Source of the DNA: a bacterium
GTDB taxonomy: Bacteria; Armatimonadota; Fimbriimonadia; Fimbriimonadales; Fimbriimonadaceae
Assembly: GCA_027485645.1 (NCBI GenBank)
Contig: JAIXQR010000002.1
Coordinates: 310,001 to 374,000, forward strand
Direction of reading: 5' to 3'
DNA length: 64,000 bases
This document shows, in pieces, positions 1 to 64,000 of this stretch. How positions within the stretch are numbered: position 1 is the first letter of the stretch; the number at the start of each line of letters is the position of its first letter. The translations under genes and the position numbers were made by a program. Under the pieces are notes generated by a model. It saw only the letters and a program-made list of their open reading frames with translations. It searched no databases and was not told the origin of the DNA.

Positions 1-112
1 GGAAGCGCGGCACGCGGCCGAAATCAACCAGAAAGTCCAGTGGGCCTACCGTCATCTGACGGAGAAAATGGATTCCACCGAGCGACGGTTCCGGTCGCTA
101 GAAATCGACTAA
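1..112 (+). CDS. C-terminal end of an unidentified protein (cut by window edge)
   Basis: An open frame enters from the left edge (codons starting at base 2) and stops at TAA 110-112. The visible 36 residues (…QKVQWAYRHLTEKMDSTERRFRSLEID) are charged and helical. They resemble the coiled C-terminal tails of small membrane or stress proteins, but this is too little to name. The stop overlaps the mutY stop on the other strand by 3 bp, so the two genes converge tail to tail with no terminator between them. Confidence 0.5.
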   Translation, partial: EARHAAEINQKVQWAYRHLTEKMDSTERRFRSLEID

Positions 113-1119
113 AGTCGCCTCGCGAGTTCGAGCCCTTTACGATGCGGCGCGGGAATCGCGGAGGCTTCTAGCTCGTCTGCGTCCATCCACGAGTAACTTT
201 CTAACGGGGTCTCAACCGAAACTAGGACAACCTGCAAGGCAATGCGGTGGTGGGTAACGCTGTGCTTGAAGGTCCCTGCCAACTTTGGCCAAGCCGGGTC
301 GAAGGGATTCTCGGCAAGGTCATGTGAGTGGGTTCTCGGAAAGCTGATCATGCCCTCCCACCAGTCCCCTCGCGGGAGTCGTTCAGTCGCAACCTTTCCA
401 CCACACAGGGCAATCCAAAGGGTCTGCTGGAGCTGGACGGTCGCCGTTCGCTTAGCGGGGGTCGGGAAGCCGTCTGGCTTACCGATGGCAAACGCCGCGC
501 AGCGGTTCTTGAGCGGGCACTTTGGGCACTGCGGGTTCTTTGGGGTGCAAATGGTCGCACCAAGCTCCATGAGGGCCTGATTCCAGTCGCCCGGGCGCTT
601 GTGATCAAGATTCATCTCCGCCCATTTCCACGCGTTCTGGGTGAGTTTTGGCGGCTCAGTGGCGTCTGCGGTCAGCCGGGCATAAACTCGCTCGACGTTG
701 CCATCTACGAGCGCGGCGGGCTGGTTCTGGGCGATGCTGGCAATCGCTCCGGCGGTGTACGGGCCAATCCCGGGCACTTCGCGCCAGCCCGCGGCATCGG
801 CGGGCACGCCATTTTCGACCACGTACTTTGCCCCGGCCAGCAGGTTTCGGCCGCGCCGGTAATAGCCTAAGCCCTGCCAAAACTGCAGCACGTCGTCCTC
901 ACTTGCGGCGGCCAGATCAGAAATGCTGGGGAAGCGCGCCATCCAGCGTTCAAAGTACGGAATCACGGTTGCGACCTGAGTCTGTTGCAGCATGATCTCG
1001 CTGACCCAGGTTTGGTACGGCTCGGGAGCTTTGCGCCAAGGCAGATCGCGTGCGTTGCGGTCGTACCATCGCAACAAGAGTTGGTGTAACTCGTCGCGTT
1101 GCGGGCTGGGCGGTCTCAT
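109..1119 (-). CDS. mutY: A/G-specific adenine glycosylase MutY
   Basis: Base-excision repair glycosylase that removes adenine mispaired with 8-oxoguanine. The HhH-GPD domain is complete: catalytic Glu in SEIMLQQTQV (about residue 41), helix-hairpin-helix VPGIGPYTAGAI, catalytic Asp in LVDGNVERV, and the 4Fe-4S ligands C-x6-C-x2-C-x5-C (CTPKNPQCPKCPLKNRC). A C-terminal NUDIX-like domain that reads 8-oxoG follows from about residue 225. At 336 aa it is of normal length. The ATG overlaps the stop of the upstream 134-aa gene by 4 bp (ATGA), so the two are probably co-translated. Confidence 0.95.
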   Translation of the reverse strand: MRPPSPQRDELHQLLLRWYDRNARDLPWRKAPEPYQTWVSEIMLQQTQVATVIPYFERWMARFPSISDLAAASEDDVLQFWQGLGYYRRGRNLLAGAKYVVENGVPADAAGWREVPGIGPYTAGAIASIAQNQPAALVDGNVERVYARLTADATEPPKLTQNAWKWAEMNLDHKRPGDWNQALMELGATICTPKNPQCPKCPLKNRCAAFAIGKPDGFPTPAKRTATVQLQQTLWIALCGGKVATERLPRGDWWEGMISFPRTHSHDLAENPFDPAWPKLAGTFKHSVTHHRIALQVVLVSVETPLESYSWMDADELEASAIPAPHRKGLELARRL

Positions 1120-1520
1120 TTCGAGAGGACGAGATTCCCGACCAGATCATCGTGGCCGACGTAAAAGTGCTGACTCAGGTTGCCCGGCTTTAGCCACACG
1201 AGGGCCGGGGGAACGCCATCTAGAAGAAAAGCGGCAACGCTTTGGCCCTCTTGCACGGTGATCTGCTCTCCCTGAGATTTGGTGACCATGAGGTGCAGAA
1301 GGTCTTCTTCACCTTCGAACTGATAGCGAAAGGCTCCAACCTCGCCAGAATATTGGTTCGGCTCGGCTCCGATGTTGACCAGCGCAAATTGATCAGATGG
1401 TCGGGCAAGCGCAAGATCGAGGTCAGGAAGCTTAATGACCCGGTTAATGTGGATGCTTTCGAGCACCAACTGCATCACTTCTTGGCGTCGAGCTTGCTCT
1501 TCGGGGGTCGCAGAGATCAT
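1116..1520 (-). CDS. Hypothetical 134-aa protein upstream of mutY
   Basis: Not recognised. A soluble acidic protein with no signal peptide or membrane segment. It carries an aliphatic beta-rich core (ALVNIGAEPNQYSGEVGAFRYQF) and a C-terminal stretch ending HDDLVGNLVLSK. Its stop overlaps the mutY start by 4 bp, indicating a two-gene operon. The fold could be a small beta-sandwich or a single-domain enzyme accessory, but no catalytic motif is visible. The start ATG 1520 is the only good one in frame. Confidence 0.75.
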   Translation of the reverse strand: MISATPEEQARRQEVMQLVLESIHINRVIKLPDLDLALARPSDQFALVNIGAEPNQYSGEVGAFRYQFEGEEDLLHLMVTKSQGEQITVQEGQSVAAFLLDGVPPALVWLKPGNLSQHFYVGHDDLVGNLVLSK

Positions 1521-1564
1521 CAGAACGTACTACGTGCCGTGCACAAGAGGGATCGAAAGAAAGC

Positions 1565-1652
1565 TGGCGGAGCGGGAGAGATTCGAACTCTCGATACGTT
1601 GCCGTATACGCGATTTCCAGTCGCGCTCCTTCGACCACTCGGACACCACTCC
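1565..1652 (-). tRNA. tRNA-Ser (anticodon GGA)
   Basis: The minus strand folds as a class II tRNA. The acceptor stem is GGAGTGG/CCGCTCC with one G-T pair. The anticodon arm is CGCGA-CTGGAAA-TCGCG with anticodon GGA, and the T arm is GAGAG-TTCGAAT-CTCTC. A long variable arm (TATACGGCAACGTAT) is typical of tRNA-Ser. The 3' CCA is encoded in the DNA (TGG at 1565-1567 on the plus strand). Confidence 0.95.
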
Positions 1653-1678
1653 GCGCCAGGGTTCATTATGACGGATTC

Positions 1679-2539
1679 TTAACCGACCGGGAGTACGGTG
1701 GCCGCAGGGAAACGTCCCAAGTGCTCTTCTGGCACGCGAAATGATCGTCCGGCTTTGGCAGCCATTCGCGCAATTTGGTCCATGCCGCCGCCGATTCCGA
1801 GATGAACAAAGTCGGTCCGATGGGCCAAGCTGGCGATCAGTCGATCGCGCACTTTGTTGTTCACCCCGACAAAATCGGCCTCTGGCCGGAACGGCGTTAC
1901 TACCAAATCGGTCAAGGGGTCGAACTCGTACCGCCACAATCGTGCGGCCCGAAACGGCTCGTTCTTGAGGTCGTCGCCAAGAACCCGGAACAGCCCACGA
2001 TCGAGACACAGGATTCGTGGCGCTCCCCAGCGAAGCGGCACGATGGCACTCCGCTGGTACTCGGGGCGATCGTGTCCGGATACGAGAACCTCGCCATTCA
2101 AAACCCCTTCTTGGGTCAGGGCTTCGATCCGCTCTAACTGGGTTGGAGTAGCCGAGCGTGAACTGAGCACGGCGAAGGACTTGGACTGGAGAAGCTTTTG
2201 GTTGCCGTACAAAAAAAGCACGCCAGGCGGGTCCGGGTCGAACTGTTCAATGCGCTCGGGATACTCCGCGTCTTGCATCGTGATGAGGTTCACGCCGAGG
2301 CCAAGAAGTTTGCGCTCAAGATCCTCGATCTCGGCTGGTCCCTTAAGGGCTTGTACTTTCAGGTTGTCCGATGCCTTGACGCTCAGCCGGTATTCCTCTC
2401 GCCACGTCTCGACGCTCAAGCGCAGAAAGTCTTGCGGAGATCGGGCCATGAGCGAATTTCGCGTTACGATGCGTGTAACGCTCTTGCCGCCAATTCCGGG
2501 AGTGAGGCTCAGCAGGAGGGCAAAAGTTCGCGGTGACAT
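1679..2539 (-). CDS. DprA-like protein, diverged
   Basis: Resembles DprA/Smf, which loads RecA on incoming single-stranded DNA. Similarities are the N-terminal helical domain (LLLSLTPGIGGKSVTRI), the DprA signature region DAEYPERIEQFDPDPPGVLFLYG, and a Rossmann-type strand FAVLSSRSATPTQLE, where canonical DprA has VGSR. The later canonical motifs (SGxAxGID, the FPxRNR segment and the C-terminal winged helix) are absent or unrecognisable, and the protein is 286 aa rather than about 360. It may be a degenerate or repurposed relative. The start overlaps the mtnP stop (TGATG), so they are coupled. Confidence 0.7.
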   Translation of the reverse strand: MSPRTFALLLSLTPGIGGKSVTRIVTRNSLMARSPQDFLRLSVETWREEYRLSVKASDNLKVQALKGPAEIEDLERKLLGLGVNLITMQDAEYPERIEQFDPDPPGVLFLYGNQKLLQSKSFAVLSSRSATPTQLERIEALTQEGVLNGEVLVSGHDRPEYQRSAIVPLRWGAPRILCLDRGLFRVLGDDLKNEPFRAARLWRYEFDPLTDLVVTPFRPEADFVGVNNKVRDRLIASLAHRTDFVHLGIGGGMDQIARMAAKAGRSFRVPEEHLGRFPAATVLPVG

Positions 2540-3291
2540 CAGCCTCCCATGAGCAAGCGAGCAGAATCGAGGAGAATCTGGACGGCGTTTGCACCAGTCC
2601 GATTCATTTCGTCGACCACCTCTTGGTGGTTTAGCGGAGTTGGCGAGATGCCGCTAGCAAAGTTAGTGACGATGGCGAGGCAACCGTATTCAATTTCTGC
2701 CTCCCGCATTAGGATTGCTTCACTTGCGGCGGTCATTCCGACCACGGTGCCCCCAAGTCCTCGGTAGGTCTTGATCTCGTGCGGAGTTTCATATCGAGGG
2801 CCATTGACGCAAACGTAAACCGCATTGTCATGCACGGTTAGCCTTTGCTCTTCTCCCGCCGCGATGAAAGCTCGAGAAACGAGTTCGGAAAACGGGTTCG
2901 TGAAATCTCGGTGGACGACTTGGCGGTGGTGAAGAGTCGGCTGGCGATCCGTAAAGTCGAGAAGATCTCGGCACGCGAGTAGGGTGCCCGGACCCTTGGT
3001 CTCATCTAAGCTGCCAACGGCGGCCGTGGCCAAGCAGAAGCGACACTTCAGCTCGTCCAGCCCGCGCGTCATAGTTTCGTACGGAACACGGTGTGGTGCT
3101 AGCTTGTGCCCTGCAGAATGTCGGCTGAGCAGCGCAATCGAGATACCCATGTATTCCGCGTGCACCGCGCGGAAGATGCCACTTGGGGTGACGAGTTGGA
3201 ACGGCGTTCCGCCAAGCTCTAGCAGTCGATCCCCGATTCCGGTTCCACCAATGATGCCGACATCTATTCGCACTCTCGAACTCTGGCACAC
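2539..3291 (-). CDS. mtnP: S-methyl-5'-thioadenosine phosphorylase family protein
   Basis: Purine nucleoside phosphorylase superfamily, MTAP branch. It cleaves methylthioadenosine (or a related 6-oxopurine nucleoside) with phosphate, feeding methionine salvage. The phosphate-binding GGTGIGD lies near the N-terminus. RHSAGH and the nucleoside-binding NGPRYETPHEI and VGMTAASEAILMREAEI follow in the family order. At 250 aa it is slightly short but complete. Substrate choice (MTA versus inosine/guanosine) cannot be settled by eye. It is divergent from the CBS gene with a very short shared promoter gap and is followed directly by the DprA-like gene. Confidence 0.88.
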   Translation of the reverse strand: MCQSSRVRIDVGIIGGTGIGDRLLELGGTPFQLVTPSGIFRAVHAEYMGISIALLSRHSAGHKLAPHRVPYETMTRGLDELKCRFCLATAAVGSLDETKGPGTLLACRDLLDFTDRQPTLHHRQVVHRDFTNPFSELVSRAFIAAGEEQRLTVHDNAVYVCVNGPRYETPHEIKTYRGLGGTVVGMTAASEAILMREAEIEYGCLAIVTNFASGISPTPLNHQEVVDEMNRTGANAVQILLDSARLLMGG

Positions 3292-3319
3292 GATGGGCTA
3301 GGTGTGCCACCCTTGGCAC

Positions 3320-3715
3320 ATGACGTTGCGGGAAGTGATGCACACCCACATACCGACGCTCACCCCAAAGAGCACGGTTAGGGACGCGGTGGACAAGATG
3401 GACATCTACCAATTTCCCGCGCTTGTTGTGTTGAATGACGAGTTGCATCCTCTTGCGGTAGTCACCGAAGGCGACCTGTGCCGCGCGGTGACCATGGCCG
3501 ATAGCCTGGTCAGCATCGCGAATTCTCCCGCCATTCATTACGGAACCGCGACGCCCACCACGTTGCCCGCCGACCACGAGATTGGGGCAGCGTTCTACAT
3601 CATGTTAAATAGTCATCTCACGGTGGCTCCCGTGATGGACGGTCCGCAGATGACCGGCATTGTGCTGCGAGTTGATTTGATGCAAGCCCTGTTGACCGAC
3701 GCCGACGGCGGCTAA
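3320..3715 (+). CDS. CBS-domain pair protein
   Basis: Two CBS motifs make up almost the whole protein: MTLREVMHTHIPTLTPKSTVRDAVDKMD with ALVVLNDELHPLAVVTEGDL, then a second copy ending APVMDGPQMTGIVLRVDLMQAL. Such stand-alone CBS pairs bind adenosine nucleotides and regulate partner proteins. I chose ATG 3320 because the family usually begins right at this motif. A GTG at 3302 would add six residues (MCHPWH). No clear Shine-Dalgarno precedes either start. Partner unknown. Confidence 0.85.
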   Translation: MTLREVMHTHIPTLTPKSTVRDAVDKMDIYQFPALVVLNDELHPLAVVTEGDLCRAVTMADSLVSIANSPAIHYGTATPTTLPADHEIGAAFYIMLNSHLTVAPVMDGPQMTGIVLRVDLMQALLTDADGG

Positions 3716-3748
3716 CGATTTCCGCCGATTACGGATAGAGTTAGGCGT

Positions 3749-4213
3749 ATGTTGCAGGTTGGCGAAGCATTCCCAGACTTTACGTTGCTCAATCAAGATG
3801 CCCAGTCCGTAAGCAAGGCAGACCTAGCAGGTGCTCCGGCGGTCATTTACTTCTATCCAAAGGACGACACCTCGGGCTGTACCGCCGAGGCTTGCGAGTT
3901 CCAAGAGTTAGCTCCAGATTTTTCGGGTGACGAGTCTCCCGGCGCTCGGATTATCGGCGTCAGCCCAGATAGCGCGGCAAGTCACCGGAAGTTTGCAACA
4001 AAGTATTCGCTCGATTTCACCTTGCTTGCCGACACCGATCAAGTTCTTGCCAATGCCTGCGGCGTTTGGGTGGAGAAGTCGATGTACGGCAAAAAGTACA
4101 TGGGCGTAGAACGAACGACTTTTGTGATCAACGCAGAAGGAATCGTAACCGCCATCTTCAACAAGGTAAAGCCAAAGGGCCACGCTAAAGAGGTTTTGGC
4201 TTCGCTTAAGTAA
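3749..4213 (+). CDS. bcp: Peroxiredoxin, Bcp/PrxQ type
   Basis: Thiol peroxidase that reduces hydroperoxides with thioredoxin. The peroxidatic cysteine lies in the motif DDTSGCTAEACEF, where the second cysteine five residues later is the resolving cysteine typical of atypical 2-Cys PrxQ. The family features FYPKDDTSGC, VIGVSPDS and ERTTFVINAEG are all present. Normal length (154 aa) and cytoplasmic. It is followed after 9 bp by panB on the same strand. Confidence 0.95.
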   Translation: MLQVGEAFPDFTLLNQDAQSVSKADLAGAPAVIYFYPKDDTSGCTAEACEFQELAPDFSGDESPGARIIGVSPDSAASHRKFATKYSLDFTLLADTDQVLANACGVWVEKSMYGKKYMGVERTTFVINAEGIVTAIFNKVKPKGHAKEVLASLK

Positions 4214-4222
4214 ACTGCCGGA

Positions 4223-5008
4223 ATGGCGGATCGAATTACCGCGCCCAAGCTTCGGCTGATGAAGGAACGCGGACAGAGCATCGTATGCGTCACTGCATAC
4301 GATGTCTTTTTTGCGCAAGCTGCCGATGAAGCGGGCATTGACGTTATCTTAGTTGGCGATTCGTTGGGGAACGTCGTTCTAGGGTACGAGACTACGGTTC
4401 CGGTTGACATGGCCGATGTCTTGCATCACTTACGCGCCGTACGTCGTGGAGTCCGCCGAGCACATCTTGTAGCTGATCTTCCGTTTGGCTCCTATCACGT
4501 TTCCACCGAGCAGGCGATCGAGAATGCGGTGCTGCTCATGAAAGCCGGGGCAGATGCTGTGAAGTTGGAAGGGGATTATCCCGATACCATTCGTGCTATG
4601 ACCAAGGCCGGCATTCCGGTCTGGGGGCATGTTGGTTTCACCCCACAGGCGGTCAACACTTTTGGTGGATTTAAGGTTCAAGGGCGTGGAGACGCCGGTA
4701 GCGTCGTTCTTTCTGAAGCTCAATCCATCGACGCGGCTGGCGTTTGTGCCCTCGTGCTTGAGTTGATTCCGGCTGAACTCTCAGCTCAAATCACGCGATC
4801 TGTTCAGGCTCCAACCATCGGCATCGGTGGAGGCGTGGAGTGTGACGGACAAATTCAAGTAATGCACGACATCTTGGGACTAACAAATAAAATTCACAAG
4901 CATGCTAAGCCGTATATTGACGGTCGCAACTTAGTCTTGGATGCGTTTAGGGCTTATACGCAAGAAGTCCGCGAGCGACAATTTCCAACGGAAGAGAACA
5001 GCTTTTGA
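4223..5008 (+). CDS. panB: 3-methyl-2-oxobutanoate hydroxymethyltransferase PanB
   Basis: First committed step of pantothenate synthesis: transfers a hydroxymethyl group from 5,10-methylene-THF to alpha-ketoisovalerate. The metal-binding motif VGDSLGNVVLGYETTVPV, the substrate loop GADAVKLEG and HVGFTPQ are intact. Normal length (261 aa). The stop TGA overlaps the TTG start of panC by 4 bp, giving a coupled panBC unit. panD and panE are not in the window. Confidence 0.96.
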   Translation: MADRITAPKLRLMKERGQSIVCVTAYDVFFAQAADEAGIDVILVGDSLGNVVLGYETTVPVDMADVLHHLRAVRRGVRRAHLVADLPFGSYHVSTEQAIENAVLLMKAGADAVKLEGDYPDTIRAMTKAGIPVWGHVGFTPQAVNTFGGFKVQGRGDAGSVVLSEAQSIDAAGVCALVLELIPAELSAQITRSVQAPTIGIGGGVECDGQIQVMHDILGLTNKIHKHAKPYIDGRNLVLDAFRAYTQEVRERQFPTEENSF

Positions 5009-5823
5009 GAATAGCTGAGCGAATTGCGGACATCGGAACCCGAGGTCAAAGTTCCGTTGGCTTCGTACCCACAATGGGCGCTTTGCACGAAGGGCATGCA
5101 GCCTTACTGCGCCGGAGTCGAGCTGAGAACGAAGTCTCGGTGCTGTCGATATTCGTGAATCCGACTCAGTTTGGACCGAATGAGGACTATGCGCGGTATC
5201 CGCGAACGTTAGAGGCTGACTTAGCGATCGCGGAAAGTTGTGGCGTAGACGTTGTGTTCCTGCCTTCGGTGGAAGAGATGTATCCGAACCACCTCGTAAA
5301 GGTACAGGTTTTCGGCGTCACCGAAAGGTGGGAAGGTGCCAAACGGCCAGGGCACTTTGATGGAGTCTCAACGGTTGTGGCCAAGTTGTTTGGGACCGTA
5401 TTGCCCACTCGAGCCTACTTTGGCCAGAAAGATCTCCAGCAATGCCAAGTAGTGCAAACGATGGTAACCGGATTGAATTTGCCGATTGACATTGTGGTCT
5501 GCGATACCGTGCGCGAAGTTGATGGCTTAGCGATGTCTAGTCGAAATCGATACCTTTCACCTTCAGAAAGGGCTCTCGCTCCGCGACTTTATCAGAAACT
5601 TTCTGCGGCAAAGGCCATGATTGTTCAAGGCAACTCGGTGCCAGATACCTTGTCTTCTGCGGTTACTGATCTCACTTCAAGCGGCTTTGTCGTGGACTAT
5701 TTTGAGTACGTAGATTTACCTGCCATGGCACCGATTAGTGAGCATCAATCACAGTCCGCAATCATTTGCGCCGCGAAGCTTGGCACAACACGATTGATCG
5801 ATAATGTGGTATTCCTCTCTTGA
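5005..5823 (+). CDS. panC: Pantothenate synthetase PanC
   Basis: ATP-dependent ligation of pantoate and beta-alanine, the last step of pantothenate synthesis. Hallmarks are PTMGALHEGHAALL (HxGH nucleotide site), FVNPTQFGPNEDYARYPR, FGQKDLQQCQVV and LAMSSRNRYLSP (KMSKS-like). The start is TTG 5005, which overlaps the panB stop as TTGA. There is no usable ATG near the N-terminus, and the protein begins directly at the usual conserved segment. 272 aa, complete. Confidence 0.95.
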   Translation: MRIAERIADIGTRGQSSVGFVPTMGALHEGHAALLRRSRAENEVSVLSIFVNPTQFGPNEDYARYPRTLEADLAIAESCGVDVVFLPSVEEMYPNHLVKVQVFGVTERWEGAKRPGHFDGVSTVVAKLFGTVLPTRAYFGQKDLQQCQVVQTMVTGLNLPIDIVVCDTVREVDGLAMSSRNRYLSPSERALAPRLYQKLSAAKAMIVQGNSVPDTLSSAVTDLTSSGFVVDYFEYVDLPAMAPISEHQSQSAIICAAKLGTTRLIDNVVFLS

Positions 5824-5825
5824 CG

Positions 5826-5854
5826 TTGTAATGGCGACATCTCGTTGCCATAAT
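5826..5854 (+). promoter_or_regulatory. Predicted sigma-70-type promoter of the small basic protein gene
   Basis: TTGTAA and CATAAT are separated by exactly 17 bp, just after the panC stop. The predicted start of transcription falls only about 5 bases before the ATG at 5866, so the mRNA may be almost leaderless. Assignment is by eye. Confidence 0.45.
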
Positions 5855-5865
5855 TAAAGAGCAAA

Positions 5866-6279
5866 ATGAAAACCGTTCAGAACGTAAAGAACAGCCTTAA
5901 GTTTAAGGCAGCTGAGAAAGACGGCGTACTGTCCATCAAGATTGGAGTCAAGAAGTACACGGTACCAATTAAGGCCCGAATGATTGCCGGCGAAGGCTAC
6001 CTCTTCCTCTCCTTCCCAGCTTCGAGCGAACTCTACCAAGTAGACAAGAAGCAACTGGTTGCCATGGGCAAAGAAGACGACGCAAGCGAAGCTTTCGACC
6101 GACTCAACTCGGTTAAGCCTAAGGCCCGAGGCCGACGAGCTGGCGGCGGAGCTGCCATGTCGGAAGATCTGGCTAAGGCTCTTGCTGGCCTTCCATCCGG
6201 CTTTAAGATCGGTTACGGACCAGACGGAGTTCCACGACTCGTCAAGACCCGAGTCCGCAAGAAGCGCGGCGAAAAGTAA
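5866..6279 (+). CDS. Small very basic protein, unknown function
   Basis: Not recognised. 137 aa, rich in Lys and Arg. It has a beta-rich N-terminal half (SIKIGVKKYTVPIKARMIAGEGYLFLSFP) and a linker with an ARGRRAGGGAAM stretch. The C-terminal half (KALAGLPSGFKIGYGPDGVPRLVKTRVRKKRGEK) reads like a nucleic-acid-binding tail. It has its own likely promoter and a strong terminator directly after it, so it is a monocistronic and probably well-expressed gene. Inference: a small DNA- or RNA-binding protein, perhaps armatimonad-specific. Confidence 0.8.
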   Translation: MKTVQNVKNSLKFKAAEKDGVLSIKIGVKKYTVPIKARMIAGEGYLFLSFPASSELYQVDKKQLVAMGKEDDASEAFDRLNSVKPKARGRRAGGGAAMSEDLAKALAGLPSGFKIGYGPDGVPRLVKTRVRKKRGEK

Positions 6280-6297
6280 GACGACTTTCGTAAACAG

Positions 6298-6334
6298 AAA
6301 AGCGGCTGGTCGATTTTCGACCAGCCGCTTTTTG
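6298..6334. terminator. Bidirectional intrinsic terminator
   Basis: A 13-bp perfect stem, AGCGGCTGGTCGA / TCGACCAGCCGCT, with a 3-nt loop. It is flanked by an A-run on the left and TTTTT on the right. It ends the + strand basic-protein gene and also the converging DUF1552 gene. The arm sequence AGCGGCTGG recurs in the terminator at 15.8 kb. Confidence 0.92.
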
Positions 6335-6349
6335 TTTGAATCTAGAAGC

Positions 6350-7696
6350 TCAGAAGAGTCCCTGAAGCTTCCCCGTGCTATCTCCCAGCTTGTCCATGCG
6401 CACGCCGACTTTATCCAGCATGGAAAGGAACAGGTTGGTCATCGGTGTTTCGTTTGGATAAACGATGTGCTGCCCCGTCTTTAGCCGACCACCCGCGCGT
6501 CCTGCCATTAGGATCGGCAGGTTGTCGTGATTGTGTCGGTCGCCGTCACTAATGCCGCCACCGTAAACCAACATGGTGTTGTCTAGCAACGTGGCGTCGC
6601 CATCCTTTGTCTCCTTCATCTTTCGCAGGATATAGGCCAATTGCTCGGTATGGAATCGGTCGATTTGCCGCTTCTTTTCGAGCTTCTTAGGGTCACGACC
6701 GTGGTGGCTAACGTCGTGATGGCCTTCGGATACGCCGATTTGGTGGTAGCTGCGGTTGCTGCCGTCGTTGGCGAACATGAAAGTGCAAACACGCGTGAGA
6801 TCCGCCTGGAACGCGAGGATCATCATGTCGCCCATAAGCCGAATGTGCTCGCCGTAATCTGCGGGAATGCCGTTGGGTTTACCGACACCTGCCGCAATGA
6901 GAGCGGCTTGGCTGTTCTCAAACTTCTGGAGTCGCTTTTCGATCTCTCGAACGCCTTCGAAGTACTCATCCAGCTTTCGCAGGTCTCGCGTACCCAGTTG
7001 ACCTTTGAGGCGGGAGGCATCTTCCGAAACCAGGTCCAGAATGCTCTGGCGGAACAGATCACGTCGCGTCTGGGCTTCCTTTTCCTCGCCGGCTTTGCCG
7101 TTACCAAACAGCCGCTCGAAAACGAGGCGTGGGTTGACTTCCTTTGCTACCGGAGTGTTTTCGGATCGCCATGAAACGTTACTGGAATAGGCGCAGGAGT
7201 AGCCGCTATCACAGTCTCCGCTGACTCCACCGCGTTCACAACCGATCTCAAGGCTCGCAAACTTGGTGTTTCGGCCGATCTCTCGTGCGGCGACTTGGTC
7301 TGCAGAAACGCCGTTGCGAATGTCTGACCCTGCGGTCTTCTTCGCCTGAACGCCGGTGAGCCAGCAAGCGGTCGATCGAGCGTGGTCTCCGGGACCGTCG
7401 CCGTTCGCACGGGCGTGGTGCTGGGTCAGACCGGTCAGAACGTTAAAGTCGTTTCGAAGCTCTGCCAGAGGCTGCAAGATTTGTGGGAGTTCGCCCGAAA
7501 GTGCGCCCGCTGCCTTTGGCGTCCAATGGTTGATCTCCACGCCGTTTGGAACAAAGAGAAACGCCATGCGAACGGGCTTGGCTTGCGCGGGCAAGCTGGA
7601 AGCCAGAGCCGTCATCGGGAACATTTTCTCTAACACCGGCAGGGCCATCGCGGTGCCTACGCCGCGCAGGAAGGTTTTTCGATCGATGTGGTTCAT
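6350..7696 (-). CDS. DUF1552 family exported protein
   Basis: Member of the DUF1552 family, found mostly in Planctomycetes and relatives next to DUF1592-type cytochromes. Biochemical role unknown. The N-terminus is a Tat-like leader (MNHIDRKTFLRGVGTAMALPVLEKMFP). The rest is alkaline-phosphatase-like in style: FLFVPNGVEINHWTP, DHARSTACWLTGV, and a His-rich region SEGHHDVSHHGRD, with DGDRHNHDNLPILMAGRAGG near the end. Its start overlaps the stop of the upstream large cytochrome by 4 bp (ATGA), so the two are translated as a pair. 448 aa is normal for the family. Confidence 0.88.
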   Translation of the reverse strand: MNHIDRKTFLRGVGTAMALPVLEKMFPMTALASSLPAQAKPVRMAFLFVPNGVEINHWTPKAAGALSGELPQILQPLAELRNDFNVLTGLTQHHARANGDGPGDHARSTACWLTGVQAKKTAGSDIRNGVSADQVAAREIGRNTKFASLEIGCERGGVSGDCDSGYSCAYSSNVSWRSENTPVAKEVNPRLVFERLFGNGKAGEEKEAQTRRDLFRQSILDLVSEDASRLKGQLGTRDLRKLDEYFEGVREIEKRLQKFENSQAALIAAGVGKPNGIPADYGEHIRLMGDMMILAFQADLTRVCTFMFANDGSNRSYHQIGVSEGHHDVSHHGRDPKKLEKKRQIDRFHTEQLAYILRKMKETKDGDATLLDNTMLVYGGGISDGDRHNHDNLPILMAGRAGGRLKTGQHIVYPNETPMTNLFLSMLDKVGVRMDKLGDSTGKLQGLF

Positions 7697-10080
7697 GGGT
7701 TTGCACTCCTCTTTCGGAACGGATCACTTTGCGTAATGGCAATGATCATTGATGCGAATCGGTAATTCGTGTGTTTGGCGGTGAGAACAATCTCGTCTAG
7801 ATGGCATTGATCCTTAGGTTCCATGCCTCGCCCGGTCGCGTAGGTCAGCAGTCGATCCGCCAAGGTTCGGGTGAATTGGTCCTTGTTCTGGAGCAGGATC
7901 TTCTTGAGCTGATCTGGCCCCGCAAACTTGCGCCCGTCTGGGAGCACGCCCGAGCTATCAATCTTGTTGTTCTGGTCTTCGGTTCTCCAACGTCCAACCG
8001 CGTCGTAATTCTCCATGCCAAACCCGATGGGGTCCATTCGGCTGTGGCAGCTAAAGCAGTCGGGCTTTTTGCGATGCTGTTCCATTCGCTCGCGCAGATT
8101 TGCGGAGGTGAGGATCTGGCCATCATCGCCCAAATCGCCAACGTTCGGCGGTGGAGGAGGCGGTGGGGTGCCGAGAATGTTTTCAAGTACCCACTTGCCG
8201 CGCTTAACCGGAGATGTTCGCGTTGGGTTGCTCGTGATGCTCAGGATGCTGGCTTGGGAGAGCACACCGCCTCGCTGAGTCCCAGCGAGATTCACAAGTC
8301 GAAGATCGTCGCCCGTGACGTTCGCAATGCCGTAGTGCTTCGCGAGTCGAGCATTTAAGAACGTGTACTTTCCGTCGATGAAGTCGGTCACCGGTAGGTT
8401 TTGGTTCAACACGTGCATGAAGAACGACTTCGTCTCCTCTGCCATGAGGTTCTTCATCGGCTGATCGACGCCGGGGAACTGCTCGGGATTCGGTTGGAAG
8501 TTCTCAAGCCGTCGAAGCTGGAGCCATTGCTCGGCAAAGTTGTCTGCCAGGCCCTGCGCCTTCGGGTCCTGCAGCATACGCAGGACTTCAGCCTTCAGCG
8601 TCGCTGCATTGTTGAGCTTCTTCTCGCTGGCAAGCTGAAGCAAGCGACTGTCCGGAGTGCTACTCCAGAGGAAGTAAGAGAGTCGAGTAGCGAGTTCGAA
8701 GTCGGTCAGCGATCGATCGCCTTTGGCTCCGGGCTTGTCGGTTTCGACCTTAAAGAGGAAGTGCGGCGAGACAAGCACCGCTTGGAGGCAGACCTGGATG
8801 CGCTTCTCGTATGGCTCTTTTGCCTGCGCGGTCAGATCGTAGAGTTTGAGAAGCGACGCAACTTCATCTTGCGAAACCGGACGGCGATAAGCCCGCGTGG
8901 CTAGGTCTCGCAAGGTCTTTTCTGCCGCGGTTCGCTCCTTGCCAGGCTCGGGGCTTTCTGGAATAAGGCGAAGATGGCTCTCGGGCAACGGCGCGGCGTC
9001 GAGAAGCGAAAGGGATACCGACTTGATCGTAACGTTTCTATCTCGCCGATCGGCCGGAAGCTTCGCGTCGTAAAAGTCGTTGAGGAACGTGATGCCAACG
9101 GTATGGGTGCCCTTCGAGAACTTGAAAGGCAAAGTGAATGTGCCTGCTTTTTCCCGAGTTTCTGGAATGACAAATTCAGAAACGGGAGTTCCGTCCACGT
9201 CAACCGCCACCTTGGCATTATCCGGGCCGGCTTTGTATTGGTAGCCAGAAATCGAAATCGAATATCGACCTGGTCTAGGAACATTGAATGTAGCCGTGGC
9301 GGTGCCGTACGAAGCCAGGTCGGCGCTATCGTCATCGATCCGAACCGCGCCTTTTCCAGTCATGTTCGAACCCTGAATAACGATGGGCACGCGCTTTTCG
9401 GTGGAGATTGCCCTCACTGCGATCTGCTCGGCCGCGTCCAGGTACTTCTCCATCAACAGCGGCGACAAACTGAGAACGTCTCCGATGTTGTCAAAGCCGT
9501 AGCCGACGTCATCGGAAGGGAAGTCATCTGCTGGTCGATAGTCGACGCCAATGAGGTCGCGGATCGTGTTGTTGTATTCCGCACGATTGAGCCGGCGAAG
9601 CGTAACGCGTCCGGGCGAAGTGACTCCGCAGTCTTCGCTAACCAGCCGCTTGACGGCATCGACAAACTTCTGCCGTTCGGCGGTAGTGGGCATTTTCATG
9701 CCCTTCGGCGGCATGTGGCTGTTAGAGACATTGCTGGCCGCGCGTTGCCAGATTTCCGCGGCGGCTTTCGCCTCGGTAAGAGATTTGTACTTCGTCAGCG
9801 ACAGTCCAGCGACCTGAGACGTGTTGCCATGACAACTGGCGCAGTATTTGTTGACAAAGGGGGAAAGGTCTGCCTTGAGCAGATCGCCGCTTGCGGTTGC
9901 CTTTGCTGGCGCTTTTTTGGCCGCTGCCTTTTGCGTGCCTGATTTGGTGCCCTTGGTTTGCGGAGTCACCAAGATCACGACCCCAAGAAGCGAACTCGTG
10001 GTCGCAAGGCCGACCAGCTTCAGGAATTCGATATAGCCGCTGTTCCGCTTAGACCGCATTGTCCTCTTAAGTCTACGCAA
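7693..10080 (-). CDS. Planctomycete-type cytochrome, DUF1587/1592/1588/1585 architecture
   Basis: Large exported c-type cytochrome. After an N-terminal membrane anchor (FLKLVGLATTSSLLGVVILV) comes a haem motif CASCHG (about residue 80). Next are a DUF1587 segment (LRRLNRAEYNNTIRDLIGV), a carbohydrate-binding-like beta domain, DUF1595 (TRAYRRPVSQDEV), DUF1592 (TRLSYFLWSSTPDSRLL), DUF1588 (GGVLSQASILSITSNPTRTSPV followed by seven prolines) and DUF1585 (LLTYATGRGMEPKDQCHLDEI). A second haem motif CFSCHSRMDP lies near the C-terminus. It pairs with DUF1552 downstream. Function is unproven; such genes are often linked to polymer breakdown or electron transfer. Confidence 0.9.
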   Translation of the reverse strand: MRRLKRTMRSKRNSGYIEFLKLVGLATTSSLLGVVILVTPQTKGTKSGTQKAAAKKAPAKATASGDLLKADLSPFVNKYCASCHGNTSQVAGLSLTKYKSLTEAKAAAEIWQRAASNVSNSHMPPKGMKMPTTAERQKFVDAVKRLVSEDCGVTSPGRVTLRRLNRAEYNNTIRDLIGVDYRPADDFPSDDVGYGFDNIGDVLSLSPLLMEKYLDAAEQIAVRAISTEKRVPIVIQGSNMTGKGAVRIDDDSADLASYGTATATFNVPRPGRYSISISGYQYKAGPDNAKVAVDVDGTPVSEFVIPETREKAGTFTLPFKFSKGTHTVGITFLNDFYDAKLPADRRDRNVTIKSVSLSLLDAAPLPESHLRLIPESPEPGKERTAAEKTLRDLATRAYRRPVSQDEVASLLKLYDLTAQAKEPYEKRIQVCLQAVLVSPHFLFKVETDKPGAKGDRSLTDFELATRLSYFLWSSTPDSRLLQLASEKKLNNAATLKAEVLRMLQDPKAQGLADNFAEQWLQLRRLENFQPNPEQFPGVDQPMKNLMAEETKSFFMHVLNQNLPVTDFIDGKYTFLNARLAKHYGIANVTGDDLRLVNLAGTQRGGVLSQASILSITSNPTRTSPVKRGKWVLENILGTPPPPPPPNVGDLGDDGQILTSANLRERMEQHRKKPDCFSCHSRMDPIGFGMENYDAVGRWRTEDQNNKIDSSGVLPDGRKFAGPDQLKKILLQNKDQFTRTLADRLLTYATGRGMEPKDQCHLDEIVLTAKHTNYRFASMIIAITQSDPFRKRSANP

Positions 10081-10100
10081 CTTTCAAGGTACGGACGGTC

Positions 10101-10136
10101 CGATCTAGAAAAAACGTCGGCAAACTTTCTAGATCG
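10101..10136. repeat. Inverted repeat between two cytochrome genes
   Basis: CGATCTAGAAA and TTTCTAGATCG form a perfect 11-bp stem around a 14-nt spacer, in the gap between the small cytochrome (upstream, minus) and the large one. There is no T-run after the stem on the minus strand. It therefore looks like an intercistronic RNA hairpin or a protein-binding site rather than a classical terminator. Confidence 0.6.
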
Positions 10137-10171
10137 AACCGGAGTCCGAAGCGTTAGGTCAGGAATAGGAC

Positions 10172-10525
10172 CTATTTCAGAGAGTTAAGCGCGTCCACGA
10201 ACTTCTTGCGCTCTTCATCTTTTGGCATAACGGAGCCCTGTGGCGGCATTTTTCGGGCGAGCACTTCTCGTCCGGCCTTTTTCCACATCTTGGCCGCCTT
10301 CTTCACGTCGGCGTCGGTCTTGAGCCCGGTTAGGTTCACGCCGTCAGCTGGATCCTTTGCACCGTGGCAACTGACGCAGTATTTCTTGACGAATGGATTA
10401 ACGGTCGTCTTGACGACCTCTGGCTTCTTTTCTTGTTTGGCTTGGGCAGATGGGCTGAACGCAGCGATCCCAACGATGAGAGCGGCAGCGAAGCCAAGGG
10501 CGGAAAGTTTTACGTAGCCATTCAT
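10172..10525 (-). CDS. Small exported c-type cytochrome
   Basis: 117 aa with a signal peptide (LSALGFAAALIVGIAAFSPSAQA) and one haem-binding CVSCHG motif. From PFVKKYCVSCHG to the end it parallels the N-terminal domain of the 795-aa cytochrome next door: both have xPFVxKYCxSCHG, then a WxxA segment, MPP.G..MP and ERxKFVDA. It is thus a stand-alone copy of that domain, probably made by duplication. It probably serves as a periplasmic electron carrier for the same system. Confidence 0.85.
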   Translation of the reverse strand: MNGYVKLSALGFAAALIVGIAAFSPSAQAKQEKKPEVVKTTVNPFVKKYCVSCHGAKDPADGVNLTGLKTDADVKKAAKMWKKAGREVLARKMPPQGSVMPKDEERKKFVDALNSLK

Positions 10526-10637
10526 AGCGTGCGTCTACTTTACAGCAGGTTGAACCGTTGTGTGATGTTTCCGGCTAACTTTTTCATGGACCTAGCTCGG
10601 GCGGATGGAGATATCCGCCCGAGTAATACAAAGCCGA

Positions 10638-10994
10638 TTAGTGGCCTGCGTTGTAGAAGAACCGCTCACGCACGATTTGGCCGTCTTTCCACTCTTGAAG
10701 CGCGACCTGGTGGTACTTCACCAAGTTGCCATCGACGCCAGTGAACTCCAGGTCCCATTCGATGGCGGCAAAGTCTCCATCGACCAAAACCTTGGCGGCA
10801 ACGTTCTTGTGGACTTCCTTTACGTAACCAACGAACTGCTCTTCGCGGAGCCGGTTAGCGGTCTTGCCGACAGTTGGCGGATTGGAGTTCTCGCTCATTT
10901 CTACATCTTCGGCATAGAACTTTTCGAAGGCGGTAAGGATTTGTCCGGTGGTGACAAGTGTGACGAGTTCCTGAACATTTTCTCGGGTTGACAT
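10638..10994 (-). CDS. SnoaL-like/NTF2-fold protein
   Basis: Small alpha+beta cone-fold protein: helix-rich start (NVQELVTLVTTGQILTAFEKFYAEDVEMSEN) and a C-terminal curved sheet ending VALQEWKDGQIVRERFFYN, as in SnoaL-like stand-alone proteins. The substrate is unknown. The ORF track starts at 11027, but MSTRENVQ (ATG 10994) is the more natural start. The longer start would run into the divergent regulatory region. It is divergently transcribed from a MarR-family gene, which probably controls it. Confidence 0.82.
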   Translation of the reverse strand: MSTRENVQELVTLVTTGQILTAFEKFYAEDVEMSENSNPPTVGKTANRLREEQFVGYVKEVHKNVAAKVLVDGDFAAIEWDLEFTGVDGNLVKYHQVALQEWKDGQIVRERFFYNAGH

Positions 10995-11005
10995 GGTTCC
11001 TTGTG

Positions 11006-11071
11006 TTGTCAATTGTTGTTGACGCAATCATTATGGCACGTTTTGTTGACGGCGCAACTATTGTGTGTCAA
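11006..11071. promoter_or_regulatory. Repeated inverted motifs in the marR/SnoaL divergent region (candidate operators)
   Basis: Two half-site pairs lie here. TTGTCAA at 11006-11012 faces TTGAC at 11019-11023. A second TTGTTGACG at 11043-11051 faces TGTGTCAAAA around 11063-11072. A TTGACG hexamer (11046-11051) with an A/T-rich AAAATT 18 bp downstream could be the marR promoter, making that mRNA nearly leaderless. The spacing and symmetry fit MarR dimer sites. Confidence 0.45.
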
Positions 11072-11080
11072 AATTTAGTG

Positions 11081-11536
11081 ATGAACTGTGATGGCCTACG
11101 CAAGCGGGCCTTTTCCAATTTCTTCATGGCCCATGGCCGAATCACCAAGGAGATCGAACGACGAATGTCGGCGGACGATGTGGTGTCGCTGGAGGTATAC
11201 GACGTGCTACTTGCGCTCGAGAACTCTCCAGAACAGCGGCTGCGAATGAGTGAACTGGCAGAAGAGATTTTCTATTCCCGAAGCGGGCTTACGCGCCTGG
11301 CGGACCGGATCGAGCAGAAGGGGCTCATTCGTCGCGTGGCGTGCCCAAATGATCGCCGTGCAATGCACGTTGAGATCACTGAACTCGGAATTTCAGAGCG
11401 ACTCCGCGCATGGCCGACTCTTGAGCGGAGCATCAAGGAGTTGTTTGGCGATCGGATTACTGACGATGAGGCCAACTCAATCGAGATGGCCTTCGCGAAA
11501 GTCTTGCTGGTCGAAAACTCAAACCCTAGCGCTTAG
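11081..11536 (+). CDS. MarR family transcriptional regulator
   Basis: Winged-helix dimeric regulator. Visible parts are the N-terminal dimerisation helix (RITKEIERRMSADDVVSLEVYDVLLAL), the recognition helix region MSELAEEIFYSRSGLTRLADRIEQKGLI and the wing VACPNDRRAMHVEITELG. All of these match MarR. The ORF track begins at 10988, but those first 31 residues lie in the promoter region, and MNCDGLRKRAF (ATG 11081) fits the family start. Likely auto-regulated and controlling the divergent SnoaL-like gene. Confidence 0.88.
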   Translation: MNCDGLRKRAFSNFFMAHGRITKEIERRMSADDVVSLEVYDVLLALENSPEQRLRMSELAEEIFYSRSGLTRLADRIEQKGLIRRVACPNDRRAMHVEITELGISERLRAWPTLERSIKELFGDRITDDEANSIEMAFAKVLLVENSNPSA

Positions 11537-12245
11537 TCGGGCGAAACACTGCGAGCGTCTTCTCGCCGCGTGAAAGGATGAGCTGACCTTCTTCCAACGT
11601 TGCCCGATTGGCTTGGAAGAGAATTTGTAGATACCGGCGTTCGAGTTCCATTGCCTCAGGAGATCCGGCCATAAGCGTCATCGGGCCGGGGTCCAGCTGA
11701 ATGGCTGGGGCCGCATAAACGAACGTTCCGCGCACGGAGTTCACGCCACTACGAGCAATGAGCTGATCTTTGCCCTGAAGAGTCAGCGTGACTTTGCCTG
11801 TTGCGGGCACCGGCTTGTTCTCAAGCCACGTCAGGGTCCACTCGCGATTGAGGATGGTGGTGTAAGCGTCGGCCGGTACCCGTTCCACCATCATCACGGC
11901 GTTCGTTTTCTTGTTGGTGATCACCATGCTATGTGCCGCCGACTGCCACCGGAGCTTGCCATCCACGAAGATTTCGGCCCGTAAGCCGTAGGTTTCGCCT
12001 TGCTTAATGCTCTCCGGCAAGTAGGGAATGACAAACGGGATCGGAACTTGTTTTTTGCCCAGTTGAAGCCGGACGCGACTCAGGTTTGTTTGCGTTCCGT
12101 CTTTCGCGAACCGATCTAAGTCTACGACCAACTCGGCCTGACCGGTCAGCGCAATTCGCTCACGGTAGGCGACCGTGCCCGTTAGGTACTCAACGGAGGA
12201 GACGGGGGTAGCCAATGCAACAGCAGCGAAAAGCGCAAGTGACAT
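11526..12245 (-). CDS. YbaY-like plus META (HslJ-like) domain exported protein
   Basis: Secreted protein with a short signal peptide (MSLALFAAVALATPVSS). Residues about 20-110 match the YbaY/YscW lipoprotein type: LTGTVAYRERIALTGQAELVVDL, the PIPFVIPY region and YGLRAEIFVDGKLRW. Residues about 130-235 match a META/HslJ domain: REWTLTWLENKPV, SGVNSVRGTFVY, PMTLMAGSPEAMELERRYLQIL. The combination is known in envelope-stress or heat-shock type proteins, but the molecular role is unclear. No lipobox is visible. It overlaps the end of marR by 11 bp on the opposite strand. Confidence 0.8.
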   Translation of the reverse strand: MSLALFAAVALATPVSSVEYLTGTVAYRERIALTGQAELVVDLDRFAKDGTQTNLSRVRLQLGKKQVPIPFVIPYLPESIKQGETYGLRAEIFVDGKLRWQSAAHSMVITNKKTNAVMMVERVPADAYTTILNREWTLTWLENKPVPATGKVTLTLQGKDQLIARSGVNSVRGTFVYAAPAIQLDPGPMTLMAGSPEAMELERRYLQILFQANRATLEEGQLILSRGEKTLAVFRPTKR

Positions 12246-12295
12246 GACTAAATCTTACAACGCATCGTATAGTCATGTTGTCTGGATTTGACCTT

Positions 12296-12754
12296 ATGCA
12301 GAACAACCCCTTAAGCCACCGCGAGTTTGCTGTCTCAACCTATAACGGATCTTGGAACCTGTTAGATCGAGCGGAGCTTTCGGCCGATGAGCAAGTCGAG
12401 TTGGAGCGGATGGCATGCGCCTCGCTGTACCACTGGTCAATCATCGGTGGACCGCAGGAGCTGGCGACGGGAGAATGGCTTCTCGCCCGCGTGTACGTTC
12501 GGTTGGGCTTCGGCCACGAAGCAATACGTCATGCCAGCATGGCCGCCGAACTCGCTTCGAAGAATGAGGTTGCGGACTATTTGAAAGCAAGCACGCTAGA
12601 AGGTCTGGCGCGAGCGCATGCGATGATGGGACTCGTCGACGACGCTATCGCGCTGCGAGCCGCCGCCGTTGCGGCATTGGATGAAATTGCCGATCCCGAA
12701 GATCGCGAGCTGATTGAGAGCCAGATACAAGAAGGCCCTTGGTTCGGAATCTAG
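12296..12754 (+). CDS. Conserved helical (TPR-like) protein
   Basis: All-helical cytoplasmic protein of about 152 aa. It belongs to a conserved uncharacterised family with the pattern 'NGSWNLLDR… CASLYHWSIIGGPQELATGEWLLARVYVRLG…A…HA… ', ending in a helix pair that looks like a TPR (LEGLARAHAMMGLVDDAIALR). ATG 12275 overlaps a TATAGT -10 box (12268-12273), so ATG 12296 is the likelier start. Function unknown. Confidence 0.78.
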   Translation: MQNNPLSHREFAVSTYNGSWNLLDRAELSADEQVELERMACASLYHWSIIGGPQELATGEWLLARVYVRLGFGHEAIRHASMAAELASKNEVADYLKASTLEGLARAHAMMGLVDDAIALRAAAVAALDEIADPEDRELIESQIQEGPWFGI

Positions 12755-12762
12755 GCAGAAGA

Positions 12763-13077
12763 TTAGTTGTACTCGGACTTAGATTCTGCAACCATGAGCT
12801 GCGGTTCGTTGCGCTGAACTAGGCTCTCCGCCGGGACCTCGCCGAGGTGAAGGGTAATCGTTTCTTTGAACTGCTCGTTGATTTGCATATCAAGTTCGGC
12901 AAGTTGTCTATAGACACTGATTTCTAAACTTGTGTCTGACTTTAGGTCGAGGTTGCAGTGCCAGTAACCGTTGCGCATGTACGGCCCGTCGGAGGACATC
13001 TTGAAACTGCGTCCGGGCTTCGTGTCTAGCAAATCTAGCAACTTCTCGCGAATTTGATTTCGATTTGTTCTGGCCAT
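12763..13077 (-). CDS. Hypothetical 104-aa partner of HEPN-type gene
   Basis: Not recognised. A basic N-terminus (MARTNRNQIREKLLDLLDTK) is followed by a beta-rich middle (YWHCNLDLKSDTSLEISVYRQLAELD). No membrane segment is visible. It starts 4 bp after the HEPN-type gene ends, so the two form an operon. The size and pairing resemble toxin-antitoxin-like modules, but there is no known antitoxin motif and no nucleotidyltransferase (MNT) signature. Confidence 0.65.
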   Translation of the reverse strand: MARTNRNQIREKLLDLLDTKPGRSFKMSSDGPYMRNGYWHCNLDLKSDTSLEISVYRQLAELDMQINEQFKETITLHLGEVPAESLVQRNEPQLMVAESKSEYN

Positions 13078-13081
13078 TGGT

Positions 13082-13459
13082 CTAGACTCCGAGGTCCTTC
13101 AGAACGTTGGACGCTTCAATCAACGCGTTGGTTGCGATCGAAGCGGAAACTGCGACGCTGGGGCGGTAGTCCGCGTTGACTCTGAGTTCTCGCAGTAGCA
13201 CGATTCTAGATAGGGTTTCACTCGACGGCCGGGTTTTAGCATCGAGTGCTTTGAGTAACACCTTCAATTGCTCGTGGGTTGGGTTGTTCCAGTTGTTCGC
13301 GAATGCAGTCTTTGGCCGATGGCGAAGAATGTAGTAGGTCGCCGCACAGTAAACGGCGTAATATGCTCGAGAAACCACGCTTCTATAAGCGTGACTTCCC
13401 GAGCGCTGCAGGTCCTTCGCCGATTCAAGCGAATCCCGGGCGAGTTGGTCCCACGACAT
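13082..13459 (-). CDS. HEPN domain protein
   Basis: 125-aa four-helix protein with the HEPN pattern: WDQLARDSLESAKDL, SVVSRAYYAVYCAATYYILR, THEQLKVLLKALD and LRELRVNADYRPSV. The last segment has the R…(A)DY form rather than the Rx4-6H of ribonuclease HEPN toxins, so toxicity cannot be assumed. It is coupled to a small unknown gene downstream. Confidence 0.75.
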   Translation of the reverse strand: MSWDQLARDSLESAKDLQRSGSHAYRSVVSRAYYAVYCAATYYILRHRPKTAFANNWNNPTHEQLKVLLKALDAKTRPSSETLSRIVLLRELRVNADYRPSVAVSASIATNALIEASNVLKDLGV

Positions 13460-13466
13460 CGCGGGA

Positions 13467-14696
13467 CTAGCTCAGCAAGCGGCTTGGATTCTCGAGGTAC
13501 GCCTTAACCACGTTAATGAACTTCGCACCGACGGCGCCGTCGAGTGCGCGGTGGTCGAAGCTGCCGCTGATGTTCATGCGGCTTCGAACTTCGATCTCGT
13601 CTTGATCGTTGACCACAACCTTCTTTCGAGCCGATGCGATTGCGATAATCGCGCTGTTCGGTTGGTTGATGATGGCGAGGAAGTTATCGACATCGAGCAT
13701 TCCCATGTTCGAGATGCTGAAGGTGGAGCCGCTGAGTTCATCAAGAGCAAGCTTGTTTTCGCGGGCCTTCTTCGCTAGTTCCTTGCTTCGTGCCGAGATC
13801 TGTCGGAGCGAGAGCTGGTCAGCATTCTTGATGACCGGAACGGTGAGTCCGTCTGCAATCGCAACGGCCATGCCGACGTGAACTCCGCCGTGAATCGTGA
13901 TCTGGTCACCTTGGTAAACCGCGTTCACTTCTGGCATATCTCGAAGCGCGAGGGCACACGCCTTGATGACGAAATCGTTAACGCTGACCTTGCCGCTACC
14001 TTCGCGTTCGAACATCGCTCGAAGCTCACCGATGGCTTCGACGTCGACTTCAACCGTGACGTAAAAGTGGGGAACCTGTTGCTTGCTGTCGGTCGTTCGC
14101 TTGGCCGTGATCTGTCGCAAGCGGGGAAGCTTCACGACTTGGTCTTCGGCAGACGCCACGACTGGCGCAGCAACGGCTATCGGAGCCGCGACTGGTGTCG
14201 CCGTGGTTGGCTGGGCAGCAAGAACGTCCTTCTCTGTGATTCGTCCGCCAGGGCCGGTGCCTTGAATCTGGGCGAGATCGACTCCCTTATCAGCGGCGAC
14301 CTTTCGGGCCAGAGGGCTGGCTTTGATTCGCGTATCTGATGCTGGGGCTTCCGGTGCGGCTACCGTTTCGGCGACAGGCGCGGCTTCGGCAACTGGAGCA
14401 GCGGCCGCGGCGGCAGGCGCCGTAGCGGAACCGGAACCCCAGCCTGCTGGGATGCTCTCGCCAGCTTTGAGAATAAGGGCGATCGGGCGTCCGACTGGAA
14501 CAGCGTTACCGGCTTCGAGAATGATGCCAGTAAGGGTTCCCGTCGCGGGCGACTCTAGTTCGAGCGTTGCTTTGTCGGTCTGAATATTGCCGATCACTTC
14601 GCCCGATTTTACGGCATCGCCGTCTTTCTTGAGCCACTCGAGAAGGGTGCCCTCCTCCATTCCGTCGCCCATCTTAGGCATGATTACTTCCGTCAT
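13467..14696 (-). CDS. pdhC: Dihydrolipoamide acyltransferase (E2) of a 2-oxoacid dehydrogenase complex
   Basis: Swinging-arm core enzyme, probably the acetyltransferase of pyruvate dehydrogenase. The N-terminal lipoyl domain has the modified lysine in TDKATLE (about residue 42). An Ala/Pro/Glu-rich linker follows, then an E3-binding domain (KASPLARKVAADKGVDLAQIQGTGPGGRITEKDV). The C-terminal catalytic domain has the active-site H-x3-DG in FDHRALDGAVGAKF. I start at MTEVIMPKMGDG (14696); the longer ORF start would overlap the kinase upstream. Acetyl versus other acyl specificity is inferred. E1 and E3 are not in the window. Confidence 0.92.
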   Translation of the reverse strand: MTEVIMPKMGDGMEEGTLLEWLKKDGDAVKSGEVIGNIQTDKATLELESPATGTLTGIILEAGNAVPVGRPIALILKAGESIPAGWGSGSATAPAAAAAAPVAEAAPVAETVAAPEAPASDTRIKASPLARKVAADKGVDLAQIQGTGPGGRITEKDVLAAQPTTATPVAAPIAVAAPVVASAEDQVVKLPRLRQITAKRTTDSKQQVPHFYVTVEVDVEAIGELRAMFEREGSGKVSVNDFVIKACALALRDMPEVNAVYQGDQITIHGGVHVGMAVAIADGLTVPVIKNADQLSLRQISARSKELAKKARENKLALDELSGSTFSISNMGMLDVDNFLAIINQPNSAIIAIASARKKVVVNDQDEIEVRSRMNISGSFDHRALDGAVGAKFINVVKAYLENPSRLLS

Positions 14697-14731
14697 TTTA
14701 GGTTCAAATCCTCCTCGAGTACGTTGTGAGA

Positions 14732-15766
14732 TTACCCGCTGGCACGTAGCCATCGGTTGGCTTCAAAGGCAAGTGCCGCTGCTCCTAGCATCCCGGCATC
14801 TTCAACTTGCTCGGCAAGCCCGATCTTACAATCGTCAAACAGGGAAGTCACCGCACAGTTTTGTGCCGAAGCGATGGCCGGTTGGAGCAGAAAATCGCCC
14901 GCTTTGGCAATCTGTCCACCGATTGGGAATACATCGGGCGCGAACACGTTGATCAGGGTTCCAATACCAATGCCAAGCATTACGCCAACCTCCCGCCAAA
15001 CTTCAATGCACATCGCGTCTCCGTGCGAAGCGCCCTCAGAAATGAGCCGAGGCGTAACGCGCGAAAAGTCGCCTTCCACGAGTTCGTCAAGCAGACTCTT
15101 TCGACCCCTTCGCAAACGATGCACGGCTCGTTGAACGATCGAGTCACGCTGGCAGTAGGCCTCAAGCGACCCGTATGAACCGGCGTTGCAGTCAAGGCCG
15201 TTGGCCTGAATCACGATGTGTCCAAGTTCAGCCCCACCTTGATTGCTTCCAACGAGAACAAGTGGTCCTTTCGCTTCGCCAAGAACGCTTTGTGGGGCCA
15301 TGACAACGCCGCCGCCGATTCCCGTGCCCACGGTTAACATGACGAGGCACTTCGCCGTGCCTTTGCCTGACCCGTATCGGTACTCACCTAAGGCGGCAAG
15401 ATTGGCGTCATTGCCCATGACCAAAGGAAGGTTCAAGCGGTGTTCCAGTGGCTCGCGAATCGGAACATCTCTCCAACTCTCAAAAACCCCGTTCACGTAT
15501 TTGCCGAAGTTTGGCGCCCACCGGACGATGCCGCGATCGTTGTCAACGTGACCTGGGATCGCGAGGCCGACGTAGACCGCTTGGCCATTTGCGGTTCCAA
15601 TGGCTTGGTGGATCGTGTTGCTTAAAGCTTCGATAATCGCATCGGTGCCATCTTGCGCCCGACTGGAGTTTTCGTAGTCCGGACCGGCTGGGGTTCCGTC
15701 TTCAAAAAAAGCGCCGGCGCGAACATTGGTTCCGCCGAGATCAACACCGATGACCACATTTGCCAC
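14732..15766 (-). CDS. ROK family sugar kinase (glucokinase-like)
   Basis: ATP-dependent hexokinase of the ROK family. The N-terminal ATP loop is GVDLGGTNVRAG, followed by NDANLAALGEYRYGSGKG and LTVGTGIGGG. The usual zinc motif CxCGxxGCxE is reduced to CNAGSYGSLEA, losing two of the three cysteines. The glucose-contact ELGHIV is intact. The start is probably GTG 15766 (VANVVIGVDLGG). The longer ORF from 15805 would begin inside the terminator T-run. Following a full terminator, it likely has its own promoter. Confidence 0.88.
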   Translation of the reverse strand: MANVVIGVDLGGTNVRAGAFFEDGTPAGPDYENSSRAQDGTDAIIEALSNTIHQAIGTANGQAVYVGLAIPGHVDNDRGIVRWAPNFGKYVNGVFESWRDVPIREPLEHRLNLPLVMGNDANLAALGEYRYGSGKGTAKCLVMLTVGTGIGGGVVMAPQSVLGEAKGPLVLVGSNQGGAELGHIVIQANGLDCNAGSYGSLEAYCQRDSIVQRAVHRLRRGRKSLLDELVEGDFSRVTPRLISEGASHGDAMCIEVWREVGVMLGIGIGTLINVFAPDVFPIGGQIAKAGDFLLQPAIASAQNCAVTSLFDDCKIGLAEQVEDAGMLGAAALAFEANRWLRASG

Positions 15767-15806
15767 GTGGCAATTATGCGATGTTTGGCGACGGGAGAGG
15801 CACAAA

Positions 15807-15849
15807 CAAAAAAGCGGCTGGGCGAATCATGAAGATTCGCCCAGCCGCT
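15807..15849 (-). terminator. Strong intrinsic terminator after the ABC operon
   Basis: On the minus strand, a 16-bp perfect stem (arms 15813-15828 and 15834-15849) with a 5-nt loop is followed by a run of six Ts. It terminates the operon ending at 15859. The outer arm AGCGGCTGG equals that of the 6.3-kb terminator. Confidence 0.92.
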
Positions 15850-15858
15850 AGAACCGAC

Positions 15859-17346
15859 TTAGTTCGCTCGAAGCGAAGGAAGGTCGATCGTGACCTGGTC
15901 AGCTTGGTTGTACGCCTTGCCGTCCTTGTCTAGGTAGTTCGCCGTCTTGATGACAGGAACCTTCTCGCGCCAGTCTCCACGTCGAAGGAGCTGATCCTTC
16001 GAAATCTTAACCGAGGTGAACATAACGCGCTGTCCTTCTCGCACTTGCGTGTTCAAGAAGTTCTTGTCGGTGAAGCCTTCGCCGTTCCAAGAGAACTTGT
16101 CCTGAATGTGCGGAGGTGCCGAACGAGGGTTGTAGTAGAAATCGATCACGTAATCCTTCGAAGTGAAGGGGTACATGGTCGGGTCCTTACTCATGTCGAC
16201 CTTCTTGTTGAAGCGCTGGTTTCGAACAAACAACTGCTCCTGCATAAAAGTCTTGTCACGAGGTGGATCGAGGTTGACGTCGTTCGAGAAGTCCCATTCC
16301 ATGCCGGCTGGCTTGGCGTTCGGGAAATCTGCATCACGAAGGACGGCCCGAATTCGGGTTCCAACGGGAAGAACGTTCCAGGTTCCTTCGAAGCGGAGAA
16401 CACGAGCTTCGGTCACCGTCACCTTCGCACTGAAGCCAGTGTCGAAAGGCGGATTGACATCGTAACCCGTCAGAGGTCGACCGTCTTTTCCAGCAAACCA
16501 TCCACGCTGGACCATTCGGACCAGGGTCGTATCAAGCTTGTTTTCCAAAGTGTCGCGGTTCTGCTTGTTTCCAAACGCCGCATCTTCTTTGGCCTTCTTG
16601 CCGGCTGCTTCGTAAAGCTTGAACAAGGTGTCGAGCGACTTATCAACCTTGCCATCTCGCTCGTAGGCGTTGGTGATCAGGTTTCGGCGGGCCGGAAGCA
16701 TGTCCGGGCGTTCTTGCGCCAATTCAAACCACCGGACGGCATTGCTATAGTCGTCGTCGATCTTGTGGTACCACATCCAACCCGTTTCGAAGAACATTTC
16801 GTAGGTGAGAGGGTTGTTTCGAGCCCCTTCCTTACCGAGTGCTAGAGCCGAAGGAATGTACCGTCGGTCCGAGCGCTGCTCTTCGTCCGTGAAGTTGTAG
16901 CCAATGTGCCACATGCCCGTGGCGTAAACGTCAATCTGCTTCGGGTCCAAGACGGTGACCAGCCGAATGATCGGCAAAATCGCGTCGTAGTTGCCGCTGT
17001 CAAAGAAGGAGTCCGCACGAACCCAGAGGATTCCCGCGATCATTTCTCGGAAGCCGGCCAGAGCAAACAGAAGCTGGTCAGGCGACAGACCCTGAGTCTG
17101 TACGGAGCCCTGGTTGAAGTCTCGCTGCCAGGAAGAGGAAATGCCTTGGAATGCGGGTGCCGCAACTCCTGCTTTCAGCTTCTTGACAGTGCGAGTGTTT
17201 CCGTTCTTCAGGGTCTCGGTGACGGACTCGTACTGCTTTCCGGTCGGCTGAGTGCCGATACCGTTTTGCAGTACGAAGATTCCCGCGGCGCAGCCCAGGA
17301 TCGTTAGCAAAAGCGGCGATCGGTTGATTCCGGAGGTCATCGACAT
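15859..17346 (-). CDS. Large envelope protein with TPR-like helices, ABC-operon partner
   Basis: 495 aa with one N-terminal membrane anchor or signal (PLLLTILGCAAGIFVLQNG). The middle is helical and TPR-like: GILWVRADSFFDSGNYDAILPIIRLVTVLDP, FFETGWMWYHKIDDDYSNAVRWFELAQERPDM and ARRNLITNAYERDGKVDKSLDTLFKLY. The C-terminal part is beta-rich. It is the third gene of an operon after an ABC ATPase and its permease (14 bp after the permease), so it probably works with that transporter outside the membrane. No family name recognised. Confidence 0.82.
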   Translation of the reverse strand: MSMTSGINRSPLLLTILGCAAGIFVLQNGIGTQPTGKQYESVTETLKNGNTRTVKKLKAGVAAPAFQGISSSWQRDFNQGSVQTQGLSPDQLLFALAGFREMIAGILWVRADSFFDSGNYDAILPIIRLVTVLDPKQIDVYATGMWHIGYNFTDEEQRSDRRYIPSALALGKEGARNNPLTYEMFFETGWMWYHKIDDDYSNAVRWFELAQERPDMLPARRNLITNAYERDGKVDKSLDTLFKLYEAAGKKAKEDAAFGNKQNRDTLENKLDTTLVRMVQRGWFAGKDGRPLTGYDVNPPFDTGFSAKVTVTEARVLRFEGTWNVLPVGTRIRAVLRDADFPNAKPAGMEWDFSNDVNLDPPRDKTFMQEQLFVRNQRFNKKVDMSKDPTMYPFTSKDYVIDFYYNPRSAPPHIQDKFSWNGEGFTDKNFLNTQVREGQRVMFTSVKISKDQLLRRGDWREKVPVIKTANYLDKDGKAYNQADQVTIDLPSLRAN

Positions 17347-17360
17347 TAGATCAAGCCTCC

Positions 17361-18149
17361 TTAAACTTCACGTCGGTCAAAGACGATGGTTCCCGCTACT
17401 AGCAGACCAGCGATGTACAGCACGCCGTAGATCGTGACCTGAAGGTAGTAAGAACTCTCGTTCTGAATCTGCTGACCCGGGTTGATGATTGGGTTCTGGA
17501 TGTTGTAGTTCGCAAAGTTCGGCAAGATGGTGTTAACCAACTGCGCAAAGATCTTTGCCGCCTGTGGCGTGCCCTGGCTTTCCTGCAACGTTTGGAAGAA
17601 CGGAGCGAAGAGCGAACCGAGCAGATACAAACCGCCAGACAAAAAGAAGTTGACGAGTGGCGAAACGAACGTCGAGAAGAAGATCGCGACGGCAGCCAAA
17701 AGGCTCATCTGAACGAAGTACATCACCGGAGCTTTGATCAGGTCAGGAATCGCCGAAGCGTCTCGCTGCTGAAGCCAGAAGGTGAAGACGAGAACAGACG
17801 TCATCAACGTCATCATCATCAAGAGCGCAGCAACGGCACCGAAGTACTTTCCGACCAAAAACTGCCAGCGTTGGACCGGCTTGGAAAGGATCGTGTAGAT
17901 CGTTCTTCGCTCAATCTCGTTCGGAATCATGTAGACCGTAAGCACGATCGCGATGACCGCACTCGTCAGCTGGATGATTCCGAGCATCATGCCTCGAAGA
18001 ACCGTCGTCTCAGATCGAGCCGACAACATTCCGAGGCCTGGAGCAACAACGAGGAAGAGAACTCCGATCAAAAGAATGATCAGGAGGACCTTTCGGCGAA
18101 TAGCTTCGCCCACGGTTGTGGCGGCAATGGAAGCGATGGGTCTAAACAC
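17361..18149 (-). CDS. ABC-2 type transporter permease
   Basis: Integral membrane partner of the ATPase upstream. About six hydrophobic segments are visible (KVLLIILLIGVLFLVVAPGLGM, IQLTSAVIAIVLTVYMI, YFGAVAALLMMMTLMTSVLVFTFW, FVQMSLLAAVAIFFSTFVSPLVN, LSGGLYLLGSLF and the C-terminal GVLYIAGLLVAGTIVF). The segment IPNEIERRTIYTILSKPVQRWQFLVGKY is typical of ABC-2 permeases. The ORF track begins at 18389, but translation most likely starts at GTG 18149. That codon overlaps the ATPase stop (TAGTG) and has AAGGAG nine bases upstream. Confidence 0.9.
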   Translation of the reverse strand: MFRPIASIAATTVGEAIRRKVLLIILLIGVLFLVVAPGLGMLSARSETTVLRGMMLGIIQLTSAVIAIVLTVYMIPNEIERRTIYTILSKPVQRWQFLVGKYFGAVAALLMMMTLMTSVLVFTFWLQQRDASAIPDLIKAPVMYFVQMSLLAAVAIFFSTFVSPLVNFFLSGGLYLLGSLFAPFFQTLQESQGTPQAAKIFAQLVNTILPNFANYNIQNPIINPGQQIQNESSYYLQVTIYGVLYIAGLLVAGTIVFDRREV

Positions 18150-19111
18150 TAGTTGGCTCCTTCTACCGTGATGGTTTTCTTTGCGGCCTGTGCCGGCGCG
18201 TCGGTGACCGTCTGGATGAACAGGTCTTCCAGTCGCTTTCGGCGAGGCACGATGCTGACGATTCGACCGGAATTGGATCGAACGGCATCGATGAGCGAAT
18301 TGATATCTTCTTCTTCCGTGGTGTCGAGCAATACTCCACCGGCAATGGTTCGAACGTGGGAATCTTGCATTCCCTTGTCCTTCAGCCACTGTTCGGTCAC
18401 GCCTTCGAAGGTGACTTCAACGCGACCGCCTCGCAGCAGGTCGGTGAGCTTTCCTTGTCGAGCAATGACACCCTTGTTGATAATCGCAACTCGGTCGCAA
18501 ATCAATTCAACTTCGCTCAACTCGTGAGAAGAAATGAAGACAGTTCTGCCTTCTTCTCGGAACGAGAGGATGAGGTCGCGGATTTCGCGGTGAGCGATCG
18601 GGTCCAAACCACCCGTTGGTTCATCCAAAAACATGAGCTTCGGATCGTTCAACAAAGCCTGGGCCAATCCAACTCGCTGCTGCATACCCTTCGAGTACTG
18701 CGAGATGGTCTTGCTCATGTCTCGGTGAAGGTTGACCTTCTCCAAGAGCCGAACAAACAGGGCCTGGTCGTTGATGCCGAAGAGCGATGCATAGAACTTG
18801 AGCAGTTCCAATCCGGTCATGTGCTCGTAGTAATACGGGCGTTCCGGAACGTAACTGATCAGTCGGTGCACCGACATGTCCCCAATCTCCTTACCGAGAA
18901 CGTAGCCTTCGCCCGCGTCTGGGTAAATGATGCTGAGGAGCATCTTGATGGTTGTGGTCTTACCAGCGCCGTTCGGGCCGAGAAATCCGAAGATTTCGCC
19001 TTCTTCGACGTGGAGGTCGAGCGAGTCGACAACGTTGATTTTTCCGTGGATACGGGACTTATAAGTCTTTGTGAGCTGCTTGGTCTCGATGGCGGCGGCC
19101 AAAGGTCGCAC
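18149..19111 (-). CDS. ABC transporter ATP-binding protein (ABC-2 export type)
   Basis: Motor subunit with Walker A GPNGAGKTTT, signature QYSKGMQQRVGLAQAL, Walker B LMFLDEPTGGLDP and switch His in ISSHELSEVE. The C-terminal extension after about residue 225 (EVTFEGVTEQWLKDKG…) is the regulatory domain common in this class. GTG start 19111 with a G-rich ribosome site. It heads a three-gene operon; the substrate is unknown. Confidence 0.93.
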   Translation of the reverse strand: MRPLAAAIETKQLTKTYKSRIHGKINVVDSLDLHVEEGEIFGFLGPNGAGKTTTIKMLLSIIYPDAGEGYVLGKEIGDMSVHRLISYVPERPYYYEHMTGLELLKFYASLFGINDQALFVRLLEKVNLHRDMSKTISQYSKGMQQRVGLAQALLNDPKLMFLDEPTGGLDPIAHREIRDLILSFREEGRTVFISSHELSEVELICDRVAIINKGVIARQGKLTDLLRGGRVEVTFEGVTEQWLKDKGMQDSHVRTIAGGVLLDTTEEEDINSLIDAVRSNSGRIVSIVPRRKRLEDLFIQTVTDAPAQAAKKTITVEGAN

Positions 19112-19130
19112 CCCCTATTAGTGCTTCGGC

Positions 19131-19136
19131 ATTATA
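19131..19136 (-). promoter_or_regulatory. -10 box of the ABC operon promoter
   Basis: A perfect TATAAT on the minus strand (ATTATA in the plus sequence), about 20 bp upstream of the GTG start. The -35 region (ACTTGG at 17 bp) is weak. The leader would be short. Confidence 0.5.
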
Positions 19137-19257
19137 CCTACCGGTGCTTCAACCCAAGTCCTTCAGGATGAGTTCCTGAGTTTTGAGAAATCGAGCGAAC
19201 TTTAACGTTCCGTGCAAAAAACCGCAGTTTTGCCTTGGAAGATTTGACTTCCTTCGC

Positions 19258-19375
19258 TATACTTTCCAGTACAGCCAAGGGACTGAGGCGACTCCGCTAA
19301 TGGAAGGCGTCCGGTCTTGGTGGAAGCCTAGCGGGGTCATCATTTGCTCTCCTTTCGAGGACCCCGCATTTTTTC
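19258..19375 (+). ncRNA. Candidate small RNA (about 105 nt) with promoter and terminator
   Basis: A free-standing plus-strand transcription unit lies between two minus-strand operons. TTGGAA (19235-19240) and TATACT (19258-19263) are 17 bp apart. About 105 nt later an 8-bp GC stem, GCGGGGTC/GACCCCGC, is followed by ATTTTTT, a classical terminator. The body folds locally: CCAAG (19275-19279) pairs with CTTGG (19316-19320), with inner pairs GAC/GTC and TCC/GGA. No Shine-Dalgarno precedes the one ATG, and the terminator lies inside that frame. I therefore read it as RNA rather than protein. No known RNA family recognised. Confidence 0.5.
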
Positions 19376-19392
19376 GAAAGAGTTACTGTTGA

Positions 19393-19989
19393 CTACGCTG
19401 ACTTTGCGAGCTCAATGAATGTTCGCATCTTTTCTAGATTTTTTATTCCAGGTGCGGATTCAATCCCCGAGCTAACGTCCACCGCGTACGGGCGCACTCG
19501 CCGAATCGCATCTTGAATGTTGTCTGGCGTTAGGCCGCCCGCCAAAATCACGGGTCTTTGTGAACGCTGAACAATCTCCGCGGCCACATCCCAGTCCACC
19601 GCGTGCCCCGTGCCCCCGTAGGCGTCCGGTCGATAGGCGTCCAGAAGAATCGCAGCGGCGTTGATCGTTTGGTCCGTGTGGTCCTGCGCCGTTTGCCCCT
19701 TAAGCAGTCGAATGACCCGAATCCGTTTTGTGGCTGGTTCCGGGAAAAGTTCCCAGTCCACTCCCTGCACGAAGTCGAAATACGTCTTGCCCGGGACTCG
19801 GTTGACATTGCCAAACACCGCCACCTTGAGGACAAATGGATCCAAATCGGCAACCCACTTCGGCTCGTCGTCGCCAATAAATCTGGGGCTGCCGGGCTCA
19901 TGAACGAACCCAAGCGCGTCCGCACCGAAGTTCGCCGCAGCGCGGGCGTCCTCTAGCCGGGTTAATCCACATATCTTGACTTTGGTCAT
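19393..19989 (-). CDS. trpF: Phosphoribosylanthranilate isomerase TrpF
   Basis: Tryptophan synthesis; Amadori rearrangement of phosphoribosylanthranilate. A (beta/alpha)8 barrel with the catalytic Cys in VKICGLTRLEDA near the N-terminus, the catalytic Asp region ILLDAYRPDAYGGTG, and the phosphate loop VDVSSGIESAPGIKN. 198 aa is normal. ATG overlaps the trpC stop by 4 bp. Last gene of trpDCF. Confidence 0.95.
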   Translation of the reverse strand: MTKVKICGLTRLEDARAAANFGADALGFVHEPGSPRFIGDDEPKWVADLDPFVLKVAVFGNVNRVPGKTYFDFVQGVDWELFPEPATKRIRVIRLLKGQTAQDHTDQTINAAAILLDAYRPDAYGGTGHAVDWDVAAEIVQRSQRPVILAGGLTPDNIQDAIRRVRPYAVDVSSGIESAPGIKNLEKMRTFIELAKSA

Positions 19990-20765
19990 CGTCCCAGCAC
20001 CTCGCTCACCTTGCCCGCAATGTCGTCCGCGCGAGTGAAGGTTGTGCCGATCAGGACGGCTTTGGCGCCTGCGGCTTCCATTCGCACGAGATCGGCGTGC
20101 GTTTCGAGGGCGCTCTCGCTGACCGCGGTCGCGTACGGCGTGATCATCGGCAACAGCGACTCGCTGTTCGAGAGATCGGTTATAAAGGTCGAGAGGTCGC
20201 GATTGTTGACGCCGATCAAACTTGCTCCCGAGGCTAAGGCACTCTCGACTTCCGCTTCGTTGTGGACCTCAACGAGCGCGTCCATGCCCATCGATTCGGC
20301 CAGCACTCGTAGCTCTCGCATCTCCTCCGTGCTTAAACTGGCGGCGATCAGCAACACCGCATCCGCATGCCAAGCTCGCGCCTGAAAGATTTGGTAAGGA
20401 TCGTACAGGAAGTCTTTGCGCAAGCAGGGAAGGCTCACCGCCGATCTTGCTGCGGTCAGGAACTCCGGAGCACCGTGGAAGTACGGCGAATCGGTGAGGA
20501 CCGACAAACACTGCGCGCCGGAGGCCTCGTAAATCTTCGCGATCTCAACGGGGTCAAAGTCGGCTCGGATGACTCCTTGCGATGGACTAGCTTTCTTGAT
20601 CTCCGCGATCAAAGCGAGTCCATCGAAGTTTTGTAGCGCTGCCTGGAAGCCCCGGGTCGGTGGGGCCGACTGGGCTTGGGCTTCCAGCGACGCTAGTGAA
20701 ACCTCTGCCTGGGCCGCTTCGACCTCTAGGCGTTTCGTAGCAAAAATCTTCTCGAGTACTGACAT
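19986..20765 (-). CDS. trpC: Indole-3-glycerol phosphate synthase TrpC
   Basis: Closes the indole ring from carboxyphenylamino-deoxyribulose-phosphate. Barrel motifs are EIKKASPSQGVIRADFDPVEIA (catalytic Lys), LRKDFLYDPYQIF, GASLIGVNNRDLSTF and AVSESALETHADLVRMEAAGAKAVLIGTTF. 259 aa. It begins 2 bp after trpD ends. Confidence 0.96.
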   Translation of the reverse strand: MSVLEKIFATKRLEVEAAQAEVSLASLEAQAQSAPPTRGFQAALQNFDGLALIAEIKKASPSQGVIRADFDPVEIAKIYEASGAQCLSVLTDSPYFHGAPEFLTAARSAVSLPCLRKDFLYDPYQIFQARAWHADAVLLIAASLSTEEMRELRVLAESMGMDALVEVHNEAEVESALASGASLIGVNNRDLSTFITDLSNSESLLPMITPYATAVSESALETHADLVRMEAAGAKAVLIGTTFTRADDIAGKVSEVLGR

Positions 20766-20767
20766 AC

Positions 20768-21778
20768 CTACTGTGCATCCGCCCGTTGCAGCGCACGAAG
20801 CTTTTCTAGTGCCGCTCCGGTCGCGATGGCGGCCTTGGCCCGTTCCGCGCCTTCGGGCAAGGTTTCCGCAACCCCACCGAGCCAGAGGGCAGCCGCCACG
20901 TTTGGCAAAATCGCCTTTGCGCGGAGCGAGTTCACATCCGAAACCGCCTCCGTCAACATCACTGCGCTTTCTGCCGCCGTCTCGCCCGGAGTCAACGCCT
21001 TCGGATCGACCGACTCAAGACCAAAATCGTGCGGGGTCAGGGTGCCGGTGGAGACCTTGCCGTCCCAAAGCTTTACGTATTCCGTTGGTGCGACCGGAGA
21101 TATTTCGTCGAGATCGTCGAGTCCGTGGACCAGGAGCGCACGCTCTGCCCCCAGTGCCCGAAGCGCTTCTCCCATGCTTCGCATCAGCCCGGCATCATAA
21201 ACGCCGATGAGCTGCCGCTGGGCGCCGGCAGGGTTCGCGAGCGGTCCAAGCTGGTTAAAGACGGTCCGGATTCCAAGATCTCGCCGCGCTTGGCCAACCA
21301 CGCGCATCGCGGAATGATGTGCCGGCGCGAACAAGAAGACCAAGTTAAAGTCGGTCAGTTTTCGGAGGAGCTCGTTGCTTTCGCCTCCCAACTGGATCCC
21401 GAGGGCTTCCAAAACATCGGCCATGCCGCACTTGCTCGTGACGGCTCGGTTGCCGTGCTTCGCAATTCGCGCACCCGCGGCGGCAGCCACGATCGCGGCG
21501 GCGGTGGACATATTAAACGATGGCGACCCACCCCCGGTGCCGCAGGTGTCAACCAGATCCGTGAAAGGATGCTGAAGCTGCACTGCCTTGTTTCGGAGCA
21601 CGGTGGTGAAGGCGGCAAGCTCCTGAGTGGTGCAACCTTTGACTCTGAGAGCGAGAAGCGCGCCACCAATTTGAGCATCCGGCGCGCCTCCGCCAAGTAA
21701 ATGCTCCATCAGGGCGGTCGCACCCTCGGGTGAAAGATCCTTTCGCTCTAGGACCGGCTGGATGAGTTCAGCGAACAC
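20768..21778 (-). CDS. trpD: Anthranilate phosphoribosyltransferase TrpD
   Basis: Transfers phosphoribose from PRPP to anthranilate. The family signature DTCGTGGGSPSFNMSTAAAIVAA, the acidic N-terminal helical domain, KHGNRAVTSKCGMADVLEALG and TVFNQLGPLANP are all intact. 336 aa. First gene of the visible trpDCF operon; trpE, trpG, trpA and trpB are elsewhere. No trp attenuator is apparent upstream of it on its own strand. Confidence 0.96.
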   Translation of the reverse strand: MFAELIQPVLERKDLSPEGATALMEHLLGGGAPDAQIGGALLALRVKGCTTQELAAFTTVLRNKAVQLQHPFTDLVDTCGTGGGSPSFNMSTAAAIVAAAAGARIAKHGNRAVTSKCGMADVLEALGIQLGGESNELLRKLTDFNLVFLFAPAHHSAMRVVGQARRDLGIRTVFNQLGPLANPAGAQRQLIGVYDAGLMRSMGEALRALGAERALLVHGLDDLDEISPVAPTEYVKLWDGKVSTGTLTPHDFGLESVDPKALTPGETAAESAVMLTEAVSDVNSLRAKAILPNVAAALWLGGVAETLPEGAERAKAAIATGAALEKLRALQRADAQ

Positions 21779-21951
21779 GCCGCTAGGTTACTCGGGAGAG
21801 TCAGATCTGTTTTGTGAGCAGCCTTTGGCACTGCCGTACTCGGATCGAAGTGCAAATCCGGACTGCCTTGGCGTGAAAGAACCGCCGAACCTGTCCGAGA
21901 GGTCAAACCCGCACATTTACTTGGTTGACGAAACTCCGAATTCTCTGGAAT

Positions 21952-21973
21952 ATAGTAAACACTTGTCTACTAT
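21952..21973. promoter_or_regulatory. 22-bp near-perfect palindrome, candidate operator
   Basis: Left arm ATAGTAAACA and right arm TGTCTACTAT around a CT centre match at nine of ten positions. The palindrome overlaps a TATAGT -10-like box (21951-21956) and ends 11 bp before the ATG of the regulator gene at 21985. That is a typical place for an autorepression site. Confidence 0.6.
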
Positions 21974-21984
21974 TCGGAAAGAAA

Positions 21985-22401
21985 ATGAACCAAGAAGATC
22001 TCAAATTTGTTGCCGAAGCCCTCATGGCTTTGTGCGAGGGCGAAAGCAAGAGTCGTCCCCTCGACGAAAAGACCCTTGACCGCAAACTCAAGGAGAGTCG
22101 CATGCGTGACCCAGTGTGGGCGCTGGCCCAACTTAAGGCACCAGGCGACCACTTGTTCGAATCTGAATGTCGAGAGATTGTAAAGAAGGCAGCGCTGACC
22201 GATCGGCAAGAAGCCGTACTCTCGCTACGGGTTGCTGGAATCCCGTTCGAAGAGATCGGAAACCGGTTCGGTGGTACCAAACAAGGAGCCCGCGTCGTTT
22301 TTATTCAAGCATTGAAGAAAATAACGCGTTCGTGCCGCGTCTATCCATACAGGGGGCTGTCCGAGGTGTACCGATGGGAGACTCGACGGGGTCGAGCTTA
22401 A
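21985..22401 (+). CDS. Sigma-region-4-like HTH protein
   Basis: 138 aa. The C-terminal half has a sigma-70 region-4-type helix-turn-helix: LTDRQEAVLSLRVAGIPFEEIGNRFGGTKQGARVVFIQALKKI. The N-terminal half is charged and helical (NQEDLKFVAEALMALCEGESKSRPLDEKTL), without a region-2 core-binding motif, so it is unlikely to be a full sigma factor. ATG 21985 is preceded by GGAAAG. The ORF track start at 21925 lies in the promoter. The palindrome just upstream suggests autoregulation. Targets unknown. Confidence 0.75.
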   Translation: MNQEDLKFVAEALMALCEGESKSRPLDEKTLDRKLKESRMRDPVWALAQLKAPGDHLFESECREIVKKAALTDRQEAVLSLRVAGIPFEEIGNRFGGTKQGARVVFIQALKKITRSCRVYPYRGLSEVYRWETRRGRA

Positions 22402-22422
22402 CGCTTTCGGTAGACTCGGCGC

Positions 22423-22434
22423 ACCCCTAGGGGT
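22423..22434. promoter_or_regulatory. 12-bp perfect palindrome before the zinc-ribbon/TPR gene
   Basis: ACCCCTAGGGGT is perfectly self-complementary and lies 12 bp before ATG 22447. It could be a binding site or simply part of a G-rich ribosome-binding region. Confidence 0.35.
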
Positions 22435-22446
22435 AGGGAGTTCCGA

Positions 22447-23730
22447 ATGGTTTCTTGTACAAATTGCGCGACGCTCAACACGCTAGACAGCGCGTTTTGC
22501 CGTAAGTGTGGGGCCGCTGTGTCAACCATCGAGGTCGAAGAAGCGCAGGCAAAGCTCGATCGACTTGCTTCCGAAGGCGCAAAGGCGCTTTCGGAAGCCC
22601 GGTATGCCGATGCCGTTATGAGCGCGGAAACCTGCCTTGAAGCCAACCCCACCATGCTTTCCGCCCTCACGTTGCTCAGCGATGCGCGGGCTCGACAAGG
22701 GGATATCGCCGGAGCTCTCGACGTTGCTGACCGGATTGTTGACCTCAATCCTGATTCAGAACTCGATCGAATCAAGCGAAACAAACTCCGAACGCAACTG
22801 CAGGAATCGATCCGAGTTCCAGAAAGCGGGAATCGTGGACTGGCCATAACCGCAGCAATTGCGGCGGTTGTTTTTGTGAGCACGGTCGGCGTCCTCGGAG
22901 CAAAGTGGGCGCTTGGAAACGGAACCGTTGCAGCGAAGGACAAGCCAGAAATCACTTCCGGCATCGACAATCCAGTCGTAACTACCGCGAACCCGCCAAA
23001 CGGAAATCAACAAACCGCGGGAGGTCAAGTTCAGCAGAATGCCCAACCAACGAACGCGGCCAAACCCGGCGAAGTTGGCGCGGTAACCAATCAGACGAAT
23101 TCTGAACCGCGAGATGCCACGACCCCATTGCGCGATCCGGGAACTCGAGGTAGCCGAATGCCCAACATCCCGCTTCCCACATTCCAGGGAGGCAGCCTTC
23201 CTTCGGCCAACGATAACATTTCGGTAGAGCCCGTCCGGCCCCCGGGACCTACATTTACGAGCAACAACACCGGTCGCCCGAAACCTGGCGAAGATCCCGA
23301 CCCGACCACCACAACCGCACCAACTACGACTGACGACCGAAATGCCCCACCCGCCGAACCAGATCCCGGCGAGATCGAAATCAAGATTCGAGACGGTGGT
23401 GCCAAAACCCAAGGCGGCGGAACCCGAACTGATGGCGGGGCGCAGGCGATGATGAACACCGCTCGCCAACAGCAACTCACCAATAATTCCACCGGCGCCG
23501 CCGGTAGTTATGAGAAAGCCCTTCAAGCTGGCGCTGATCCCGTGTTCACGAACCAGCGACTCGGCCTCACCTACGCTCGGGCCGGAAAGAAGGAGCAAGC
23601 AATCGATGCCTACCAGAAGGCGATCTCTGCTGGAGAGGCCGCGCTTGCATCCGGAAAGGGCGATAAGTCTCGCATTCAGAAGGCCGTTGATGTCTGCCGC
23701 CAGGCGCTGAAAGTGTTGCAGGGTGGTTAA
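22447..23730 (+). CDS. Zinc-ribbon, TPR and single-TM protein
   Basis: 427 aa in clear blocks. A zinc ribbon (CTNCATLNTLDSAFCRKC) comes first. A TPR-like helical region follows (ALSEARYADAVMSAETCLEANPTMLSALTLLSDARARQGDIAGALDVADRIV), then one membrane segment (ITAAIAAVVFVSTVGVLGAKWALG). A long disordered Pro/Thr/Asn-rich linker precedes a C-terminal TPR block (ARQQQLTNNSTGAAGSYEKALQAG… RAGKKEQAIDAYQKAIS). It probably joins cytoplasmic and periplasmic TPR modules. Its stop overlaps the start of the next TPR gene by 8 bp, so they form a unit. Function unknown. Confidence 0.85.
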   Translation: MVSCTNCATLNTLDSAFCRKCGAAVSTIEVEEAQAKLDRLASEGAKALSEARYADAVMSAETCLEANPTMLSALTLLSDARARQGDIAGALDVADRIVDLNPDSELDRIKRNKLRTQLQESIRVPESGNRGLAITAAIAAVVFVSTVGVLGAKWALGNGTVAAKDKPEITSGIDNPVVTTANPPNGNQQTAGGQVQQNAQPTNAAKPGEVGAVTNQTNSEPRDATTPLRDPGTRGSRMPNIPLPTFQGGSLPSANDNISVEPVRPPGPTFTSNNTGRPKPGEDPDPTTTTAPTTTDDRNAPPAEPDPGEIEIKIRDGGAKTQGGGTRTDGGAQAMMNTARQQQLTNNSTGAAGSYEKALQAGADPVFTNQRLGLTYARAGKKEQAIDAYQKAISAGEAALASGKGDKSRIQKAVDVCRQALKVLQGG

Positions 23731-25225
23731 ACTTCGCTCGCTTCTGGTGCTTGCCGCCGCGATCTCTCCGCTTGCGGCAAAGGCGGATGTTCCGAAAATC
23801 CTCATCGTTTACCAATCGGTGACCGATAAGTTGCCGGACGCAACGGGTTTTCTAGACGATCCTTACGCCACTACGGCAAACTACTTGGCCGGGTACCTGG
23901 ACGAGTCGGGAAGGGTCACGTCAGTTCTCTGGGGCATGACTGATGCCAATTTCCGGCAGGCCGTTCTCGATGGAAAGCTTGATGTCGACGTCGAAACGAT
24001 CTCGGATAAAGGCGTGAACAAAGCCGCCGACGTTCTGAAAGTCGGCTACGTTCTCCGAATTCGTACCATCACCAAGGCGGGCCGAACTCTCGCCGAGGCC
24101 GAGCTCCTCAAAACTGGGCGAAAGGTTTGGAGTGACCGTGGCGAAGTCCAAGTCACGATCGGCGGATCCATCAGCACCTCCGATGCTTGCCGAAGTCTTG
24201 CCAATACGTGGCAAGCGAAGTTGTTCATCGGGCCACTTAAGGACCTCAACAGCGCGCCCGTCGTTGAAACGCCAAAGTTGGACCCCGGCCAAGTTCGCCC
24301 CCCGGTAGAGGGCGTAACCGAAGAACCCGCTATCAACAATGCGGACCTGATCGCGACCGTTAAAGGTTTTCGGGAAGAAAAGAAGCTCGGCTACGCTATT
24401 GCGGCTCTGCGCGACGCGGTTGACCAAGCTCCGTTCGATCCAGAGCGGCGATTGCTTCTGATCGAAGTACTCATTGAATCCGGTCAGTTCGTCGCTGCGG
24501 CCGAATGTGCCAGTGGGGGAGCGAACTTGGTTCCGCAAGAGACTCGGTTCCGCGACGCTTCAATCTCTGCGTGGATCGCGGCCGGTTCGCCCGATAAAGC
24601 GCAGGACCTCTTGAACCTTGCGCTGACCAAGACACCCGAAGATCCAAAGCTCCGACTTCTTGTTGCCGACATTTCCCTCAGCCAGGGCAAGCCAGAAGCG
24701 GCAATTCCTCACCTTGAATCAGCCGCCGTCGCTTCCGACTCGGGCGATATCCGGCTCCGGCTTGCGCAAGCCTTTGCCATGACCGGAAACTCCGAAACGG
24801 CAAAAACTCATCTGTTAGCCGCTCGAAAGCTTAACGCCGCCGAAGCCGCGCGCTACCCGGTGGTTTTCGACCAGCTTGATTCGGCAACCACGGCCGAGAT
24901 GATCTCGCTCCGAGACCTGATCCCGCGTCTGATCGTGTCCAATCAGCAAGCCTCAGCACGCGCGGAACTCAAAGCGATCGTTTCGCGGAACGATGCGAGG
25001 ATTGCCTTGCTTGAAGAATGGAAAACCGCCCCTGAACTCGCAAAGGTGAATGAAATGGCGTTGCTGGCCTATAAGCTGTTTGCGCTCGCCATCGACGGTC
25101 TTGTGTCGTACTCCGAAACTCGCACCGAAGCGACTTTGCTCGATTCTCGAATTGATCTGGCCGAAGCGTTGAAGCTGGCTCGAGAGGCGAGAGAAGCATT
25201 TATCGCCGCCCGACAATCCAATTAA
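23723..25225 (+). CDS. Exported TPR-repeat protein
   Basis: 500 aa with a signal peptide (MVKLRSLLVLAAAISPLAAKA). Residues about 25-170 form an alpha/beta domain that could bind a ligand (KILIVYQSVTDKLPD…YVLRIRTITKAGR). TPR repeats run from about residue 210 on (AIAALRDAVDQAPFDPERRLLLIEVLIESGQFVAAAECA, QDLLNLALTKTPEDPKLRLLVADISLSQGKPEAAIPHLE, RLAQAFAMTGNSETAKTHLLAAR). Translationally coupled to the zinc-ribbon/TPR gene; the two probably form an envelope complex. Confidence 0.85.
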   Translation: MVKLRSLLVLAAAISPLAAKADVPKILIVYQSVTDKLPDATGFLDDPYATTANYLAGYLDESGRVTSVLWGMTDANFRQAVLDGKLDVDVETISDKGVNKAADVLKVGYVLRIRTITKAGRTLAEAELLKTGRKVWSDRGEVQVTIGGSISTSDACRSLANTWQAKLFIGPLKDLNSAPVVETPKLDPGQVRPPVEGVTEEPAINNADLIATVKGFREEKKLGYAIAALRDAVDQAPFDPERRLLLIEVLIESGQFVAAAECASGGANLVPQETRFRDASISAWIAAGSPDKAQDLLNLALTKTPEDPKLRLLVADISLSQGKPEAAIPHLESAAVASDSGDIRLRLAQAFAMTGNSETAKTHLLAARKLNAAEAARYPVVFDQLDSATTAEMISLRDLIPRLIVSNQQASARAELKAIVSRNDARIALLEEWKTAPELAKVNEMALLAYKLFALAIDGLVSYSETRTEATLLDSRIDLAEALKLAREAREAFIAARQSN

Positions 25226-25235
25226 TCTAAAGATT

Positions 25236-25375
25236 GGGGCCGGCCCCGGAGAGGGAATCGAGGCCGGTGACTATGCCCAACACCTTCGTGCTGAGCACTC
25301 CTTGGGGGAAGGAGGATGTTGCGTCACCTGTTCTAACGAGCAAAGTAGGGGCGCGGTTCCGTTTCCCCCGTCCTG
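25236..25375. ncRNA. Candidate structured RNA or long palindromic region between convergent genes
   Basis: The 159-bp gap between two converging genes is unusually structured. GGTGAC (25266-25271) pairs with GTCACC (25323-25328). Inside it CAACA (25278-25282) pairs with TGTTG (25317-25321). Inside that are two hairpins: GTGC/GCAC at 25288-25298 and CTCCTT/AAGGAG at 25298-25314 around GGGGG. A GGGGCCGGCCCC self-complement precedes it. Strand is undetermined, there is no T-run, and no known family was recognised. Confidence 0.35.
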
Positions 25376-25384
25376 ATGGATTTA

Positions 25385-26881
25385 CTAGGACTTTTGGGTC
25401 GAAAGCAAATCATCAACCACCACGTACCGAGCGTCAGAACCCGGCGCTAAGGTGCCAAATCGCCCGGTGTCGCCCAGGCACTTTGCAGCCTCCACCGTGT
25501 GCGCGAAGATCGCTTCCGTCGCCGTGAGATTTTCCGATGAGTCAAAGCTATCTGGGCGATGGCTGGCAGTTCGGATGGCAAGCCGAGGGTCGCCGGGAAC
25601 GATCGGACGGTCCGAACTCAGGCTGAGCGGAATCCCCGCATCCAAGACAGAGCGGAACCGCTTAAGCTTGGCCGTTCTATCCGGACCCAGGTTACGCAAG
25701 TAGGCGTGGCCGAATCGGTGGAGGAACTCTGGTTGCATCGTGGCGGCGCATCCAATCTTCGCGAGCCGCTCGATCTGCGCGTCCGACATCAGCATGATGT
25801 GCTCGATCCGATGCCGACTCGGTTCGTCGGTGGCCTCGAACGCATCCATCACCAAGTCCGCCGCGTAGTCGCCAATCGCGTGAACGGCCACTGCATATCC
25901 GGCGTCGTGGGCCGTACAGGTCATGGACTTCAATTTCTCGGGCGTATACATCAGTTGCCCGGACCAATTTCCATGCTCGGCTTCGGCGCCTTCGTAGGCC
26001 CCGTAAATCGCTGCCGTCGCACTTCCGATCGCTCCATCGGCAAAGATCTTGATGCCCACCACACGTCCGCGCCCAGTGGCTTCAAAGGCGTCAATGTGCT
26101 CTTGGATGATTTCCGGTGAGGCGGCCCGGCGCCCAAATCTCGCCCCCCACTGAATCATCAGGCGGAGGTCGATCGGGCAACCCTTTTCCAGCGCCATCGT
26201 GTACGCCTTTAATTCGGACAGCAGGTCTGGCCGACCGGTTTGCATATCGCAGGCAACGGAGATGCCGTAACTCGCCATGCTTTCTCCCGCTCGAATGATC
26301 GCCTCCGCCATTCCTTCGATTGATGGGTCCGGAACGCAGCCCCAAACTCGCTCGTGCGCGGCCTCGAGCAGTACGCCATCCGGAACACCGCTTGCATCGC
26401 GTCGGAAGGCACCGCCTTCTGGGTCAGGTGTTTCAGCGGTCACCTGTGCCATCGCCAGGGCAGCGGAGTTTGCCACGCTTGCGTGGCCGTTGAAGTGTCG
26501 AAGCAAAATTGGGCGCGTGCTGGAAATCTGGTCCAGCTCGGTTCTGGTCAGGTGTCCACCAGCGTAGCGGTTCTGGTCGTATTGGACGGCCAAAAGCCAG
26601 CCATCCGGCTCGCTGATATTCCGATCGCGCAAGGCGTCAAGGACCGCCGAATGAGAATCAAGTCCGCTCAGGTTCAGCCGGCCGAGGTCGATTCCGCTGG
26701 CGATGATGTGGCAGTGATTATCAATGAACGCGGGAGCGATCGTCGCGCCAAGTAAGTCACGCCCGGGTCCAGCCACTGGGCCCTGACCCGCAGGTCCGCG
26801 CCAAACGACTTTGCCATCGGCGGTGCCCATGTCCTGCAACTCGCCCGTTTCGAACCAGCGAAAATTCTGAACTAGCTCCAT
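25385..26881 (-). CDS. Amidohydrolase family 3 protein (YtcJ-like)
   Basis: Metal-dependent hydrolase. The metal motif is DNHCH after LLGATIAPAFIDNHCHIIASG. The rest fits the YtcJ/NfdA type: WLLAVQYDQNR, LRHFNGHASVANSAALAMA, KIFADGAIGSATAAI (the usual DGS-type loop), AVAVHAIGDYAADLVMDAFE, RHRIEHIMLMSDAQIERLAKIG, and LSLSSDRPIVPGDPRLAIRTA near the C-terminus. 498 aa. The substrate is unknown; formamide or imide hydrolysis is known in relatives. It overlaps the end of the amine-oxidase gene by 10 bp, so they are co-transcribed. Confidence 0.88.
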   Translation of the reverse strand: MELVQNFRWFETGELQDMGTADGKVVWRGPAGQGPVAGPGRDLLGATIAPAFIDNHCHIIASGIDLGRLNLSGLDSHSAVLDALRDRNISEPDGWLLAVQYDQNRYAGGHLTRTELDQISSTRPILLRHFNGHASVANSAALAMAQVTAETPDPEGGAFRRDASGVPDGVLLEAAHERVWGCVPDPSIEGMAEAIIRAGESMASYGISVACDMQTGRPDLLSELKAYTMALEKGCPIDLRLMIQWGARFGRRAASPEIIQEHIDAFEATGRGRVVGIKIFADGAIGSATAAIYGAYEGAEAEHGNWSGQLMYTPEKLKSMTCTAHDAGYAVAVHAIGDYAADLVMDAFEATDEPSRHRIEHIMLMSDAQIERLAKIGCAATMQPEFLHRFGHAYLRNLGPDRTAKLKRFRSVLDAGIPLSLSSDRPIVPGDPRLAIRTASHRPDSFDSSENLTATEAIFAHTVEAAKCLGDTGRFGTLAPGSDARYVVVDDLLSTQKS

Positions 26882-28137
26882 GTTTCGTGAATCTCCTTTG
26901 CCACGCGCTCGCCGCTCTCAAGCGCACCCTCGATAAATCCGGTCCAAGTTGCGGTGTGCTCACCCGCGAAATACACTCGGCCAACCGGCTCCGCGATGTA
27001 CTGCATGCCGCCGAACACGTACCCGGGGGCAAGGTGTGAGAACGCTCCTTTCGCAAACGGGTCATGAATCCAGTCACTGACCCACCCCTTCACAAATTCC
27101 GCGCGCGCCGAAGGAAAAATGGATTCCAATTCGGTCAGCCCAGCCTCAAGCGGATCCTCAGTTTCCAGAATCTCGACGGCTTCTTGTCCGCACACGTACG
27201 CGCTGAGAACCGGTGCCGAACCCAATCCTGCATCCCAAAGTTGCTGCAGCTTGCCGTCCCAATGCAAGTTTCCATTTCCGATGGTTCCTTCCCAAAAGGC
27301 GGTTTTGAACTGCCACGTCAGCTTGATGGCTCGACTCATCGAGCATCGCTCTTGCCCCAAGTGCGCGGTGTCGGGCAAGTTGGGTTTGAACTTGATCTGC
27401 CGCGTTACGCTCGGAGGCACCGTCACCACGACGAGGTCAAAATGTTCGCCATCCACCGTGACGCCATCGATGTCCTGATAGATCTCCGACACTTTCGCGT
27501 TGAGCCGAACTTCTAGGCCCTCCGCCATCTTTTCGGCCAGGGCGCTGGCTCCGTTTTCGAACCGAAAGGCGGACATTTCCGCGCCTTCTCGATCGAGATA
27601 CAAGCGGTATCCGAGTAGCCAACCCAGCAGCCCGATCCGTTCTGGATCGTCACCCTCGTCACTTCGCAACTGGGCCGAAACCCACCACTTGCCAACCTCG
27701 GACTGGCAAACTTGAGCTACGAGCCCTTCCAGCGTTTCCTCATCGAGGTCAAAAAATCCTTCATTCGCCCAGCCCGGAAAGACCAACTTTCCGGAGAGGG
27801 AAACGGCGTTGTTTTCAAGTTCGAAGGCGTCCGATTCTGCGGCTTCCCACAGGTTGTCTTCCGAAATCCAGTCGCCTTTGAAAATGATTCCGCGCGGCTC
27901 TTCTGGGGAAGGGCGGAGGTTTTGGCTGAACTCAAGCATTCGCTTCAGCACGCGATGGTGATCGGCATCGATCCATTCGCCGCCGGCCTCAAAAACGGCG
28001 TCTCCATCCCGAACGGTGTAGCACCGACCGCCAACGCGGTCCCGCGCTTCAAACAATGTTGTCTCGTGCCCGAGATCGTTTAAACGGTGGGCGGCCTCCA
28101 GCCCGGAAAAGCCTGCTCCAACAATCGCAATCTTCAT
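26872..28137 (-). CDS. Flavin amine oxidase (NAD(P)/FAD-dependent)
   Basis: FAD-binding Rossmann motif right at the N-terminus (IAIVGAGFSGLEAAHRLNDLGHETTLFEARDRVGGRCYTV). The monoamine-oxidase-type GGEWID follows, and the C-terminal FAD motif is VGRVYFAGEHTATWTGFIEGALESGERVAKEI. 421 aa from ATG 28137. The longer ORF start (28344) would overlap the upstream membrane gene fully, whereas ATG 28137 gives a 4-bp ATGA overlap. Substrate unknown. Confidence 0.92.
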   Translation of the reverse strand: MKIAIVGAGFSGLEAAHRLNDLGHETTLFEARDRVGGRCYTVRDGDAVFEAGGEWIDADHHRVLKRMLEFSQNLRPSPEEPRGIIFKGDWISEDNLWEAAESDAFELENNAVSLSGKLVFPGWANEGFFDLDEETLEGLVAQVCQSEVGKWWVSAQLRSDEGDDPERIGLLGWLLGYRLYLDREGAEMSAFRFENGASALAEKMAEGLEVRLNAKVSEIYQDIDGVTVDGEHFDLVVVTVPPSVTRQIKFKPNLPDTAHLGQERCSMSRAIKLTWQFKTAFWEGTIGNGNLHWDGKLQQLWDAGLGSAPVLSAYVCGQEAVEILETEDPLEAGLTELESIFPSARAEFVKGWVSDWIHDPFAKGAFSHLAPGYVFGGMQYIAEPVGRVYFAGEHTATWTGFIEGALESGERVAKEIHETWS

Positions 28138-28391
28138 TTCTTCTGTGCTGCCTCGGCCTGGCGTTGGAAATTGAAGATCAGGGCCAGCAAAGTTCCGGCT
28201 CCGAACAACCCAACCGCCCAGTTTGGTGCTTTCTGACCGTAAAGCAGAATCGCCAATGCCAAGCAGGCGAACGCCACGGACATCAGTTTCGCCCCGGGGA
28301 AAGTCTTGAGACGCGCCAGGTTGACAATCGCCATGACCCCGCAAAGCCCCGCCGCGTAGTTGAGAAATAGAGTGAGTTCAAAAGCCGTCAC
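28134..28391 (-). CDS. Small membrane protein
   Basis: 85 aa with three hydrophobic segments (LFLNYAAGLCGVMAIVNLA, LMSVAFACLALAILLYG, WAVGLFGAGTLLALIFNF) and a charged tail QRQAEAAQKK. First gene of a unit with the amine oxidase and amidohydrolase. Function unknown. Confidence 0.75.
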   Translation of the reverse strand: MTAFELTLFLNYAAGLCGVMAIVNLARLKTFPGAKLMSVAFACLALAILLYGQKAPNWAVGLFGAGTLLALIFNFQRQAEAAQKK

Positions 28392-28416
28392 GAGAGATGA
28401 CTTCAGTATGTCGCGC

Positions 28417-29787
28417 TTACTTCTGGATCGTCATCCGATCAACTTCGGTTCCCGTTCGGCTGATCTGCTTGAGCACAAGCCTCTTGCCTTTGACTGTGAC
28501 GTGACTGAAGTTGTGGTCGGCAATGTAGATGGCCTGGAATGGCTTCCACTTCTCGGGCGCGCCGTTGAAATCCACGTTATAGAGGCCGCGTCCGCCCGCG
28601 CCGTCGACAATGTGAATGACGCCGTTCGGCTTCAGATTCTTCACCCCGTCGAACTGCTTATCCACCGCCCAGTCATCCTTCACGAGTTCTTCTCGAGAGG
28701 CGCCCTTCTTCGCCCCCACTTGGATCGGGAAGGTCCGCTGGTAGTTGTGAACATGACCGCAGAAGACGATGTCCACTTTGCCCTCCTCAAAGATTTCCTG
28801 GACCAAGCGCATTTGCTTTTCGCCTTGGTGCGTCGTGCTGCTGTGGAAGCTTGGCTGGTGATAGCTCACGAACCGCCACGTCTTCTTCGCTGCCTTCGCG
28901 AGGTCGTCCTTTAGCCACTGGCGGAGCTTTGGATTGGTCCAATCGACGTACGGATTTGCGTCGAGGCAGGTCCAGTGGGCGTTGCCGTAATCGAAGCTGA
29001 AGTTCGCACCGCGTGGATAGTTCGGTCCGGCTGCCTTTTGGAACGCCGCCAATCTTTCTGGGGTTCCGGTAAGCACGGTTGATCCCGGCTCACCCACTTG
29101 CGTGATCGGGCCGTTGAGCGGTTGGTGCCAGTAGTAGAAAAATGCTTGGGCGTCTGGGAAGCGATTCAGGTCCCGCATCAAGATATCGTGGTTGCCCGGA
29201 ACGCCGACCGTCAGCGTCTGGGTGAGAAGGGGAGAACCCTTGCTAGGCCAAGCATCCGAACGCGTGTGATACGGCCAAAACTCCGACTTGTATTCCGAAA
29301 CCCGACCGTTGTCGTACACGATGTCTCCGGTGAGAACCAACAAATCTGGGTTCGTTCGGCTGGCTTGATAAGAGATCTGAGCCTGGACAAGCGACGCGGT
29401 GCCGCAGTCGCCGAACACGGCAAAAGTGTGGTCCTGTCGATCGGACTTTGGTGCGAGTGCGGTGCCCGTATAAACCACGCTGCCGGATTCTCGAAGCTCG
29501 TATTGAATCTTGTCTCCGGGCTTTAGGCCGGTAAGCGCGGCGGCATAAACGCGGTGCGGCTCAACGGTTTCCGGGGAAACGGTCTTGAAGTCGAGCTTGG
29601 CCGTTTTCGTCGACGTGCCCTGTCCGTACTTTAGCTCGAACTTGTATGGATTGTTCGGCGTGTGCCAAACGAGGGCCAGCGAATATCGGCCGTTCGCCGC
29701 CTGATTGCCAAGTTGAATGCACGGCGGAACGGTAAGAATATTTGCCGGTGCAATCGCCACAGAGCAAAGAAGGGAGAGCGAAGTCAC
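28417..29787 (-). CDS. Purple-acid-phosphatase-like metallophosphoesterase
   Basis: Exported phosphatase of 456 aa. After the signal peptide (MTSLSLLCSVAIAPA) comes a fibronectin-like domain (YSLALVWHTPNNPYKFELKYGQG… HRVYAAALTGLKPGDKIQYELR). The calcineurin-like catalytic domain has all metal motifs: FGDCG, LTGDIVYDNG, VPGNHD, SYHQPSFHS and FCGHVHNYQR. Probable role is phosphate scavenging in the periplasm. There are no pho genes nearby and no evident Pho box. Confidence 0.92.
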   Translation of the reverse strand: MTSLSLLCSVAIAPANILTVPPCIQLGNQAANGRYSLALVWHTPNNPYKFELKYGQGTSTKTAKLDFKTVSPETVEPHRVYAAALTGLKPGDKIQYELRESGSVVYTGTALAPKSDRQDHTFAVFGDCGTASLVQAQISYQASRTNPDLLVLTGDIVYDNGRVSEYKSEFWPYHTRSDAWPSKGSPLLTQTLTVGVPGNHDILMRDLNRFPDAQAFFYYWHQPLNGPITQVGEPGSTVLTGTPERLAAFQKAAGPNYPRGANFSFDYGNAHWTCLDANPYVDWTNPKLRQWLKDDLAKAAKKTWRFVSYHQPSFHSSTTHQGEKQMRLVQEIFEEGKVDIVFCGHVHNYQRTFPIQVGAKKGASREELVKDDWAVDKQFDGVKNLKPNGVIHIVDGAGGRGLYNVDFNGAPEKWKPFQAIYIADHNFSHVTVKGKRLVLKQISRTGTEVDRMTIQK

Positions 29788-29827
29788 GCTTAGTTATGCC
29801 CGCTTTTGGTTAAGCGATGGTAAAGAC

Positions 29828-30475
29828 TTATTGCGCGGCGGCCAGGTCGAGAATCTCCTGCGCAGTCCGAACCGGCCAAAGCACGGGCGACCCATCTTCC
29901 GAAGCTCCATTGCCAATCTGGATCACGCCAACTCGGCGTGACCGTGCGGTCGGGATCAGCGTTTCCTGCGCGTCTTGATCGGCTTGCGACAGGGCAATCA
30001 CCTCGAACGCATCATGGAACTGCCACGTGCCAAGCGTGGCTAGCGCGGGACCTTCAGAAACCAGGCCAAGGTATCTCAGATGCCCTTCTTGCCGAGCGGC
30101 CTCAAGCGCTTCGAGAGCGCCCGAAATCTGATACTCCTCGACGGCCCGGCGGACCGGGATCAAGTAGAAGTCAAGATAGTCTCGCCCCATGCAGCTGAGG
30201 GTCTCGATAAGGTGGCTTTGGACCAAATCGGTCGCGTGCGTGTGGTCGCTCGCCCGCTCGTAATCGGTGGTGCCACGCGCGACAACGACGCCGGTGTGAG
30301 AGCGCATCAACCCGCCCCAGAGAATCGGGCGACTTGAGATGTCGAGGGGCAGTCCCGAATCACGCGCGGCCTCGACCATCAACGGGATTTCCGTAAGGTC
30401 GGCCGGCACCTCAAGCTTGAGCCAAACCGACGGAAATGCTTGGTTGGTTCTTCCCAGCAACGGTGTCGACATCAA
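29828..30475 (-). CDS. Aldo/keto-reductase-like protein, reduced
   Basis: 215 aa, about two-thirds the length of a normal aldo/keto reductase. Matches are confined to the middle of the barrel: HLIETLSCMGRDYLDFYLI, SGALEALEAARQEGHLRYLGLVSEG and QADQDAQETLIPTARSRRVGVIQIG. The N-terminal part with the catalytic DxAxxYG is missing or unrecognisable, and the usual His after LDLYLxH is replaced by Pro. Probably no longer a reductase. It overlaps the gmd stop by 4 bp. It may be a decayed copy or a sugar-binding remnant. Confidence 0.65.
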   Translation of the reverse strand: MMSTPLLGRTNQAFPSVWLKLEVPADLTEIPLMVEAARDSGLPLDISSRPILWGGLMRSHTGVVVARGTTDYERASDHTHATDLVQSHLIETLSCMGRDYLDFYLIPVRRAVEEYQISGALEALEAARQEGHLRYLGLVSEGPALATLGTWQFHDAFEVIALSQADQDAQETLIPTARSRRVGVIQIGNGASEDGSPVLWPVRTAQEILDLAAAQ

Positions 30476-31503
30476 ACTCGCAGGATTCCTTTAGCTGCTC
30501 GGTCCAAATCAGCGATCATCATCATCTCGACCAGCTCCTGGAACGTCGTAGTTGGCTTCCAGCCAAGCTGCGTTCTGGCCTTTGTCGAGTCGCCAAGCAA
30601 GGTATCCACTTCTGCGGGTCGGTAGAACTCACTCTTGATTTGTACGATGGTGTTGCCAGCGTCGTCTTTCGCAAATTCGTTTGCGCCTTCGCCTTCCCAA
30701 TGAAGCCGGAACCCGGCAACTTCGGCGGCGCGGATCACGAACTCGCGGACCGTGTGCATTTCGCCGGTACTGAGAACAAAGTCATCCGCTTGGTCGGCTT
30801 GGACCATCTGAATCATTCCTTCGACATAGTCCCCGGCAAAGCCCCAGTCGCGGTGGGCGTCCAGATTGCCGAGTTCTAACGGTGCCGTCCGGCCGTGTTT
30901 GATCAGCGCTAGGTGGCTCGTGATCTTTCGGGTCACAAATTCCGTACCGCGCAGAGGAGATTCGTGGTTGAAGAGGATTCCGCTTGTCGCGTGCAAGTTG
31001 TAGCTCTCGCGATAGTTCACCGTGATCCAGTGCGCGTAGAGCTTCGCCACGCCGTATGGACTTCGAGGATAGAAAGGCGTGGACTCTTTCTGCGGAGTCT
31101 CTTGCACCTTGCCGAACATCTCGCTGGTGCTGGCTTGGTAGAAGCGGATCGACGGATCAACCGTTCGGATGGCTTCGAGAATGCGGAGCGGGCCGATGGC
31201 GTCGGCGTCGGTCGTATAAATCGGTTGCTCAAAGCTCAACGCAACAAAGCTCTGGGCGGCAAGGTTGTAAATCTCCTGGGGCCGCACCTTGTCGATGGCT
31301 CGAAGGATGTTGCTTGGCTCAAGCAAATCGAACGGAACTCGCTTCACTTGGTCCGCGATGCCGAGGTAGTCCAGCCGCCAAAAATCGGAACTCGCGCTGC
31401 GTCGATAGGCTCCGTGGACCTCGTAACCACGTTCGATCAGGCGTTTGCAGAGGTAAGCCCCATCTTGCCCGGTAACCCCCGTAACCAGCGCACGTTTCGT
31501 CAT
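30472..31503 (-). CDS. gmd: GDP-mannose 4,6-dehydratase
   Basis: SDR enzyme making GDP-4-keto-6-deoxymannose for fucose, rhamnose or perosamine-type surface sugars. Cofactor motif VTGVTGQDGAYL, then GAYRRSASSDFWRLDYLG, QASTSEMFGKVQETPQ, catalytic SPYGVAKLYAHW (YxxxK), LFNHESPLRGTEFVTRKI and LGNLDAHRDWGFAGDYVEGM. 343 aa, full length. No other polysaccharide genes are adjacent. Confidence 0.95.
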   Translation of the reverse strand: MTKRALVTGVTGQDGAYLCKRLIERGYEVHGAYRRSASSDFWRLDYLGIADQVKRVPFDLLEPSNILRAIDKVRPQEIYNLAAQSFVALSFEQPIYTTDADAIGPLRILEAIRTVDPSIRFYQASTSEMFGKVQETPQKESTPFYPRSPYGVAKLYAHWITVNYRESYNLHATSGILFNHESPLRGTEFVTRKITSHLALIKHGRTAPLELGNLDAHRDWGFAGDYVEGMIQMVQADQADDFVLSTGEMHTVREFVIRAAEVAGFRLHWEGEGANEFAKDDAGNTIVQIKSEFYRPAEVDTLLGDSTKARTQLGWKPTTTFQELVEMMMIADLDRAAKGILRV

Positions 31504-31566
31504 TCCCGAGAGTGTTCCACATCATTTTCTTTTCTTGGTTTTGAGCGTGTAGGATAGGAGGAAGCA

Positions 31567-34500
31567 ATGGCGCAAGAACTACGGCTTTTTGGTCTCGGCA
31601 TGATCCCCATCGTTTGGGTTGCCGTCAGCATGGGGCAATCTAAACCCGTTACCTTCGAGAAAGATATCCAGCCCCTGGTGAAGCAGAAGTGTCTGCGTTG
31701 CCATACGGGTGAGAAGTCTCAAGGCGGGCTAGACCTTTCCACCATTGCCGGCTGGAAGAAAGGTGGCGTTTCTGGACCCGTCTTAAACCTGAAAAACCCC
31801 GCCGAGTCATTGCTCATGGTCCGCATCCTCGGCACCGACGGCAAGATGAAGATGCCGATGGGCGAGACGATGTCCGCCGCCGATGTCAGCAAGTTTCAGA
31901 CGTGGGTGGATCAGGGCGCGAAGCTTCCGCTTCCAGAGCCGACCTTCAATGAAGTTCAAGCCATCTTCCAAGCTCACTGTAGTGGGTGCCACGGCGCCGA
32001 ATCGCCGAAGGCCGGCCTTAACCTCTTCACCAAAGACGGAATCCAGCGAGTCGTGAAAGCCGGCAAGCCCGACGAAAGTCAGCTGATGCGCCGCGTGCTT
32101 GGCCTTGATGGCAAGCCGCAAATGCCAATGGGCTTTGCCCCGCTTTCTGCGGCAAAGCTCGACACCCTGAAGCGATGGATCGCGGCGGGGGCCAAGACCG
32201 AAACCAAGAAGGCCGGTCTGTGGTCATTCGGCCCGGTCACGAAGCCCGTACCGCCTGCCGTGGGCGACGGTTGGGCCGTCAACGGAATTGACCGGTTTGT
32301 TTACGCAAAACTCAAGGAGCAGGGGCTGAAGCCGAATGCCCAAGCCAGCGATGAGACCCTCTTGCGCCGCCTTTATCTGGACCTTGTCGGCCTTCCGCCG
32401 ACGCCCGCCGAAGTTGACGCCTACCTTGCCGACAAGAGCACCGACCGCTACGAGCGGAAAGTCGACGAACTCCTGAAGTCGCCCCATTACGGCGAACGCC
32501 AAGCCCGAATCTGGCTCGACCTCTCTCGATATGCCGATACCAACGGGTTCGAAAAAGACGGCATGCGAACCGCCTGGCGGTACCGAGACTGGGTGATCAA
32601 CGCCTTTAACCGCAACATGCCGTTCGACCAGTTCACGATCGAGCAGGTCGCGGGTGACATGCTGCCGAAGGCCAACCAAGATCAGCTGATCGCCACCGGA
32701 TTCCTTCGAAACTCGATGCAGAACATGGAAGGCGGCGTGGATCAGGCCGAGGCTTACCATTACGTCATCGTCGACCGCGTGAACACAACGAGTTCGGTCT
32801 TCATGGGTGCCACCGTAGCCTGCGCCCGGTGCCATGACCACAAGTTCGATCCGATCTCGCAGAAGGACTACTACGGCCTGTACGCGCTGATGGGGAACAC
32901 CCAGTACGAGGTCACCGGCGACAACTCCGTTGGCGGACAACTCTGGATGGAGCCTGTTCTCAACGTGATTCCGGAAGCAACCCAAAAGGAACTGGACGCG
33001 GTAGCGGCATCGGAGAAAGAACTAAAGTCGGAAATTGCCCAGAAGAAACCGGCCGTGCTGGCCGAATACAGTTCCGCACCGGCCTTGGTCGAAACTCCAG
33101 AAGGGGCGAAGCTTTCGGTTTCTGCGCCCAGTCTCACGATTTCAAAATCGGGTGACTATTTCCTGGTTCAGGGAAACGCAAACTCGGCTGACTATAAGCT
33201 CACCTTTGGCAATCGAGCTGCCAACCCAACGCTTTTTGTCCATGCCGAACCGGATCCATCCTTACCTGCCAACGGCCCCGGGACCGCATCGAGCGGCAAC
33301 TTTATTCTTGGAGAAGTCTTCGTCGAAGTCGAAGGAACTATCTATTCGCCCGTTGCCGCTGCCTCGAGCATCATTCAGGCTGGCTACAGCATTTCCGATG
33401 TCAGCGACGGAAATCTAGAAACCGGTTTGGCCGCCTACAACGGCATCGGCAAACCACTGGTGGCTGGCTTCCGGTTTGAAGGACTGCCCACCACCGGGGA
33501 AAGAAAGTTGGTCCTGCGGTTTGGAAGCGCCGAGTGGCCCAACCACCGGCTCGGCAAGTTACGCGTGACTTCTTCAAGTCAGCCGACCGCGCTTTGGGCA
33601 GCGTTACCGAAGAAGCCGAGCGAGGACGAGATTTTGGGTTCTCATCCAACCTTGGCAAAACAAAGCCAAAAGCTACGGGCCCTTCAGCGCAAGAAGAGAG
33701 CACTCGACCAACAGATCGAGGATTCAACCGCTCTGATCGTTCGCGAAAAACCGACCACGGAACCGCTCACGGCATGGCTTCTCACCCGAGGCGAATTCAT
33801 GGGCCGAAAGGAAAAGGTCCCCGCCGCCGTGCCCGCGCAGCTGCCAAAGATGAAACCTGGCGAGCGCGCCGACCGACTGAGCTTTGCGAAGTGGCTGGTC
33901 CGAAAAGACAATCCTCTGACCGGACGTGTGTTCGTCAACCGCGTTTGGCATCAATACTTCGGGCGCGGAATCGTTGAAACGGTTGAAGACTTCGGAACTC
34001 AAGGTTCACCGCCAACCCACCCCGAGCTCCTAGATTGGTTAGCCAACGAGTTCGTCACCTCTGGCTGGAACCAGAAGGCGCTGCATCGCAAGATCGTTCT
34101 GAGCCGCACCTACTGCCAGTCCAGCAAAGCTTCGCCCGAAGTTTTGGCCAAGGACCCCAAGAACGAATGGCTCGCAAGAGGCCCGCGAGTTCGACTCGAG
34201 GCCGAGCTGATTCGCGACTCCGTGCTCTCCGCTTCGGGATTGCTGAGCCGCAAGGTCGGCGGTCCGAGCGTGTTCCCGAGCCAACCGGCCGGCGTCTGGA
34301 ATAGCCCTTACAGCGGCGAAAGATGGATTCCGAGCCAGGGTGAAGACGCGTACCGACGCGGAATCTACACCTTCATCAAGCGAACCTCGCCGTATCCGAA
34401 CTTTGCCGCCTTCGACGCCCCAAGCCGAGAAGAGTGCACTGTTCGGCGAAGCCAGACCAACACGCCACTCCAGGCACTCGCCATGATGAACGACGCAACC

Positions 34501-34719
34501 GTCATTGAGGCGGCAGAAGCGCTGAGCAAGCGAATGACCCGCGAAGGTGGGGCAGACCTTGCTAGCCGACTGAAATACGGCTTCCGACTCTGCACCGGAC
34601 GCCGACCGACCGCCGCCGAACTGAATCGGCTGGTCGCCCTCGCCAAAAAGCGCAAGAACTCGCTGGACCTGGCCGCCATTGCCCTGCTTAACCTCGACGA
34701 GACGATCACAAAGGAGTAA
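31567..34719 (+). CDS. Planctomycete-type cytochrome, DUF1549/DUF1553
   Basis: Very large exported protein (1050 aa). An N-terminal membrane segment leads into two haem domains (CLRCHTG at about residue 41, CSGCHGA at about 138). Then comes DUF1549, which starts NGIDRFVYAKLKEQGLKPNAQA, contains DLSRYADTNGFEKDGMRTAWRYRDWVI and holds a third haem motif CARCHDHKFDPI. A beta-rich insert comes next, and DUF1553 closes it (FAKWLVRKDNPLTGRVFVNRVWHQYFGRGIVE… TNTPLQALAMMND). Ribosome site AGGAGG. A DUF1501 gene follows 6 bp after the stop, the usual pairing. Often linked to polysaccharide breakdown in planctomycetes; the role here is unproven. Confidence 0.93.
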   Translation: MAQELRLFGLGMIPIVWVAVSMGQSKPVTFEKDIQPLVKQKCLRCHTGEKSQGGLDLSTIAGWKKGGVSGPVLNLKNPAESLLMVRILGTDGKMKMPMGETMSAADVSKFQTWVDQGAKLPLPEPTFNEVQAIFQAHCSGCHGAESPKAGLNLFTKDGIQRVVKAGKPDESQLMRRVLGLDGKPQMPMGFAPLSAAKLDTLKRWIAAGAKTETKKAGLWSFGPVTKPVPPAVGDGWAVNGIDRFVYAKLKEQGLKPNAQASDETLLRRLYLDLVGLPPTPAEVDAYLADKSTDRYERKVDELLKSPHYGERQARIWLDLSRYADTNGFEKDGMRTAWRYRDWVINAFNRNMPFDQFTIEQVAGDMLPKANQDQLIATGFLRNSMQNMEGGVDQAEAYHYVIVDRVNTTSSVFMGATVACARCHDHKFDPISQKDYYGLYALMGNTQYEVTGDNSVGGQLWMEPVLNVIPEATQKELDAVAASEKELKSEIAQKKPAVLAEYSSAPALVETPEGAKLSVSAPSLTISKSGDYFLVQGNANSADYKLTFGNRAANPTLFVHAEPDPSLPANGPGTASSGNFILGEVFVEVEGTIYSPVAAASSIIQAGYSISDVSDGNLETGLAAYNGIGKPLVAGFRFEGLPTTGERKLVLRFGSAEWPNHRLGKLRVTSSSQPTALWAALPKKPSEDEILGSHPTLAKQSQKLRALQRKKRALDQQIEDSTALIVREKPTTEPLTAWLLTRGEFMGRKEKVPAAVPAQLPKMKPGERADRLSFAKWLVRKDNPLTGRVFVNRVWHQYFGRGIVETVEDFGTQGSPPTHPELLDWLANEFVTSGWNQKALHRKIVLSRTYCQSSKASPEVLAKDPKNEWLARGPRVRLEAELIRDSVLSASGLLSRKVGGPSVFPSQPAGVWNSPYSGERWIPSQGEDAYRRGIYTFIKRTSPYPNFAAFDAPSREECTVRRSQTNTPLQALAMMNDATVIEAAEALSKRMTREGGADLASRLKYGFRLCTGRRPTAAELNRLVALAKKRKNSLDLAAIALLNLDETITKE

Positions 34720-34725
34720 TTCGGG

Positions 34726-36186
34726 ATGAACCACAAAGAAGAACAGAATCAAATCGCCTTGCGGGAAATCACCCGAAGAACTCTTTTGCGAGAGACCGGC
34801 TATGGCGTCGGCGGACTTGCGCTGGCAAGCATGCTCGGCGGCAACGCCTTTGGTGCGCAGCAAAAGCGCACCGACCCGATGGCGGTGAAACCTCCGCACT
34901 TTGCTCCGAAAGCGAAAAGCGTCATCTACCTCTTCATGGCGGGCGCGCCTTCGCAGTTCGAATTATTCGATCCGAAGCCAACCCTCACGAAGTTCGACGG
35001 GCAGGAGTGTCCGGACGACCTTTTGAACGGTGAGCGATTCGCCTTCATCCGAGGCAAGCCCAAGCTCCTCGGCTCACCCTACAAGTTCCGCCAAGCGGGG
35101 AAGTCGGGGCAGTGGGTCAGCGAGCTGATGCCGCACTTTGATGGCATTGCCGATGACGTCGCCGTCATTCGCAGCATGGTCACCGACCAGTTCAACCACG
35201 CTCCGGCGCAGTTGTTCATGAACACCGGTTTCCAACTCCCCGGTCGCCCGAGCCTCGGTAGCTGGCTCACCTACGGCCTCGGCTCCGAGCGAGAAGACCT
35301 GCCCGGATTTGTAGTCTTGCTCAGCGGGGAAAACAACCCCGACGGCGGCAAGGCCTGCTACGGCAGCGGCTTCTTGCCGACCTCCTATCAGGGCGTCGAA
35401 TTCCGATCGGAAGGTGATCCGGTTCTCTTCTTGCAAGACCCGAAAGGGATGGACCGAGGCACTCGCCGAGAAATGCTGGATGCCGTCCGCGACCTGAACC
35501 GACTGAAGTTCCAGCAGGTTCTTGACCCCGAAATCGAGTCGAGAATCGCCCAGTACGAGCTCGCTTTCCGAATGCAAACGAGCGTCCCGGAACTCGCTGA
35601 TCTGTCGAAGGAAACGCCAGAGACGATCGCGCTGTACGGAGCAGAACCCGGAAAGCGATCGTTTGCCAACAACTGCATCCTCGCCCGGCGGCTCGTCGAG
35701 CGCGGCGTTCGGTTTGTGCAGCTGTATCACCGCGGCTGGGACAACCACGGCACCGGCCCCGGCGACGACATCATGACCCGATTGCCAAAGCTGTGTAAGG
35801 AAGTCGACCAAGCGGCGGCTGCCCTCGTCATGGACCTCAAGCGAAACGGATTGCTAGACGAAACCCTTGTCATCTGGGGCGGCGAATTTGGCCGAACGCC
35901 GATGAACGAAGGCCGCGGCGGATCGCCGTTCAAGGGCCGAGACCACCACCCGCGCGCCTTCACCATCTGGGCCGCCGGCGGCGGAATCAAGCCCGGAATC
36001 TCCCTCGGCGCGACCGACGAACTCGGCTACAACATCACCGAAGACCCCGTCCACGTCCACGATCTCCACGCCACGATCCTGCACCAAATGGGCCTAGACC
36101 ACACCCGCCTGACCTACCGATACCAAGGCCGAGACTTCCGGCTTACGGATGTTCACGGGAACGTGGTGAAAAAGCTGATTGCTTAA
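34726..36186 (+). CDS. DUF1501 family protein (sulfatase-like fold), partner of DUF1549/1553
   Basis: 486 aa with a Tat-type leader ([33 protein letters not shown]). Family features are [107 protein letters not shown] and [32 protein letters not shown]1501 is related to alkaline phosphatase/sulfatase. It starts 6 bp after the cytochrome, is co-transcribed with it, and is probably exported folded. Confidence 0.92.
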
Positions 36187-36350
36187 GGACAAAAAGTAGG
36201 TTAAGAACCTTAGGCTGAAGCAAAAAGAGTTCTCAGGAATTCACTTGAAATCCACCTGCTGTCAGAGACCTTGATAGAAATCAATGGAGGAAATCCGACT
36301 GCGCCTGTGACTGGGCCATTGCAAAATGGCGGATTCAATTTTCTCGGCCT

Positions 36351-37082
36351 TTATTCTTTGCGAGCTGCTCTTCGGATGGCATCTCCAAGGTCACCATCTC
36401 CGAGCTCGTACTTGCTAAGGTTGTGAATATTGTCTTGGTTTACGTGGAGTTGTCCTTCATTACCGCTATTGCCGCGGTGCTGCCCTTTCGAAAATAAAGG
36501 ATTCGCGGACACTTCGGCGGAGTTTATCACCCAAAGAACAATTTCATCGCGGAATACTGCTACCCAAATAAACACATCGCAATAATGCGGCTTGAGCTGT
36601 TGATAGTTCATCAAGAATGGCTTATTGGTATCTCTTGCCAATGCTTTGATATACAAAGGCTCATCGCTGTCACTATCTACAGCCCTTGATGCCTTAACCT
36701 CAATTCGAATCCCGTCAAGCCACAGGTCATATTCGCCAGAGTAAGAATCATCCAATTTTTTGTTTGCTGCTTTGAGAGCCGGGCATTTGCCTTGCACATA
36801 GGTTTGTGCAAACTTTTCGCCAAATCCCCTTGGCGCCGAAATCTCAAATATCCACAAGTTCGGATTCTCACTAATATAGTCAGATCGGATATCAAGATAG
36901 TTTTGATATGTAAGACCCTTCATTTCGATAAGATGACAAATCAAATGCTCATACTCGTTGAATGGAAATACAGAGACATCTTCATCTATGATCTCCAGCG
37001 CACGATTCAGATCCACCGCATTTCCGGTAAATTCACTACAGATTCTATTCTTTAGTTCGGAAAGTTCCATTATCTTCTTCAA
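36351..37082 (-). CDS. Probable type II restriction endonuclease, PD-(D/E)xK fold
   Basis: 243 aa, AT-richer than its surroundings. A PD-(D/E)xK-like active site is visible: D119 in GEYDLWLDG, then E128 and K130 in IRIEVKAS. Around it are FISWVAVF/LWVINSAEV-type strands and the conserved-looking stretch GQHRGNSGNEGQLH. The gene overlaps the end of the adjacent DNA methyltransferase by 38 bp (26 bp if ATG 37070 is used), the classic R-M layout. The recognition sequence cannot be guessed, and no named isoschizomer family was recognised. Confidence 0.75.
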   Translation of the reverse strand: MKKIMELSELKNRICSEFTGNAVDLNRALEIIDEDVSVFPFNEYEHLICHLIEMKGLTYQNYLDIRSDYISENPNLWIFEISAPRGFGEKFAQTYVQGKCPALKAANKKLDDSYSGEYDLWLDGIRIEVKASRAVDSDSDEPLYIKALARDTNKPFLMNYQQLKPHYCDVFIWVAVFRDEIVLWVINSAEVSANPLFSKGQHRGNSGNEGQLHVNQDNIHNLSKYELGDGDLGDAIRRAARKE

Positions 37083-38691
37083 CCTTCAAGTATGCTTGCA
37101 ATTCACCTTCCTCAAAGGAATCTCCATAACTTTTGAGAAACTCGTGAAAAATCGGTAAAACTTCTAAGTTAGATCTCAGCACTTTGTGAGTGTTAAATAA
37201 CTTTCTGTATAGCCAGTTCACTGTTTCTGAATTCAATAATCTCGCAACAGCCGAATGCGAAACTGGAAAGCTATCGTTGAGAACAACGATGTTCGCACTA
37301 TTTAAGCAGAAGCTCTGCTCTCGATCACAGTGGAACACAAGCGAATTGGCAATGAAGCGATACAACAGCTTCTCTTGAGCTCTGTACAAACCGACTGGGG
37401 CGACTTGCTGGTACAAGCTCAAATCAGCCGGAATGAAGCAGCTAGGGGGTTCCAATCCATCGACGGTTATATCTTCTCCCCTGAAAACGGGCATGTATCC
37501 GTCTTTCGGTTGCGTTTGGCAGAATTTGCTATTGTTGCCTGTTACGATGCCAAGGCCCCACTTTGCTTGATGCCTTAATGTAATGTGTGGGAAGGAATAG
37601 ATTTGAGCGATCACGGCGTTCTCCTCTTCGGTGCAGTTGAGGTTTATGATCTTTCCAGGATTAGATGAGAACGCTTGCTGTGGACGCTCATATGTATTGC
37701 CTTCAACCACACATTTCACTGTGCTACCGGATTTGGGTGACAGCTTCTGAGAAATGAAACCCTGCGCTTTGGTAACGAGACCTTTGAATGGCTTGCCAAA
37801 GTCATGCAAACTTACAATCGTGTTTAGCAGAAGGTGCTCTCTGGTGTCCTGAAAAGTTCCAATGTTAAAAAACGATTCCGGAAGCAGGAGCCCGATAAAG
37901 CCCAAGGGCTTCGTGGCCCTGTGGCAAGCAAAATAGAATATGGATGATGAATCTGCACTCATCTTCGTATGAAATCGTTTCGCGAGAGTTTCCTTCGCGT
38001 CTTTGGTTAGCTTTTTGCCCCAAGGCGGGTTAGTTACGATAACATCGAACAACTGATGGTCACCAACCATGGGCACGTCAGCCAAGAAATCTCGATGCTC
38101 GATATGGGCGACATCCTGACCAGCCAACTCTCGAAGTCGAAGTCTAGCTATTTCAACCGCTGTTTCATCAATATCAAAACCATAAATATTTGAGGGCCTG
38201 AACCCTGCTTTGAGTGCTGCAACTAAGAAATTTCCGGTTCCACAACATGGGTCGCAGAATGTTGCCGTATCGAAATCCACAGATATTTGTTTGAAAAATG
38301 ACTGAGCAATGTGTGCAGGGGTGTAGTAAACGCCTTCTTTATTCTTATAGGATGTTGACAGGCTGTTTTCGTACTCAGCTGCTAGTGATTCGCCATCTAA
38401 TTCGGAACATCTAGTCTTGATAGTGGCAGTGATCCGGTCGCACAGTTCGACGTGATCATGGGAATTGCGATGGAGTTTATTGGCTCGCCGTGTAAGTTTT
38501 TCAGTGCCTGCGATGCTTTCTTTGAATTGGTTGAAGGACTCGCGAGTGACTTGGCCACTATAGACGGATGTAAGGTAACTCGTTTTGATCCAATTTCTGA
38601 CGGAAGCTTCGGAGACGTTAAGTTGCATAGCAACCTGCGCGATCGTCATCGAATCTGAGTCGTCAACGTTAAATAATGCGGCTTGCGACAT
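37045..38691 (-). CDS. N6-adenine DNA methyltransferase with N-terminal HTH
   Basis: 548 aa. An N-terminal helix-turn-helix (TIAQVAMQLNVSEASVRNWIKTSYL, about residues 15-40) is fused to a gamma-type MTase domain. SAM-binding motif I is FCDPCCGTGNFL (about 145-155) and catalytic motif IV is VTNPPWGKK (about 221-224). The C-terminal part (GEDITVDGLEPPSCF… NTHKVLRSNLEVLPI) resembles a TaqI-type target-recognition region. The HTH may bind its own promoter. Start at ATG 38691 (MSQAALFNVDD). AT-rich codon use suggests acquisition. The endonuclease follows, overlapping. Confidence 0.9.
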   Translation of the reverse strand: MSQAALFNVDDSDSMTIAQVAMQLNVSEASVRNWIKTSYLTSVYSGQVTRESFNQFKESIAGTEKLTRRANKLHRNSHDHVELCDRITATIKTRCSELDGESLAAEYENSLSTSYKNKEGVYYTPAHIAQSFFKQISVDFDTATFCDPCCGTGNFLVAALKAGFRPSNIYGFDIDETAVEIARLRLRELAGQDVAHIEHRDFLADVPMVGDHQLFDVIVTNPPWGKKLTKDAKETLAKRFHTKMSADSSSIFYFACHRATKPLGFIGLLLPESFFNIGTFQDTREHLLLNTIVSLHDFGKPFKGLVTKAQGFISQKLSPKSGSTVKCVVEGNTYERPQQAFSSNPGKIINLNCTEEENAVIAQIYSFPHITLRHQAKWGLGIVTGNNSKFCQTQPKDGYMPVFRGEDITVDGLEPPSCFIPADLSLYQQVAPVGLYRAQEKLLYRFIANSLVFHCDREQSFCLNSANIVVLNDSFPVSHSAVARLLNSETVNWLYRKLFNTHKVLRSNLEVLPIFHEFLKSYGDSFEEGELQAYLKVEEDNGTFRTKE

Positions 38692-38780
38692 GCTGATCCT
38701 TAAAGCTCGAGCCCGCAAAAATCAGAACACCATCACAACGAGATTCGGCTCCGACAATGGCGACGTCTGGAGTCTACTAT

Positions 38781-38821
38781 CTCCAGGTCCCAGAGTGAGC
38801 GAAGTCTAGTCTGACCTGGAG
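38781..38821. repeat. 9-bp inverted repeat at the R-M island border
   Basis: CTCCAGGTC (38781-38789) and GACCTGGAG (38813-38821) are exact reverse complements, 23 bp apart, 90 bp upstream of the methyltransferase start. It could be a hairpin in the MTase leader, an operator for the HTH of the MTase, or an island boundary. Confidence 0.5.
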
Positions 38822-38992
38822 TATTACAGCGAACCATACCGAACAAGCTGGACACGATCGCCTACAACAGAGGCGTTCTGGCCCCTCAGCGACTCTACCT
38901 GGTGGGGTTTGTTGGCGACCTTGGAGGACACCCTTGCGCCGTCCTTCGGATTCTGTGCGTTTACTGGTCGGGCAAACTTCTGCAAGCGGAAG

Positions 38993-39326
38993 CTATCGGG
39001 TCTGGCACCACTGCCAAAGACCAAAAGAGAAGCTGACTAGAGATATGCCGCCGAGCATGTTTGTATCCATCCTGTAAAGGAACGCGGGGCCAAAGCTGAA
39101 CATGGCGACTCCGGCCATCAGCGATCCGAGCATAGAAAGCTCGGCAAGGTTGAGGAAGCTTGGTTTGCCTGTAGTTCCCGGGAGGGGCACCGATCAACCG
39201 GAAACCGGCACACGCGGGAACTGCTAGAAGTTTGACCAAGAATCGGGCGTTTCCCATTATGGTGGGCAAATTTTGGGCGAGGATGACCGCGGCAACAAGG
39301 CCAACTGAAAGCCGAAATAGGGTCAT
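38993..39326 (-). pseudogene. Decayed small membrane-protein gene with a frameshift
   Basis: Two overlapping frames read as parts of one membrane protein. Frame A, from ATG 39326, gives MTLFRLSVGLVAAVILAQNL… ACAGFRLIG and then turns to non-sense composition. Frame B, from about 39190 to the stop at 38993, gives PLPGTTGKPSFLNLAELSMLGSLMAGVAMFSFG… GGISLVSFSFGLWQWCQTR. A single 1-2 bp shift near 39180-39192 would join them into about 111 aa with three or four hydrophobic segments. The rest of the 38692-39441 stretch has no gene I can support. Confidence 0.4.
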
Positions 39327-39441
39327 TCGATACCGAAAATATGCAGACGTCAAGATCCTAAAAAAGGATTCGCCGCGATCGCACGAGACCGTGCGGGAAA
39401 CTGGCTCGCCTGAAACGTGACCGTGAGATCGAACCAAAATC

Positions 39442-39516
39442 TGGAGCCGGCGACAGGACTTGAACCCGCGACCCGCTGTTTACAAAACAGCTGCTCTACC
39501 ACTGAGCTACGCCGGC
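39442..39516 (-). tRNA. tRNA-Thr (anticodon UGU)
   Basis: Minus strand: acceptor stem GCCGGCG/CGCCGGC, D arm GCTCAGTGGTAGAGC, and anticodon arm GCTGT-TTTGTAA-ACAGC with anticodon TGT. The T arm is GCGGG-TTCAAGT-CCTGT with a wobble pair, and CCA is encoded. The 3' end faces the R-M island, but I found no repeated 3'-end copy that would prove integration. Confidence 0.95.
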
Positions 39517-39570
39517 GAACAGTCTATTGTACCGAGTACGGATAGACCGTTCAACCGCAGGCTTCCGAGA

Positions 39571-40317
39571 TCAGATGCCGTTCTTGCGCTGTTTCAGCTT
39601 GGCGTTGGTGGTGCCGTCGGTGGTCCAGATGCGGGGGAAGAACTGGCCGGTTGGGTTGTCTCGGCGCGCGCCGGTGATGTAGAGCTTGCCTTCGAAAGCG
39701 AACGCGACAAACATGCTGTAATCCCACGTCACGTTAGAATCTCGAGCTTCCCAAAGGATGCCCCCGGTCGCCTGGTTTCTAACCGTCAGGGAAGGGAAGT
39801 TGCCGGTCTGGGAGTAATCGTTGCTTCGGTTGTGCTGAACATATACGCGAAGGTTGCGGTCTCGGCGGGTGACGGTGAACGGACCCGCTTCAAAGGTTCC
39901 CGGGACCTGCTGGTCGTTGATGTAATCGAACTGGGCGGCCGTCTGCTCGAGCACGGTGGTGCCGTTTGATCGCCAAGCTCGACCAACGCTTCGAGAATAG
40001 TCCGTCGCGTCCTTGATTCCAAGAACGATCGCCTGGCCTTTCTCAAACCAAGCCGCGACCGGGTTGTAGTCCCAGAAGGCGTTGTTGTCTCGGCTGACCA
40101 TAAGGAGGGTCGTTTGCGTCTTGTCCGACCAAACCTGGAGGCCAGGGTTGTTCCCAGAGCCCGATTCATCAATTGCCGAGTCGTACGTAATCACGGCATA
40201 CGGATAAGTCGTCCCACCGTGAGAGAGGGGTCCGGTCGCCAAAACCTTAGGCACCGCAAGCGCCGCCGACGAAACGAGACAGAACAGCAAGGAAAGTAGA
40301 GGGCGCATATTTTTCAC
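39571..40317 (-). CDS. Exported protein, tandem-paralogue copy 1
   Basis: 248 aa with a signal peptide (LLSLLFCLVSSAALA). The body is beta-rich and Trp/Asn-rich: AVITYDSAIDESGSGNNPGLQVWSDKTQT, WRSNGTTVLEQTAAQF, SLTVRNQATGGILWEARDSNVTWDYSMFVAFAFEGKLYITGARRDNPTGQFFPRIWTT. The last region is nearly identical to the next gene. No known family recognised. It ends next to tRNA-Thr. Confidence 0.82.
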   Translation of the reverse strand: MKNMRPLLSLLFCLVSSAALAVPKVLATGPLSHGGTTYPYAVITYDSAIDESGSGNNPGLQVWSDKTQTTLLMVSRDNNAFWDYNPVAAWFEKGQAIVLGIKDATDYSRSVGRAWRSNGTTVLEQTAAQFDYINDQQVPGTFEAGPFTVTRRDRNLRVYVQHNRSNDYSQTGNFPSLTVRNQATGGILWEARDSNVTWDYSMFVAFAFEGKLYITGARRDNPTGQFFPRIWTTDGTTNAKLKQRKNGI

Positions 40318-40527
40318 TCCACCTGAGTGAATCGCTCAGGAATCGTACTGATGATCGGTGGATCAACCCAGATTTACACCTGATTCTCGAAAAATTTCAA
40401 TATTTTTCGAGTCACGCTAAAGTTCCGTTTCGTTATCGGAAATTCAAATGGAATTATCAGAAACTTTGGCGTGGTAACGAATAGATTAGTAAGTAGATTT
40501 GTCCTCCGATGCAGGTTCGTTCAGAGG

Positions 40528-40575
40528 AAAAGAAGCCTGCAAGGCTCAGGGATATTTCTCCGAGACCTTGCAGGC
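40528..40575 (-). terminator. Intrinsic terminator of paralogue copy 2
   Basis: GCCTGCAAGG (40535-40544) and CCTTGCAGGC (40566-40575) form a 10-bp perfect stem. On the minus strand it is followed by TTCTTTT. It lies right after the stop of the gene at 40587. The paralogue at 39571 therefore probably has a separate promoter in 40318-40527, where no other feature is seen. Confidence 0.8.
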
Positions 40576-40586
40576 GGAAGGGGTGA

Positions 40587-41324
40587 TTAGCCGTTTCGGC
40601 GCTGTCGAAGTCGGCTGCCGTTGGCACCTTCCGTCGTCCAGATGCGAGGGAAGAACTGGCCCGTGGCGTTGTCGCGCCGCGCACCGGTCATGTACAGCTT
40701 GCCTTCGAAAGCAAAGGCGACTAAAACGCTGTAATCCCAAGTCGCGTTATCGTCTCGTGCCTCAAACAGCACGGCGCCGGTGACTTCTTCCCGCACGGTT
40801 AGGCTGGGGTACTGACCCATTTGCGCATAGTCGTCGTTCACGTTGTGCTCGACGTAAGCCGAAAATCGCTTTCCGCGCTTTTCGACCCGAAAGAGTCCGG
40901 CCTGCAGGACACCGGGAGTTTGCGATTCATTGAGGTAGCTGTACTGGGCGGGCGTTTGCTTTAGGAAAGCTCCTCGGTTAGATCGCCAAACTCGGCCTTC
41001 GCTGACCGATCCGTCAGCGGAGTCTCGGAATCCAAGAACCACGACTTGACCATCTTCAATGAAAGCCGCTTCGGGGAAGTAGTTCCATTGAGAGTTGTCG
41101 TCGTTGCTAGAAATCAGCCGCTTCGTCAGAGACTTGTCGGCCCAAACTTCGATGCCGGGGTTTGTTCCAACTCCGGATTCATCAAGCTCATAGTCATAAG
41201 TGACAACGGCACGCTCGAACGTCTTGCCGCGGAACTCGAGCTCACCCTTTGCGATGATCTCGGGTGCCGCCATGGCCGCTGACGAAACGACGCTTAACAA
41301 CATCAAAAGAACTGGTCTCTTCAT
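40587..41324 (-). CDS. Exported protein, tandem-paralogue copy 2
   Basis: 245 aa with a signal peptide (LLMLLSVVSSAAMA), collinear with the 39571 gene over its whole length. Shared features are the opening AVVTYDYELDESGVGTNPGIEVWADKSLT, WRSNRGAFLKQTPAQY, SLTVREEVTGAVLFEARDDNATWDYSVLVAFAFEGKLYMTGARRDNATGQFFPRIWTT and a basic tail. The tail regions match far better than the N-terminal halves. Likely a tandem duplication that has diverged in its front part. Function unknown. Confidence 0.82.
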   Translation of the reverse strand: MKRPVLLMLLSVVSSAAMAAPEIIAKGELEFRGKTFERAVVTYDYELDESGVGTNPGIEVWADKSLTKRLISSNDDNSQWNYFPEAAFIEDGQVVVLGFRDSADGSVSEGRVWRSNRGAFLKQTPAQYSYLNESQTPGVLQAGLFRVEKRGKRFSAYVEHNVNDDYAQMGQYPSLTVREEVTGAVLFEARDDNATWDYSVLVAFAFEGKLYMTGARRDNATGQFFPRIWTTEGANGSRLRQRRNG

Positions 41325-41486
41325 AACTCACCGGACCCGGGCCATTGCCAAGGAACCACCGAAATGATCGGCGAGGGTCAATCCACTTTGCAGGGGTGAG
41401 GTTGGCTTTTTTCTGCAATCTCACAGTCACGGCTGTCCGGGACCTTTCTTATCAGAATTTGAACTTGCCATAACCCCAAAACCCGC

Positions 41487-42560
41487 TCACAATGCCCCGA
41501 GCGCAAAGGCGTCAAGCTGGGTTTCGGAGAACCGGTAGCGGGGAATATCCCCCGGCCCAAAGTTCAGCTCGACCAGCGGACGAATCAACTGCTCCGTCAC
41601 CACCGCATCGGCCAACTCCTTCCGAAGCGATGCCATCTGCAACAGCATCACTTGCAAGTGCACCTTGCCCAGGGCCAGCGAGCCGACGCGGCGACCTTCG
41701 TCGGTCGTGAGCGTTTGACCAAGAATGCAGCGAGCAATCTCGCGATTGTGAAAATCGATCGCATCGATGAAGCCGCTCGAAGCGGTCGTATCGCCGCCAA
41801 TCGCCGACACCTCAAACTCCTTCGGAAACACCATCGCCCCCGAGTTCGCGAGTTGCGATAGGCTTCGGAACAGGGAATCCGTTTCGTCTGCCGAAACCGT
41901 CCGGTCAAATCGCCCCAACATCGTCGGCGATGCAAACCGCTCCAGGTGCACTCGCCAACCTTCAATCAGACCGCGTTTCGCCTGCCAGTGCGTCCGGGCG
42001 GCTTCGAGGTCAGACCGTCCTTTCGGCATAGAAGGCGAAGTGCGGTAGCGATAGATCACGAACTTCTCCCTCGGCAAATCCTGCTCGGGCTCACCCGGAA
42101 ACTGAAGGTGCAGTCCGTCTAATCGACCGAAAGAATCCATGTTCAGACCGAATAGGCTGGCATTCTTCGGCCGAACCGCGTCGAGCCAAATCCCTTCCGC
42201 ATCCGTCGAGAACACCAACTCTTGCACGCTCCAGCCTTTGGCGAAGGCATCCATCGCCGCGTACAGAACCTGCTCCACGCTGCCCTCCATCCGCTCAAAC
42301 GCCCGCTGCACGAACTCAAGAATCTGCGCCGCCCGGGCCGAACTGTTCGCTGGAACCAGTTCAGCCGGCGCGGCCAGCACGCCCAGCTTCTTAACCTGAA
42401 GCGCGGTTTGCACCATGGAGTCCAACTCCATCTGGTCGTAAACAAGCGTGCTTGGTAAGCCCGGCATTTTAGCGATCCTTCGGTCGCTCAGGGTGAGTTG
42501 CGCCGCTACTTCCGCAGCGGTTGACGATTTCGAAATGAGATTTTTGAGCCAGTTAAGCAT
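41487..42560 (-). CDS. Phage portal protein, DUF935 (Mu gp29-like)
   Basis: 357 aa. Matches the Mu gp29/DUF935 portal family: FVQRAFERMEGSVEQVLYAAMDAFAKGWSVQELVF, LQFPGEPEQDLPREKFVIYRYRTSPSMPKGRSDLEAARTHWQAKRGLIEGW, PTMLGRFDR and the C-terminal LRKELADAVVTEQLIRPLVELNFG. In phage it forms the dodecameric DNA-entry ring. It starts at MLNWLKNL (42560), overlapping the terminase stop by 8 bp. Reading frame is open throughout and base composition is like the host. No capsid, protease or tail genes follow. Confidence 0.85.
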   Translation of the reverse strand: MLNWLKNLISKSSTAAEVAAQLTLSDRRIAKMPGLPSTLVYDQMELDSMVQTALQVKKLGVLAAPAELVPANSSARAAQILEFVQRAFERMEGSVEQVLYAAMDAFAKGWSVQELVFSTDAEGIWLDAVRPKNASLFGLNMDSFGRLDGLHLQFPGEPEQDLPREKFVIYRYRTSPSMPKGRSDLEAARTHWQAKRGLIEGWRVHLERFASPTMLGRFDRTVSADETDSLFRSLSQLANSGAMVFPKEFEVSAIGGDTTASSGFIDAIDFHNREIARCILGQTLTTDEGRRVGSLALGKVHLQVMLLQMASLRKELADAVVTEQLIRPLVELNFGPGDIPRYRFSETQLDAFALGAL

Positions 42561-43830
42561 AGGAAAATTGGATCTTCGGGGCAAGGCGAATCGAGCCGCT
42601 CAAGCGGGTAGGGAGGTGACGCGCGGCCAGCATTACGGCGGTCACGAGGTCGTCGTGCTCCGACCCTTTCGCGCCATAGCGGATGTTGCCCGCCGCCGTT
42701 TCGGAGGAGACGTAGCTCGCCAGCTCACGTTCAAGAACCGGATTCGGCTGCATCCGCAGCAGCTTGTTGCCCAGTAGCCGCGCCAAGGCGCAAACCATCT
42801 CCTCCTTTCCTCCCGAGGTGAACGTGATGTCGGTGATCGAGAATCGAGGCAGCTGACTCCGCAAAAGCTCGGCCGCAATAACCCCCATCCCCGTGCTGTC
42901 TTGAAAGATGCGCGCACCGGGAAACCGCCGAATGACTTCGACCACTTTCGCGCAAATCTCCTGAAAATGCGGACCGTGAAAGCGCTCAAGGCCGACCAGC
43001 CAACATTCGTCCCGTGTGCCCGAAACAACCGCGACCGCCGTAAAGTCCTTCGTCTTTGCCCAGTCCACGCCAATCGTAAACGGGCCAGCAAACGAAGTTG
43101 GCCACTCGTAGCACCGCGCGTCGTCGATACTCTCCTGCGTAAAAACCGCCCCCGCCGCTTCGCGAAAGACGGCCTCGTACTCGACCTCGAAGCTGCGCGG
43201 AGAAGACTCGTTCTTCTTCGCCGCCAAAAAGTGACGAGAAACCCTTGGGTTCTCCGAACTCGGCGAGCGCCGGGACCAAATCCCGTTTTCACCGCGCTCT
43301 CCGCGATCAAAAAGCCGCCAGAACCAGTTAAAGCCGTTCGGCGTGCTGATGCAGGTCAGATGCCCATCGGTCATCGAGAGCATCGGCGTCAAAACTTCGG
43401 TCACCAGAGCCTCTGGCACAAAGGCCGCCTCATCCACGATCACATGGTCCGCCTCGTCACCGCGCAAACTGTCCGGCGCATGGCCAGATCGCGCCGTCAC
43501 CACGTGCCCGTCGAACTCCAAAACCGGAAACGGCGTGTTCTTGGGACGGAACTTCGTGATGTCCTTCGTGACTTTTCGTTGGTAGTCATCCAGCAACCGG
43601 CAAACCCGCCGAAACAGAATCTTCGCCTGCTCAAGCGTCGGGGCGACCATGAGTTGCCGCGAGGGCGGAGCGCGCAAGATTCGGTGCAGAACGTCCACCG
43701 CGCAAGCCTCCGTTTTGCCCCACCTCCGCCCGCAGGCCAACGCCCGGGTCTTCGCTTCCGCCAAGAGAAATTCCCGTTGACCCGGATGCGGTTGCCAGAT
43801 CGGCGCGATCCGCTGCAAAAATTCTTCCAT
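42553..43830 (-). CDS. Phage terminase large subunit (packaging ATPase/nuclease)
   Basis: 425 aa. The ATPase part has a Walker-A-like ACGRRWGKTEA and Walker B HVIVDEAAFV. Between them lies LMVAPTLEQAKILFRRVCRLL. The RNase-H-like nuclease starts at FTIGVDWAKTKDFTAVAVVSG and continues with ARIFQDSTGMGVIAAELLRSQ and HDDLVTAVMLAARHL, giving the expected acidic residues. Start ATG 43830 (MEEFLQRIAP). The 55 extra residues of the ORF track overlap the leader of the divergent gene. Paired with the portal gene; no small terminase is visible. Confidence 0.9.
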   Translation of the reverse strand: MEEFLQRIAPIWQPHPGQREFLLAEAKTRALACGRRWGKTEACAVDVLHRILRAPPSRQLMVAPTLEQAKILFRRVCRLLDDYQRKVTKDITKFRPKNTPFPVLEFDGHVVTARSGHAPDSLRGDEADHVIVDEAAFVPEALVTEVLTPMLSMTDGHLTCISTPNGFNWFWRLFDRGERGENGIWSRRSPSSENPRVSRHFLAAKKNESSPRSFEVEYEAVFREAAGAVFTQESIDDARCYEWPTSFAGPFTIGVDWAKTKDFTAVAVVSGTRDECWLVGLERFHGPHFQEICAKVVEVIRRFPGARIFQDSTGMGVIAAELLRSQLPRFSITDITFTSGGKEEMVCALARLLGNKLLRMQPNPVLERELASYVSSETAAGNIRYGAKGSEHDDLVTAVMLAARHLPTRLSGSIRLAPKIQFSYA

Positions 43831-43885
43831 AACCTCTAGCGCCGAAAAATCGAAAAAGGTCAACCATCTGTGATAGAATTTTCGT

Positions 43886-43984
43886 GGCGAACAGGTCGCC
43901 TCCGGGTCTGCGGAAAGGGATGATCCCTCCTGAGTTGAATTGAGTAAGTGACACCGCACCTTTGTGCAAGTCGGCTCGCAGACC
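43886..43984. promoter_or_regulatory. Highly structured leader between terminase and ankyrin gene (candidate cis-regulatory RNA)
   Basis: An 8-bp perfect helix GGTCTGCG (43905-43912)/CGCAGACC (43977-43984) encloses two hairpins, GGGA-TGA-TCCC (43917-43927) and GCAC-CTTT-GTGC (43956-43967). Just 5' of it is a third, GGCGA-ACAGG-TCGCC (43886-43900). On the plus strand this would sit in the 5' leader of the ankyrin gene, ending 24 bases before its ATG; a TAGAAT -10-like box lies at 43874-43879. Multi-branch structure of this size suggests a riboswitch-like element, but no known class was recognised. Confidence 0.45.
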
Positions 43985-44008
43985 GCCGAAATCACGCACC
44001 GAGGTCAT

Positions 44009-45439
44009 ATGTCCAACTCACTTCCAAGTCAAGCCAATCTTGAACATCTAAAGGCGCAAGCCTCCGACCTGCTCAACGCCCATCGCGCAAACGACGTCAA
44101 CGCGACCGAACGGCTCCAAGCCCTTTTCCCCGAAGTCACCGAGTTCGCACTTCATCACGCCCAGCTCACCGTTGCCCGCGAATACGGCTTCGATAGCTGG
44201 CCCGCAATGAAGGCAAGCATCGAATCAACCGCGCTGCTGCAGTTCGTGCAAGCCGCCACCGATGGTCGCTTGGAGCAAGCCGATCAATGGCTAGTTCGCG
44301 AGCCGAGCTTGCGAAATCAGCCTGCCGTTAAACTCATGCTTGGCGAGAACATCGAAGGCTCGCTAACCGAGCCCCTCGCGCCGCTCGACCGCGTTCCGCT
44401 CCTTTACATCGCGTACTCAAAGTACGCCTCGCGACCCGAAAACCGGCTCGCGCTCCTTCAACTTGCCGAACGATGCCTCAATGCGGGAGCCGATGCCAAG
44501 TCGTTCTGGAAAGGCGATGTCCTCGAGCAAACCGCGCTCTATGGCGCCGCCGGGCACAACAATTTCCCGGAACTCACCAAGCTCCTCCTCGAACGCGGCG
44601 CCGATCCAACCGACCCAGAGGCTCTGTATCACTCCACCGAGTTTGCCGACGGCGAATGCCTGCGGCTCTTGCTGGAAGCCGGGGGAGATCCGGAAGGCAA
44701 AAACGTCCTCGCGCGGTCGCTAGACTTTGACCATCCGATCTGCACCGAACTGGTGCTTAAACATGGCCTCAAGCAGACAGATTCCGTCGCAATTCACCAC
44801 GCCATTTGGCGAGGACGAAAGCTACCGACGATCAAAGTCCTCGTCGAGCACGGCCTCGACCCCGGAATGATGGCGCCGATGTTCAACGTCAACGCGCTGG
44901 ACGTTGCCGCAATGACTGGGGACTTTGCGATCCTTGAGTGGCTAGAGGACCAAGGGCACTTCCTCACCGTGCCAAGTTTGGAGCCCGTCTGGCGCTCACT
45001 TTGGGAGGGCGATGCCGTTCCCGGCGAGTACCCAGAAGTCATGCACCTCGCCCTGTTTCCGGCGGTTGCGAAAGGAAACGTCCCCGCCATCCGAGCCATG
45101 GTCAATTCGGGCTTCCGCGTAGATACGCCGGAGCCGTTTAACGGCGGATTTCCAATCCACGACGCCTGTTTTCATGGCCAGCCAGAATCCCTTGAAACCC
45201 TCTTCGACCTCGGCGCAAATTGGGACGTCACCGACCGACAGTACAGCGGCCATCCGCTTGGCTGGCTTCTTGTAGGTTCAGAACACACCGATCGCCCGGC
45301 CGACTTCCTGCGGTGCGCCGAAATCTTGGTCGCCAACGGACACACCTTCAAAACGGCCGAGAGGGAAGGAGCACGGGCGCTCTGGACCGGACACCCAATG
45401 ATCCATGCCTACTTCCGCAGCCTCGGCGCGATTGAGTAA
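44009..45439 (+). CDS. Ankyrin-repeat protein
   Basis: 476 aa, cytoplasmic. Several ankyrin repeats are visible: QTALYGAAGHNNFPELTKLLLERGADPTDPE, CLRLLLEAGGDPEGKNVLARSLDFDHPICTELVLKHGL, HHAIWRGRKLPTIKVLVEHGLDPGM and PIHDACFHGQPESLETLFDLGANWD. The N-terminal part (SQANLEHLKAQASDLLNAHRANDVNATERLQALFPEV) is typical of this bacterial family. Start ATG 44009 has GAGG upstream. Role unknown; protein-protein interaction. Confidence 0.88.
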   Translation: MSNSLPSQANLEHLKAQASDLLNAHRANDVNATERLQALFPEVTEFALHHAQLTVAREYGFDSWPAMKASIESTALLQFVQAATDGRLEQADQWLVREPSLRNQPAVKLMLGENIEGSLTEPLAPLDRVPLLYIAYSKYASRPENRLALLQLAERCLNAGADAKSFWKGDVLEQTALYGAAGHNNFPELTKLLLERGADPTDPEALYHSTEFADGECLRLLLEAGGDPEGKNVLARSLDFDHPICTELVLKHGLKQTDSVAIHHAIWRGRKLPTIKVLVEHGLDPGMMAPMFNVNALDVAAMTGDFAILEWLEDQGHFLTVPSLEPVWRSLWEGDAVPGEYPEVMHLALFPAVAKGNVPAIRAMVNSGFRVDTPEPFNGGFPIHDACFHGQPESLETLFDLGANWDVTDRQYSGHPLGWLLVGSEHTDRPADFLRCAEILVANGHTFKTAEREGARALWTGHPMIHAYFRSLGAIE

Positions 45440-45442
45440 GGC

Positions 45443-47671
45443 CTAAGGAGGCGGCCCGCCCTGACCGAAGTTGAAGGCGCCCGCCGTGGACATCATTTGT
45501 CCAAACGGCGACTTCTTCAACTTCTCCGCGCGGGCCGTCACTTGCGCCTTCACGTTCCCGGGCAAGTTGCCAAACGGGATCGGCGCTGCTTTCTTATCGA
45601 GGCTATCGTCGTACAGACTTCCGACCACCTCCGCGTTCGAAGAAACGCGGAACCGGAAGGTGTACTTCGAGCGGTTGCCCACCAGAACGGTCTTCGGCAT
45701 GTTGGATGCCATCACCGTCATCTGCTTCTTGCCCTCTTCGGTCGAGCTAAACATCTCAAAGATCGCCAGCTCATCAATCCCCATCACAGCGATGCCGCCG
45801 AATCCGCCCATGTCCTTTTTGTCAGCAGGAACCACGAAGTACTCCTGCTCAGTGGTGACAGTGAGCGTGCCCTGTGCCGGAACTCCCGCGGGCATGACCT
45901 CGGTGGGTTCAGACGAGTAGTCGGCGCCGCCACCACCTGGCATCATCCGGCTCATCATAGAGGTCATAAAGTCCGTTTCGGTCCCGATGGGGCCTGGCAT
46001 TGCCTCGGAGCTGTAAAGAAACGCGGAGGTTGGCCCAGAAGGAATCGCAGCGAGGTTCACTGGCGCGCCGGTGAGAATCCGGCCCCGCGCTCCGCCGTCC
46101 AGACTGCCGTACCAGCGCAACAGGCCCCAATTGGCCGTGCCCATCATGATGTAAGACATCGTGCTTGGCACCATGTTCAGCAAGTACTTTCCGCTCAGCG
46201 ACGAAATCTCCGGCTTCGCGGCTCGCGACGCATAGGCAGCAAGCTCCTTCAGACTCGGCGCGCCGTCATTCTGAGAGGATTGAATCAGCTGCGCCAGCGC
46301 AGTCCGGTTTGACCGATCTCGTCGCGCAAAGAACCGATTCTTCGGCCGAATGCGAACAACGTTTCCTTCCTCCGATATTTCATGGTTCTTCCCGAGTTGC
46401 TTTTTGATTTCGCTTGGCAGTAGGGCTGCGATCTCAGAAGCACTATCAGCAAGGCAGGCAACCATCGATCGTTCTGGCTTCGGAAAAGCTCCCATTACGA
46501 TCTCGGAAGTCTGGAAACTCAGCGGGTCAAATTGATCAGGCTGGGCCAAGATCCGCATCACTTCGTCGCTCGGCGGGGTCGGGGTCGTGCCGTCGGTCCG
46601 GGCAAAGGACATCAGGTTGAGCATCCGGGAAATTTCCCTTGCACGCGGGGAAATCTTGATCTCCGATTCCGGCGCGGCGGCCGTCGGTTCTTGACCGGTT
46701 AAGGCATCTCCGAGCGATTCGGCTACCGCTTCCATCGCCTCTCCCATCGCGCCCATCATTCCACCAAAAATGCCGCCGAGACCGAGCATATCGTTCTCCA
46801 TCAGGACGACCTCGCCTTTCGCGTTGTAGACAGTGAGAGTGGCCTGCGATCCGCCGAGGAACCCGCCGCTCGCAATCACCAGGTTGGCTTTGGTGTAGCC
46901 GGTAATTGGCCGTCGCTGCAACCGCATCATGCGCTTCATGGATTCCGGCATCATCGCCATCGCGGCGATCTCTTCAGCGGACTGCGGCTCTTCGGCGTTG
47001 CCAACCTGCTCGTTATGCTCCGCAACTAGCTTTGCAACGACACCCCGAGCCGAATCCGGCAAGGGAAGCTGCATTCGGGTCGGCGAGGTGGAATAAACCA
47101 GCCTTTCCTCCGGGCGCAAGTTCGCGATCCGGGTCAAGTCGAGGCCGAGCAGAACTTTCGCGATGTCGCTTCCGTTGTCGCCGCCCATCTCGTCGTCCTC
47201 GCCTGGCTTATCGCTCTTCTTGGGTGGATTCGCACGGCTGAAAACCTGCTTGCGGAGTTCTTTCGCGGCGGTCGCCTGGTCTTCACGCTGGTCCTTTTGC
47301 CACTGTGCGGTGTCGGGGATTAAGCGCAGACCAGCCGCCGACTTCTCCCACTTTCCGCAAACAACGTAGGCGATCTCGTTCAAAACGGCTTCTTGCGAGA
47401 GCCCACGGCTCTCCAAAATCACGACGTCGTTCTCGAACACCGGCAGACACTCCAGAACGGTGCCGATCTCACCGCTGAGCTGCTGAAGCAACACCGGAAC
47501 CCGGGTCGCCTTCAAGCTGATCCGAATGGGCTTCGTGGCGACCGCCGCCGCTGGGTCTTGCGTGCGAGCGAGAGTCGGCCCCGAATGGAGCACCATAACG
47601 GCGAGAACGGCAGAAAACATCAAGATCAGCATACGCCTATTTGCGCGGCGGTTGGTTCTTTTGACCTTCAA
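45443..47671 (-). CDS. Large exported protein with an STN-like N-terminal domain
   Basis: 742 aa. Signal peptide or anchor (MLILMFSAVLAVMVLHSGPTLA). Residues about 45-120 (IRISLKATRVPVLLQQLSGEIGTVLECLPVFENDVVILESRGLSQEAVLNEIAYVVCGKWEKSAAGLRLI) resemble the secretin/TonB short N-terminal (STN) fold. The remainder is unknown, rich in Met/Gly turns, with a possible alpha/beta core but no secretin pore signature. It is 3 bp from the end of the convergent ankyrin gene. No terminator visible between them. Confidence 0.8.
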   Translation of the reverse strand: MKVKRTNRRANRRMLILMFSAVLAVMVLHSGPTLARTQDPAAAVATKPIRISLKATRVPVLLQQLSGEIGTVLECLPVFENDVVILESRGLSQEAVLNEIAYVVCGKWEKSAAGLRLIPDTAQWQKDQREDQATAAKELRKQVFSRANPPKKSDKPGEDDEMGGDNGSDIAKVLLGLDLTRIANLRPEERLVYSTSPTRMQLPLPDSARGVVAKLVAEHNEQVGNAEEPQSAEEIAAMAMMPESMKRMMRLQRRPITGYTKANLVIASGGFLGGSQATLTVYNAKGEVVLMENDMLGLGGIFGGMMGAMGEAMEAVAESLGDALTGQEPTAAAPESEIKISPRAREISRMLNLMSFARTDGTTPTPPSDEVMRILAQPDQFDPLSFQTSEIVMGAFPKPERSMVACLADSASEIAALLPSEIKKQLGKNHEISEEGNVVRIRPKNRFFARRDRSNRTALAQLIQSSQNDGAPSLKELAAYASRAAKPEISSLSGKYLLNMVPSTMSYIMMGTANWGLLRWYGSLDGGARGRILTGAPVNLAAIPSGPTSAFLYSSEAMPGPIGTETDFMTSMMSRMMPGGGGADYSSEPTEVMPAGVPAQGTLTVTTEQEYFVVPADKKDMGGFGGIAVMGIDELAIFEMFSSTEEGKKQMTVMASNMPKTVLVGNRSKYTFRFRVSSNAEVVGSLYDDSLDKKAAPIPFGNLPGNVKAQVTARAEKLKKSPFGQMMSTAGAFNFGQGGPPP

Positions 47672-47811
47672 CCAGCATCAACCGACGGCGTAAACGTCAG
47701 GACACGTATTTGTGCGACCACTGAACCGGGGACTCATTCCCAGGGGGAACATGCTTCATCTTGTACGTGGTGATCCCGCCATTCTCTGTTCAGATATCGG
47801 ACCAGCACAGC

Positions 47812-48039
47812 ATGCAGATAGAAGCATCTGCCGGCGGCCACCTTGTGCGCGTCCTTTCGGGCGGAACCGAAATGGCTTCTTGCGATGTCGTGGACTTACA
47901 TCGCTTGCTCAAACGGCCAGGCACCATCATCGCCGCCTCGCCAATCGAGATTCGAAATGAGCACCGAACCATCACTATCCGCGTCCGCGGTCGCATGGTC
48001 GGTCAAGTCGAAAAGCACCTCATCACTCCACATATGTGA
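47812..48039 (+). CDS. Possible small protein (75 aa)
   Basis: In the 416-bp gap 47672-48087 the only supportable candidate is this short frame: MQIEASAGGHLVRVLSGGTEMASCDVVDLHRLLKRPGTIIAASPIEIRN… ending RMVGQVEKHLITPHM. It has a plausible beta-strand pattern but no clear ribosome site. The ORF track gives a longer start at 47761. The first 140 bp of the gap show nothing recognisable. Confidence 0.4.
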   Translation: MQIEASAGGHLVRVLSGGTEMASCDVVDLHRLLKRPGTIIAASPIEIRNEHRTITIRVRGRMVGQVEKHLITPHM

Positions 48040-48087
48040 TGAATTGGGGGCGCTTTGTCGCACCCCCAGAGGCCGCTTACTGAATTC

Positions 48088-48936
48088 TCAGCATCCGCAC
48101 CAGATTCGTTCCCACCGAGTCTGCGTCATGATCGTGTTGTTCAATCGCCGACGAGTTCGAGTCTGAAACTCAAAGGTGCCTTCCTGACAATGGTTTACGC
48201 AGAGCCATGCATATTTGCAGTCGGTTGAACCTGTGCCAGTCCAAGGTCCCCACAAAAGGCCCTGAGAATCTGCTGTGTTGCTGTCTGCGATCAATTCAGC
48301 AGATTCGGATGTGCTGCATCCATCTCCCTCCGGTGAGAGGATCGATTCAACCGCTTCTTCGTTCAATTCGCCCTCGTTGCCATCGTTTGATCGGCGGGCC
48401 GAATTTGGCATGGCAACATTGAGCAAAATCGCCTCCGGGTTGGTGTTCGCATATTTGGCTGGAAGAGCCTTCGTGCCACGGTAAGTGCCCACCCCTTTGC
48501 CGATCACAACGCAAATGTAACCGACCGCTTTTCCATCCTTTGTCTTCTGTACAAGGTAGGAGTCTCGGGCTGGAGTCTTACTCCCGGATCGCGATACTGC
48601 GGGCAGGATCTTAACCATTCCGCTAGGTTTAATCTCGTAGTCGATCGCGCCTTCATCGTTCGCAAATGCCTGAATTGTCCGTGATGCGCGGTTGTATTCG
48701 AGCCCATCGCCTGATTGGGTGAGGATGACTTCGTTGATTCGGTCCGCCGTACGTTCGTCAACCGGGCCGACCTTGGTTGAAATCGTTTCCCTGGCGGCCA
48801 TATCTTGCTGCCGGACAAAAGATTGTAGGCTGCCTCCATCCCGCCCCTGCTGGACAGGATTCGCGATCACGATTCCTGCCACTGCAATAATGCCGAAAAC
48901 GGCCGTTCCCAAAGTCAACCCAAAGTGGTTTTTCAT
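48088..48936 (-). CDS. Exported protein with Cys-rich C-terminus
   Basis: 282 aa. Signal/anchor LTLGTAVFGIIAVAGIVIA. The middle resembles a small mixed domain (SGMVKILPAVSRSGSKTPARDSYLVQKTKDGKAVGYICVVIGKGVGTY). The last 75 residues carry six cysteines (CSTSESAEL, STDCKYAWLCVNHCQEG, WERIWCGC), likely disulfide-bonded after export. No family recognised. Confidence 0.75.
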   Translation of the reverse strand: MKNHFGLTLGTAVFGIIAVAGIVIANPVQQGRDGGSLQSFVRQQDMAARETISTKVGPVDERTADRINEVILTQSGDGLEYNRASRTIQAFANDEGAIDYEIKPSGMVKILPAVSRSGSKTPARDSYLVQKTKDGKAVGYICVVIGKGVGTYRGTKALPAKYANTNPEAILLNVAMPNSARRSNDGNEGELNEEAVESILSPEGDGCSTSESAELIADSNTADSQGLLWGPWTGTGSTDCKYAWLCVNHCQEGTFEFQTRTRRRLNNTIMTQTRWERIWCGC

Positions 48937-49121
48937 TAGCTGTTGCGGGCGAGCCCGCTAGGCCAACGTATCACACACTAGAAATAAATGTTAGTTCACC
49001 AAATTTGTTTGGAATTTTCGACTACATATTTTCGCAATGGTCGGTGCGGCTGGTACCGGGCCTCGCGTAAAAACTTGACCGATCCCTTATTTCGCTAGAA
49101 ACGTTATAGTAAGCGGACCCG

Positions 49122-49874
49122 ATGTCAAATTCCGCAAATCCGTATAACGTTGGTGCCGCCTTAGTCGTAGCCGTTGGCGTCGTGATTTCGTTCAATCTTC
49201 TCAGCGGAGCCATCGTCCGATCTCGCGGGGCGGACGAAATGATCCGCGTCACCGGGTCCGCCCGAAAGGACATCGAAAGCGACTTCATCATCTGGTCGGG
49301 CAACGTCAGCTACCGCGGCAAAACTGTCACCGACGCGTACGGCGCGGTCAAGCGAGGCATGGACCAAGTTGTCGCCTACCTCAAGAAAAAGGGCGTCAAG
49401 GACGCCGAGATCGTCACAATGGCCATCACCACCTCGCCGGTGTACATCAATGTCAAGAATGTCGGCGGCGGGGAAGAGACCACCAGCAGCCGCATCGACG
49501 GCTACGAACTGACTCAGGTCATCGAAGTCCGCAGCAGCAATGTAGACCTGGTCGAGAAAGTCTCGCGCGAAACAACCGATCTGATCGCTACCGGCGTCTC
49601 GTTCAACTCGAATTCGCCCCAGTTCCTCTACACGAAAATTCAAGAGGAGAAAGTACAAATCCTGGCGGAGGCCGCGAAAGATGCTCGCCGTCGCGCCGAA
49701 GAGATTGCGAAGAGTGCGGGCGGAAGCCTAGCCGAAGTTCGCTTTGCGCGAATGAGCCCGCTGCAGATCACCCCGCGTTTCAGCACGGAAGTGACCTACG
49801 ACGGACAAAACGACACGACTTCCAAAGACAAGGCGATTACCGCCATCGTCTCGATGGGCTTCGGCGTTCGCTAA
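49122..49874 (+). CDS. SIMPL domain (DUF541) protein
   Basis: 250 aa with an N-terminal membrane anchor (GAALVVAVGVVISFNLLSG). The SIMPL pattern follows: IRVTGSARKDIESDFIIWSGNVSYRGKTVTDAYGAVKRGMDQVVAYLKKKGVKDAEIVT, DGYELTQVIEVRS, and EEKVQILAEAAKDARRRAEEIAKSAGGSLAEVRF. Periplasmic; family members are linked to oxidative stress or IRAK-like binding, with no enzymatic activity known. It converges with the ECF sigma gene (4-bp overlap). Confidence 0.9.
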   Translation: MSNSANPYNVGAALVVAVGVVISFNLLSGAIVRSRGADEMIRVTGSARKDIESDFIIWSGNVSYRGKTVTDAYGAVKRGMDQVVAYLKKKGVKDAEIVTMAITTSPVYINVKNVGGGEETTSSRIDGYELTQVIEVRSSNVDLVEKVSRETTDLIATGVSFNSNSPQFLYTKIQEEKVQILAEAAKDARRRAEEIAKSAGGSLAEVRFARMSPLQITPRFSTEVTYDGQNDTTSKDKAITAIVSMGFGVR

Positions 49875-50488
49875 CTCGCCGGCATCAACCGGCCAGGAAT
49901 CATCATGCCTGGCTTCTTGCTGGCGAACCGCTTCTCAAGTCGTGCCTTGATCAGCTTGTGGGTTCGGTGGAGTCGACTGCGAATCGTTCCCACCGGCTTG
50001 CCCATCATCTCGGCAATCTCGTGGTACGGAACGCTCTGAACGTCTGCCAGTTCAATCAGCATCTTCTGTTCTGCGGTTAGCGTCGAGAGCACCGCCTGCA
50101 AGTCCTCATTGAGCTCCATGTTCAGCATTTGGTCTTCCGGCGTCGCCTTGCCATCTGCCACATCAAAGTGGATGGAGTCGTCGCCGTTGGATCCGAGCAG
50201 CGGAGCGTCGTAGCTCACCGTCTTCACGCGTCTTCGTCGGCTTCTCAGCAAGTCGAGGAATAATCGGGTGACGATTCGAAAGATCCAGTTTTCAAAAGGT
50301 CGATCGCCTTCGTACTCCTTGTAGCTACGAAAGGCCCGGAAAAAGGCTTCCTGGGTCAAATCCTCGGCATCGGTGCGATTTCCAGAAAGTCGGAATGCCA
50401 TGTTGTAGACCTTGCGATATGTCGTCGACATCAATTCGTTGAATCGAGCTTCTTCTCCGGCCGACAAGTTTTGTTTGGTTTGGGTCAT
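49871..50488 (-). CDS. ECF (sigma-E type) RNA polymerase sigma factor
   Basis: 205 aa. Region 2 (RKVYNMAFRLSGNRTDAEDLTQEAFFRAFRSYKEYEGDRPFENWIFRIVTRLFLDLLRSRRRR) contains the core-binding and -10 recognition parts. Region 4 is ALSTLTAEQKMLIELADVQSVPYHEIAEMMGKPVGTIRSRLHRTHKLIKARLEK. The Ribosome site AAGGA lies upstream. No anti-sigma factor gene is adjacent, so its control is unknown. Confidence 0.92.
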   Translation of the reverse strand: MTQTKQNLSAGEEARFNELMSTTYRKVYNMAFRLSGNRTDAEDLTQEAFFRAFRSYKEYEGDRPFENWIFRIVTRLFLDLLRSRRRRVKTVSYDAPLLGSNGDDSIHFDVADGKATPEDQMLNMELNEDLQAVLSTLTAEQKMLIELADVQSVPYHEIAEMMGKPVGTIRSRLHRTHKLIKARLEKRFASKKPGMMIPGRLMPAS

Positions 50489-50637
50489 TTTTTAGCGTTC
50501 CTTCTTTAATATGCGCTTCACGTCGCAATATGTCAGAACACCTGAAACTCCGAGTAGGTTCCAAAGGAAACCATCGTCTAGGTCCAAAAGCTAAAAAAAG
50601 TCCGAATAGTGTCTGACACCCTGGTATTTCTACGCTG

Positions 50638-50665
50638 TTTCAAACGGGCAAGATGGTTGTATAGT
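50638..50665 (+). promoter_or_regulatory. Predicted promoter of the prepilin-type gene with a nearby short palindrome
   Basis: TATAGT (50660-50665) with TTTCAA (50638-50643) at 16 bp. A GTGTC-T-GACAC palindrome at 50609-50619 lies just upstream and could be an activator or repressor site. Weak -35; low certainty. Confidence 0.35.
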
Positions 50666-50717
50666 GAGCACAGCGCTGGCCGGTTGCGGCACTTTGGCGT
50701 TTCGTGTAGGGCAAAAA

Positions 50718-51608
50718 ATGAACCGAATGAATAGAGCTTTCACCCTGATTGAGCTGTTGGTCGTCATTGCGATCATCGCAATCTTGGCGGCTATCCTCTT
50801 CCCTGTCTTTGCACAAGCAAAGGACGCAGCGAAGAAGACCCAGTCGCTGAGCAACGTTAAGCAGATTGCGCTTGCGCACTTGATCTACTCCGCAGACTAC
50901 GAAGACGTGTTCGTGCCGGTTGTGAGTGAGCACCTCACCGACACGATCCCTTACGATGCGTCGTGGATCTTGGCCATTCAACCTTACGTCAAGAACTTCC
51001 GAATGTTCTACTCGCCAAACGCGATTGACCAAAAGGACCCAGTCCTCACCGGCACGGCACGAAGTTCTGGCGGAATCATCTCTTCGTACGCAATGCTCCC
51101 ACAGTGGCGCGTCTACTCCGGAACCGGTCCTAGCGCATCCAGCATGTGGGCTACCGGCTATGCAACCGGCGGCGCTCTCATGAACGGCGTTGGCGGCTAC
51201 GGCTTCGAGCCAGGCGCGGCTTACATCGGTAACAACAACGGTTGCACCGGCGTCAGCGCAGACCAGATCGCAACTCCATCGATGTCGCAGACCGCGATTG
51301 CTCGTGTTGCTGAAACGGCCCTCGTTTACGATGCCCGTGGATTTGAAGGCGGATTCTTCTGCTTCTACAACACCCCATCGCCACTTGACGCTCGAGACAA
51401 CGCAAGCGCAACCTACGGCGTCAACTTCGACGGTCGATACACCTTCCAGGGCGAAAGACTGGTCCAGGGCGTTCGATACCGAGTCGGTAACGGCGGCGTC
51501 GGATTCGCTGACGGTCACGCAGCAATGCTCCAGACCGACAAGTTCTTCTCGATCCAGCAGGTTTCGGGCGGCCTCAACGCTTACCGGTACCAGTACAGCC
51601 TCGAATAG
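50718..51608 (+). CDS. Prepilin-type N-methylation/H-X9-DG protein (DUF1559-like)
   Basis: 296 aa. The N-terminus is a type IV prepilin-like leader: [40 protein letters not shown], with cleavage after the short basic segment and the conserved F-T-L-I-E. The C-terminal [13 protein letters not shown] is the H-X9-DG-type signature. Such pseudopilins are highly expanded in planctomycetes and armatimonads. It may be secreted through a type II-like machine; function unproven. Start ATG 50718 (or 50727). Confidence 0.9.
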
Positions 51609-51614
51609 GATCGC

Positions 51615-51767
51615 ATGAAGCGATTTCTATCGATCGGTATTGCTTCGCTACTTCTGGTCGTGCTTGTTGCCTGCGATAAAGCAGCACCCGCACCGCCAGA
51701 GGCCGGCAAGTCTGCAGACTCGACGGTTCGAGGCGGGAAAGAAGCCCCGCCCCGACCGACGAACTGA
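51615..51767 (+). CDS. Small lipoprotein (50 aa), not in the ORF track
   Basis: ATG 51615 to TGA 51767. The leader MKRFLSIGIASLLLVVLVACDKAAPA has a textbook lipobox LVAC. The mature peptide is only about 32 residues, Pro/Ala/Lys-rich and disordered. AGGA lies upstream of the ATG. It follows the prepilin-type gene by 6 bp and ends with a strong terminator, so it is an operon partner. Confidence 0.72.
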   Translation: MKRFLSIGIASLLLVVLVACDKAAPAPPEAGKSADSTVRGGKEAPPRPTN

Positions 51768-51777
51768 AAAAAGAAAT

Positions 51778-51810
51778 GCCCCTGCTCTCGAAAGAGGGCA
51801 GGGGCTTTTT
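51778..51810 (+). terminator. Intrinsic terminator with GAAA tetraloop
   Basis: A 12-bp stem GCCCCTGCTCTC/GAGGGCAGGGGC (one T-G pair) closed by GAAA, followed by TTTTT. It ends the prepilin/lipoprotein operon. Confidence 0.93.
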
Positions 51811-51831
51811 GTTGCTTGGATCTGTGGGCGA

Positions 51832-52785
51832 CTAGCTGTTCTCGACCCCGCCACCCGTTGGCAAAAACTTCTCAAAGCCCTTTGGCGGCGTGTACTTTCG
51901 CTTCTGAAGTCGATTCCAAATCAAACTCGCCATCTTCCGGATCGCGGCGTCTCCCTCGTTTGCGACCACCCACCGACGGTCCTTCTGCGAGTCGGTGTAG
52001 ATCGTCACGATGTATGGAATCGGCGCATAAACGATGGCTGTATCCGACCGGCTGCGGCTGATCGCCCCAGACTTACTCGCCACGGCGACTCCTGGCGGCA
52101 CGCTCGCCCCAATCCAGTCATCCCAGTACTGATGACTCAAGATGCGCTGTAGCTTTTCGCAGCCCGCTGGTCCCGCCGCCTTTCCGCGATAAATCAACTC
52201 TAAAAGACGCGCCATCTCATTCGGGGTCGTGACGCCCATTCCAAACTGCCGCCCAAGGTTGCGAAGCCGGGTTTCCCCCGCCGGAGCGCTCGCCAGTAGT
52301 AGCGTATCCCGGAGCCCAAGGCTAGCTAGCGATTCGTTCACCTTAACCGTGCCCAGCCACTCCCGAAGCACGCGGGTCGCGAGGTTGTCGCTCACCGTAA
52401 TCATCAGGTTCACGTAACCGTCAAGGTCCAGCTTCATACCGTCTTGCAGGTAGTACGACCACTCACTCACGTCATATTCCAGCCGCTGCGCCTTGTCCGG
52501 CAAGGCCCGCTTATCGGTCCAGTTCATGCGCCCAGCCTCGACCTCGCGAATCGCGTGAAGCGCCACCGCAGTTTTGATCGTGCTTGCGGTAGGGAACCGT
52601 TCGTTACCGCGGTACGAAATTTGTTCGCCAGTATCGAGCCGCTTAACCGAGTAACCAATCCGGCCATGAAAACCGGCGCAGATCTTATTCAGCTCGACCT
52701 GCAAACGGTCAAGTTGAGATGTCGGCGGTTTTTGAAGAAGCGTTACGGCGAATAGGCACCCAGTAAGCACCCCGTGATCGTACAT
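51832..52785 (-). CDS. Class A beta-lactamase-like serine hydrolase
   Basis: 317 aa. Active-site motifs in order: SxxK as STIK (S68-K71), SDN (residues 132-134), an omega-loop Glu in GETRLRN (E171) and K-S-G (238-240). Together they fit class A beta-lactamases. N170 of the canonical E-xx-LN is replaced by Arg with Asn one later, so hydrolysis efficiency is uncertain. No typical signal peptide: the N-terminus MYDHGVLTGCLFAV is short and contains LTGC. A GTG start at 52770 is an alternative. The ATG follows immediately after the T-run of a terminator. Confidence 0.85.
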   Translation of the reverse strand: MYDHGVLTGCLFAVTLLQKPPTSQLDRLQVELNKICAGFHGRIGYSVKRLDTGEQISYRGNERFPTASTIKTAVALHAIREVEAGRMNWTDKRALPDKAQRLEYDVSEWSYYLQDGMKLDLDGYVNLMITVSDNLATRVLREWLGTVKVNESLASLGLRDTLLLASAPAGETRLRNLGRQFGMGVTTPNEMARLLELIYRGKAAGPAGCEKLQRILSHQYWDDWIGASVPPGVAVASKSGAISRSRSDTAIVYAPIPYIVTIYTDSQKDRRWVVANEGDAAIRKMASLIWNRLQKRKYTPPKGFEKFLPTGGGVENS

Positions 52786-52818
52786 AAAAACGCCCCGGAT
52801 CGCAACGCGATTCCGGGG
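52786..52818 (-). terminator. Intrinsic terminator abutting the beta-lactamase start
   Basis: On the minus strand, a hairpin CCCCGG…CCGGGG with inner ATCGC/GCGAT pairs and a small bulge is followed by five Ts that touch the ATG at 52785. It terminates the 57-aa gene upstream and may attenuate the beta-lactamase gene. Confidence 0.75.
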
Positions 52819-52840
52819 CTGGGTTGTCTGAAAGCGACGG

Positions 52841-53014
52841 TTAGTCCTTCCAGGTTTTGAACAATAGATCGGCCTGGTGTTCCAAGACGCGGTTCCAAGA
52901 CTTCAAAAGTTCAAGGTTTTCCACCTTAGGAATTTGAACATTGGAGCGCGAAGCCCGAATCCAGTTGAGCCGAACAAGCCGCACAGGCGACCAGTTTTGC
53001 AGTGAAACGATCAA
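52841..53014 (-). CDS. 57-aa protein with strong ribosome site and TTG start
   Basis: Frame of the ORF at 52841..53149, but the real start is probably TTG 53014. AAGGAGGT lies 6 bp upstream of it, by far the best site here. The product (IVSLQNWSPVRLVRLNWIRASRSNVQIPKVENLELL… HQADLLFKTWKD) is basic, soluble and Trp-containing. It is followed by a terminator, so it is a stand-alone unit. A 6-bp inverted repeat GGACAA/TTGTCC (53059-53075) lies upstream as a possible operator. Function unknown. Confidence 0.6.
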   Translation of the reverse strand: MIVSLQNWSPVRLVRLNWIRASRSNVQIPKVENLELLKSWNRVLEHQADLLFKTWKD

Positions 53015-53173
53015 GATTGACCTCCTTTTTACAAAGGGCACCGAAGTTGGTGCGGTCTGGACAAATGCATTGTCCGGTTTCGAGGTTCTTCTCTGAACGA
53101 AAGGATGGTACCACAAGGAAACCATCACCAAGGAAAGCCCGTGAGTCATTGGTCCCGCGTATACTGAGCGGCG

Positions 53174-54202
53174 ATGCCCGTCCCATCACCTTCCCAGTTC
53201 GGCCAGATTCTTGATGCAGCTCAGAAAGGCGATTACGCACTCGCCAGCATCAACGTCACTTCCAGCAACACGATCAACGCGGCGCTGTACGCTTTCGCCG
53301 AAACGAAGACCGACGGCATCATCCAGTTCAGCACCGGCGGCGGCGAGCACGCCAGCGGTCCGGTCAAGAACGGCGCCCTTGGAGCAATCGCCCTTGCCGA
53401 GTACGTCCACCGACTTGCGGCGGAACTCGGCGTCTTCGTTGCCCTTACCACCGACCACTGCGTCCCGGGCAAAGTAGAGCCGTTCCTCAATCCGCTGTTG
53501 GTCGAGGCCGAGCGACGACACGCGGCGGGCCTTCCCAACCTTTTCAATGGCCACATGTTCGATGGTTCCGAACTCAGCATGAAGGCGAACATCGAAGTGT
53601 CGCAGGGCTTGCTCAAGCGAATGGCACCGCTCGGTATCGTGCTAGAAGTTGAAGCCGGCGTCGTCGGCGGAGAAGAAGACGGCATCGACAACTCGGATGC
53701 GGATCACTCGAAGCTCTTCACGACCCCCGAGGACATGCTCATGGTTTACGAAAACCTCCACGAGCTCGGCCGCTTCACCCTTGCCGCCACCTTCGGAAAC
53801 GTCCATGGCGTTTACAAGCCTGGAAACGTCAAGCTTGAACCAACAATTCTTCGAGACGGCCAAGCCGCCGTTATCGCGAAGCACGGTCCAAACGCCAAGA
53901 TGGACCTGGTCTTCCACGGCGGAAGCGGTTCGCTCCTCTCGGAGATTCACGAGACCCTCAACTACGGCGTCATCAAGATGAACGTCGACACCGACTGTCA
54001 GTACACCTTCACCCGCCCGATTGCGGACCACATGATGAAGCACTACGACGGAGTGCTTCGCCTCGATGGAGAAATGGGCGACAAGAAGGTCTACGATCCA
54101 CGCAGCTATCTGAAGAAAGCTGAGCAAAGCATGAAGCAGCGCGTCATCCAGGCCGCCGAAGACCTAAAGAGCACCGGAAAGACTCTGTTCGGCCAGATTT
54201 AA
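53174..54202 (+). CDS. fba: Class II fructose-bisphosphate aldolase
   Basis: Zinc-dependent aldolase of glycolysis/gluconeogenesis. Zinc and catalytic motifs: TTDHC (Asp/His), VLEVEAGVVGGEEDGIDNS, AATFGNVHGVYKPG, LVFHGGSGS and NVDTD. 342 aa; the class IIA length and the early extended loop fit. Promoter not identified with confidence. Confidence 0.95.
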   Translation: MPVPSPSQFGQILDAAQKGDYALASINVTSSNTINAALYAFAETKTDGIIQFSTGGGEHASGPVKNGALGAIALAEYVHRLAAELGVFVALTTDHCVPGKVEPFLNPLLVEAERRHAAGLPNLFNGHMFDGSELSMKANIEVSQGLLKRMAPLGIVLEVEAGVVGGEEDGIDNSDADHSKLFTTPEDMLMVYENLHELGRFTLAATFGNVHGVYKPGNVKLEPTILRDGQAAVIAKHGPNAKMDLVFHGGSGSLLSEIHETLNYGVIKMNVDTDCQYTFTRPIADHMMKHYDGVLRLDGEMGDKKVYDPRSYLKKAEQSMKQRVIQAAEDLKSTGKTLFGQI

Positions 54203-54220
54203 ACGGGTTACACTCATCTT

Positions 54221-54415
54221 ATGGAGCTTTTGCAACCCCTCATCGGGAAAAAGATCACGATCATCACCGTCCTCGGTGGCGGCCAAGAAAAGCAGGAAGT
54301 GGGCACTTTGGAAGCCGCGGCCGGGGATTGGCTTCAACTCCGAAAAGGTGAGCACGAAGTCCACATTTATCCGCTTTCGCACATTCGGATGATCAAACCG
54401 TTCGAACCGTTGTAA
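54221..54415 (+). CDS. Small conserved protein (64 aa)
   Basis: MELLQPLIGKKITIITVLGGGQEKQEVGTLEAAAGDWLQLRKGEHEVHIYPLSHIRMIKPFEPL. A compact five-strand beta pattern, Sm/Hfq-like in style (GKKITIIT… GTLEAAAGDWLQL… HIRMIKP), but no signature is complete. It begins 18 bp after fba. The following 150 bp up to 54571 show no gene. Confidence 0.65.
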   Translation: MELLQPLIGKKITIITVLGGGQEKQEVGTLEAAAGDWLQLRKGEHEVHIYPLSHIRMIKPFEPL

Positions 54416-54571
54416 GGCATCCGGAGTGCTGCAATGTCACCTGAGCGTTCAAGCCAGGTGACTCTATCGGCAAGCACGTGCCGGAGCTTAGCGACGGCGT
54501 AGGCAGAAAGTCCCTTCTTTTTCGCGCTCCTCGACCTTGCCAAAAGTTTCGCGTAAAGTCGGACAAAGCAG

Positions 54572-55129
54572 ATGAACGAGTTTCGGCCCCTCAACAACGA
54601 CGAGCAAGACCGCGTCATGAAGCTCGCGCTGGAGTACCAGCGACAAGAGTTGGAGCTCCGAGATCTCCACGAACTGCAATCCATCGGCGAGCAAATCGGG
54701 GTTAAGCCCGAGCATGTTGAGCGCGCCTACGCTGCTGTCCTCACAAACACTGATCCGATTCCTCAGGTGAAGGTCCGACCACGACCCTCGATCAGCGTCA
54801 CTGATGTTGCAATGACGATCCTAAACATCGTCTTGGCGATCGGCGTTGCGACGAGTTACCCAGCGGCAAACAATGCTGAGCCCATTTACATTGGTCTTGC
54901 AGTTCTTTTGGTCACGAGCTTTGTGGTTCGTTTGCGATCGATTTCCGTGGCAATAGCCGCAGCCTGGTCCATTGCTCTGGCATTTACGCTGCCGAGAGGA
55001 TTGCGGCCGGACGAACTCTACCAACCCATCCTGATCGTAGCGATCATTCTGTTTTTCACGTCGCTAGGTGCGCGAGATGTTGGCGAGCGGGTGCGAACCT
55101 GGCTCTCGCAGAACAACCGGGCTAAGTAG
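54572..55129 (+). CDS. Membrane protein with N-terminal charged helical domain
   Basis: 185 aa. Residues 1-55 are a charged helical region (NDEQDRVMKLALEYQRQELELRDLHELQSIGEQIGVKPEHVERAYAA), resembling SHOCT-like short domains. Four hydrophobic segments follow (VTDVAMTILNIVLAIGVATSY, YIGLAVLLVTSFVV, VAIAAAWSIALAFTL, ILIVAIILFFTSLG). Function unknown. Confidence 0.75.
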   Translation: MNEFRPLNNDEQDRVMKLALEYQRQELELRDLHELQSIGEQIGVKPEHVERAYAAVLTNTDPIPQVKVRPRPSISVTDVAMTILNIVLAIGVATSYPAANNAEPIYIGLAVLLVTSFVVRLRSISVAIAAAWSIALAFTLPRGLRPDELYQPILIVAIILFFTSLGARDVGERVRTWLSQNNRAK

Positions 55130-55163
55130 GCGTTAGTAGCCGTAGCTGCCGGTAGAATCAACC

Positions 55164-55919
55164 GTGCGAATTCTCATCACCAACGACGATGGAATCCACG
55201 CTCCCGGCCTGAAATCGATCGCCTCCGTGGCCGCCGAGTTTGGTGAAGCCATCATCGTCGCCCCAGACCGCGAGCGTAGTGCCTGCGCCCACGCGATGAC
55301 CATGCGCGAGCCCCTGCGCGTGAACGAGGTGAAGTACCAAGCGGCTCCCGTTAAGGCATTTGAGGTCAACGGCCTGCCCGTAGACTGCGTCAATGTAGGC
55401 CTAACGATCGGCTGGCCCGACGGCTGCGACCTCGTTCTCAGCGGCATCAACAACGGCCCGAACCTTGGCTTCGACGTCACCTACAGCGGAACCGTCGCCG
55501 GTGCGATGGAAGGTGCAATCAACGGAATTCGAAGCATCGGCGTCTCCATGGCCCCGCTCTCAACCGAGAAGCCAATCGACTACGAAATCGGAGCGATCTG
55601 GCTTCGCGAAAACTGGGACGACCTTGTCCATCTGGACCTACCGCCGCTCGTTTTTCTAAACGTCAACGTCCCGAACAATCCCCCGAAAGGAACGCGTCTG
55701 GTCGGCATGGGGCAGCGGGTCTACAAAGACCGCGTCGAGATGCGCGAAGACCCTTGGGGTAGACCTTACTACTGGCAAGGCGGCGTGGCTGTGCTTGATG
55801 GTGCGCAACCCAACACTGACATTCAAGCCGTGCGCGATGGCTTCACTTCCGTGACTCCAATCAGCCTCGATTGGACTGATCACGAAGTCCTCAAGCGATT
55901 GCAAAAAAGTTTTGAGTAG
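55164..55919 (+). CDS. surE: 5'-nucleotidase SurE
   Basis: Survival-protein phosphatase acting on nucleoside monophosphates. Metal motif ITNDDGIHAPG, then APDRERSACAHAMTM, LVLSGINNGPNLGFDVTYSGTVAGAMEGAI and a C-terminal SVTPISLDWTDHEVL. 251 aa, normal; GTG start 55164. Followed by accB after 23 bp. Confidence 0.95.
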   Translation: MRILITNDDGIHAPGLKSIASVAAEFGEAIIVAPDRERSACAHAMTMREPLRVNEVKYQAAPVKAFEVNGLPVDCVNVGLTIGWPDGCDLVLSGINNGPNLGFDVTYSGTVAGAMEGAINGIRSIGVSMAPLSTEKPIDYEIGAIWLRENWDDLVHLDLPPLVFLNVNVPNNPPKGTRLVGMGQRVYKDRVEMREDPWGRPYYWQGGVAVLDGAQPNTDIQAVRDGFTSVTPISLDWTDHEVLKRLQKSFE

Positions 55920-55942
55920 TAATAGCCGTATAATATCACCCT

Positions 55943-56386
55943 ATGATTGACCCGCAGGCAAAAATTGAAGAGCTCGCTTCCTTGATGGATGAGTTCGGAC
56001 TAGCCGAGGCCAATTTCCAAGAAGGCGATCTTCGGATCCGTTTTGCCCGAAAGCGGAAAGCCGTCGTATCTCAAACTTCCGAGGTTGCTCAAGACTTCGA
56101 ACCCGAAGCCGCGTTCATCCCGGCTCAGGCTATCGAACCGCCAAAACCCCTCGGCACCCCGGTCACGAGCCCGATGAACGGGATTTTCTATAACGCCCCG
56201 AGCCCGGGCTCACCACCGTTCGTAAAGGTCGGGGATCAAGTCACGGCGGGGCAAATCATCGGCCTCATCGAAGCGATGAAGGTCTTTAACGAGATTCCGT
56301 GCCCGGTAAGCGGCACCGTGCTTTCGATCAATGTTGAGCCAAGCGCGGTCGTTCAGCCCGGAGACGCGATTTTGCACATCGGTTAA
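55943..56386 (+). CDS. accB: Biotin carboxyl carrier protein of acetyl-CoA carboxylase
   Basis: 147 aa. The biotin-accepting lysine lies in IEAMKVFNEI, in the lipoyl-like fold GTPVTSPMNGIFYNAPSPGSPPFVKVGDQV… TVLSINVEPSAVVQPGDAILHI. The N-terminal part (IEELASLMDEFGLAEANFQEGDLRIRF) is the usual AccB leader. accC, accA and accD are not in the window. It is co-directional with surE and hom. Confidence 0.93.
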   Translation: MIDPQAKIEELASLMDEFGLAEANFQEGDLRIRFARKRKAVVSQTSEVAQDFEPEAAFIPAQAIEPPKPLGTPVTSPMNGIFYNAPSPGSPPFVKVGDQVTAGQIIGLIEAMKVFNEIPCPVSGTVLSINVEPSAVVQPGDAILHIG

Positions 56387-56403
56387 GTTCCATAATCTGC
56401 CCC

Positions 56404-57687
56404 GTGAGCGAGAAGTTGTTACGGGTTGCGTTGTTGGGTTACGGAACGGTCGGAGCGGGCACTTACCGCATGCTCCAAGAAAACCGCATTGCCATCACTG
56501 AAAAGATCGGCTTCTCGGCCGAAATCACGCGCATCGGAATCAAAGATCCGTCGAAGGAACGCGACCTTCCTGCGTCGATGTTCACCACCGATCTCGACTC
56601 CATCGTGTCGGACCCGAACGTTGATGTCGTCATCGAACTCATCGGCGGCGTCGATCCGGCGGCCCACCTTGTCGAAACCGCGCTCCGCAACGGCAAGAGC
56701 GTCATCACCGCGAATAAGGAGCTCATGGCTAAGCACGGCAGCCGCTTGGTGCAAATCGCAAAAGACGGCAAGCTTGATCTCCACTACGAAGCCGCCGTCG
56801 GCGGTGGAATCCCGCTGATCCAGCCGCTCAAGCACCAGCTCGCTGGCAACGACGTGCTGAAGATGATGGGCATCCTCAACGGCACGACTAACTACATCCT
56901 CACCGCCATGCAGCAAGAGGGAGCCGATTTCGGCGACGTCCTTGCCGAAGCTCAAGCTAAAGGCTACGCCGAAGCCGACCCAACCAACGACGTCGACGGC
57001 TTCGACACCTCCTACAAAATCGCCATCCTCGGCAGCATCGCCTTCGGAAAGCAGGTCCCCATGGAAGCGGTGTATCGGGAAGGCATCCGCAAGATCACGA
57101 AGCTGGATATCCAATACGCGGACATGCTCGGCTACCGAATCAAGCTCCTTGGCGTCATTGACGCCATCACCGACGACCGCCTCCGCGCCCGTGTCCACCC
57201 GGCGCTCGTCGCGAAAGACCACCCACTTGCCAGCGTCAACGGCGTCTACAACGCCCTTTGGATCCACGGCGACTTCGTCGGCGACGTCATGTTCTCTGGC
57301 CGCGGTGCTGGCTCTGACCCCACGGCAAGTGCCGTTATCGGAGACTTGATCGACGTTGGCCGCAATCGCGCCGCAAACGGCCCCGGAAGCGCCTTGCCGT
57401 ACGGATTAGGAATGCAGACCGAGCCGATCGACACGCTTGTTGCGCGCTACTATGTCCGCCTAAACGTCGTCGACCGCCCTAAGGTCCTCGGCCACATCGC
57501 CCTCGCCTTCGGCGAATTCGATGTCTCCCTTGCTGCAATGGAAATGCGAACGCTTGGCGAAGGGAAGGGCGAGATCGTCTTCCTGACCCACCCCTGCGTC
57601 GAGGCCGACTTCCGAGGCGCCCTCGCCGCTATGGAGCGCGACGCCGTGACGAGCAGCATCGAGACCTGGATCCGCGTCGAGGGTTAA
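56404..57687 (+). CDS. hom: Homoserine dehydrogenase
   Basis: Reduces aspartate semialdehyde to homoserine for threonine and methionine. Dinucleotide motif LLGYGTVGAGTY, then GGVDPAAHLVETALRNGKSVITANKELMAKHG, YEAAVGGGIPLIQPLKHQLAGNDVLKMMGILNGTTNYIL and EADPTNDVDGFDTSYKIAIL (catalytic Lys/Asp region). A C-terminal ACT-like domain begins YVRLNVVDRPKVLGHIALAFGEFDVSLAAM. 427 aa; GTG start 56404. Confidence 0.95.
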   Translation: MSEKLLRVALLGYGTVGAGTYRMLQENRIAITEKIGFSAEITRIGIKDPSKERDLPASMFTTDLDSIVSDPNVDVVIELIGGVDPAAHLVETALRNGKSVITANKELMAKHGSRLVQIAKDGKLDLHYEAAVGGGIPLIQPLKHQLAGNDVLKMMGILNGTTNYILTAMQQEGADFGDVLAEAQAKGYAEADPTNDVDGFDTSYKIAILGSIAFGKQVPMEAVYREGIRKITKLDIQYADMLGYRIKLLGVIDAITDDRLRARVHPALVAKDHPLASVNGVYNALWIHGDFVGDVMFSGRGAGSDPTASAVIGDLIDVGRNRAANGPGSALPYGLGMQTEPIDTLVARYYVRLNVVDRPKVLGHIALAFGEFDVSLAAMEMRTLGEGKGEIVFLTHPCVEADFRGALAAMERDAVTSSIETWIRVEG

Positions 57688-57736
57688 AGCTTTCTTTGAA
57701 CTAACGGGGCGGCCGGTGACTTAAGTTCTCAAAGCC

Positions 57737-58183
57737 ATGCAGAACTCCACCTCCGCCCGATCCGAACGCGTCGTCCACTTCATCGCCCTCCTCATCCAAG
57801 TCGGGCTATCAACCGCAATTCTGGGCTTCGCCGGAGCCGCCGCCATCGCCCTCGCCGGCAACCAAGACCTCTTCACCTCACTTGAGCAATCGGCGCTGAA
57901 AGTTGCGATTGCCGCGCTCGTCAGCGGCCTAACGCTCGCTGTTGTCGGCACCGTTGGCCCAGACTCCGACCTTTGCCCAGGCCGATTTATTGGCGTTCTG
58001 AGCAAGCACATCGCCCGCGCCGCTATTGCCGTCATCGTTCTCTGCGTGATCGCAAAACTCACTGCTAACCCAACGATCGGCTTTGGCATCCTTGCGGCGA
58101 TCTGGCTCTTCGAAACCATCGCCATGGCCCTTTGGGTCCGCGATGCTCGAAAGAAGGGAATCTGCACTATCGGCTCGCACTAA
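57737..58183 (+). CDS. Small four-helix membrane protein
   Basis: 148 aa with segments VVHFIALLIQVGLSTAILGFAGAAAIALAG, VAIAALVSGLTLAVVGTVG, RAAIAVIVLCVIAKLT and FGILAAIWLFETIAMALWV. An inverted repeat CTTTGAACTAA…TTAAGTTCTCAAAG (57694-57734) ends 2 bp before the ATG and could influence translation. Function unknown. Confidence 0.72.
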   Translation: MQNSTSARSERVVHFIALLIQVGLSTAILGFAGAAAIALAGNQDLFTSLEQSALKVAIAALVSGLTLAVVGTVGPDSDLCPGRFIGVLSKHIARAAIAVIVLCVIAKLTANPTIGFGILAAIWLFETIAMALWVRDARKKGICTIGSH

Positions 58184-58211
58184 GGAACCCCGCCCCGAAT
58201 AGACTAGGCTC

Positions 58212-59189
58212 ATGAACATTCTCGTCCTCGGCGGGACCCAGTTTGTGGGCCGACACTTCATCGAGCTTGCGCTTGCAGAAGGGCACAACGTCACCCTCGT
58301 CCATCGCGGAAAAACCAACCCGGGCCTTTTCCCGACGGCAAAGCACATCCTCGCCGACCGACGAGAAAAGCTCACCGCCCTCGAAAATCACGAATGGGAC
58401 GTCTGCGTTGACGCGAACGCCTACATCCCGCGCGAAGTCGAGCTCAGCACGGAAATCCTCATGTCCCGCGTGGACCGGTATGTTTTCGTCTCGACCGTCA
58501 GCGTTTACGACGGCGCAAAGTCGCCCTCCATCACCGAAGAAAGCCCGCTGCTTCCGTCCATTTCGGACACGGAAGAAGTGACCGCCACAACCTACGGCGG
58601 GCTCAAAGTCGCTTGCGAGGCCATTGTCCAGAACACCTTCGGCGAAAACGCCACCATCGTCCGCCCGGGCTACTTAGTCGGTCCATACGATCCCACCAAC
58701 CGCTTTCCATACTGGGTCGGCCGATTCGCGTCCGGCGAAGAGGTGCTGCTTCCAAAAGAGCGCGATTGCCCGCTTCAGGTTCTCGACGCCCGCGATCTTG
58801 CCGTTCTCCTGCTCAAGGCCGCTAAGGGCGAGGCACCGGCCATCGTCAACACGACCGGTCCGGCGTCGACCTTTGGCGAAATCACCGACGCCATCCGCGC
58901 CATTTTCTCGAGCGAAGTGACCGAGATTCCGGAAGCCTGGCTCGCCGAGCGCGAAGTTCGCCCAGGCCTAGAATTGCCGCTCTACTCCGGAACTGCCGCC
59001 GAGGGCCGCGGTTTGATGCTTGTCAACACCGACCTTGCCGTCTCCAGTGGCTTGCCCCATCGCCCGCTGGCGGAATCCATTCGAGACACCGCGGCCTGGC
59101 TTGCCGAAGCTCCACGCACCTTGCGCGGAAACCCCGTCAGCCCAGAACGAGCCGCCGAGCTTATCGCCGATTTTCGGGAGCGAGCGTGA
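58212..59189 (+). CDS. NAD-dependent epimerase/dehydratase-like SDR
   Basis: 325 aa. Rossmann motif ILVLGGTQFVGRHFIE, VDANAYIPREVELSTEIL, FVSTVSVYDG and the catalytic YGGLK (58.6 kb) where YxxxK is expected, then IVRPGYLVGPYDPTNRFPYWVGRF and LQVLDARDLAVLLLKAA. The C-terminal YSGTAAEGRGLMLVNTDLAVSSGL is typical of the isoflavone-reductase/RNA-binding-type SDR branch. Substrate unknown. Overlaps the next gene start by 4 bp (GTGA). Confidence 0.88.
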   Translation: MNILVLGGTQFVGRHFIELALAEGHNVTLVHRGKTNPGLFPTAKHILADRREKLTALENHEWDVCVDANAYIPREVELSTEILMSRVDRYVFVSTVSVYDGAKSPSITEESPLLPSISDTEEVTATTYGGLKVACEAIVQNTFGENATIVRPGYLVGPYDPTNRFPYWVGRFASGEEVLLPKERDCPLQVLDARDLAVLLLKAAKGEAPAIVNTTGPASTFGEITDAIRAIFSSEVTEIPEAWLAEREVRPGLELPLYSGTAAEGRGLMLVNTDLAVSSGLPHRPLAESIRDTAAWLAEAPRTLRGNPVSPERAAELIADFRERA

Positions 59190-60004
59190 AACTCGCCGTC
59201 GTTCAAATGGACGTCGTCTACGGCGACTTCGCAAAGAACCTGGCCGTCATTCTAAGCCACCTGGAAACCGAAGCCGCCGCCGGAACCGACCTCGTCGTCT
59301 TTCCGGAATGTGCCGCCACTGGCTACGTCGCGAACTCCCTCGAAGAGGCAAGGGCCGTCGCCATTACGCCAAACGAACTTGAACCCGTTGAGCCGGCCTG
59401 CCGAAACCTCGGCATTCATGCTCTCGTCGGCTATGCCGAACTCCAACCGGAAGCCATCTACAACACCGCCGATCTCTTCAGCCCCGACGGACGCATCTTC
59501 TCCTACCGAAAATCTCACCTGCCGTTCATCGGCATCGATCGCTTCACCGCGCCTGGCAACGAACTAGAAATCGTCGAAACAAAGTTCGGCAAAATCGGCA
59601 TTCTCATTTGCTATGACCAACGCGCCCCCGAAAACGCCCGAACCCTTGCTCTGAAAGGCGCCGACCTCATCCTTCTGCCCACCAACTGGCCCGAGGGTGC
59701 CGAGATGTCGGCCAACCACATCTCCCGCGCCCGCGCCGCCGAGAATCATGTCTTCTATGCCTGCTGCAACCGCGTCGGCACCGAAAAAGGAACCCGCTTC
59801 ATCGGCCAAAGCAAAATCCTGAACCCATCTGGCAAAACCCTCGCGGAAGCCGGAGACGAAGAAACGACGATCCGCGCCGAATTCGACCTCTCCATCGCAC
59901 GCGACAAACGCGTGGTCATTGAGGCCGGAATCTACGAATACGACGTTTTTCAAGACCGACGCCCCGAGCTTTATGAACCCATCACAAAGAAGAAAGCGTC
60001 ATAG
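59186..60004 (+). CDS. Carbon-nitrogen hydrolase (nitrilase family)
   Basis: 272 aa with the E-K-C triad: Glu in DLVVFPECAATGY, Lys in FSYRKSHLPF and Cys in IGILICYDQRAPENA. Further family motifs: GADLILLPTNWPEGAE, RARAAENHVFYACCNRVG and FIGQSKILNPSGKTLAEAGDEETTI. GTG start coupled to the epimerase. Substrate (amide or nitrile) unknown; may act in NAD or polyamine metabolism as in relatives. Confidence 0.92.
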   Translation: MKLAVVQMDVVYGDFAKNLAVILSHLETEAAAGTDLVVFPECAATGYVANSLEEARAVAITPNELEPVEPACRNLGIHALVGYAELQPEAIYNTADLFSPDGRIFSYRKSHLPFIGIDRFTAPGNELEIVETKFGKIGILICYDQRAPENARTLALKGADLILLPTNWPEGAEMSANHISRARAAENHVFYACCNRVGTEKGTRFIGQSKILNPSGKTLAEAGDEETTIRAEFDLSIARDKRVVIEAGIYEYDVFQDRRPELYEPITKKKAS

Positions 60005-60032
60005 AAATGAATCAATGGGTAGCCTAACTTCC

Positions 60033-61220
60033 ATGCGCGGACAAAATGTGTTGATCCCGGCCCTCATCGCGGCGGTGATCATTGGATGTGGTGGAAGTGG
60101 CGGTGGCGGCGCAGCCGGTACCGGGCTCACCTCAACGACGGCAACCACCGCTACAACGGCAACCACCGCGACGACGGCCACGACTGCAACAACGTCCACC
60201 ACCAGCTCGACCTCTGGCGGCCCTGGCGTTCTGCCAAAGAACCGGATCGTCTACGCCGAGCAGCAAACCGACGGCACGTCCCAGGTTCGCCACATCGGCC
60301 CAAGCGGGGAAACCGACACGCTCGCTCTGACGCTAGACGCCAACACGAGCGCATACGCCCTCAACCCGGTTGTCACAAACCAAGTCTTCTTCGCCGCCGC
60401 TGCATCGGCCGGCGGAAGCTACAAGCTGTACCGAAACACAACCCCGGTCATCTCCGGCGCAACCGCCATCAGCCCAGGATCCTACTCCTTCATCGATGGC
60501 GTCCAGGTCTCCAACAATGGCGACTTCCTCATCTTCTCGGGCGACATTGGCGACGGCAGTCTCCGCCTCTATTACGTTCAGCTGAAGCCAACCCTCGGAA
60601 CTCCGACGCTGCTCGACATGGGCTCGTTCTTCCACATTGCGGGCACCAACGATAAGGTCGTCTACAGCAAGCCGGATGGCGGCGACGCGGACATTTACGT
60701 TAAGCCGCTTCCAACCGGCACCGCCGTCAAGCTGACCGAAGATGCCGCCGAAGACGTCTACCCGCAGTGGAGCAAAGACAACTCGAAGATCATCTTCTCC
60801 AGCAACCGAGGCACGCCATTGCTCGATCTGTACTCCATGAACGCCGACGGCACCGCCCAAACGCGTCTCACCGATACGGCCGAAGACAGTGAATTTGGCG
60901 GATCGTTCAACAGCGGCCTCGATGCCTTTGCTTACGGCGTCGCCTCAAACGATCCGGCGAACAGCGGTCTGTACCGCATCAACGGTAGCACCGCGCGAGT
61001 TCAGCTTAAGGCGACAAACGGCATTCTTGGCACCTATTGGACGAGCACCGACGGCAAGCTCAATCAGCGCTTCGTCAAGCCACTCAGCCCAGCAAACGCT
61101 CGACTCATGAAGCTGCTGAACCCCGGAAAGAAGGACCCACCGGTCGACGAAAAGGCTCCCGCCGACAAAGTGATCGACCCGAAAGTCGCCGATAAATCAG
61201 TCGACCAGCACGGGAAGTAG
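60033..61220 (+). CDS. Lipoprotein with PD40/TolB-like beta-propeller repeats
   Basis: 395 aa from ATG 60033 (another ATG at 60015). Signal peptide with lipobox VLIPALIAAVIIGC. A low-complexity Thr/Ala linker (residues about 32-60) follows. Propeller-type repeats then run DVYPQWSKDNSKIIFSSNRGTPLLDLYSMNADGTAQTRLT and SKPDGGDADIYVKPLPTGTAVKLTEDA. It is an outer-surface or periplasmic lipoprotein. Its end overlaps the HAD gene on the other strand by 24 bp. Confidence 0.82.
   Translation: MRGQNVLIPALIAAVIIGCGGSGGGGAAGTGLTSTTATTATTATTATTATTATTSTTSSTSGGPGVLPKNRIVYAEQQTDGTSQVRHIGPSGETDTLALTLDANTSAYALNPVVTNQVFFAAAASAGGSYKLYRNTTPVISGATAISPGSYSFIDGVQVSNNGDFLIFSGDIGDGSLRLYYVQLKPTLGTPTLLDMGSFFHIAGTNDKVVYSKPDGGDADIYVKPLPTGTAVKLTEDAAEDVYPQWSKDNSKIIFSSNRGTPLLDLYSMNADGTAQTRLTDTAEDSEFGGSFNSGLDAFAYGVASNDPANSGLYRINGSTARVQLKATNGILGTYWTSTDGKLNQRFVKPLSPANARLMKLLNPGKKDPPVDEKAPADKVIDPKVADKSVDQHGK
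60133..60200 (+). repeat. In-frame Thr/Ala low-complexity repeat
   Basis: Repeated ACNGCNAC-type triplets code for (Thr-Ala-Thr) units, a flexible linker between lipid anchor and propeller. Length may vary by slippage. Confidence 0.7.
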
Positions 61221-61949
61221 TTCCGAAAGCGAGCCAATCTCCACGGTTGGCTCCGGCTTATCTGCCGGGCGACTTTCCGGTTCCGCGTGCTTCGCACTCG
61301 GCGGTACATCGCTCGGCCTTCGAATCCAAGCCGTTTTCCAGCCGTACCGAATCGCGGGCTCAATATCGTGCCCGTAGCTATTCCCGACCATAAGAATCTC
61401 TTCTCGGGAAACTCCCGCCGCGGCGGTCGCGCGATCAAAAACGCCAACCTTCGGCTTGCCTTCCTTCATCTCACCCTCAATCCAAACGTGATCGAGGAAG
61501 CCTTCAATGCCCAGCGTTGCAATCTCTTCGCGCTGGATATCTGCCGGGCCGTTTGTAATCAGCCCAATTCCGAAGTGCTTCTTGAGCTCGGTTAAAACGG
61601 AAATAGCGTCGGGGAAGAGCTGTAGGTTCGCGTTTCGTTGGTATCGGTAGTGATCAGCGAGTTTCTGCGTGATCTCGTCATCAACAATCTCCATGCGCGC
61701 CAGAACCCGGCGCATGTGCTCTTTGCGCGTGACGTCTCCGCTCTCTAAGTACTGCGGATACCACTCTGGCGTTTTGATCAGAGGCGCATATTCTCGGTAC
61801 GCCTCTGCCCAGTGAATCACCATCTCCTCAGGCGTAAATCCTTCGGGGCCGTGCAGTTCAAAAGTCGTGCGCAAGGCCGCTTTGCTCGCATCCCAATAAC
61901 CGCAAAGCGTGTCGTCGAGATCGAAATAGACGAACTTGATGCCGCGCAC
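61197..61949 (-). CDS. HAD family hydrolase
   Basis: 250 aa. Motif I FDLDDTLCGY, motif II LITNGP, motif III Lys in EGKPKVGVFDRA, motif IV MVGNSYGHDIEPA. The cap is of the helical type. The C-terminal tail runs into the lipoprotein gene on the other strand. Probable small-molecule phosphatase; substrate unknown. It ends a minus-strand block with trpS (stop-to-start gap 0). Confidence 0.9.
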   Translation of the reverse strand: MRGIKFVYFDLDDTLCGYWDASKAALRTTFELHGPEGFTPEEMVIHWAEAYREYAPLIKTPEWYPQYLESGDVTRKEHMRRVLARMEIVDDEITQKLADHYRYQRNANLQLFPDAISVLTELKKHFGIGLITNGPADIQREEIATLGIEGFLDHVWIEGEMKEGKPKVGVFDRATAAAGVSREEILMVGNSYGHDIEPAIRYGWKTAWIRRPSDVPPSAKHAEPESRPADKPEPTVEIGSLSELLPVLVD

Positions 61950-62942
61950 TTAGCGGAGCCCCATGGCGTCGCGAACTTCTGCCATCGTTGCTGCCGCAAC
62001 TTCGGTTGCGCGGCGCGCGCCGTCTCGCAAAATGTCCTCGATCGTCGCGTCGTCAACGGCCTTTCGGCGCTCGCGCATCGGCCGAAGGTACTCGTTCACC
62101 ACCTCGGTGCACTCCTTCTTGCTCTGCATGCAGCCACGAACTCCGTCGCGGTCTTCCTGCCACTGCTGCTCCCAGTTCGGCGAATACAGCTTCAAATACT
62201 GACAAACTGCGCAACCCTCGGGTATGCCCGGATCGGTCTTCTTCAGCTTCGTTGGCGTCGTGTACGCCTTCTTAATCTTCTCCGCGGTTTCGTCCTCGGT
62301 ATCGCTCAGATAGATGCAGTTGTCGTATGACTTGCTCATCTTCCGCATGTCGAGTCCCGGCAACTTCGCCCGGTTCTCGTCTTCCGGAATCATGTACTTG
62401 TACGGCTGAAACACTTCCTTTCCGTAAAGCCGGTTAAACCGAATCGCGATATCGTTTCCAATCTCCAAGTGCGGCGCCTGATCGCGACCGACCGGGACCC
62501 CGTAAGGCTTGTAGAGCAAAATGTCGACCGTCTGCAAAACCGGATAACCGAGCAGACCGTATGGTTCTCGCTCCGCCGCCCCCATGTCGTCCTTCTTTTC
62601 CTTATAGGTCGGCACCCGCTCCAGCCAGCCCAGTGGCGTCATCATGCTGAACAGCAAGTGGAGCTCGGAATGCTCGCGAACGTGGGATTGAACAAAGACC
62701 ACCGACTTCGATGGGTCGATCCCCGCTGCGATGTAATCCTTCGCAATCTCGCGAGCGTTGTCGCTCACTTCGCGCGAGTTCTCGTACATCGTGGTCAAGG
62801 CATGCAGGTCCGCGACCATGCAGAACATATCGAATCCCTGGTTTTGTAGGTCCACCCAGTTCCGCAGCGCACCCTCGTAGTTGCCAATGTGAAGCCGAGG
62901 ATTCGTCGACCGCATTCCGCTGAGAATTCGTTTATTTGTCAT
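61950..62942 (-). CDS. trpS: Tryptophan-tRNA ligase
   Basis: 330 aa. HIGH-type motif LHIGNYEGALRNW, KMSKS motif DMRKMSKSYDNCIYLSD, the dimer/Trp pocket region FSMMTPLGWLERVPTYKEKKDDMG and GRDQAPHLEIGNDIAIRFN. Overlaps the M50 gene start by 4 bp. Together with trpDCF elsewhere in the window it serves tryptophan use. Confidence 0.95.
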   Translation of the reverse strand: MTNKRILSGMRSTNPRLHIGNYEGALRNWVDLQNQGFDMFCMVADLHALTTMYENSREVSDNAREIAKDYIAAGIDPSKSVVFVQSHVREHSELHLLFSMMTPLGWLERVPTYKEKKDDMGAAEREPYGLLGYPVLQTVDILLYKPYGVPVGRDQAPHLEIGNDIAIRFNRLYGKEVFQPYKYMIPEDENRAKLPGLDMRKMSKSYDNCIYLSDTEDETAEKIKKAYTTPTKLKKTDPGIPEGCAVCQYLKLYSPNWEQQWQEDRDGVRGCMQSKKECTEVVNEYLRPMRERRKAVDDATIEDILRDGARRATEVAAATMAEVRDAMGLR

Positions 62943-63592
62943 CGTGGCATCGCCTTGTCGCCAAGGAGCAAGTTCGTCAAGAAGTCAGCAATTGGCCCCA
63001 TGATGAGACCGAGAATCGATCCGCCTTGGACCGGAATCAAAACTAAGGCAAGAAACACAAAGCTACCAATCCCTCGATTAAATTGGAACCACTGAGTTCT
63101 CATGGGTTCTGGCAGAAACGCACCCACGATCCAATGTCCGTCGAGCGGTCCAAGCGGGATCATGTTGAACACCGCGAGCGAAACGTTTACGATCACGCCG
63201 AGAAGAAGGAAGAGCGCGATCATGCTGCTCAACGATCCCGACATGCTCAATCCCCGGAACAACACGGCAAAAATCGCTGCCTGAAGCAAGTTACTAATCG
63301 GCCCCGCAATGGCCACCAGCAAGCTATCCCAGCGCGGGTTGTTCATCTTGTCGTGCCGAACGATGACCGGCTTTCCCCAACCAATGCCATAGCCCGACCA
63401 GGCCGTAATTGCCATAAAGATCGTTCCCATCGGATCAAGGTGAGCGAGCGGGTTTAGCGTAACTCGGCCCATCATCCTCGGCGTCGGGTCGCCCGAGAGG
63501 TCCGCAATATAGGCATGTGCGAACTCATGAACCCCGATCGCGAGGATCAAGATGATCATTGTAAACAGGAAAAAAATGATCTTGCCGTCCAT
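62939..63592 (-). CDS. Site-2 protease family (M50) membrane metalloprotease
   Basis: 217 aa, five or six membrane segments. Zinc site HEFAH in ILILAIGVHEFAHAYIADLSGDPTPRMMGRVTLNPLAHLDPMG, and the distal ligand in FNMIPLGPLDGHWIVGAFLP. It fits the short M50 type without PDZ domains. Overlaps the lysA stop by 1 bp (TAATG). Confidence 0.9.
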   Translation of the reverse strand: MDGKIIFFLFTMIILILAIGVHEFAHAYIADLSGDPTPRMMGRVTLNPLAHLDPMGTIFMAITAWSGYGIGWGKPVIVRHDKMNNPRWDSLLVAIAGPISNLLQAAIFAVLFRGLSMSGSLSSMIALFLLLGVIVNVSLAVFNMIPLGPLDGHWIVGAFLPEPMRTQWFQFNRGIGSFVFLALVLIPVQGGSILGLIMGPIADFLTNLLLGDKAMPR

Positions 63593-64000
63593 TACAAACC
63601 CTCCGGTAACTGCTCGCGCATGAGAATCTCTTCGTACGTTTCGCGCCGTTGCACAAGCGCAAAAGTGCCATCGGTCCTAACCAGAACCGAAGCAGGACGA
63701 GGATACCGGTTGTAGTTACTCGCCATCGAAGCGTTGTAGGCCCCCGTGCAGCCGACCTGAATAAAATCGCCGACCTGAGCGTCCGCCGGAAGCTCAACGT
63801 CGGTAAACAGCCGGTCCGTTTCGCAGTGCTTCCCGCTAATCGTAACGATCTGCTCCCGAGGAATCCCAAACGCCGCACCCGGACCGTCAACCTCGTAGTC
63901 CCAGGTGCTCCGATCCTCCGCCGGAACGAGCTCTACTGGGTACTGGCTGCCGTAAAGCGCCGGTCGCGGGTTGTCGCTAAGGCCCCCATCGACGCAAACG
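63592..64000 (-). CDS. lysA: Diaminopimelate decarboxylase, C-terminal part (cut by window edge)
   Basis: The visible 136 residues are the C-terminal PLP domain: VDGGLSDNPRPALYGSQYPVEL (phosphate/PLP region), GKHCETDRLF (catalytic Cys), GCTGAYNASMASNYNRYPRPASVLV and RRETYEEILMREQLPEGL. It completes DAP-to-lysine synthesis. The N-terminus is outside the window. The stop overlaps the M50 start by 1 bp. Confidence 0.9.
   Translation of the reverse strand, partial: VCVDGGLSDNPRPALYGSQYPVELVPAEDRSTWDYEVDGPGAAFGIPREQIVTISGKHCETDRLFTDVELPADAQVGDFIQVGCTGAYNASMASNYNRYPRPASVLVRTDGTFALVQRRETYEEILMREQLPEGL

Follow-up and report, generated by a model that had tools for sequence, protein, structure and literature searches.

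The terminase-portal pair and its surroundings

The window, i.e., the whole stretch of 64 kb analysed in the present work, spans positions C4:310,001-374,000 of G000, a genome of 3.19 Mb in 7 contigs belonging to the order Fimbriimonadales. It harbors, on the minus strand, the terL gene (42553-43830), which has an ATG start and codes for a terminase large subunit of 425 residues with an ATPase and an RNaseH-like nuclease, and a gene (41487-42560) coding for a portal protein of the Mu gp29/DUF935 type, 357 residues long. The two reading frames are unbroken and overlap by 8 bp. The TerL sequence matched the Pfam families Terminase_6N (2e-12) and Terminase_6C (8e-11) and phrog_2 (5.6e-47), while that of the portal matched Portal_Mu (2.7e-61) and phrog_113 (4.9e-59), as well as solved phage portals and the P23-45 portal profile. 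The Walker A (GRRWGKT, residue 34) and Walker B (VIVDEAA, residue 130) motifs of TerL and the acidic residues of the nuclease (D256 in DWAKT, and HDD at 392) were all recognised, and the catalytic positions show little or no variation in 19 relatives. The original prediction of an intact terminase overlapping a Mu gp29-like portal is therefore correct.

The neighbors of the pair (two secreted paralogues, a tRNA-Thr, and an ankyrin-repeat protein) are host genes. Probing the ten nearest other genes with PHROGs did not retrieve any structural phage gene, in agreement with the prediction of non-viral neighbors on both sides, and no integrase or other mobility gene was found beside the pair in G000. 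When the whole 64-kb window was searched with profiles of packaging and head genes, terL and the portal gene were the sole matches. A phage gene set in one block (integrase or transposase, replication, tail, and regulatory genes) is absent both from the window and from the surroundings of the relatives' loci.

The two secreted paralogues (39571-41324), which lie directly downstream of the portal gene and whose family is unassigned, are common, among the compared loci, only to G000 and its sister genome G014; they evolve faster than the terL-portal pair (dN/dS 0.066-0.092). Moreover, the stretch 36351-38718, which lies near the tRNA-Thr gene (39442), codes for an N6-adenine methylase with a TaqI-like specificity domain and for a small possible restriction enzyme. 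Its GC content is 46% vs. about 57% in the surrounding DNA, and it has the appearance of a restriction-modification unit gained by horizontal transfer.

The head operon beyond the window

The HK97-type capsid (PF05065) is absent from G000 and from nearly all carriers, so that the suggestion of an intact motor kept alone seemed at first to be supported. The search was then extended to the gpT-type capsid family, which retrieved a match on the same contig (C4:378.6-379.5 kb); since capsid genes are present only 24 kb away, this suggestion has to be abandoned. The match is part of a five-gene head operon (C4:377,832-380,742, minus strand), located 3.8-6.7 kb past the right end of the window and 24 kb from terL. 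Hence, the statement that the pair stands without any other phage gene holds inside the 64-kb window, but fails 3.8 kb beyond its right end.

All five genes are on the minus strand and code for a protease/scaffold (C4:379,966-380,742), a cement protein (C4:379,520-379,960; phrog_1731, 1.9e-20), a major capsid protein of the Mu gpT type (C4:378,579-379,514; PF10124, 1.2e-55; phrog_371, 1.8e-61), and two putative connectors, i.e., an adaptor (C4:378,128-378,514) and a stopper (C4:377,832-378,176), both named by position and size. The protease of G000 itself gave no match with curated profiles; its relatives match Mu-like_Pro weakly, the family profile matches the protease of Mushuvirus, and the His, Ser, and Glu positions of catalytic type do not vary. 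A sequence search of the adaptor, stopper, and protease profiles against solved structures did not give any significant match. The predicted structure of the putative adaptor is a fair model (pLDDT 79), and the fold search with the putative connectors gave no significant match, so that neither sequence nor fold supports the identity of these two proteins. The capsid structure predicted from the single sequence reached a pLDDT of 30.

One capsid of the same system (L247:6583-7515) shares with Mu gpT and with the JBD30 capsid three matching blocks whose order is changed, and is colinear with the Mushuvirus capsid and with Pfam Phage_capsid_4. Because of this colinearity, a segment permutation of the capsid was dropped as a novelty.

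Distribution, inheritance, and architecture of the system

The presence of the two genes was checked in 61 related genomes, as the original prediction had proposed. TerL homologues were retrieved from 40 of them and portal homologues from 48 (a count that includes some prophage-type matches), mostly in single copy and mostly intact, with broken terL frames in a few carriers (G009, G043, and G050); the PF10124 capsid occurs in G000 and in 39 of the 61 genomes in all. TerL, portal, and capsid co-occur across Fimbriimonadales, with Fisher p values from 1.2e-9 to 7.8e-12 and four discordant genomes in the 52 that are at least 90% complete. Since these 52 genomes are related by descent, a comparison of independent pairs on the RpoB tree was added to the Fisher test. 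On this tree the terL and capsid traits change nine times each; they do so in the same direction in about six out of eight independent pairs and almost never in opposite directions (median sign-test p 0.03). According to these data, TerL, portal, protease, cement, capsid, and the two putative connectors are kept together, as far as their sequences tell, as a single-copy set. These genes are missing from roughly half of the same family and from the greater part of the phylum, which means that the head and packaging system is dispensable; where members of the genus lack it, the pattern is one of joint loss. Within the family, carriers have smaller genomes (median 3.2 vs. 4.3 Mb).

Each of the quick trees obtained for TerL, portal, and capsid groups f1, f2, and f5 into family clades, in agreement with RpoB. 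Mantel tests against RpoB distances gave r values of 0.71, 0.84, and 0.84 for TerL, portal, and capsid, respectively (p = 1e-4), and of 0.42-0.53 within f1 alone (p = 1e-4). The capsid diverges at about half the rate of RpoB (slope 0.51), and the identity to most relatives within the order is 34-55% for TerL, 43-57% for the portal, and 50-68% for the capsid. The terL, portal, and head genes are under strong purifying selection: the dN/dS values between G000 and its sister G014, whose computation had also been proposed, are 0.043 for terL, 0.025 for the portal, 0.040 for the protease, and 0.029 for both cement and capsid, with a looser value (0.183) for the putative stopper. In the same comparison, host neighbors range from 0.025 to 0.092, and the nearby RseP has 0.037.

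The association extends to the whole phylum. Among 291 Armatimonadota genomes, 119 matched the capsid profile, 134 the TerL profile, and 104 both (p = 2e-34). In the deep-branching families f31-f35 the genes form a compact operon of about 7-8 kb (loci L349-L359, the first of which sits in a single-contig genome), which embeds a small-terminase-like gene, terL, portal, protease, cement, capsid, a variable gene, putative adaptor, and putative stopper, and ends with a small membrane coiled-coil protein followed by host genes; the gene order varies somewhat between families. Some operons also include lysis genes, i.e., a holin-like protein, an amidase (L359:14042-14623), or an endolysin (L136:15373-15768; phrog_2649, 1.7e-26). 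The variable protein encoded between capsid and adaptor has an N-terminal start that is similar across several of the deep lineages and a remainder that differs; the protein found at this place in L137 carries a carbohydrate-binding module. This protein could be a head fibre. No variable gene is present at that position in G000.

The operon of Fimbriimonadales is split, and the search for a small terminase was negative in 60 of the 61 genomes. In family f2 even terL and the portal gene do not adjoin each other (in G041, a single-contig genome, about 1 Mb lies between them), and both are kept. We infer that the compact operon came first and was split later in this order. Dispersed over 27 kb to more than 1 Mb, the Fimbriimonadales genes are likely not packageable in full, and the operon of the deep lineages could fit in one head.

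Other loci with related genes were also observed. Two sister genomes harbor a second intact terminase copy without an adjoining portal (L044, G018:C1:1389759-1390994; L047, G015:C29:84-1376), each in addition to a regular terL-portal pair. In families f13 and f11, three loci (L362, L364, and L368) combine related capsid and cement genes with an S49-like protease and a terminase-like gene of a different sort. They too adjoin host genes, those of chemotaxis in the case of L362, are devoid of recognised tail genes, and maybe represent an alternative form of the head module. Outside the phylum, in Sumerlaeota (L140-L143), portal, protease-like, and cement-like genes lie in a row beside ordinary host genes, with a capsid-like gene in L142, so that a similar head module may exist there. 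Lastly, L147, a 4-kb IMG/VR contig labelled viral, harbors a small-terminase-like gene, a terminase, a gene for an MscL-like mechanosensitive channel, and a portal, and is probably a fragment of a bacterial head-system locus rather than a virus.

As for the tail, whose genes were also to be looked for elsewhere in the genome, the outcome is different from that of the capsid found on the same contig: the sheath (PF04984) and tape-measure (PF10145) profiles were negative in G000 and in nearly all the Fimbriimonadales carriers, the tape measure is absent in 17 of 22 deeper carriers, and no tail gene was recognised beside the head operon in about 40 loci, compact ones included. This absence rests on two tail families and on neighborhood inspection, which a divergent or unlinked module could escape. 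Because the head genes come without a recognised tail gene, they may form a particle that has no tail; this is the simplest reading of the head system, not a proof.

Tape-measure matches in five f35 genomes were considered as the missing tail and rejected, being parts of separate phage-like elements with, apparently, their own head genes. These genomes (L370, L372, L373, L374, and L375) share a contractile-tail block (capsid-like, sheath, tube, tape measure, and baseplate genes) conserved over several genera, which is possibly another domesticated element or a group of related prophages.

Interpretation and comparison with known systems

Taken together, these data suggest that the terL-portal pair represents one of the loci of a vertically inherited, dispersed system of Armatimonadota, derived from a phage head and most likely resembling a gene-transfer agent (GTA); we give this reading a probability of roughly 0.7. 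The original prediction had listed a domesticated packaging system, or part of a split GTA, among the possibilities, and the conserved single copies, the purifying selection, the congruence with RpoB, and the joint presence and absence with the head operon all speak for it. Under the viriform definition of a GTA (PMC9662315), three features were recognised on the sequences: TerL, portal, protease, cement, and capsid are homologous to tailed-phage (caudoviricete) proteins; the genes are fully endogenised, in Fimbriimonadales at more than one locus (two, 24 kb apart, in G000); and the family clades and Mantel correlations indicate vertical inheritance and co-diversification with the host. The system is thus a GTA candidate, seemingly head-only and new for the phylum; no GTA from Armatimonadota was retrieved from the literature searched. 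These bacteria appear to have tamed a virus-head system long ago and to have passed it from parent to offspring.

The explanations that see a mobile element in the pair fare worst. For a decaying prophage remnant one might cite the fact that only head and packaging genes remain, that some relatives lack them, and that a few copies are broken; nevertheless, dN/dS values of 0.025-0.043 are far from neutral, close relatives are not all devoid of the genes, intact single copies occur across families and classes, and the genes follow the host tree and are jointly present or absent with partners 24 kb to 1 Mb away, which makes the ordinary dying prophage very improbable. Phage satellites that bear a terminase or form capsids exist, and an incomplete set of phage genes would suit an island of this kind depending on a helper phage, as the original prediction had also envisaged. 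Such an origin is unlikely, though, given vertical inheritance, a capsid that belongs to the same lineage-wide system, genes spread over separate loci, and the lack of an integrase, other mobility gene, or attachment-site evidence beside the pair in G000; moreover, a related tail-bearing helper was not recognised in most carrier genomes.

The two remaining alternatives accept domestication and differ in what the particle would be. It might belong to a complete GTA whose tail module lies at a further unlinked locus and codes for proteins too divergent for the profiles used: all the experimentally proven GTAs we know of have tails, and two putative connector genes, whose counterparts in phages join head to tail, are still part of the head operon. 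In addition, GTA genes are often distributed over several loci, and one- or two-gene loci lying far apart hamper the finding of GTAs (reviewed in PMC11841831). The sheath and tape-measure searches, negative in G000 and in nearly all carriers, the lack of recognised tail genes beside even the compact operons, and the f35 tail loci, which look like separate elements with head genes of their own, make this unlikely. We are similarly doubtful about a domesticated capsid with another job, such as the intracellular storage or protection of DNA, or a particle for signalling or killing. The strong conservation implies some job without telling which one, and no receptor-binding or tail apparatus was recognised in G000; on the other hand, the ATPase and nuclease motifs of TerL and the portal are fully kept, and DNA pumping with cutting therefore seems to be what is selected, while the presence of lysis genes in some lineages' operons suggests that particles are released.

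Coming back to the GTA-like reading, the set of packaging and head genes is complete in outline, and the following steps can be proposed. The capsid protein, protease, and cement would build a prohead on the portal, and TerL would fill it with host DNA, perhaps with little sequence choice, since no small terminase is recognised in Fimbriimonadales; this absence fits random packaging of host DNA, although it is only suggestive. The putative connectors would then plug the portal and seal the head, and cell lysis, through the holin, endolysin, or amidase encoded in the operon of some lineages, would free the particles. Recipients would take up the DNA, maybe via the natural-transformation channel (ComEC), and in lineages having the variable gene its product, the possible head fibre, may aid uptake. 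ComEC is present in G000; it is near-universal and, hence, not specific to carriers. An ancient, phylum-wide transfer system based on tail-less DNA-packing heads, lysis, and uptake by natural transformation would be a GTA architecture not known before; we advance it tentatively, at rather less than even odds.

GTAs with an established genetic basis represent three independent domestications, two in alphaproteobacteria and one in spirochaetes (PMC9662315). If our reading is true, the vertically inherited head-and-packaging set of Armatimonadota, a phylum that has received little study, would add one more domestication of this type, apparently a very old one, and would show how prophage-finding methods overlook systems whose genes are scattered one or two at a time. 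A truly tail-less particle would, in turn, raise the question of how packaged DNA reaches recipients and whether the transformation machinery can replace injection, a question open to direct test in cultured Armatimonadota thanks to the joint pattern of presence and absence.

The relationship with known phages is distant. The nearest phage proteins share about 31% identity for TerL (Thermus, Meiothermus, and Halorubrum phages), and the best values, Mushuvirus and other Mu-like heads included, are 34% for the capsid and 27% for the portal; probing IMG/VR with the portal profile did not retrieve any close viral relative. The Thermus phages P23-45, P74-26, and TSP4 are among the closest for TerL (27-31% identity), a likeness of the terminase; they are tailed siphophages, and no capsid relationship with them was found. 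Mu-like prophages of the same order (L093, L094, and L090) have a related portal and a gpI-like protease, but differ in their phrog_38 terminase, a portal of 435-454 residues, a full phage neighborhood, and a sporadic distribution. The most similar arrangement is that of Mushuvirus mushu (Faecalibacterium phage FP_Mushu), which has the same order of portal, protease, cement, capsid, and two connectors, with homology to the head system for the portal (3.5e-40), protease (1e-6), cement (9.5e-27), and capsid (9e-75). In this phage, however, the connectors are followed by about a dozen genes for a contractile tail (sheath, tube, tape measure, and baseplate), whereas the Armatimonadota operon stops there; it also harbors a transposase and a Mu-type head morphogenesis protein, and its TerL is not matched by the Armatimonadota TerL profile.

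The GTAs (Rhodogtaviriformidae, Bartogtaviriformidae, and Brachygtaviriformidae) belong to other phyla, whereas the Armatimonadota system combines a Mu gpT-type capsid with a Mu-type portal and no recognised tail module. The likeness to them, drawn for a system known from its genes alone, is one of features rather than of sequence comparison: in both cases phage-derived head and packaging genes are fixed in chromosomes at several loci, are inherited vertically under purifying selection, and, where they are dispersed, are probably not packaged as one piece.
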